Positions 1 through 32,694 of a stretch of 32,694 bases of DNA are shown in pieces. Source of the DNA: Deltaproteobacteria bacterium (GTDB taxonomy: Bacteria > Desulfobacterota > QYQD01). A program made the translations under genes and the position numbers. Positions within the stretch are counted from its first letter, which is position 1. Every line of letters starts with the position of its first letter. The notes beneath the pieces were generated by a model. It was not told where the DNA came from. It was given only the letters and a program-made list of their open reading frames with translations, and did not search any database. Location of the stretch: positions 1 through 32,694 of the forward strand of contig QYQD01000149.1 in the NCBI GenBank assembly GCA_007280345.1, read 5' to 3'.

Positions 1-35
1 AAGAGCTAAGAGCTAAGAGCTAAGAGCTAAGAGCC
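1..35. repeat. Heptanucleotide tandem repeat (aagagct x5, last unit aagagcc)
   Basis: Sequence reads aagagct aagagct aagagct aagagct aagagcc; truncated by the window edge. Confidence 0.9.
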
Positions 36-40
36 ATCAG

Positions 41-454
41 CTATGCGCCTTTTATTTTGGCGTCGTAGATGGCGTCCAGTATTCCATTTATAAAAGAACC
101 GGAGTCTTCGGTCCCAAATTTTTTACCCAGATCTACTGCCTCGTTGATAGTTACCTTAGGAGGGATGTCATCACAATATAAAAGTTCAAAAGCAGCCAGC
201 CGCAAGATATTCCGATCCACCCGCGACATTCGATCCAGCCGCCAGTGCTCAGAATGCCTATTAACTAAAGTATCTATTTGTCCCCGATGGGTCTCGACAC
301 CTTTGACCAGCCGTAAGCAGAAATCATGTGCCTGCTCCGGAATATTAAATGATGAGCAAAAGGCGGACATCGCCTTTTCCGCCCCCAATCCGGTCAGGTC
401 CATTTCGTACAATATTTGAAGAGCGCTTTCTCGTGCCTTCCGGCGAATGCCCAT
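41..454 (-). CDS. nusB: Transcription antitermination factor NusB
   Basis: 137 aa; MGIRRKARESALQILYEMD, RLDRMSRVDRNILRLAAFELLY and DIPPKVTINEAVDLGKKFGTEDSGSFINGILD are characteristic of NusB. Confidence 0.95.
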   Translation of the reverse strand: MGIRRKARESALQILYEMDLTGLGAEKAMSAFCSSFNIPEQAHDFCLRLVKGVETHRGQIDTLVNRHSEHWRLDRMSRVDRNILRLAAFELLYCDDIPPKVTINEAVDLGKKFGTEDSGSFINGILDAIYDAKIKGA

Positions 455-531
455 ACGATAAGTCTTTCAAAGAGGTTTGGGGAGTTGTTTATTCCACCGC
501 TAAGACGCCCCGATACGGTCGGTTCCTATCT

Positions 532-550
532 GACAGGCGAGACGCCTGTC
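532..550. repeat. Perfect inverted repeat gacaggcg-aga-cgcctgtc (copy 1 of a related pair)
   Basis: 8-bp perfect arms with 3-nt loop in the ribH-nusB intergenic region. Confidence 0.85.
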
Positions 551-587
551 CTACTGGTTACTGGTTACAAAATCACTATTCATGGTA

Positions 588-608
588 GGACAGCCGTCTC
601 GGCTGTCC
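588..608. repeat. Perfect inverted repeat ggacagccg-tct-cggctgtcc (copy 2, inverted relative to copy 1)
   Basis: 9-bp perfect arms with 3-nt loop; the reverse complement of copy 1 (gtaggacaggcgtctcgcctgtc) aligns to gtaggacagccgtctcggctgtcc. Confidence 0.85.
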
Positions 609-623
609 TGTGTCCGATTTTCA

Positions 624-1160
624 TCATCCTTTGTGAGCCAAAGGCTCATGGACGTTTCTTTTTTGCTGTTTCAGGTCTTCCTTTGCGTCTTTGCGGTGAA
701 TAATCTTAATAAGATGCGCCATTTCAATAGCGGCCAGGGCTGCGTCCCATCCCTTGTTGCCTGCTTTAGTTCCGGCACGTTCAATGGCCTGCTCAATGGT
801 GTCCGTGGTAAGAATACCAAAAGTCAGGGGGACACCGGTCTCCAGAGATACCTGGGCGATTCCTTTGGAGACTTCGGCACAGACATATTCAAAATGTGGC
901 GTTGCCCCTCTAATGACTGCACCCAGGCAGATTACAACATCATATTTACCGGTGGTAGCCGCTTTTTTGGCCACCAGCGGAATCTCAAAGGCCCCAGGAA
1001 CCTTGTATATATCAATATCCTTTTCGCTCGCGCCGTGGCGCAACAAGGCATCCATAGCCCCGCCCATAAGGCGTTCACCGATAAAGTCATTAAATCGACT
1101 GATGATAATGGCTATCTTGAGCCCTTCGGCCCGTATCTTGCCTTCGAATACTCTGGCCAT
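624..1160 (-). CDS. ribH: 6,7-dimethyl-8-ribityllumazine synthase with repeat-derived C-terminal extension
   Basis: 178 aa; [93 protein letters not shown]. Confidence 0.95.
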
Positions 1161-1249
1161 GTTTCTTCCCTCTTTTTTGAAATTTATTGAATTTTCTCAA
1201 CCAATCTCACTGCCGATCGCTGACGGCTAACCGCTGAACGCTTAACATT

Positions 1250-2455
1250 TTAATCGATATTCAATATATGCCCCATCTTTTTCTCTTTGGTCTTGAGGTA
1301 ACGAATATTCTCTTTACCAGGAGGGACTTCGATGGGCACCCTTTCTGTAACCTTAAGGTTATATCCCTCCAGGCCAATAATCTTTTTGGGATTATTGGTC
1401 AGAAGCCTCATCTTGCGAACGCCAAGATCGTGCAGTATCTGTGCGCCTATGCCGTAGTCCCTGAGGTCGGCTTTAAAGCCCAGCTCTAAATTAGCCTCTA
1501 CCGTATCCCTTCCCTGATCCTGCAAGGCATACGCCTTGATCTTATTGACAAGGCCTATACCACGACCCTCCTGGGCCATGTAAAGTATAACCCCCTTCCC
1601 TTCCCGCTCCACCATTTTCATGGCGGCCTGCAATTGCTTGCCGCAATCGCAACGCAGGGATCCTAATACGTCTCCAGTAAGACATTCGGAATGGACGCGC
1701 ACCAGAACTTCATCTTCAGGGGTAATCTCGCCTTTAACCAGGGCCAGATGCTCACTATCGTCTATGTCATTAGTGTAGGCTATGGCCGTAAATTCCCCGC
1801 CGTAGAGGGTAGGAAGAACCGTCGTTGCTGCCCGATGCACAAAGCTCTCGTTTCTGAGCCGGTATTCTATTATATCACGGACAGTAACGATCTTAAGGTT
1901 ATGTTCTGCCGCGAATATCTCCAGATCAGGGAGACGGGCCATGGTGCCGTCATCTTTCATGATCTCGCAGATGACGCCGGCCGGTTTTAATCCGGCCAAT
2001 CTGGCCAGATCAACCGAGCCTTCAGTCTGACCGGTGCGCACCAAGACACCGCCTTTGCGTGCCCTTAATGGGAAGATATGCCCGGGCATGACCAGATCAT
2101 CAGGACCGGCGTCGTCGGCAATGGCGGTAAGTATGGTTGTGGCGCGGTCTGCCGCAGAGATTCCGGTGGTTACCCCCTGTTTTGCTTCTATGGATACAGT
2201 GAAGGCGGTTCGAAAAGGGGATGTGTTATGGCCGATCATCATAGGAATTTGCAACTGTTCGATCTTTTCTTGAGTAAGAGAAAGGCAGATCAGACCCCGG
2301 CCATAACGGGCCATGAAATTAATGGCCTCTGCTGAAATCTTTTCTGCCGCCAAGGTCAGATCACCCTCGTTTTCCCTGTCCTCATCATCAACCAGGATGA
2401 CCATCTTTCCGGCCCTAATATCTTCCAGAGCCTCTTCAATGGTACTTATGGGCAT
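1250..2455 (-). CDS. ribBA: Bifunctional 3,4-dihydroxy-2-butanone-4-phosphate synthase / GTP cyclohydrolase II
   Basis: 401 aa; DHBPS motifs [12 protein letters not shown] and [36 protein letters not shown] motifs [24 protein letters not shown] and [22 protein letters not shown]. Confidence 0.97.
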
Positions 2456-2476
2456 CTTATTATCTCCTTAGCTTGC

Positions 2477-3139
2477 TTAAACAATCCCATGTTGGGCCAG
2501 AAACTCCCGGCTGATCTTGCCCTTCTCTACATCTTTGGCCTTATCGTTCCGGCCCCTTAAGAGCAATTTTTCCACATACTTACCAATAATATCAAATTCG
2601 ATATTAACAACATCGCCCGTTTTGCGCCGGCCTATGGTGGTGTGCCGGCCAGTAAAGGGGATGATAGATACAGAGAACGAAGAATTATGACAATCGTTTA
2701 CTGTAAGGCTGATACCATCTACGGCAACGGAGCCCTTTTCTATCACGTATCCGGCGAATCCCTTCGGAATCTGGATAGAAAACAAGGTAAAAGCGGCCTG
2801 CTCCTGCCGGCTCAAAATAACACCTGTCGCATCTATATGTCCGGTCACAATATGACCGCCTAAGCGATCTATGGGCCTTAATGCCCTTTCCAGGTTTACC
2901 TTATCGCCTATATTGATGCGGCCCATGGTGGTCCGGCGGATGCTCTCCGGCGAGACATCTACGGTAAATACCGGACCGGATAAATCTGTTACGGTCAGGC
3001 AGGTACCGTTCACACTAATACTTTCTCCCGGCATCAGGTCGGACCACTTTGTATCGGCCTCAATCGTAAGTCTCAACCCCTCGCCGGAAGCGGCCTTTTT
3101 TCTTACGGTACCCAGGGTCTCTACGATTCCGGTGAACAT
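2477..3139 (-). CDS. ribE: Riboflavin synthase alpha subunit
   Basis: 220 aa; MFTGIVETLGTV, duplicated lumazine-binding repeats, GGHIVTGHIDATG. Confidence 0.96.
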   Translation of the reverse strand: MFTGIVETLGTVRKKAASGEGLRLTIEADTKWSDLMPGESISVNGTCLTVTDLSGPVFTVDVSPESIRRTTMGRINIGDKVNLERALRPIDRLGGHIVTGHIDATGVILSRQEQAAFTLFSIQIPKGFAGYVIEKGSVAVDGISLTVNDCHNSSFSVSIIPFTGRHTTIGRRKTGDVVNIEFDIIGKYVEKLLLRGRNDKAKDVEKGKISREFLAQHGIV

Positions 3140-3188
3140 TTCCTCAACCCTATAACTTTACTCTCAATTATCCGGCCTACGGTCAGCC

Positions 3189-4292
3189 TCAGGCCGGATA
3201 GGCCTCAACTAAAATATCTTCTCCAATCTTTCTTATCTTCATATCTCTGAGCCGGAGGGCGCCTGCTATACGATTTATCCCTTCTCCGCCCACCATGTCC
3301 ACGGCCTTTGTGCCTCCGATAATAATCGGCGCATAAAAGAGATAAAATTTATCCACCAGCCTGGACTGTATAGCTGAACCAAAGACGGTTCCCCCGCCTT
3401 CAATAAGTACGCTTAATATACCCCTCCTGCCTAATTTACTCAACAACTCTGTAAGGTCCAGGCCGCCTTGGTTAACAGAAACCGTGATCACCTCGACGCC
3501 CTTTGTTATGAGGCGTTTTTTTTTACTCTCCGGGGCAGCAGAGGACGTAGCCACCACAGTCGGTGCAGATGAGTCTAAGTTAAAAATCCTGGCAGTGAGA
3601 GGAACTTTTAGCCCGGAGTCCAGTATTACCCGCAGCGGATCCCTGCCTCTTTTTTGTCCGAGCCGTGTAGTCAACATGGGATCGTCTTTTATAACTGTTC
3701 CGGCGCCTACCAGGATGGCATCAACCTCATTTCTCATGCGGTGTACAAAACGGCGTGCCTTTTCACCTGTAATCCATCTGGCATCCCCGCTTCGGGTAGC
3801 AATCTTGCCGTCCATACTGGCCGCCGCCTTCATGATAACAAAGGGCCTTTTCCCCTTGACATACTTAATAAAGATCTCATTTAGGCGAAGGCACTCTTTT
3901 TCTAAGATGCCGTATTCTACTTTCACCCCATGCGATTGCAGAAATTCGACCCCACCTCCCCCTACATCGGGATTGGGATCACGCATGCCAACGACCACCC
4001 GGCGTATCCCTGCCGTCAGGATCGCCTGCGTACAGGGAGGCGTCCGGCCATGGTGATTGCACGGCTCAAGATTTACATATAGGGCGCTGCCCTGCGTCCG
4101 TTTGCCCGCGGCAGTAATGGCGTTGATTTCCGCATGGGGTTCTCCGGCCTTTTTGTGGTATCCCTGCCCGACTATTCTATTATTCTTGACAATAACCGCT
4201 CCGACTAAGGGGTTAGGCGAGGTGCGCCCCCGCCCCTTTGAGGCAAGGTTTAACGCGATCCGCATATATTTTTCATCAGCGTTTTCTGCCAA
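3189..4292 (-). CDS. ribD: Bifunctional diaminohydroxyphosphoribosylaminopyrimidine deaminase / 5-amino-6-(5-phosphoribosylamino)uracil reductase
   Basis: 367 aa; GEPHAEINAI and LEPCNHHGRTPPCTQAI zinc deaminase motifs; reductase domain KAAASMDGKIATRSGDARWITG. Confidence 0.97.
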   Translation of the reverse strand: MAENADEKYMRIALNLASKGRGRTSPNPLVGAVIVKNNRIVGQGYHKKAGEPHAEINAITAAGKRTQGSALYVNLEPCNHHGRTPPCTQAILTAGIRRVVVGMRDPNPDVGGGGVEFLQSHGVKVEYGILEKECLRLNEIFIKYVKGKRPFVIMKAAASMDGKIATRSGDARWITGEKARRFVHRMRNEVDAILVGAGTVIKDDPMLTTRLGQKRGRDPLRVILDSGLKVPLTARIFNLDSSAPTVVATSSAAPESKKKRLITKGVEVITVSVNQGGLDLTELLSKLGRRGILSVLIEGGGTVFGSAIQSRLVDKFYLFYAPIIIGGTKAVDMVGGEGINRIAGALRLRDMKIRKIGEDILVEAYPA

Positions 4293-4766
4293 CTATTTTT
4301 CCTCTTTTTCCTTGCGATTGGCCAGCAAACCCTTTAGTTCGATCATGAACTCGTCCAGGTCCTTAAATTGCTTGTACACCGAGGCAAATCGAACGTAAGC
4401 CACTTCATCCCATTCGCGCAATTTGGCCATGACTTTTTCTCCAATAACCGAGCACGTGATCTCCTTCTCCCCCATTTCTTGTAAGGTTTTTTCCAGGCCA
4501 TCCACAAATTCCTCGATTAGATTAATGCTAATCGGCCTTTTCTCACAGGCTTTTTTCAGCCCTTCGACAACCTTCTTACGATTAAAGGGCTCCCGGCGTC
4601 CGTCTTTTTTTATTACAAGGGGCATAAATTCCTCAACCCGCTCATAGGTTGTAAACCGGCTCTGACAGCGAAAACACTCCCTGCGGCGCCTGATAATCAG
4701 ATTATCTTTGCTGACCCGGGAGTCGATTACCTTGTCTTCCACGTGTCCACAAAAGGGGCATTTCAT
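4293..4766 (-). CDS. nrdR: Transcriptional repressor NrdR
   Basis: 157 aa; [45 protein letters not shown] zinc ribbon plus ATP-cone. Confidence 0.97.
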
Positions 4767-4790
4767 TTTGGAAAGGCCTCCGTGTTTATG

Positions 4791-5231
4791 TTAGATTTGA
4801 ATCAAGTTAATACCGGCCTCTGCCAGCATATCTCGAGAAAGAGTATCCGCATAACCTTCACGGTAAAAAATACTTATGACGCCGGCGTTGATTAACATTT
4901 TGGTGCAGATAACGCAGGGGAGATTCGTACAAAAGATGGTGGAATCAGCGATGGATATGCCGTGATATGCGGCCTGGATAATCACATTCTGTTCAGCATG
5001 CAGTCCGCGGCAGAGTTCGTGCCGTTCACCAGAGGGGATGCCTTCTTTTTCGCGCAAACAACCTATATCCAGGCAATGTTTAAGACCGGAAGGGGCTCCG
5101 TTGTAACCCGTAGCCAGGATGCGTTTGTCTTTAACCAGGACTGCCCCTACCTTGCGCCGCAGGCAGGTGGATCGTTCGGCCACAAGATAGGTAATGTTCA
5201 TAAAGTATTCTTCCCATGACGGCCTGCTCAT
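4791..5231 (-). CDS. dCMP deaminase (ComEB-like cytidine/deoxycytidylate deaminase)
   Basis: Track ORF starts at 5267, but internal Met ([23 protein letters not shown]) at 5231 directly follows the glyA stop (5234) and fits better; motifs [13 protein letters not shown] and [17 protein letters not shown]. Confidence 0.92.
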
Positions 5232-5233
5232 CT

Positions 5234-6505
5234 TCAGCCCTTTTTCTGTCCGCCGTATACGGACCACAGACCCGGATATAATGGAAACCGCTCACAAAGG
5301 CTGCGCACTTCCTGCCGTACCTCCCGGCGCACCTTCTCACCATCCAGATTACTTAGGACACGCGTCATAAGACGACCTATAGTAGTCATCTCTTCTTCTC
5401 TCATGCCGCGGCTGGTTACAGCCGGCGTCCCAATGCGTATGCCGCTGGTTATCTGCGGCCCTTTTGTATCGAAAGGTATGGCATTTTTATTCACCGTAAT
5501 ACCGGCTTCATCCAGGGCTATTTCTGCGTCTTTACCGGTTATTCCCCGGACAGTCAGGTCAACCAGCATAAGGTGGTTGTCTGTACCTCCGGAGACTAAA
5601 CGATAACCATCCTGCTGAAGAACCGTAGCCAGGGTCCGGGCATTTTTCACAATCTGTTCCTGATAGGATCTAAAGGAAGGACTTAACGCCTCCTTGAAGG
5701 CCACCGCCTTGGCTGCAATAGTGTGCATAAGCGGCCCGCCCTGGATACCCGGAAATATCTGGCTGTTGAGTTTTTTCCCATATTTTCCACTGGCCAGAAT
5801 AAGACCTCCACGCGGCCCCCGCAGTGTCTTATGGGTAGTCGAGGTGACAAAATCGGCATAGGGTACCGGTGAAGGATGCACTCCGGCCGCGACCAAGCCG
5901 GCGATATGGGCCATATCTACCATCAGATAGGCCCCAATTTTATCCGCAATGGAGCGAAAGGCAGCAAAATCAATTATCCTCGGATAGGCGCTGGCCCCGG
6001 CAATAATCATTTTGGGTTTGTATTGAAGGGCCAGTTTTCCTACCTCTTCATAATCTATGGTCTCGGTTCCCCTGCTTACCCCATATGAGACTATGTTATA
6101 AAATCGGCCGGAAAAATTCACCGGGCTGCCATGGGATAAATGGCCGCCATGCGCCAGATTCATACCTAATACTGTATCGCCGGGCTCAAGAAACCCGAAA
6201 TAGACAGCCATGTTGGCCTGAGTACCGGAGTGGGCCTGGACATTAGCGTATTCGGCGCCAAATATCTCTTTGGCCCGCTCTATGGCCAGATTCTCGGCCA
6301 TATCTACGTACTCGCAACCGCCGTAGTACCGCCGGCCCGGATAACCCTCGGCATACTTGTTCGTTAAAATACTCCCTTGTGCCTCCAGGACGGCTTCACT
6401 GACAAAATTCTCTGAGGCCACCATCTCCAGCTTGTGGGTCTGCCTCTCAAGTTCAAGTTGGAGGACGTTGAATATCTCAGGATCGGTATTTTGCAAAGAC
6501 GACAT
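5234..6505 (-). CDS. glyA: Serine hydroxymethyltransferase
   Basis: 423 aa; [64 protein letters not shown] (PLP lysine region). Confidence 0.98.
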
Positions 6506-6660
6506 GCTCTTTATAACCCCTAACCATCGTCCGCTGTAAGCGGAGAATCAAAATTTCACTAGTCATTGGTTATTAGTATTGGTTATTAGCTATCCGATTA
6601 ACGATTAACAAATAACCTTTGGGCTTTCAGCTTTCGGCTATGAGCTTTGCGCTTTCAGCC

Positions 6661-7116
6661 TTAAGCCTTGAGCTTCTCTTTCCCGGCCAGCTCATCGATT
6701 AAATCGATGCGTCTTTTATGCCGGCCACCCTCAAACTCCGTTTCAAACCATGTCTTAACGATCTCCAGGGCCAGCCCCGGCCCAATAACCCTGGCCCCCA
6801 GGACCAATATGTTGGCATCATTATGCTGCCGGCTCAGGCGTGCCGTGTAAATGTCATGGCACAGGGCGGCCCGAACCCCGGGCAGGCGATTGGCTACAAT
6901 AGACATGCCTATTCCGCTGCCGCAGATTAAAATCCCGCGTTGGCATTCGCCGCTGGAGACCAGTTTAGCAACTTTCATCCCATAAACAGGATAGTCAACT
7001 GAGTCTTCGCTATCGGCGCCTACATCACGGCACAAAATGCCCTTTGATGCCAGATATTGCCTTATAGGCTCTTTCAAGGCATAGCCGCCATGGTCACAAC
7101 CCAGCGCCACTTCCAT
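6661..7116 (-). CDS. rpiB: Ribose-5-phosphate isomerase B
   Basis: Internal start [18 protein letters not shown] (7116) abuts the fabF stop; [46 protein letters not shown]. Confidence 0.94.
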
Positions 7117-7117
7117 T

Positions 7118-8359
7118 TCATTCCTCGAATTTTTTAAAGATGATAACGGCGTTTGTGCCTCCGAACCCAAAGGAATTAGACATGGCTGTCTTGACTTCTA
7201 CCTTGCGCGCCTGGTTGGGCACGTAGTCCAGGTCGCACTCCGGATCCGGCGTTACATAGTTTATAGTCGGGGGCACCACACCATCTACAATAGACAAGAT
7301 ACAGAAAACAGCCTCAACGCCACCTGCCCCGCCCAAAAGATGGCCGGTCATAGACTTGGTCGAACTGACCGGGACACTTTGGCTTCGTTCTTTAAACACG
7401 CTCTTTATAGCTAAAGTTTCCATGAAATCGTTAAGGGAGGTCGATGTGCCATGGGCGTTGATATAATCAATGTCCTGGTGAGAAAGGCCGGCATCATCCA
7501 GGGCGAGTTGCATACATCTGGCTGCGCCTTCCCCGTCCGGCGCAGGTGCGGTCATGTGGTAGGCATCGCTATTTAAGCCATATCCAACGATCTCCGCATA
7601 TATTTTTGCCCCGCGATTTAAGGCAGTATCGAGGTCTTCTAAGATAATGATACCGCTGCCTTCGCCGATAATAAATCCGTCCCGGTCTTTTTCAAAAGGC
7701 CTGGAGGCTGCGGCAGGGTCATCATTTCGGGCGGAGAGGGCCTTCATAGAACTAAAACCAGCCACCGTAAGCGGGGTAATTACCGACTCCACACCCCCGC
7801 AGATCATAACATCTGCCGCACCGCCCTGAACTATCCTGAACGCCTCGCCTATAGCGTGCGAGCCGGCCGCGCAGGCCGTAGTCACAGAGATATTGGGCCC
7901 TTTGGCGCCATAGAGTATTGATATATGGCCACAGGCCATATTAGGGATAACCATGGGAATGAAAAACGGTGTGACTCGCCGTGGGCCTTCACTTGAAAGG
8001 ACGCCGTGATATTCTTCGATTGTCCCTAATCCGCCGAGGCCGCTACCGGTGAGCACCCCCACGCGGGTTGCATTCCCCTCACTGATGACCAGATTGGCAT
8101 CTTCAATGGCCATCCTGGCCGCAGCAATGCCATATTGGATGAACAAATCCATGCGCCTGATCAGCTTCTTGGGTATAAAGTCTTCAGGATTAAAGCCCTT
8201 GACTTCCGCAGCGATCTTTGTAGAAAAATCCCTGGTATCAAAGCGTGTGATCTCTCCTACTCCGGATTTTCCTGCCAATACCGCCGGCCAGGATTCTTTT
8301 ACCCCGATACCAAGGGGAGTAATCAACCCCAAACCAGTAACCACCACTCTTCGCTTCAA
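7118..8359 (-). CDS. fabF: Beta-ketoacyl-ACP synthase II
   Basis: 413 aa; [30 protein letters not shown] catalytic Cys region, [27 protein letters not shown]. Confidence 0.97.
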
Positions 8360-8460
8360 GACACCACTCCACCTGTAAGTATTCAGCCCCAGGCCACCAG
8401 CGTGGTCAACCAGAACAAAGAAATCAAAAAAAGACGCTGATTACCGGGCCGTTTAATTTA

Positions 8461-8694
8461 TTATTTCTGTTGTGCCTGGATATAACTGATGGCATCCTGG
8501 ACAGTCTTCATCTTCTCCGCATCTTCGTCCGCGATGTCGACGCTAAATTTCTCCTCCATAGCCATTACCAGCTCTACCAGGTCTAATGAATCGGCACCGA
8601 GATCGTCAATAAAAGAGGCCTGAGGTGTAACCTCCTCTTTAGCTACGCTCAACTGATTAGCAATAATCTCCATTACCTGATCCTGCACAGACAT
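8461..8694 (-). CDS. acpP: Acyl carrier protein
   Basis: 77 aa; [23 protein letters not shown] phosphopantetheine site. Confidence 0.97.
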
Positions 8695-8739
8695 ATTTTT
8701 TTCTCCTCCCTGTATTTTCGAATATTAATAAGGATAAAT

Positions 8740-9486
8740 TCATCCCATAAACATGCCGCCATTCACATGTATGACCTGTCCGGTTATATAATTGGCCTTA
8801 TCTGAGGCCAGAAATTCCACTACATCAGCTATATCTTCGGGTGTGCCCAGCCTGCCCAAAGGTATCTGGAGGGATAAAGACTTTTTTATCTCCTCGGGGA
8901 TAGCCGCGGTCATATCACTTTCAATATAACCCGGGGCTATGGCATTTACACAGATACCGCGCGGGGCCAGTTCTCTGGCTACGGAGCGGGTGAGCCCCAT
9001 CAACCCGGCCTTAGAAGCGGCATAATTGGCCTGGCCGGCATTGCCCACGGCCCCTATCACGGAAGAGATATTAATTATACGGCCGGTCCGTTGTTTCATC
9101 ATGGCCCTGGCCACAGCACGGATACAATTAAAGGCGCCTTTCAGGTTGATGTCCAGGACACGGTCCCAGTCTTCTTCCTTCATGCGTACCAGCAAACCAT
9201 CGCAGGTAACACCGGCATTATTTACCAGTATATCTATACGTCCCAATTCCTCGAGCGCCTGGCCGAAGAAATCCTGCACCGCTTGATAAGAAGAGACATT
9301 AAAGCAATGGATGCCGGCTGTGCCGCCACCCTTTTCGATGGCCTCTTTAACCTCGATGGCCGCCTTTTCATTGGCCGTATAATTTACGAGCACTCTTGCG
9401 CCGAGGCCTCCCAGACGCAGGGCTATGGCCCGGCCAATACCCCTTGATCCACCCGTGACTATCGCCACCTTCCCCTGGAAGCTCAT
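8740..9486 (-). CDS. fabG: 3-oxoacyl-ACP reductase
   Basis: 248 aa SDR; VTGGSRGIGRAIALRL, NNAGVTCDGLLVRMKEEDWD, YAASKAGLMGLTRSVAREL; ATGA overlap with the upstream etfA stop. Confidence 0.96.
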   Translation of the reverse strand: MSFQGKVAIVTGGSRGIGRAIALRLGGLGARVLVNYTANEKAAIEVKEAIEKGGGTAGIHCFNVSSYQAVQDFFGQALEELGRIDILVNNAGVTCDGLLVRMKEEDWDRVLDINLKGAFNCIRAVARAMMKQRTGRIINISSVIGAVGNAGQANYAASKAGLMGLTRSVARELAPRGICVNAIAPGYIESDMTAAIPEEIKKSLSLQIPLGRLGTPEDIADVVEFLASDKANYITGQVIHVNGGMFMG

Positions 9487-10679
9487 GAGTTTGATAACTC
9501 CTTCAGTCTCTTGGTTAGCGCCGGAATAATCTCAAAGAGATCCCCGACTATCCCATAGGTAGCTACATCAAAGATAGGGGCGCCAGGATCACTGTTAATA
9601 GCCACAATGATCTCTGAAGATTGCATACCTACCAAATGCTGTACCGCTCCCGACACCCCGCAGGCGATATAAAGCTTGGGACTAACGGTCTTCCCGGTCT
9701 GTCCTATTTGATGGGCATAAGATATCCATCCCTCATCCACTGCGGCCCGTGTGGCTCCAACAGCGCCGCCCAGTTGTCTGGCCAGTTCGTGCAGCAATGC
9801 AAAATTTTCCGCGTTTTTAAGGCCCCTTCCTCCGGTGACTATAACATCAGCCTCCGCCACGTTGACCAGATCAGTCTCTTCCTTAACCGAATTTACCAGG
9901 CGTACACGGGAACACACCCGGTCCGGGCTAGGAGTAACAGGAATGATCCCGGCCTTCCGACCCGGGGTGTAATTCCCTTTCTTCATCACCTTGGGCCGGA
10001 CAGTGGCCATCTGAGGCCGCGACCTGGGGCAGACAATTGTAGCCATAACATTCCCGCCAAAGGCCGGCCGGGTCTGGAGTAATAACCGATCTTTTTTACG
10101 TATAGACAGTTCTGTGCAATCTGCGGTAAGGCCGACGCCGAGCATGGTAGCCACGCGGGGAATAAGCGAACGGCCGATAGCAGTGGCCCCTCCCAAAAAG
10201 ATCTCCGGCCGGTATTGCCGGATAACATCCACCAGGACGTTACCATAGGCATCGTCGCTGTAACAGGTAAGCCCCGGATGATCGATCACATATATCTTAT
10301 CAGCTCCATAGGCGGCCAGTTCATCCGCCATATCCGTGACATTGTGACCTAACAGGACTGCGGATAATTCCACCCCCAGATCGTCAGCCAAGCGCCGGCC
10401 GACACCAAGAAGTTCATGGGAGACGGAGTGCATCTTTCCATATCCCTGCTCGGCAAAAATGCACACGCCACGGTAGGACTGAAGGTCTTCCCCGGCCATA
10501 TCCCGGGCCCGTTCAATAACAATAGCTCCGGCCTCACAGTTATCCGCACAGATCCCACAAAGGACACAGGACTCGCCAACTCTGGCTATGCCATTTTCCA
10601 GGGTAATAGCCTCGTAGGGGCAGGATTCAAGGCAAGTTCCGCAACCGGTGCATTTATCCTGGTCTATTTTTATGCTCAT
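9483..10679 (-). CDS. etfA: Electron transfer flavoprotein alpha subunit with N-terminal 2x[4Fe-4S] ferredoxin domain
   Basis: 398 aa; CTGCGTCLESCPYEA and CVLCGICADNCEAGA cluster motifs followed by ETF-alpha; C-terminal GRGLKNAENFALLHELARQLGGAVGATRAAVDEGW...KLYIACGVSGAVQHLVGMQ. Confidence 0.96.
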   Translation of the reverse strand: MSIKIDQDKCTGCGTCLESCPYEAITLENGIARVGESCVLCGICADNCEAGAIVIERARDMAGEDLQSYRGVCIFAEQGYGKMHSVSHELLGVGRRLADDLGVELSAVLLGHNVTDMADELAAYGADKIYVIDHPGLTCYSDDAYGNVLVDVIRQYRPEIFLGGATAIGRSLIPRVATMLGVGLTADCTELSIRKKDRLLLQTRPAFGGNVMATIVCPRSRPQMATVRPKVMKKGNYTPGRKAGIIPVTPSPDRVCSRVRLVNSVKEETDLVNVAEADVIVTGGRGLKNAENFALLHELARQLGGAVGATRAAVDEGWISYAHQIGQTGKTVSPKLYIACGVSGAVQHLVGMQSSEIIVAINSDPGAPIFDVATYGIVGDLFEIIPALTKRLKELSNS

Positions 10680-10689
10680 ATATTGATAT

Positions 10690-11472
10690 TTAATACCTAA
10701 TCTGTTTAATATTTTTAAGCAAAGCCTCTACCTGCTCCTCGACCGGGCCTTCGATTATCAGGCGCTTTCTATCCCATTTCGGGGCAAAAATCTCGGTTAC
10801 CTCGGTAAATGATCCGGCCAGACCGATCTTCTTTTCATCAGCGCCAAGCTCTTTGGCCCCATAAACGGGAATCTGCTGATTCTTGGCCCTTATCTTGGCC
10901 TTAAGCGAAGGAAGACGAGGCTCGTTGATCTCTTTGACCACGGTTAAAAGGGCCGGCAGGGGCAGGTCAAGCACATCGTATCCACTGTCCATCAGCCTTT
11001 GCACACGCATGGCGCCGTTTTCCACAAATTCTATACGCCGCACATAGGTAACATAGGGAATATTTAAACGCTCGGCCAGACCGGGGCCGACCTGAGCCGT
11101 GTCCCCATCTATAGCCTGTTTTCCGCAAATAATCAAATCAAAATGGCCGATCTTTTTAATGCCCAGAGAGAGGATATAGGTAGTAGCCCAGGTATCAGAA
11201 CCGGCAAAGGCCCGATCGGAAAGGAGCACGGCCGCATCAGCGCCACAGGAAAGGGCCTCCCTGAGCGCTGTTTCAGCCTGGGGCGGGCCCATGGTTAATA
11301 CCGTTACCTTTCCTCCGTAATGTTCTTTAAGACTCAATCCGGCCTCGAGGGCGTGCATATCATAGGGATTGACAATGCTTTCTACCCCCTCCCGTACCAG
11401 GGCTTTGGTCTCAGGATCAATACGGACATGGGCCGAATTTGGAACCTGTTTTATACAGGCTACGATGTTCAT
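10690..11472 (-). CDS. etfB: Electron transfer flavoprotein beta subunit
   Basis: 260 aa; MNIVACIKQVPNSAHVRIDP, NPYDMHALEAGLSLKE, DLIICGKQAIDGDTAQVGPGLAERL. Confidence 0.97.
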   Translation of the reverse strand: MNIVACIKQVPNSAHVRIDPETKALVREGVESIVNPYDMHALEAGLSLKEHYGGKVTVLTMGPPQAETALREALSCGADAAVLLSDRAFAGSDTWATTYILSLGIKKIGHFDLIICGKQAIDGDTAQVGPGLAERLNIPYVTYVRRIEFVENGAMRVQRLMDSGYDVLDLPLPALLTVVKEINEPRLPSLKAKIRAKNQQIPVYGAKELGADEKKIGLAGSFTEVTEIFAPKWDRKRLIIEGPVEEQVEALLKNIKQIRY

Positions 11473-11646
11473 TTAATACTTCTCCTCGAGTAAATCCCGA
11501 ATTCTAAATCGTAACTCGGACAAGCCAGAATTTCAAATGACAAATGTCATCCGCCTTCGGCGGACTCTATTTGAGCTTTGGCATTTAGCATTGATTTGAA
11601 CTTCACCAATCAGAGTCTTTGCGTTATGAAATTTAGAACTAAGGGT

Positions 11647-12804
11647 CTATTTTGTGCGGCTATATTCCTTATTCAGGGCCTGCCCGATGACACTGCGTTG
11701 GATCTGGTTGGTTCCTTCATAAATCTGAAGGATTTTGGCGTCCCGCATCATCTTCTCCACGGGATAGTCCTTCATGTAACCATAGCCGCCAAAGACCTGA
11801 ACCGCATCAGTGGTCACCTGCATGGCCACATCACTGGGAAAGAGCTTGGCCATGGCCGAGACCTTACTTATATCCTTGGGGTTACTGTCTATATATCTGG
11901 CTACGGCATAGACCAAGGCCCGGCCCGCCTCCGTCTGGGTAGCCATATCCGCCAGCATGTGCTGCACGGCTTGGAACGAGATTATGGGGTGACCGAATTG
12001 TACCCGCTCTTTGGCATATTGCACAGCGGCATCCAATGCCCCTTGAGATAAACCGACGGACAGGGCTCCGATGCCCGGCCTGGCCAGAACAAGGGTCTTC
12101 ATGGCTACTATAAAGCCCATGCCTTCACGGCCAATAAGCCGGTCTTTTGGAACGCGGCAGTGGTCAAATATAAGTTCCCGTGTAGATGAGGCCCGAAGCC
12201 CCATCTTCTTTTCCTTTTTTCCGAAGCTAAACCCGGTCTCCCCTTTCTCTACAATGAAGGCGCTTGCTCCCCGCATCCCTTTCTCCCGATCCGTTAAGGC
12301 GATTATCGTATAGATCTCCGCCTCACCGCCGTTGGTAATCCACTGCTTGGTTCCATTTAGAATATAGTCATCCCCGTCTTTCGTCGCCGTGGTGCGGATG
12401 CCTCCGGCATCGCTTCCTGCCCCGGCCTCCGTCAGGCCGAAGGCGGCCAATTTTCGGCCACTGGCGATCTCCGGCAGATATTTCTGCTTTTGTTCTTCAC
12501 TGCCAAAAAGGAGAATGGGGAAGGCCCCCAGACAGCTGGCGGCAAAGGTTGTGGCTACCCCGATGCAGGCGCGCCCAAGTTGTTCCACAGCCAGACAGTT
12601 TTCAAGGCATCCTCCGCCAAATCCACCGTATTTTTCCGGAATATAAATCCCGAAAAGGTCTGCCTTCGCCAGGTCTTCCATTATCTTCCAGGGAAATTCC
12701 TCTTTTTCATCCAGTTCCGCACGCACGGGCACAACTTTTTCTTCGGCTATCTTACGCGCCAGATCCACAATCATCTTCTGCTCATCAGTCAGGAAATAAT
12801 CCAT
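11647..12804 (-). CDS. Acyl-CoA dehydrogenase
   Basis: 385 aa; AAFGLTEAGAGSDAGGIRTTA, KQWITNGGEAE, QVFGGYGYMKDYPVEKMMRDAKILQIYEGTNQIQR. Confidence 0.96.
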   Translation of the reverse strand: MDYFLTDEQKMIVDLARKIAEEKVVPVRAELDEKEEFPWKIMEDLAKADLFGIYIPEKYGGFGGGCLENCLAVEQLGRACIGVATTFAASCLGAFPILLFGSEEQKQKYLPEIASGRKLAAFGLTEAGAGSDAGGIRTTATKDGDDYILNGTKQWITNGGEAEIYTIIALTDREKGMRGASAFIVEKGETGFSFGKKEKKMGLRASSTRELIFDHCRVPKDRLIGREGMGFIVAMKTLVLARPGIGALSVGLSQGALDAAVQYAKERVQFGHPIISFQAVQHMLADMATQTEAGRALVYAVARYIDSNPKDISKVSAMAKLFPSDVAMQVTTDAVQVFGGYGYMKDYPVEKMMRDAKILQIYEGTNQIQRSVIGQALNKEYSRTK

Positions 12805-12831
12805 AAGAAATCACCCTTTCATTAATATCTT

Positions 12832-13812
12832 TCACCATCTAATCAGCGAGGCCCCCCAGGTGAAACCTCCCCCGAAGGCATTGAGCATTACCATATCCCC
12901 CTCCTTGATGCGCCCTTCACGGTTGGCCTCATCCAGGGCAATGGGAATGGTGGCGGCCGATGTATTGCCATATTTATGGATATTAACATAGACCTTTTCC
13001 CTGGGTATTTGCAGGCGTTCAGCGATGCTGTTAATAATTCGTATATTGGCCTGATGAGGGATGTAAAGGTCTATATCCTGCGGAGATAAGTTATTGGACT
13101 CCAGGGCCTCCCGGGCGGATTCCTCCATGGCCCTTACGGCCAGCTTAAATACATCACGGCCTTGCATTTGAATGTACTGCAGATTGTCGTCCAGCATCTG
13201 GCGGGAGGGTGGCGACACGCAACCGCCTCCCGGGATATGTAAAAGTTTCCACAGGGTGCCGTCGGCGTGCAGGTGGTTGGAGAGGATACCCCGCTTTCCG
13301 TTACGACCGGTTACCACTACTGCTCCGGCCCCATCCCCGAAAAGGACACTCGTATTTCTATCCTTCCAATTGACGCGACAGGAGAGAACTTCAGCCCCTA
13401 TAACCAGTATTTTCAAATTGATATTATTCCGGATAAAATTGTCGGCGGTAGCCAGGCCATAGATAAAACCGGAACACGCCGCAGACAGGTCAAAGGCCGC
13501 TGCCCTTTCTGCCCCAAGATTTTTCTGTACCAGACAGGCGGCCGTGGGCATGAGCATATCCGGCGTCAGGGTACAGACGATAATCATATCCAGCTCTGCG
13601 GCCCTAATCCCGGCCATATCCAGGGCCTTCTTAGCCGCCTGTGTGGCCAGGAAAGAACAGGGTTCATCCTTAGAGGAGATGCGGCGCTCTTTTATTCCCG
13701 AACGCGTAGTAATCCATTCGTCAGAGGTATCGACCATCTTTTCCAGATCCTGGTTGGTCAATACCCTCGCCGGCAGGTGACAACCTGTGCCGACAATAAC
13801 CGTGCGTACCAA
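12832..13812 (-). CDS. fabH: Beta-ketoacyl-ACP synthase III
   Basis: RTVIVGTGCHLPARVLTN, AFDLSAACSGFIYGLATA, IDLYIPHQANIRIINSIAERL, NIHKYGNTSAATIPIAL. Track start 13893 would overlap plsX; a TTG at 13812 preceded by gaggag is the better start. Confidence 0.9.
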   Translation of the reverse strand: MVRTVIVGTGCHLPARVLTNQDLEKMVDTSDEWITTRSGIKERRISSKDEPCSFLATQAAKKALDMAGIRAAELDMIIVCTLTPDMLMPTAACLVQKNLGAERAAAFDLSAACSGFIYGLATADNFIRNNINLKILVIGAEVLSCRVNWKDRNTSVLFGDGAGAVVVTGRNGKRGILSNHLHADGTLWKLLHIPGGGCVSPPSRQMLDDNLQYIQMQGRDVFKLAVRAMEESAREALESNNLSPQDIDLYIPHQANIRIINSIAERLQIPREKVYVNIHKYGNTSAATIPIALDEANREGRIKEGDMVMLNAFGGGFTWGASLIRW

Positions 13813-13846
13813 AATAAAATTCTCCTCAGATTTTCCTATTCCTGTA

Positions 13847-14884
13847 TTACCTGTTAGATACGACCCGCCGCCTGCCCAGGGCCTGCAAGTCACCGCTGTT
13901 TCTTACATTGGAAAGGAGGTGTTCGTTCAGCTTCTGTGATACAAACTCAGCAGCCATCAAAATGGCATTCTTGATGGCCTTGGGACAAGATCGGCCATGG
14001 GCAATAATTCCGATGCCATTTATACCCAGAAGAGGGGCTCCTCCGTACTCTGCATAATCTACCTTCTTCTTAAACCTGCGGAAGGCGCTACTACATAACA
14101 AATAACCTGCCCTGGCCAAAAGGCTCTTTTCTATCTCGGCCCTGAGCATAAGACTGATGGCCTCGGCCAGACCTTCGCTTAACTTCAACGAGACATTGCC
14201 GACAAAACCATCACAGACAATAACATCTACGTCGCCTCTAAAGACGTCCCTTCCTTCCACGTTGCCTATAAAGTTGAGTGAACTCGCGGAAAAAAGCTCA
14301 TACGCCTTTTTTACTACCAGATTCCCTTTGGCGCCCTCTTCGCCTATACTCATCAGACCTACACGCGGATTGGATACCCCCAAAATGCCCTGAGAAAACA
14401 CCGCGCCCATTATACCGAATTGGAGAAGATGATGGGGCTTACAGTCCACATTGGCCCCGGCATCAATCATCACCGTCGGTCCCTTTAGCGTGGGAAGGAC
14501 ACCGGCAATGGCCGGCCGTTCCACCCCTTCCAGTCTTCCCAGCACAAAACCGGCCGTAGCCAGAGTGGCGCCGGAATTTCCGGCGCTGACCGCTGCGTCG
14601 GCCCGACCCTGACCCACCATCTCAAACGTCACCCGGATAGAAGAATCCTTCTTCTTTTTCAAGGCCTCAGAAGGAGATTCATCCATGCCCACAACTTCTG
14701 TGGCATTTTGTATGATAAAATGACCCGATCCGGCCCCGAGACGCTTAATTTCCTGAGTTAATAGCTCTTCCTGGCCAACCAGAATGATGGAAAGAGACCT
14801 TTCCTTTACAGCCTGAGCGGCCCCTTCTATGACCACGGCGGGGGCATGGTCGCCCCCCATGGCATCAACAGCTACGCTTATCAT
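13847..14884 (-). CDS. plsX: Phosphate acyltransferase PlsX
   Basis: 345 aa; VAVDAMGGDHAPAVVIEGA, SAGNSGATLATAGFVLGRLEGVERPAI, CDGFVGNVSLKLSEGL. Confidence 0.97.
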   Translation of the reverse strand: MISVAVDAMGGDHAPAVVIEGAAQAVKERSLSIILVGQEELLTQEIKRLGAGSGHFIIQNATEVVGMDESPSEALKKKKDSSIRVTFEMVGQGRADAAVSAGNSGATLATAGFVLGRLEGVERPAIAGVLPTLKGPTVMIDAGANVDCKPHHLLQFGIMGAVFSQGILGVSNPRVGLMSIGEEGAKGNLVVKKAYELFSASSLNFIGNVEGRDVFRGDVDVIVCDGFVGNVSLKLSEGLAEAISLMLRAEIEKSLLARAGYLLCSSAFRRFKKKVDYAEYGGAPLLGINGIGIIAHGRSCPKAIKNAILMAAEFVSQKLNEHLLSNVRNSGDLQALGRRRVVSNR

Positions 14885-14906
14885 ATCATAGTTGGTTATA
14901 TGGTTA

Positions 14907-15086
14907 TTACTCGGTTACTTCGATTAAGGTCCGGCCCTTATAAGTGCCGCAGTGAGGACAAACACGGTGCGGCAACTTGGTTTCCTGGCACTGCGGGCAA
15001 AGAGAAATACCGGGCAGCTCCAAACCCTGCTGGGCCCGCCGTTTTCCCCTCCTTGACTTTGAATGTCTTCTTTTTGGTAATCCCAT
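14907..15086 (-). CDS. rpmF: 50S ribosomal protein L32 (absent from supplied ORF track)
   Basis: Manual translation of the minus strand gives 59 aa MGLPKRRHSKSRRGKRRAQQGLELPGISLCPQCQETKLPHRVCPHCGTYKGRTLIEVTE with CxxC...CxxC zinc motif; between DUF177 and plsX, its usual neighbours. Confidence 0.96.
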   Translation of the reverse strand: MGLPKRRHSKSRRGKRRAQQGLELPGISLCPQCQETKLPHRVCPHCGTYKGRTLIEVTE

Positions 15087-15104
15087 ATTAAATTCTCCTT
15101 ATTT

Positions 15105-15623
15105 TTATGATCGATCCTTGAGCTTTATATCTCTCAACGTCTCAAATGGCGAGGAATTCGCCTCTGACCGGCAGTCACATGAGATAAGATTCAGATTGAC
15201 GCCGCAATGCGGGCACAGCCCCTTACACTCCTCATGACAGAGAGGTTTAACAGGCAGCTGCAAGAATATCTGCTCGGCCGCGATCTGCGCCACATCCACG
15301 GTCTCCCCGTCAAAAAAAGAAACATCCATATCCTCATGTGAAAGTTCGATCTCAGTATAACCCTTTTCGCCGGTGGGCAACATCAACAGGAAATCGAATT
15401 CATCCGCTAACGACCATATAAAATCTTCCAGGCAACGACTGCAGTTAAGTAATAGCCGGGCCTTAATATCACCCATGACCCGGATATCGCGGCCCGCCCG
15501 TTCAATCTTTACGTTAACCGCGATCGGCTCCTGTACCTGAGTTATATCCTGTAGTATCTCTGCCCCGTATTCGGCATGGCAGCTTAACCCTTCCTGGGGG
15601 ATGTCATGTACCTTTATCTTCAA
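15105..15623 (-). CDS. DUF177 / YceD family protein
   Basis: 172 aa; LLLNCSRCLEDF, DVAQIAAEQIFLQLPVKPLCHEECKGLCPHCGVNLN; immediately upstream of rpmF. Confidence 0.93.
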   Translation of the reverse strand: MKIKVHDIPQEGLSCHAEYGAEILQDITQVQEPIAVNVKIERAGRDIRVMGDIKARLLLNCSRCLEDFIWSLADEFDFLLMLPTGEKGYTEIELSHEDMDVSFFDGETVDVAQIAAEQIFLQLPVKPLCHEECKGLCPHCGVNLNLISCDCRSEANSSPFETLRDIKLKDRS

Positions 15624-15823
15624 GGCTGGACCTTTAAAAACTTAAAATTGCCGCGGAGGCCCGGAAGAATCAGAGATAATTTACTAATTTTTATCCTGTA
15701 ATCTCTGCGACTTAAAGACTACACATAAAAAATGCATAGCTTGTCAAATATATACAAAAAACCAGTCATGTCAAGCTTAAATGGTGGCCTAATATGGGTT
15801 TTGAGAAAATGCGGCAGGCGCTC

Positions 15824-17227
15824 TCATACCATAGAGGCGAGGTATTTAATGCCTCGCTCTAAGCGTTTTACTACCCTTTCCGGGCCGAGGGCTTCCATCA
15901 ACTCAAACAGGCCCGGGCTTACTGTTTTGCCGGTAAGTATGAGCCGAAGGGGCTGGGCTATTTTTTTAAATTTAATATCTTTTTCGGCGCAAAAACGTTC
16001 AAATATCGCCTCCATATCCGCCTGCCGAAAGAGAGGAAGCCCCTTTAACTCTTCCAAAATCTGCTGCATGAGTCCTTTAATGTCCGGGGTAAGAAACTTC
16101 TGGGCGGCTTTTTCTTCATAATCCAATTCATCTTTAAAATAAAAGGGCATGCCCCCGGCCATCTCTACCATCGTCTTGCTACGCGGCTGCAGGGTAGGAA
16201 TAGCCCTGGCCAGATAAGACACATCTTCCACCTTAATGCCGTGCTGTTCCAGAAATGGGAGAACAATTTGGGCCAATTTATTCGGGTCTTCTTCCTTAAT
16301 ATAATGGGCGTTCAGCCAGAGGAGTTTATCCGGGTTAAAGATGCCCGCAGACTTACCCACATTCTCTAAAGAGAACTTTTCAATCAATTCTTCCCGCGAG
16401 AATATCTCCTGGTCTCCATGAGACCAGCCGAGCCGGGCCAGGTAGTTGAGCATGGCCTGGGGTAAGTAGCCCATCTCTTTATAAGCCAGGACGGAGGTGG
16501 CTCCGTGGCGTTTACTGAGCCTGCTTCTATCTGCGCCCAGAATCATGGGCACATGGGCAAACTCCGGCACCGGACAGCCCAGGGCCTCATAGAGCAGTAT
16601 CTGACGCGGGGTATTATTCAGGTGATCGTCGCCCCGGATAACATGGGTGATCTCCATGCTGATGTCGTCTATCACCACGGCGAAGTTGTAAGTGGGCATG
16701 CCGTCGCTGCGCTGTATAATCAGGTCATCCAGTTCTGTATTGTCAAAAACCGTTGCCCCTTTTACCAGATCGTGTACTACAGTTGTTCCGTGCTCCGGGG
16801 CGCGAAAACGGACGACGGTATCCGGTCCTTTCTCAAGACCCCGATTGCGGCAGGCGCCGTCATACTTCGGCTTTCTCCCTTCGGCCATAGCCGCCTTCCT
16901 TCTGGCATCCAATTCCTCCGGCGCACAGGAGCAATAATATGCCTTTCCTTCCGATACAAGGCGATCAATGTAAGACTGATAAATATCCAGACGCTGAGAT
17001 TGGAAATACGGGCCTTCGTCCCAATCAATACCCAGCCACTCGAGTCCGTCCAAAATAGCCCGGGTCGCCTCTTCTGTAGAGCGGGCTACATCTGTGTCTT
17101 CAATCCGCAGGATAAACGTCCCGCCATGCCTCCGGGCAAACAGCCAGTTAAACAGGGCGGTGCGTACCCCGCCAATATGCAGATAGCCAGTTGGACTGGG
17201 TGAAAAACGCGTGCGTATCTTGACCAT
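15824..17227 (-). CDS. gltX: Glutamyl-tRNA synthetase
   Basis: 467 aa; [30 protein letters not shown] (HIGH), [14 protein letters not shown] (KMSKS). Confidence 0.97.
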
Positions 17228-17245
17228 AGTTACCGCTCCCTCCCG

Positions 17246-17276
17246 TATAAAATTAAAACGAGGCCAAAAGGCCTCG
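17246..17276 (-). terminator. Rho-independent terminator downstream of the amrB-like gene
   Basis: Minus strand reads cgaggcc-tttt-ggcctcg followed by ttttaatttt; 7-bp perfect stem. Confidence 0.8.
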
Positions 17277-17309
17277 TCAATGTAATAAACATTCTTAGTT
17301 TTATCAAGC

Positions 17310-18110
17310 TTACTCTATGTAAAGCCCGGCGTACCCAACCACCTGCAGATAATCACCACTGACATCACCCGAGGTGGCATACTTAACCAGTTCAGCATGA
17401 GTGGCCCCCAGCTCTTTGCAGGCTGCCAGAGTAATCGTTGCCGGGATAACCCCGCACATAGAAATATCGTGTTTAAAGACCGTGGCTAAAAGACCCTGCG
17501 GATCAATAGCCAGGATGTGATCAATAGCCAATTTATCTTTCTGCCTGGCGGACTTGTCAGACTCGTAGTGGGTCATATCTGAACTGGCCACAATAAGCAC
17601 CTTCCGGCCGTAATCCTTGATGGCCCTGGCTATAGATTCGCCGATCTCCCGGCAGACCTCCCAGCCCGCATGGGCGAGGGCGATCGGCACCAACCTGAAA
17701 TCCTTATTTAACGCCTGCAGAAAAGGAACCTGCACTTCTAATGAGTGTTCATAAGCATGGGCGCGATAATCATCTGTAATATGGCGTGAATGCCCAAGTA
17801 TCAGGGAGGCGAGTTCCTTATTGATAGATACCTCGCCGTTGGGCATCTGCCATGAACCTTCAGCCATCATGGCAAAAGGATCGCCCATGCCGCGGTGATT
17901 CGGGCCTAATATAATCACATCATCGGGCACGGCTATACAGGAGAAGACCGCCCCGGCTACGTGGCCGGAGTATATATAACCGGCGTGAGGGGAAATAACC
18001 CCCAAGACTTCCTTCTTCTCCCCCGGAACCAGATACGACTGCACTTCTCTTTCTAAAGCGGCCGCCGACCCCGGATAAAATTGACCGGCTACGGCCGGTT
18101 TTCTTACCAT
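17310..18110 (-). CDS. amrB: AmmeMemoRadiSam system protein B (Memo family)
   Basis: 266 aa; [60 protein letters not shown]. Confidence 0.93.
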
Positions 18111-18219
18111 ATTTATTACCTCACCAGTTAAAACGAAACGTTTTGTATTTATAATAGCATGTGTACAATAATCGCTACAAGCTTTTTGCTCTTGGCAATA
18201 GCCTGCCCTTTACAGTATT

Positions 18220-19611
18220 ATGGTAATTATGATTAAGACGCTTAATTTTCTATTGGCCGATCTCGTCTTTGACATGGAGAAAAAGGTCCCATACGCCTCC
18301 GCCCTGGCTATGGAGACGGAAGGAGAAAAGGTCACCGTAGAGACCCATGAACAGAAGGCCGAGCCATTACCTCCCCAGCGAGGGGTGGTGTTCACGGTCT
18401 TCACCGGACGTCATTTCATGGAAGCGGCGACAAACGACCTTAGGCCGGAGATGCTGAAAAAGACGGCGCAGGACCTCGTCAAAAAAGCAGAAGACCTGAT
18501 TCGCTACGATGGCCCTGTGATCGACCCTGGAGAAATGACGGACCAGGAATTTTACGTCCAGCGTCAGATAAAAAACGAAGATATTCCTCTTGCCCGGAAA
18601 ATAGACCTCTGCCAGTCCTGCAAAGACCGGGTGGAACGGGCCGACAAGCGGATAACCAGCGCCCTTTGCCAATACCTTTTTGTGAGGACACGGGAACTTT
18701 TCGTGAGCCGTCACAAAAAGCTCTATCAGGACCTGAAAAGAACCCAGGCGGTGGCCTTTGTTGTGATGTGTAATAGTGAAAGGGCCGCCCAACTCCATAC
18801 CGGACACGCCTATCAGGGCGGCTACGAACATGCGGCATTGCCTGAAGAAAAGCTCGACAAGCTCATTACGGATTGTGCCTCCATCCTTTATGCGGAGCGT
18901 CTTAACCCCGGATACTATGACTGTATTTTTTCTCCGGCGTTTGCCGGCATGTTTGCTCACGAGGCATTCGGCCATGGCATGGAGACAGATATGTTCCTTA
19001 AGCACAGGGCCAAGGGTGCGGAGTACATTAATAAACAGGTGGCCTCCCCTCTGGTCAATATGTTTGACTCACCTGCCCTCCCCGGCCAGGCCGCCTCTTT
19101 TTTCTTCGACCATGAGGGGCAACCGGCGAGCGAAACGCAGATAATCGAAAACGGCATATTAAAATCCGGCCTGACCGACCTTAACTCCGCACTTCGACTA
19201 AACCTGCGCCGCACGGCCAACGGGAGACGAGAGTCATTTACGCACAAGGTCTATGCGCGGATGACGAATACCTATTTTGTACCTGGAAAGAATTCTCTTG
19301 AAGAGATGCTAAAGGATATCTCTTTCGGTTACCTCCTTGAGCATCCCTCAAACGGAATGGAAGACCCCAAAGGATGGGGCATTCAACTCGAAGGATACTA
19401 TGCCGAGGAAATACGCGACGGCCAACTGACCGGTAAGGTTTACAGCCCGGTAATCGTAACCGGCTATGTCCCGGAATTGCTCAAGTCCATTACCATGGTT
19501 GGTGATAAAATGGAGATCGGGGGCCTGGGTATGTGCGGCAAGGGGCATAAAGAGTGGGTTAAAGTAACGGACGGCGGGCCGTACCTGAGATTAAAGGCCA
19601 GGCTGGGCTGA
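18220..19611 (+). CDS. tldD: TldD/PmbA family metalloprotease (TldD-like)
   Basis: 463 aa; FAHEAFGHGMETD (HExxxH) followed by GAEYINKQVASPLVNMFDSP and C-terminal MVGDKMEIGGLGMCGKGHKEW. Confidence 0.88.
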   Translation: MVIMIKTLNFLLADLVFDMEKKVPYASALAMETEGEKVTVETHEQKAEPLPPQRGVVFTVFTGRHFMEAATNDLRPEMLKKTAQDLVKKAEDLIRYDGPVIDPGEMTDQEFYVQRQIKNEDIPLARKIDLCQSCKDRVERADKRITSALCQYLFVRTRELFVSRHKKLYQDLKRTQAVAFVVMCNSERAAQLHTGHAYQGGYEHAALPEEKLDKLITDCASILYAERLNPGYYDCIFSPAFAGMFAHEAFGHGMETDMFLKHRAKGAEYINKQVASPLVNMFDSPALPGQAASFFFDHEGQPASETQIIENGILKSGLTDLNSALRLNLRRTANGRRESFTHKVYARMTNTYFVPGKNSLEEMLKDISFGYLLEHPSNGMEDPKGWGIQLEGYYAEEIRDGQLTGKVYSPVIVTGYVPELLKSITMVGDKMEIGGLGMCGKGHKEWVKVTDGGPYLRLKARLG

Positions 19612-19621
19612 GGAGACCGGA

Positions 19622-20914
19622 ATGCTTCTTTCTGAGATTGCCGACTACCTATCATCTGTAAAAGAACTAACTGCGTGGGAAGTAACTCAACTGGAGCGCC
19701 GTGAGTCCCAGCTTTATACTGTCTTTCAGGACGTAGAAAATATCAGGGAAGTGACCACTGAAGAATTTCAGGTAAGGATATATCTCACTTACGAAAGAAA
19801 TGCTCGGAGTTTCCTGGGAGAGTCTTCTTTTGTGCTGACCGGAGATGATCTCCCACGCCCAAAGATTAAATCCGCCCTGGAGATGGCTCGGCTGATTGCC
19901 AACCAGCCCTTCTCCCTGCCTGTCCCAGTATCTGTCTATCCCGCCATACAGACTTTTGATGCCAAAGTTGCGCTTGACCCGGCCTACTATCTTGAGCACA
20001 TACGTAAAGATCTAATCACTTTCAGCTCCCCTGGGATACGGTCAAGTTCTTCTGAGATATTCATCGCGGAAATTACATACAACCTTCTTAATTCTAACGG
20101 CCTCTGCGCCAGCCGCAAGGAGACGGAAACCATGGTTGATTTTGTCTTTCTGGCCGGAAATAAAGATAAAGAGGGTGAAATTGAAGGCCTAAAGCGCTGC
20201 CGCCTTTATGACGATCTCAACCTGGCTCCCACCCTGAATCAATATGCCGCCTATGCCCGGGATATGTTGACGGCTGAGCCGCCGCCTACGGGGTTGTATG
20301 ATGTGATATTTGCGGAAGAGGCCCTGGATACCTTTTTTAATTATTTCATCGCCCAGGCCGGCGGCCAGGCCGCCTATCAGGGATGGTCTCAGTTTAAAGA
20401 AAACGAGCCTATAATGACTAACCCCAAAGGAGAGCGGCTCACGCTCATAAGTGATCCCTTTTTGCCTGGCAGCATGAAGAGCAAATCCTTTGACGAAAAT
20501 GGTTTGGCCCCTGAAAAGGTCTTAGTTATCGAGAATAACATCTTCAGAAATCGTACTGCCAATAAACGATACGCTGATTACCTGGGAATAAAGCCTACCG
20601 GTAACTTCGCAAATGTTGTGGTCTCGCCCGGAGATTATTCTCTGAAAGAACTCATGTCCCCGGCCCCGGTGCTTCACCTTCTTAAGTTTTCTACCTTTGA
20701 GCCCAATCCGGTCACCGGGGCCTTTTCCGGAGAGATTCGCGTGGGGTATCTAATTGATGGGGATAAACGCGTGCCGATCAAAGGAGGATCAATCTCCGGC
20801 ACTATGTCCAAAGCCATGCAGGAGATCTATTTTTCTCAGGAAACAACCAAACGGGAATCGTATAGCGGCCCTTTGGCTATTAAGGTCTGCAATGTGAATG
20901 TAGCTGGACGATAG
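19622..20914 (+). CDS. TldD/PmbA family protein (TldE/PmbA-like partner)
   Basis: 430 aa; FSTFEPNPVTGAFSGEIRVGYLIDGDKRVPIKGGSISGTM matches the TldE C-terminal pattern; starts 10 bp after tldD. Confidence 0.82.
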   Translation: MLLSEIADYLSSVKELTAWEVTQLERRESQLYTVFQDVENIREVTTEEFQVRIYLTYERNARSFLGESSFVLTGDDLPRPKIKSALEMARLIANQPFSLPVPVSVYPAIQTFDAKVALDPAYYLEHIRKDLITFSSPGIRSSSSEIFIAEITYNLLNSNGLCASRKETETMVDFVFLAGNKDKEGEIEGLKRCRLYDDLNLAPTLNQYAAYARDMLTAEPPPTGLYDVIFAEEALDTFFNYFIAQAGGQAAYQGWSQFKENEPIMTNPKGERLTLISDPFLPGSMKSKSFDENGLAPEKVLVIENNIFRNRTANKRYADYLGIKPTGNFANVVVSPGDYSLKELMSPAPVLHLLKFSTFEPNPVTGAFSGEIRVGYLIDGDKRVPIKGGSISGTMSKAMQEIYFSQETTKRESYSGPLAIKVCNVNVAGR

Positions 20915-21056
20915 AGGTAACCGGTTTACCAAGCAACTACCTTACCGCCTTTTTTCTCTTCTAATTCTATTTGCAACAAATTCCTTATTTGTAGTGCAAC
21001 CTTACATGACCACCATCGTCACAGGCAAAACGGGAAGATGTAGATCTAAAACTTCT

Positions 21057-21980
21057 TCATCGTGTAAATAAACAGCCCGCCCAGGGTCCATCCTTATATA
21101 ATTTTACCAGCTTTAAATTCCGGCCTGTATAACGGGCAACCATAGCCTCACTCTGTGCGTGTCTTATCCCGGAAAGGATCAAGAATCCATTTGGGATTAA
21201 TCGGCGACAGATGTCATCTGCCAGACACAGCGCTACAGAGGCGGTGAGATTGGCCGTGATAAGCTTAAAATAACCTTCGATCTTAGAAAGAGGGGTCAAT
21301 GATATCTCTATCCGGTGTTCGAGGCGGTTCAGAGAGACATTTTCTCTGGCTATCCTGGCTGCCTCCTCATCGACTTCTAGAGCCAGGACCGCCCCACCTC
21401 CGAGTTTGGCTGCGACAATAGAAAGTATTCCCGTTCCCGTGCCCACATCCAGAACAGTCGGGCTACCAGCAAAAAAGCCTTCGTCCCCTATTTCCTCTAA
21501 GACACGCAGGCACAACAAGGTACTGGGATGCTGGCCCGTGCCAAAAACCCTGCCCGGATTCAGTCGAATAACTGTGTCGTCCGGCAGCGATGTGTCTTCC
21601 CATTTCGGGATCACGGTAAAGCGCGGAGAAATCTGGAAAGCAGTGAACACATCTCTGCCGTCATGAATGTATCTCGTTTCCAAATATATGGGCGTATCTA
21701 AGCAATACTTGCCTTCCAGAAGTCCCAGGTATGCATCCAACTTTTTCAGGACGTCGTCCGGATCCGTACTATATGGGATACGGGCAACGAATGTTTGCGC
21801 ACAGTCTGAGATGAGTCCTTGCTCAGAATAGCGGACGACTCCACACGGAGTAGTCAGATGAAAAAACTTTTCCAATAACGGGAAAAGGTGAGCGGGGGCA
21901 ATAATGGTCACTTCCAGCCAGTCCGGGACCTTATCCTCACTGAAAAATTCGATGGGCACAGGATATTCGGTCATTTCCAT
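21057..21980 (-). CDS. prmA: Ribosomal protein L11 methyltransferase-like (PrmA)
   Basis: 307 aa; RLNPGRVFGTGQHPSTLLCL, VLDVGTGTGILSIVAAKLGGGAVLALEVDEEA. Confidence 0.88.
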   Translation of the reverse strand: MEMTEYPVPIEFFSEDKVPDWLEVTIIAPAHLFPLLEKFFHLTTPCGVVRYSEQGLISDCAQTFVARIPYSTDPDDVLKKLDAYLGLLEGKYCLDTPIYLETRYIHDGRDVFTAFQISPRFTVIPKWEDTSLPDDTVIRLNPGRVFGTGQHPSTLLCLRVLEEIGDEGFFAGSPTVLDVGTGTGILSIVAAKLGGGAVLALEVDEEAARIARENVSLNRLEHRIEISLTPLSKIEGYFKLITANLTASVALCLADDICRRLIPNGFLILSGIRHAQSEAMVARYTGRNLKLVKLYKDGPWAGCLFTR

Positions 21981-22167
21981 AATCGTAAAAAATCAAAAGT
22001 AACGGGAAAAACTATTAAGTTTCACCACAGAATGCCGATAAATAAAAAAGATTGACATGGTATGACCCATAAAAATAGCATGGGCGCTGAAAAAACTTGC
22101 TTTGTGCTTTTAAAATATAGTATGTATCTAATCAGCAAGAAGCTTAAGTGAGAAAAGGAGTTAATTC

Positions 22168-23208
22168 ATGCGGTGTAGAGCCATTCTCATTTTTATACTT
22201 GCACTAATTCTTATCCTACCATCAACCTCCTCTATTGCAGAAACTAAAAAATGCCAGAATACCAAAAAGAAAATCTGCTACACCGCCAGCGAGAAAGTTC
22301 AAACGCACAAGAAGAAAGCGAAGCAAACTGCCTCTGTAAAAAAATATCACAAAAAGGCCAAGAAGTACAATAAGAAGAGAGCACACAGGGCATCCAGAAA
22401 ATATCGCCGTCAATATTGTTCTGCGTTTACCGCCCGTTCAGCTATAGTCCTGGACGCCGATACCAATTATATTTATTTTGCCCAAAATTCGTGTCTTCCC
22501 TTACAGCCGGCCAGCACTATTAAAATAGTCACCGGTTTCCTGGCATTAAAAAACCTGGAAGAAAGCGATCCCGTTACCGTTAGTCGCTATGCTGCAAAAG
22601 CTCCCTGCCAAAAAGCATACCTTCGTTGCGGAAAAACATATCCGGCTATAGACCTTATCTATGCTACCCTGCTTCATTCCGCTAACGATGCCAGCAGGGC
22701 GCTGGCGGAAAAGATGGCCGGATCAGAAGAAGAATTTGCTCAAATAATGACCCGGACTGCGCGTGAACTCGGCGCTAAAAACACAAGTTGCCGTACGGCT
22801 AGCGGCCTGACTGCACCCGGTCAACATACAACTGCGTATGATCTGGCCGTTATCTTTAAAAAGGCCATGCGGAATGAAAAATTTTCCAATATTCTCAAAA
22901 CCCGGAAGTTTGAGATTCATGGCGGCAAACTGGTTCGCAATCACAATAAGGCCCTCTGGCAGATCGAAGGGGCGGAGGGCGGTAAGACGGGCTTTACCCG
23001 CGCCGCCAAAAAAACTTATGTAGGCATGTTCAAAAGGAATAATCGCACCGTTGTTATCGCCTTCCTGGGCAGTGAAAATCTCTGGAGTGATGTACGTTAC
23101 CTGGTACGCAAGGCATTTACGGACGTGCAACCAACTATCCAGGCCGCCAAGGGCCGGCGCACGACGTATCATCTATCTAGTGTAGTCTCTAACACATCTT
23201 TACAATGA
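22168..23208 (+). CDS. D-alanyl-D-alanine carboxypeptidase (peptidase S11) with Lys/Arg-rich N-terminal region
   Basis: 346 aa; signal peptide; PASTIKIVTGFLAL (SxxK), SANDASRAL (SxN), EGGKTGFTRAA (KTG). Confidence 0.9.
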   Translation: MRCRAILIFILALILILPSTSSIAETKKCQNTKKKICYTASEKVQTHKKKAKQTASVKKYHKKAKKYNKKRAHRASRKYRRQYCSAFTARSAIVLDADTNYIYFAQNSCLPLQPASTIKIVTGFLALKNLEESDPVTVSRYAAKAPCQKAYLRCGKTYPAIDLIYATLLHSANDASRALAEKMAGSEEEFAQIMTRTARELGAKNTSCRTASGLTAPGQHTTAYDLAVIFKKAMRNEKFSNILKTRKFEIHGGKLVRNHNKALWQIEGAEGGKTGFTRAAKKTYVGMFKRNNRTVVIAFLGSENLWSDVRYLVRKAFTDVQPTIQAAKGRRTTYHLSSVVSNTSLQ

Positions 23209-23218
23209 TCTTAGAGTT

Positions 23219-23306
23219 GTCATTCCCGCCCCGTATCAGGTACGGGGTAAACTCCAGCGGGAATCCAGATTGAAAAGACTGGGTTCCGGATCAAGTCCGG
23301 AATGAC
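23219..23306. repeat. Composite palindromic intergenic repeat (GTCATTCC...GGAATGAC)
   Basis: Outer arms gtcattcc / ggaatgac plus two inner hairpins: ccccgta-tcagg-tacgggg and ttccgga-tcaag-tccggaa. Confidence 0.8.
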
Positions 23307-23317
23307 CGCTGTGTAAA

Positions 23318-23485
23318 GTCATCAATGTTCATCCACAATCCTTTGACAGAAACAAGCCCCTGATCCTTTAGCCATTGATTGGTCTTGCCGGTCTGCACTA
23401 CGTACCGAACCAGACCTGGCCTGCTTCCAATAACGATGCCCATCCCGACAGTTTCTTGGGCCAGCCCGTTTCGAATCTTTCCTAC
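23318..23485 (-). pseudogene. Remnant of the C-terminus of a group II intron-encoded reverse transcriptase/maturase
   Basis: Minus-strand translation GLVRYVVQTGKTNQWLKDQGLVSVKGLWMNIDD resembles the typical maturase end (...TQTGMTNQWLKDQGLVSVKDLW...); no RT core or start codon; upstream coding-like text (ERFETGWPKKLSGWASLLEAGQVWFGT*) lies in another frame. Confidence 0.55.
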
Positions 23486-23593
23486 CTACATTGTTTCATC
23501 TTGGAATATCGATCAATTCCTGATATAAAATCAAACAATACAACCATACTGAGCTGATAAATTATATAATAGAAAAAATATGCTGGAGGGCTT

Positions 23594-24574
23594 ATGGACA
23601 AGATTCAAAAAGTGGAGACCAAGGAAGACGCCTTAAGGCTTTTGAACATCGCCCTGGAGCACGAATGGGCCGTAAGCTTTGAATATACGATCCATGCCTA
23701 CTCCATGCCAAAGGGCAAGTTTTTCTATGAAGACCCCGTTATGAAGAATAGAACCGATGTCCGTGCCCAGATGATTCAGATCGGCATCGATGAGATGTAC
23801 CATTCCCTTCAGCTTGCCGTCATTATTACCCAGATGGGCGGGGTTCCCTCTTTTAAAACCGATGAGGTCATGCGCTACCCTCGAATTATGGATAATCTTA
23901 ACAGAGACAAAATGACGGAAGATCTGGTTACGAATCTCTACCAGTCAGCAAAGTTTCCCGAAGGCGCTTTCCCCAAGATTCAGAACATGGTCCTGAATAT
24001 CTCTTATGATGAGGTGCGCCACTCGAACCAGTTTGCGGCCATGATGGACGCCCTGAAGGCACAGGGAGCTGAAGACGCCTTCTGCTACCCATCAAACCCG
24101 GAAAATATCAACCGGCAGGAAGTACAGCTTCTCCACGAAATCATGCGTCTGGAAAATGAACTCACGCACCGCTACTTAAAGTACGTGTTTCTCTTCAGTG
24201 AGCACCAGGATCTCAGTCAGCGCCTCTTTAAAAACTCCATCGATCACATGAGGCACTGGGATAAAAACTCCGGCACCTTAATCAAATGGGGAGATGTAAT
24301 TCAGATCGAAAATGCCAAAAAGGATGCAAACGGAGTAGAAACGAGCAAAAACCCCATGCCTTCTGTCTATCCAGGGGAAGATCGGCTTTCTGTCCTGGAA
24401 GCTCTCATCCCGGCCGAAGAAACCCTGATTGCCAGGTACGAAAGGCTTATCTCCTTGGTCCCTAATGGCGAGATCAAAGATCAGCTCAAACTTCACCTGG
24501 GCCTTAATAGAGAACACCTCTTCACTCAGAACTGGCTCCTCAAAAACGTCCAAAAGATAAAGGGACTGAAATAG
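23594..24574 (+). CDS. Ferritin-like domain protein (possible tandem four-helix bundles)
   Basis: 326 aa; IALEHEWAVSFEYTIHAY, GIDEMYHSLQLAVIITQMGGVPSF and SYDEVRHSNQF (repeated ExxH) in the N-terminal half; further helices with Glu/His in the C-terminal half. Confidence 0.75.
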   Translation: MDKIQKVETKEDALRLLNIALEHEWAVSFEYTIHAYSMPKGKFFYEDPVMKNRTDVRAQMIQIGIDEMYHSLQLAVIITQMGGVPSFKTDEVMRYPRIMDNLNRDKMTEDLVTNLYQSAKFPEGAFPKIQNMVLNISYDEVRHSNQFAAMMDALKAQGAEDAFCYPSNPENINRQEVQLLHEIMRLENELTHRYLKYVFLFSEHQDLSQRLFKNSIDHMRHWDKNSGTLIKWGDVIQIENAKKDANGVETSKNPMPSVYPGEDRLSVLEALIPAEETLIARYERLISLVPNGEIKDQLKLHLGLNREHLFTQNWLLKNVQKIKGLK

Positions 24575-24586
24575 ACGGAAAATCCG

Positions 24587-25216
24587 GTGAACGAAGAATT
24601 TGATACACGGTTGAAGCAACTAGAAAAGCGAATTCGCCATTTTAAGTGGTTCGTGGGCACCCTGTTAGTGATCCTTGCGATCGCTGTGACAGCTTTTTTA
24701 TTATATATTGGATTTGCTCTGACATCAGAGAAAAAGTCACAGCGCGCATATAAAGCCAGCCTGAAAGAAGAATTTGAGAAGGCTTCCGGGCGTACAGATA
24801 GTCAACCAGAGCTCGTCCTCCTGGGGGCAGATCGAAATCCGCTACAAGGACAAAATATCACGGCAACGGTGGGAAGAAACCCGGATAAATCGGCCTGGCT
24901 TAGTTTTCGGATTATAGAACGGAACCAGGGTGGTACAACCACCGGTCCGGTCTTCCTAAAAGTATATACCTCTGATCCTATTATTCTCGGTTCTCCAAGT
25001 ACCGACGAACCAGACTTCCAATACGAAGGATATATCACCCCCGAACGCCGTCCTATCCCGGCACTCCGGGCCGGTGTCTCAGTTGCGACCCAGTTGAACC
25101 TTCAACTCCTGGGCAGCACCTCGTTATCTGGAACCTATCCTGCTTTGATCAAGGCATATTATGGCGACGGGCAAGTCGCCCAGGCCTATTTCAATTTAGA
25201 GATCACCGGAAAATAA
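24587..25216 (+). CDS. Membrane-anchored protein of unknown function (coiled coil + one TM + extracytoplasmic domain), GTG start
   Basis: 209 aa; KWFVGTLLVILAIAVTAFLLYIGFAL TM helix, then a likely beta-rich domain; 12 bp downstream of the ferritin-like gene. Confidence 0.6.
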   Translation: MNEEFDTRLKQLEKRIRHFKWFVGTLLVILAIAVTAFLLYIGFALTSEKKSQRAYKASLKEEFEKASGRTDSQPELVLLGADRNPLQGQNITATVGRNPDKSAWLSFRIIERNQGGTTTGPVFLKVYTSDPIILGSPSTDEPDFQYEGYITPERRPIPALRAGVSVATQLNLQLLGSTSLSGTYPALIKAYYGDGQVAQAYFNLEITGK

Positions 25217-25285
25217 TAAAGGTAATCCCCTTGACGAGCGTAAATGGATGTCCCCATCAGTCTTCTCGTTTTTATTGTACAAGGT

Positions 25286-27331
25286 TCAGGGGATTTTTTT
25301 CAAATGTCCATCCGCCTCCTCGATGCCAGCGAGGTTCCCCTGTTTCCGGTGGAGCTCCTTGGCTTTGAGCAGGGCGTCCTTGGCGTGGTCATACTGCTTG
25401 AGCCCGATATAACAAACCCCCAGGCCGACGTATGAATCGGCATAGTCCGGTTTGAATTTCAGCGACCTTTCCAGAAGGGGAATGGCCTCCTGAAACCGGC
25501 CGAGGGAATAGTAAGCGCCGCTCATCCTGTTGAGCAGTTCGGCGTTGTTCGGATCTTCTTTGACTTTCCGCGCAAAAGCCGCGAGCGCCTTTTCATAACC
25601 AGCTATCGCCTTCTGTTTCTCTCCCACGGCATCCCAGGCTAAGCCGAGCGCGTAGTAGCTCTCCGCAGGATCACCGCCCAGCGAAGCCGCCTTCTCGTAA
25701 AAGCTGATTGCCTTCTGCACCTGCCCGAGGTTCTCATAACAAATGCCCAGATTATGGTACGCTTCGGCGTGACGCGGGTCGGCTGCGATTGCCTTTTGGA
25801 AGTACTGGATCGCCTGGTCGGTTTTTTCAGCCTCCATGTAGATGCTCCCCAGCTCACAAAGCGCATCGACATATTGCGGGTTAAGCTGGACCGCTTTCTC
25901 ATAATAGGGAATCGCCTGCGGAGTTTGGTTCAGGGACCGCAGCGCATAGCCCAGGTTATAGTTCGCCTTGTCATACCGGGGGTTGACGGCCACCGCTTTG
26001 ACAAGGGTCTCGCGGGCTTCGGCGAACTTGCCAAGGGTGATGTAGGCGGAGCCCAGGTTGTTGAGCGCGTCGACATCGTTCGGTTTAAGTGCGGCGGCTT
26101 TTTGATAATAAGGAATCGCTTCCGCGGGACGCCCCGATTCAACGTAGGCGACGCCGAGGTTATAGTAGGCGTCGCCGTAGTTCGGATTGATCTCGATGGC
26201 CTTACGATACCAGGTCACGGCTTCTTCATAGTGTTTTAATCCCAAATGGGCAAGGCCCAGGGAGAAGCAGGCCACGGCGTATTTCGGGTTCTTGCGCAGG
26301 GCCTTTTCAAGATAAGGGATGGCTTCCTGATGACGGTTCATATTGACGAGATCGTGACCCAGGTTCCAGTTCGCAGACACTAACTCGGGGTTGATTTTCA
26401 AAGCCTCCCGAAAGTAGCGGATTGCTTCATCGTATTGCTTGAGAGCGCTGTATGAACAGGCAAGATCGTTGAGGGCCTCGACGTAACGGGGGTCTGCCGC
26501 AATGGCTTTCCGGTAAAAGGGGATCGCTTCTTCGTGTTTTCCTTGTTTGGTGTAGACAACCCCCGCGTTATGATAAGCAAATGCATAGTCCGGTTTGGCT
26601 GCGTTGGCTTTCGCGTAGGCGTCGAGCGCTTCCCGGTAACGTCCGAGCTTGCTGTAGGCATTACCGAGCTCGTTGTAGGCGAGGTGGTAGGACGGGTTGA
26701 TCTCAACGGCTCTCTGAAACGCCTCGATCGCTAGGGGCGTCTTACCGAGATGGTCATAGCAAACCCCCAGGTTATAAGAGGACCGGAAGTCGGCCGTGTC
26801 CGCCTCCAATGCTTTGAGGTAATGGGTGACAGCCTTTTCGTACTGTTGCCGATGCAGGGCTTCGTTGCCCAGGGCGGCCGGGTCGCCGGTCTTGGCGGTT
26901 GCGGAAGCTCCGCCCTGAATCAGACTCAGCGCGTTCCGCTGTTTTGCTTCGATCTGCCGGATCAGCTCCCGCACGGTTTCCGCGTCCGCTGCCGTGGGGG
27001 CCAGCTGCAGGTAGCGGTTGAAGGATTGGATAGCTGCCTTGAACTCTCCGGCGGCGTTTTGCGCGACCCCAAGGTAGTAGTAGACTTCGGGCCACTCTGG
27101 GGAGAGGTCGCGCGCCTTTTCAAACTTCCGTAAAGCCAGTTGGAAGCTCACCTCGGAGGAGGCGCTTTCCAAAATGGATTGGCCTTCGGCCAGGAGTTGG
27201 CGGGCCTCCGGCGAGGGTGTCCCGGCGGCAAGCACCAAACCGACGCTGGTGAGCACCAGGAAAATGACGATGATGACAATCGAAGCGGACTTGAGCCTGG
27301 GGGAAAGATATCTTTTCATTGGAATCCTCAC
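25286..27331 (-). CDS. Secreted/periplasmic tetratricopeptide-repeat protein (about 16 TPRs)
   Basis: 681 aa; N-terminal signal/TM followed by repeated 34-aa units such as AYYNLGVAYVESGRPAEAIPYYQKAAALKP. Confidence 0.92.
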   Translation of the reverse strand: MRIPMKRYLSPRLKSASIVIIVIFLVLTSVGLVLAAGTPSPEARQLLAEGQSILESASSEVSFQLALRKFEKARDLSPEWPEVYYYLGVAQNAAGEFKAAIQSFNRYLQLAPTAADAETVRELIRQIEAKQRNALSLIQGGASATAKTGDPAALGNEALHRQQYEKAVTHYLKALEADTADFRSSYNLGVCYDHLGKTPLAIEAFQRAVEINPSYHLAYNELGNAYSKLGRYREALDAYAKANAAKPDYAFAYHNAGVVYTKQGKHEEAIPFYRKAIAADPRYVEALNDLACSYSALKQYDEAIRYFREALKINPELVSANWNLGHDLVNMNRHQEAIPYLEKALRKNPKYAVACFSLGLAHLGLKHYEEAVTWYRKAIEINPNYGDAYYNLGVAYVESGRPAEAIPYYQKAAALKPNDVDALNNLGSAYITLGKFAEARETLVKAVAVNPRYDKANYNLGYALRSLNQTPQAIPYYEKAVQLNPQYVDALCELGSIYMEAEKTDQAIQYFQKAIAADPRHAEAYHNLGICYENLGQVQKAISFYEKAASLGGDPAESYYALGLAWDAVGEKQKAIAGYEKALAAFARKVKEDPNNAELLNRMSGAYYSLGRFQEAIPLLERSLKFKPDYADSYVGLGVCYIGLKQYDHAKDALLKAKELHRKQGNLAGIEEADGHLKKIP

Positions 27332-27337
27332 AAATAG

Positions 27338-28294
27338 TTATTTTGCCGACCCCGACAGGGGGAGGGCGCGGAACGCGTCGATCCCCTCGACCTTAACCAC
27401 GGCCAGTGAATTCCTGAGGAAGACGTACAAAGCGCCACCCGCGATTCGGATCGATACGTTGGGAGCTTTGATGAACTCCACCTTACCGTTCGGACCAGCA
27501 TAGCCGACGCCGGAGGGAGTCGCATAGAACAACCCGTGGGCGCGGGAAAAAGCAAGCCCGGTGATTTCCTCGCGGGGGTGAAGGAACATGGGTTCCAGGG
27601 CATCTCTGCCTGCCGTCACCTTGAAGACAAGTCGTCCTGTCGCGATGACCGTCTCGTCCCCGTCGCCCGCCACTGCCGACACCTTCTCGGTGGACACGTA
27701 GATCTTCCGGATCGTACGAACAACCATTCTGGCATCGCGGCCTGGAACAGCCGGCTCCGGGCGCACTAGGTGGACTTCTTCCTTCCCGCTTTCCCTCCCT
27801 GTCCCAGAAAGGTAAAGGGCACCTTTTTCCCCCGCGGAGAGCCGGCAATCGTTGACGGGAAGGAGGAATATCGGTTGGACAGAGACCGTGGCCACCTTGC
27901 CGTCCGCCGCTGATAAACCAACCGCGGGGACGAATCCAAGGTCGGTCCGTCCAGAGATAAGGAGCGCGCCACCGGTCAAAACGGCGATATCGGTAAATGT
28001 CCTGTCCGTGCGGAAGAGGTAACCCCTGGAAAAATTGATCACGGTGTCGCCGTCGTGGCCGAACCAGACAACATCGCCCGGCCCCACGGCAAATGCCACG
28101 TCGGTCCACGCCATTTTTCCGCGAGATTTTTCGTCCGGCGGCGGGACGATGAGGCGAACAGTGATGTGGGAACTGGCCGGGAGCGCAATCGAGAAATCCT
28201 GAAGGAAACCCGCGTCAGCGGGAGGAGCCCCCGCTGACACCGAGACAGCGGTGAGCAGAAGGACGGTTACGACAAGAGGGGCGCTTATCTTCAT
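27338..28294 (-). CDS. Secreted protein of unknown function, possible beta-propeller
   Basis: 318 aa; signal peptide MKISAPLVVTVLLLTAVSVSAGA; repeated short beta-rich blades (GDVVWFGHDGDTVINF, GGALLISGRTDLGF, ITGLAFSRAHGLFYATPSGVGYAGPNGKVEFI). Confidence 0.65.
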   Translation of the reverse strand: MKISAPLVVTVLLLTAVSVSAGAPPADAGFLQDFSIALPASSHITVRLIVPPPDEKSRGKMAWTDVAFAVGPGDVVWFGHDGDTVINFSRGYLFRTDRTFTDIAVLTGGALLISGRTDLGFVPAVGLSAADGKVATVSVQPIFLLPVNDCRLSAGEKGALYLSGTGRESGKEEVHLVRPEPAVPGRDARMVVRTIRKIYVSTEKVSAVAGDGDETVIATGRLVFKVTAGRDALEPMFLHPREEITGLAFSRAHGLFYATPSGVGYAGPNGKVEFIKAPNVSIRIAGGALYVFLRNSLAVVKVEGIDAFRALPLSGSAK

Positions 28295-28297
28295 CGG

Positions 28298-29626
28298 CTA
28301 TAACCCTATCCACTCGAAAACGCACCTCTGGCCCGTCGTCGCATCGCGCTTCATATCATCCCAAGACTGGTCGACGCCGCCGGGCGGAAGCGTCCCAGGA
28401 ACTACCTTTTCTATTTCCGTCACGAACCTGTCCCATGATTTCCGGAAGACGGCGGTGTAGACTTCTCCCACGCCCTGGGCCGTTCCAACACTAAAGGCAG
28501 CACCAGGGATCTTGCCCAGCAACCAGTTGATGGCCGGGGGAGCGGCTGCTTCCTTGTTGCCCTGGGCAAAGGCCATCGCAACACCGCCGACAGCGTAAGC
28601 GTCCCCGAACGAGACCGCCCGTTCCCCCAGGTTATTAACCACGTACTCTTCCGCTCCCTGCTCGATCGCGGTCCCGATCCCGTAGCTTAGCGACGCCTGG
28701 GTCATGTCGAGCATGAGAAGATCGCGGCCGTTTGTCCCTGTCCGCGTCACATCCTCGCGTGCCTGGACGATCCTGTCAAACGTACCGTCCACCGAGCCGG
28801 ATCCCTCGCAGTGCATCCGTAGCCGCAGCGCCTCCCTGTCTTCCGCGGTCAGTCCGGGGACCCCGATCGCCCGTTTCCACAAGCTGTTCCTCTTCTTTTC
28901 CAGTTCCCTGAGTTCCGCCGCTTCGGCGGGACTCAGGGAATGTTTTCGCATCAATTCGTCAATTCGCACCTGCCACTTCCGGGCCAACTTCCACTCCTCT
29001 TCCGTGGTCGCGTTTGATTTCCTCAACAGCGTGGGAATGGTGCCATTCCCGATATAGACGCCGTCCGCAGGCCCCTGCCCCGCTAAGGGAAGTTGTGCTC
29101 CGGCTCCGTCGGCCGGTCTGTTTCCTAGGAGACTGAGCGCTCCGGCCTGGGCGGTGGCGAACGCCTCATCACGCCGCTTCTGCTCGGCAATGCGCCGTTC
29201 CTTCTCCTCCTCATCCCACTTTCTCTGCAGCGCCTCCCTCTGCGCCTCGCCCGACGGTCCGGGATCTGCTTGGAGCCCCCTCATTAGGGCGTTGAGGAAA
29301 GACGACACCACCGTGGCCGCCAATTGCTGTTCAAAAGAGCCGCCGGAAGGCGCGGAACCGGTATCGGAGTCGCACTCGCACCGGGTCTCTGACAATCTGA
29401 AATCGTAACGGTATACCGGGTCGGAACGCATTGCGTCAAGGGCGGCCTGGCACTGTTCCATCGTTGCAAAGTTCCCACCGCGCTGCGGTAGCCTGATTCC
29501 CGACGCTCTATAATACGTTCTCCGGAAATCTTCCGAATATACCGCCCAGCAGCCGGACCAGGCCGGCCCGGAAGCGAAAACGAGGAATAGAATCATCACC
29601 AGGAACATGAATTTTATACGAATCAT
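28298..29626 (-). CDS. Secreted protein of unknown function
   Basis: 442 aa; signal peptide MIRIKFMFLVMILFLVFASGPAWSG; charged central coiled-coil, Gly/Ala-rich C-terminal region; first gene of a tightly packed operon. Confidence 0.65.
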   Translation of the reverse strand: MIRIKFMFLVMILFLVFASGPAWSGCWAVYSEDFRRTYYRASGIRLPQRGGNFATMEQCQAALDAMRSDPVYRYDFRLSETRCECDSDTGSAPSGGSFEQQLAATVVSSFLNALMRGLQADPGPSGEAQREALQRKWDEEEKERRIAEQKRRDEAFATAQAGALSLLGNRPADGAGAQLPLAGQGPADGVYIGNGTIPTLLRKSNATTEEEWKLARKWQVRIDELMRKHSLSPAEAAELRELEKKRNSLWKRAIGVPGLTAEDREALRLRMHCEGSGSVDGTFDRIVQAREDVTRTGTNGRDLLMLDMTQASLSYGIGTAIEQGAEEYVVNNLGERAVSFGDAYAVGGVAMAFAQGNKEAAAPPAINWLLGKIPGAAFSVGTAQGVGEVYTAVFRKSWDRFVTEIEKVVPGTLPPGGVDQSWDDMKRDATTGQRCVFEWIGL

Positions 29627-29814
29627 CGAGTGGAATACCCCTTTCGTGACACCCCGTGTCTTCCGGATGTCCGGATTTTTTCCTATTATGGGAAGCTTGT
29701 TTGATAAGTTTATGTTTTTTGGAAGTACTCAGGTTATCAGGTTCGCAGTCCGGGATTGGGTACATTGCGCTTTTTATCTGGGGTTAATGTGCCGGTTACG
29801 TGCCTAATACATTT

Positions 29815-29885
29815 AAACCGTTCACTCTTTACCGCTCGTTAACCTTGAACCGTTAACCTTGGAACTTTGAACCTGAGTAGTCACC
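29815..29885. repeat. Degenerate short-period intergenic repeat (aggttcaaagttccaaggttaacggttcaaggttaacg on minus strand)
   Basis: Repeated GGTTCAA / GGTTAAC words. Confidence 0.7.
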
Positions 29886-29899
29886 GTTTTTTACGTTTT

Positions 29900-30232
29900 T
29901 TATGAATCATTATAGGGACGATATCGCTTTGTGGGGCGTTGACGGGAGGTTGTTTCTTCCGTTGCATAACACCCATCCGCCTTCTATCCAATCGCTTGTG
30001 CAATACTGAGGGAGTTTACTCCTTTTACACTCTTTTCCAAATCAAAAGAAAAGCAATGTAAGAAACAACGTTCCTCTTGCTCCCTCTCTGTACGTCGCCC
30101 CGCACTTTTGGATTAGACTTCCTTCAGACCCCACCTCACGATGACGCCCTTGTCCTTCTACTAGCCTTCGGCTCCGCTAAAACCTGGCTCGGGGACTTTC
30201 ACCCTGATAGTCCTATGCCATGCCCAGCACAC
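29900..30232 (-). ncRNA. 5' (domain I-like) portion of a group II intron, ORF-less/truncated
   Basis: Minus strand starts GTGTG (GUGYG 5' consensus): GTGTGCTGGGCATGGCATAGGACTATCAGGGTGAAAGTCCCCGAGCC...ACAAGGGCGTCATCGTGAGGTGGGGTCTGAAGGAAGTC, which matches recalled bacterial group II intron 5' sequences. No RT ORF follows. Confidence 0.7.
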
Positions 30233-30286
30233 GCTGCGGTTAACCAGCGCGCGGTTAGCGTGTCCGGTTGAACCGCTGGTTAGCCG
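30228..30286 (-). other. attC-like imperfect hairpin at the 3' end of the NDT/TIR-like + LMW-PTP gene
   Basis: Minus strand GGCTAAC-CAGCGGTTCAACCGGAC-ACGCTAACCGCG-CGCTGGTTAACCGCAGC-G; GCGGTT(C)AACC pairs with GGTTAACCGC leaving one bulged C; the gene's TAA stop lies within GGCTAAC. An alternative 13-bp stem (30237-30249 with 30274-30286) is followed by seven Ts on the plus strand. Confidence 0.45.
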
Positions 30287-31278
30287 TTTTTTTCTCGGAA
30301 ACCGTGCTGCCTCTCCCCCTTCAGCCGGAACACCGCTTCAATGTTTCCTTTAATTATTGTCTCGAGGCGTTGGAAGCATTCCCTATATGCCGCAATACCT
30401 CGGCCATAGGGGTCTGCAACGTCGCCGGAGGAGCCGAAAAACGCAGAAGAGAGATGCGCTTTGCCCCGAAACTGCGCGGGTATCCCCGAAAGAAGTTTTT
30501 CGTCCATTGGCAGAATCACATCAGCACGCGCAAGTAACGGGAAAGTCGCCCGGACTGTCCTGTGCTTGGCAGCATCGAGGCCGAGGCGCTCCTTGATCAC
30601 CTGCTGCGCTTCTGGAGTTATAAAGGCTTTCGTTTGCTCGATAAGCCCCGCAGACATGGGGACGATAGTGCGATCCTGCCCACCGAGATGCTGCCTTGTG
30701 ATCACGTTAGCCATGGCGCATCGACAGGTTCCTCCCGTACTTACATAGAGAACAAGGACATCGTCCTTTTCTATTCTGACGTCGAAATTGTCCGTAAGAC
30801 TTGAGAATACAAACTCACTCAGGAATCGAGGAATATCCTGCTCAAGCTGTTCATACCCATCGGAGTTATCTTCATAAATGAGACAACGATAGACGCGAAG
30901 GTCAAACGGGATGTCCGCCTCACGTTGTGTGAGGATGATCACGTTCTTCCTCAGGGCATGGGCAAGCCCTAGTTCGTACATTACGTTGGGATTCCGTCCA
31001 GTAATATCAGCTATGATCACGTTGCTTTCAGTAACACCCCGCCAGATATCCGCGAGAATGTTGCTTCCATATAGGTCGTCCGCCCGAATAGCCTTCATTC
31101 CGAAACGCTCGACAATCCTTTTGACGTGCTTTTGCCATATTCTGTCTGACCAAGACTCACCAAACGGCATTAATACGAAGCACTGGTCCTCCTTGACCGT
31201 CACGGGTTGCACCTCTTGATTGCCTTGGACGATCACTTCTGCCCTGCTCCTTTCACGTGCAGTTTGAACGGCTAACAT
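30280..31278 (-). CDS. Fusion of nucleoside 2-deoxyribosyltransferase/TIR-like Rossmann domain with LMW protein-tyrosine-phosphatase-like domain (nucleophile Cys replaced by Ser)
   Basis: 332 aa; N-terminal CFVLMPFGESWSDRIW...IRADDLYGSNILADIWRGVTESNVIIADITGRNPNVMYELGLAHALRKNVIILTQ; C-terminal VLVLYVSTGGTCRCAMANV...SAG...TPEAQQVIKERLGL...ADVILPMDEK...DVADPYGRGIAAYRECFQRLETII. A GTG at 31236 with aggag upstream is a plausible alternative start. Confidence 0.8.
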   Translation of the reverse strand: MLAVQTARERSRAEVIVQGNQEVQPVTVKEDQCFVLMPFGESWSDRIWQKHVKRIVERFGMKAIRADDLYGSNILADIWRGVTESNVIIADITGRNPNVMYELGLAHALRKNVIILTQREADIPFDLRVYRCLIYEDNSDGYEQLEQDIPRFLSEFVFSSLTDNFDVRIEKDDVLVLYVSTGGTCRCAMANVITRQHLGGQDRTIVPMSAGLIEQTKAFITPEAQQVIKERLGLDAAKHRTVRATFPLLARADVILPMDEKLLSGIPAQFRGKAHLSSAFFGSSGDVADPYGRGIAAYRECFQRLETIIKGNIEAVFRLKGERQHGFREKNG

Positions 31279-31464
31279 TATATATTATATCGACTCTATT
31301 TTTTTTCATCGGGATCTGCATGTGAAGATAATCATATAAGAATTTGCTGAATAAGACAATAAGATAACATCTATTTAAATATTCGGTGGATAGGGTTGAT
31401 AGGACAAAAAACAACATCGGCTTCTCAATCGAGAAAAGTCTACTTTTTGTTGAAAATATCAATA

Positions 31465-31483
31465 TTATGTCGGCTCGACATAA
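31465..31483. promoter_or_regulatory. Candidate operator palindrome ttatgtcg-gct-cgacataa
   Basis: Perfect 8-bp arms, 3-nt spacer, in the AT-rich divergent intergenic region between the fusion gene and the DUF457 gene. Confidence 0.35.
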
Positions 31484-31659
31484 GTACGGCAATTTATTAT
31501 CTGGAAGCGCAGTGGCCTGCGCCCGGTCCCTTATGTAGATTATTTTAATGTCATTTTATTGTACTATACAGAGTATGGTGTTATTGTGGATTAAAGCATG
31601 CATAATATTCGATGCCTTGTAATCGGCATGCTCAGGCGATCATATAGATAGAGATAATC

Positions 31660-32205
31660 ATGCCTACCATGATTTCACATACGGTTGTTGCGGTTGCGGC
31701 TGGAAAGGCATTCGCACCAACAGATGTCCCCGATCATTTCTGGTTACTTTCAATAGCCTGTTCGCTTATTCCTGATGCCGACGTTATTGGATTTCCCTTT
31801 GGTGTCCCCTACAACCATTTTTTCGGGCACAGAGGTTTTTTCCATTCACCGTTTTTTAGTTTATTATTGAGCATCTTCATCGTTAGTGTCTTCTTCCCTG
31901 GCGTAGGGATATTTTCTAAACAATGGTTCTTCTATTTTGTTTTCTTTTTCCTGTTATCAGCCAGTCACGGCGTCCTGGACGCTTTCACTAACGGTGGTCT
32001 GGGGGTTGCCCTATTATCGCCTTTCGATAATACGAGATATTTTTTCCCATGGACACCGATCACGGTCTCCCCAATTGGTATAAAAGCCTTCTTCAGTAAA
32101 TGGGGCCTGGCAGTCATTAGAAGTGAGCTGTTATGGATTTGGCTGCCTTCATTGTTAACCGTTATTATTTCAAAGCTCATTCGTGCCGGGGCAGCAAGGT
32201 ATTAG
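31660..32205 (+). CDS. Membrane-bound metal-dependent hydrolase, DUF457/YdjM-like
   Basis: 181 aa; MISHTVVAVAAGKAF, SLIPDADVIGFPFGVPYNHFFGHRGFFHSPFF, SASHGVLDAFTNGGLGVALLSPFDNTRYFFPWTPI. Confidence 0.88.
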   Translation: MPTMISHTVVAVAAGKAFAPTDVPDHFWLLSIACSLIPDADVIGFPFGVPYNHFFGHRGFFHSPFFSLLLSIFIVSVFFPGVGIFSKQWFFYFVFFFLLSASHGVLDAFTNGGLGVALLSPFDNTRYFFPWTPITVSPIGIKAFFSKWGLAVIRSELLWIWLPSLLTVIISKLIRAGAARY

Positions 32206-32389
32206 ACCGTGTTATAAGGCGGTACATATCTCGTGTGTGAGTGATCCAACCAAGGGTATGATGTCTGCTATTCAGCGAAGCAATTGAAATAACCAAAAAA
32301 TTAGGATATAGAAAGCATACCTACAACGCATCTCGATAACTGGAACTAACCTCAAGATGTTATGTTTTTTATAGAAGGGACCCGTAAAC

Positions 32390-32694
32390 ATGACCACTAT
32401 TGATGCCAAGCCTACACCCAACTTTATCCGTAATATCATCGAAGAAGACCTGAAGGCCAACAAGAACCAGGGCCGGGTCATCACCCGATTCCCACCGGAG
32501 CCGAACGGCTATCTGCATATCGGGCATGCCAAATCTATCTGCCTCAATTTCGGTCTGGCCGCCGAATACAAAGGCCTTTGCAATCTGCGCTTCGATGACA
32601 CCAATCCCGCCAAGGAGGAAGTCGAATACGTAGAATCGATCAAGGCAGACGTCCGGTGGCTGGGGTTTGATTGGGCTGACCGGCTGTTCTACGC
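32390..32694 (+). CDS. glnS: Glutaminyl-tRNA synthetase, N-terminal part (runs off window; absent from ORF track)
   Basis: Manual translation [116 protein letters not shown] is the GlnRS HIGH motif; SD-like agaaggga upstream. Confidence 0.95.

What the first reader, a model, noticed from the sequence alone, without database searches (positions are those of the whole stretch)
30280..31278. NDT/TIR-like domain fused to an LMW-PTP-like domain with Cys-to-Ser nucleophile: candidate undescribed sensor-effector
Seen in sequence: the N-terminal half carries MPF...ADDLYGSNILADIWRGVTESNVIIADITGRNPNVMYELGLAHALRKNVIIL, the pattern of nucleoside 2-deoxyribosyltransferase/TIR-like Rossmann proteins, including the Glu in the YELG motif. 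The C-terminal half has the LMW-PTP layout (P-loop, SAG, TPEA, ADVILPM, DPYG...YRECF). Established: LMW-PTPs use CX5R with the first Cys as nucleophile, and Cys-to-Ser PTPs bind but do not turn over phospho-substrates. Inference: the PTP-like half is a ligand- or phosphotyrosine-binding sensor gating a nucleotide- or NAD-processing effector, as in TIR/NDT-type defence effectors.
Basis: partly seen in the sequence, partly recalled or inferred. Interest (0 to 1): 0.85.

Follow-up and report, generated by a model that had tools for sequence, protein, structure and literature searches.

The report
Integron-borne NDT/TIR–dead-phosphatase fusion protein
A bacterial gene cassette encodes a single protein that joins a probably active nucleotide- or NAD-cleaving domain, of the kind used against phages, to a phosphatase-like domain whose catalytic cysteine is serine, which suggests a toxin part controlled by a phosphate-sensing part; the pairing was found nowhere else.

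Summary
The ORF is on the MINUS strand (31278→30280; likely true start GTG 31236). Residues ~28-165 form an NDT/DNPH1/TIR-like Rossmann domain (pLDDT ~95; nearest folds NDT, DNPH1, SPARTA TIR) that keeps every invariant residue of its family, including the YELG glutamate. Residues ~173-315 form a LMW-PTP fold (pLDDT ~89; nearest 4egs and YwlE) whose nucleophile is Ser180; two more P-loop positions deviate (G183, C187), while Arg186, the general acid Asp289 and the PX5 Thr typical of phospho-arginine phosphatases remain. The fusion was not found in genome, viral, plasmid or phage collections, nor in about 1,500 sampled genomes: a singleton so far. New here: the gene is an integron cassette. Its 5' end is exactly complementary to the R'' box of an attC site overlapping its stop codon; a degenerate group II intron sits in that attC, and a ~240-bp leader repeat abuts its 5' end. 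Sister genomes carry other accessory genes behind the same leader. Best reading: a one-gene accessory effector (N-glycosidase/NADase) regulated by a catalytically dead phosphatase-fold ligand binder, plausibly anti-phage. Fold, residues and cassette status are shown; activity, ligand and defence role are inferred. New variant of a known kind.

The parts
30280..31278 (-). Fusion ORF, 332 aa from ATG 31278; likely real start GTG 31236 (318 aa) with GAAAGGAG at 31254-31247
   Evidence: intact, no internal stops
30784..31197 (-). NDT/DNPH1/TIR-like domain, residues ~28-165; putative catalytic Glu102 in NPNVMYELG, plus R65, D67, N96, N98, Y101, H107, D126
   Evidence: PADLOC TIR effector 1.1e-10; conserved in 46 sequences; pLDDT ~95; Foldseek NDT/DNPH1/SPARTA TIR
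30334..30762 (-). LMW-PTP domain, residues ~173-315, predicted catalytically dead
   Evidence: Pfam LMWPc 1.4e-12; pLDDT 89.4, Foldseek 4egs, YwlE
30718..30741 (-). P-loop S180-T-G-G183-T184-C-R186-C187: Ser in place of the nucleophilic Cys, Gly for Asn, Cys for Ser; Arg kept; PX5 = Thr
   Evidence: alignment A5; PX5 meaning from PMC8001253
30409..30414 (-). General-acid Asp289 in the DPYG loop (codons of D289-P290)
   Evidence: invariant in A5
30232..30285 (-). attC site: R'' GGCTAAC 30285-30279 (contains the stop codon), spacer, L'' GTTCAACC 30273-30266, L' GGTTAAC 30245-30239, spacer, G 30232; one extrahelical base in the L box
30232..31275 (-). Integron gene cassette, 1,044 bp, from TTAGCC (31275) to G (30232); its boundary word GTTAGCC is exactly complementary to R'' GGCTAAC
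29986..30232 (-). Degenerate group II intron 5' part inserted at the attC R' position, same orientation as the gene
   Evidence: Rfam RF02001, 41.8 bits, 30145-29986; 5' boundary 30232 shared with copies in sister genomes
31276..31515 (-). ~240-bp leader repeat with TATAAT boxes ending at G^TT; attI-like or promoter platform
   Evidence: 5-15 copies per genome in 5 congeneric genomes, copies followed by different genes

Best explanation
The gene is an integron cassette encoding a self-contained two-domain accessory protein. The N-terminal NDT/TIR-like domain is a live N-glycosidase that cleaves the base (or nicotinamide) from a nucleotide or NAD+, using Glu102. The C-terminal LMW-PTP domain cannot complete phosphatase catalysis because its nucleophile is Ser; it binds a phosphorylated ligand in its P-loop and thereby restrains or releases the N-terminal enzyme. 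The most likely biological role is host-side defence by nucleotide/NAD+ depletion, acquired as a mobile cassette. Shown: both folds, the residue pattern, the cassette anatomy, presence in one genome only. Inferred: N-terminal activity, dead phosphatase, ligand binding, gating, defence role.
For: N-domain: the PADLOC TIR-effector model hits it and 69 of the 75 sequences in the homologue set; Foldseek to NDT, DNPH1 and SPARTA TIR; P38, N98, V99, Y101, E102 invariant and R65, D67, N96, G104, H107, P124, D126, R131, Y135 near-invariant in 46 sequences, all kept here. Relatives are modular and join defence-type or signalling partners: AbiJ_NTD5, TPR-S, cyclase, HATPase. A related TIR/NDT-like family, DUF4062, is a phage-triggered NADase with varied auxiliary domains (PMC13174449); NDT domains fused to AbiJ-NTD1 were predicted as conflict effectors (PMC3710099). 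C-domain: three P-loop changes with Arg186 and Asp289 kept. The YwlE C7S mutant, with the same VSTG start, was crystallised with a phosphorylated active-site serine (4kk4 title), so a Ser version of this fold can engage phosphate. Cassette: attC and boundary complementarity. Chromosomal integron cassettes are a documented reservoir of defence genes (PMC12409362).
Against: No homologue of the whole fusion exists to show that the architecture is under selection. No catalytic test. About 10% of tested Vibrio cassettes were anti-phage (PMC12409362), so cassette status alone is weak evidence for defence; cassettes also carry metabolic and toxin-antitoxin genes, as sister copies do here. The neighbour test did not separate near from far genes. 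The interface between the halves was not modelled (full-length pTM 0.51, C-half not confident in that run).
Confidence: 0.45

Rival explanations
1. The two halves are swapped in role: the NDT/TIR-like domain is a non-toxic nucleotide-signal sensor and the phosphatase-fold half, or a partner that it binds, is the output.
For: Relatives of the N-domain sit next to output domains such as HATPase_c (L078), guanylate cyclase (L084) and S1 (L010), a layout also seen for sensor domains.
Against: The C-domain has lost its nucleophile, whereas the N-domain keeps all invariant residues including Glu102.
Confidence: 0.17
2. A metabolic or repair enzyme: a DNPH1/MilB-like hydrolase of (damaged) nucleotides with a phosphatase-fold partner that helps bind a phosphate; no role in defence.
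For: Best profile and structure matches of the N-domain include DNPH1 and MilB, which act on nucleoside 5'-monophosphates. The cassette lies outside any defence island.
Against: Closest sequence relatives are mostly multi-domain proteins, and the TIR-effector model matches better than Pfam's NDT model. LMW-PTPs act on phospho-protein side chains, not free nucleotides (family knowledge).
Confidence: 0.2
3. A decaying or fortuitous fusion: two genes joined in one cassette, the phosphatase half drifting without function.
For: Singleton; three P-loop changes; cassette ORF fusions are documented (PMC4670013 abstract, listed).
Against: The ORF is intact over 332 codons and the C-domain keeps Arg186, SAG, Asp289-Pro-Tyr and a confidently predicted fold.
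Confidence: 0.13
4. The Ser variant remains an active phosphatase with an alternative nucleophile (Cys185 or Cys187).
For: Two cysteines remain in the P-loop.
Against: Neither occupies the first P-loop position, the catalytic one in LMW-PTPs (PMC8001253).
Confidence: 0.05

Closest known systems
NDT/TIR-like NADase effectors (CBASS/Pycsar TIR effectors, DUF4062 'Swarozyc', SPARTA TIR, NDT-AbiJ fusions)
   Same: Rossmann fold of NDT/TIR type with conserved Glu; small effector domain next to variable partner domains
   Different: Partner here is a LMW-PTP fold; no cyclase, Ago, STAND or portal-binding module; no activity shown
YwlE/PtpB protein-arginine phosphatases (LMW-PTP family)
   Same: LMW-PTP fold, closest solved relatives together with 4egs; Thr at PX5, P-loop Arg and DPY acid
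   Different: Nucleophile position is Ser180 instead of Cys, plus G183 and C187; fused behind an NDT/TIR-like domain
DNPH1/Rcl and MilB nucleotide N-hydrolases
   Same: Fold and aligned catalytic Glu
   Different: Known ones are single-domain enzymes; different N-terminal motif (here CFVLMPFG) and no such partner domain
Defence genes in chromosomal and mobile integron cassettes
   Same: Single-gene cassette with attC, compact product
   Different: No integrase next to it; cassette lies behind a dispersed leader repeat, and its attC is occupied by a group II intron remnant

Membership tests
NDT/TIR-like effector domain | Family profile match | tested here: met
   PADLOC PDLC00733 E 1.1e-10; Pfam PF05014 only sub-threshold
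NDT/TIR-like effector domain | Fold | tested here: met
   pLDDT ~95 over residues 31-150; Foldseek prob 1.00 to NDT, DNPH1, SPARTA TIR
NDT/TIR-like effector domain | Catalytic Glu conserved | tested here: met
   E102 invariant in 46 sequences, aligned to the YELG Glu of DNPH1
NDT/TIR-like effector domain | N-glycosidase or NADase activity | not testable with these tools
   needs purified protein
LMW-PTP (as fold family) | Profile match and fold | tested here: met
   PF01451 1.4e-12; Foldseek 4egs 4.7e-14, TM 0.77/0.87
LMW-PTP (as enzyme) | CX5R with nucleophilic Cys | tested here: not met
   Ser180 in place of Cys; 17 of 17 aligned relatives have Cys
LMW-PTP (as enzyme) | P-loop Arg and general-acid Asp | tested here: met
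   Arg186, Asp289
Protein-arginine phosphatase type | Thr at PX5 of the P-loop | tested here: met
   Thr184; role of PX5 from PMC8001253
Protein-arginine phosphatase type | Cognate arginine kinase in the host | tested here: inconclusive
   PF00217 search rang in no genome, not even controls
Integron gene cassette | attC with R''/L''/L'/R' architecture and extrahelical base | tested here: met
   R' itself displaced by the intron
Integron gene cassette | 5' end complementary to R'' (R' of the excised circle) | tested here: met
   7 of 7 bases; 4 of 11 leader-linked cassettes exact with a perfect L box; random GTTNNNN words hit 90 of 2000 with up to 1 mismatch, swapped words 15 of 106
Integron (complete) | intI next to the cassettes | tested here: not met
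   no TIGR02249 hit over cut-off in this genome (81% complete); one in congener G002
Anti-phage defence system | Protection against phage | not testable with these tools
   needs phage challenge
Anti-phage defence system | Location in a defence island | tested here: not met
   window neighbours are TPR, YdjM, a partial aminoacyl-tRNA-synthetase-like ORF and unknown genes; relatives' neighbourhoods inconclusive

The most novel reading that the evidence does not exclude
A natural phosphate trap as a switch: the Ser180 LMW-PTP domain, with a phospho-arginine-type pocket, accepts a phosphoryl group from (or tightly holds) a phospho-arginine or phospho-tyrosine protein and cannot release it, and this long-lived state turns the attached NAD+/nucleotide-cleaving domain on or off during infection. 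The engineered YwlE C7S mutant, crystallised with a phosphorylated active-site serine (4kk4), would be the accidental model of it.
Probability: 0.08. Interest if true: 0.88.

Novelty: new variant of a known kind. Interest (0 to 1): 0.58.

Why it matters
TIR- and NDT-like effectors are known with many activators, but a phosphatase-fold module with a dead active site as the regulator has not been described in what I could search. It would link protein phosphorylation to NAD+/nucleotide depletion in one small mobile gene, testable with three proteins (wild type, E102A, C-domain deletion). It also adds to the evidence that integron cassettes carry compact effectors, here in a poorly studied lineage where cassettes sit behind a dispersed leader.

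Tried and rejected
Search for the same fusion in genome contigs, IMG/VR (full protein and C-half alone), plasmids, phages, and about 1,500 genomes in the window's phylum and three other groups: none with both halves. L096 looked like a second fusion but is an ordinary Cys LMW-PTP with an unrelated upstream reading frame. A single mixed alignment for structure prediction misplaced the LMW-PTPs, so each half was modelled with its own alignment. Host arginine kinase: search uninformative. Defence-gene proximity test: defence models hit near and far genes alike. First idea that the downstream palindrome is a terminator: set aside because it pairs with the cassette's 5' end in the excised circle. 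Another cassette gene in G003 resembled DUF4062 by eye, but Pfam gave no match, so not claimed. My simple attC scan alone is not specific: 6 hits in the real DNA against 1-6 in shuffles; the boundary-complementarity test carries the weight.

Full report
Observation. The region 30280-31278 holds an intact 332-codon ORF on the minus strand. Its first half matches nucleoside 2-deoxyribosyltransferase-like families below Pfam's cut-off (PF05014, 3.7e-4) but clearly matches PADLOC's TIR effector model (1.1e-10). Its second half matches the LMW-PTP family above the cut-off (1.4e-12), and solved LMW-PTPs by sequence, led by 4egs and YwlE.

Effector half. The alignment of 46 sequences has five invariant residues (P38, N98, V99, Y101, E102) and nine near-invariant ones (R65, D67, N96, G104, H107, P124, D126, R131, Y135); the window protein keeps them all. 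The model of residues 31-150 has pLDDT about 95, and Foldseek places it with NDTs, DNPH1/Rcl, MilB and the TIR of SPARTA. The profile aligns E102 with the YELG glutamate of DNPH1. Relatives are modular, with the domain at either end of the protein, next to HATPase_c, a guanylate cyclase domain, S1, TPR-S or AbiJ_NTD5; one homologue also matches Pycsar cyclase models. A 2026 preprint shows that DUF4062, another TIR/NDT-like family with varied auxiliary domains, is a phage-portal-triggered NADase (PMC13174449), and NDT domains fused to AbiJ-NTD1 were predicted as conflict effectors in 2013 (PMC3710099). An active N-glycosidase is therefore likely; whether the substrate is NAD+, a nucleotide or DNA is open.

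Phosphatase half. The separate model has pLDDT 89.4, and its nearest folds are 4egs and YwlE. In the P-loop the window protein reads S180-T-G-G183-T184-C-R186-C187; the 17 LMW-PTPs aligned with it, including an ordinary one of the same genome, have Cys at the first position and mostly Asn and Ser at the other two. Arg186, the SAG motif and the general acid Asp289 remain. Loss of the nucleophile predicts a dead phosphatase that may still bind phosphate. The fifth P-loop residue, Thr, is the type that directs YwlE and PtpB to phospho-arginine, Ile giving phospho-tyrosine (PMC8001253). The YwlE C7S mutant, sharing the VSTG start, was crystallised with a phosphorylated active-site serine (4kk4 title). 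Phospho-arginine is thus a better first guess than phospho-tyrosine, but this is inference; a search for an arginine kinase in the genus was uninformative because no control rang.

Rarity. No second fusion turned up in one genome for each of 84,980 species (pattern-based), IMG/VR, plasmids, phages, or about 1,500 genomes searched whole. Four congeneric genomes lack it. The pattern-based scans find close relatives only, and metagenome contigs could not be scanned, so rarity is real but not absolute.

Context. The gene is an integron cassette. On the coding strand the stop codon lies inside GGCTAAC (R''), followed by CAGCG, GTTCAACC (L''), a 20-nt terminal part, GGTTAAC (L'), CGCAGC and G. L'' and L' pair with one extrahelical base, as attC sites do. 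The ORF region begins at G^TTAGCC, and GTTAGCC is the exact complement of R'', as required if the cassette excises as a circle; the circle junction folds as a full attC hairpin. Four of eleven leader-linked cassettes pass this exact test with a perfect L box; with up to one mismatch allowed, random words pass in 90 of 2000 trials and words swapped between loci in 15 of 106. At the R' position a degenerate group II intron begins (RF02001), with the same 5' boundary after hairpins, several of them attC-like, in sister genomes. These introns run with the genes, whereas known IIC-attC introns run against them (PMC7923331). Upstream, a ~240-bp repeat ending at G^TT occurs 5-15 times per genome in five congeners; the copies I read are followed by different genes: trypsin-like, ParE, PemK, unknown. 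An integron integrase over the curated cut-off was found in only one congener (G002). The start codon ATG is contributed by the leader; GTG 31236 with GAAAGGAG upstream is the likely native start.

Mechanism. Most likely the protein is an accessory effector with an active N-glycosidase/NADase half regulated by a dead phosphatase-fold binder. Defence is the best guess, from the family (PADLOC model, AbiJ and TPR-S partners) and from the known anti-phage load of integron cassettes (about 10% of tested Vibrio cassettes, PMC12409362). The neighbourhood test of N-domain relatives was inconclusive: type I restriction, PglZ, Lamassu- and phage-type genes flank some, but distal controls also hit defence models. 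Rivals are a nucleotide-metabolism enzyme, reversed roles, and a decaying fusion.

Verdict. The anatomy is firm, the cassette status strong, the mechanism inferred. New variant of a known kind: known domain families in an architecture not seen elsewhere in what I searched.

Noticed in passing
window 31276-31515 (-); copies in G000-G004, e.g. L135, L138, L139, L147-L152, L154: A ~240-bp leader with TATAAT boxes ending at G^TT is dispersed 5-15 times per genome in five congeneric genomes, the copies read each in front of a different accessory gene, several with attC behind. It looks like many integrase-less attI/promoter platforms in one chromosome.
   Followed up: partly
window 29986-30232 (-); L135, L136, L137, L145, L146, L153, L154: Group II intron 5' ends with a near-identical start (GTGTGYYGGGCATGG) sit directly after attC-like or other hairpins, in the same orientation as the cassette genes, unlike typical group IIC-attC introns.
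   Followed up: partly
L142:5499-6833 (-) and downstream: Integron integrase (TIGR02249, 376.8 bits) in congener G002, followed by a nucleotidyltransferase-like and several methyltransferase-like genes with candidate attC sites.
   Followed up: partly
L084:856-1839 (-): NDT/TIR-like domain fused to a class III cyclase domain; one member of the homologue set matches PADLOC Pycsar cyclase models, suggesting signal synthase and effector-type domain in one chain.
   Followed up: no
L078:1483-2580 (+): NDT/TIR-like domain fused to a histidine-kinase-type ATPase domain.
   Followed up: no
L033:7989-8411 and 8411-9070 (+): Two NDT/TIR-like genes in direct tandem in a Methanophagales archaeon.
   Followed up: no
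window 28298-29626 (-): 442-aa protein with a signal-peptide-like start and no Pfam match at E <= 1.
   Followed up: no
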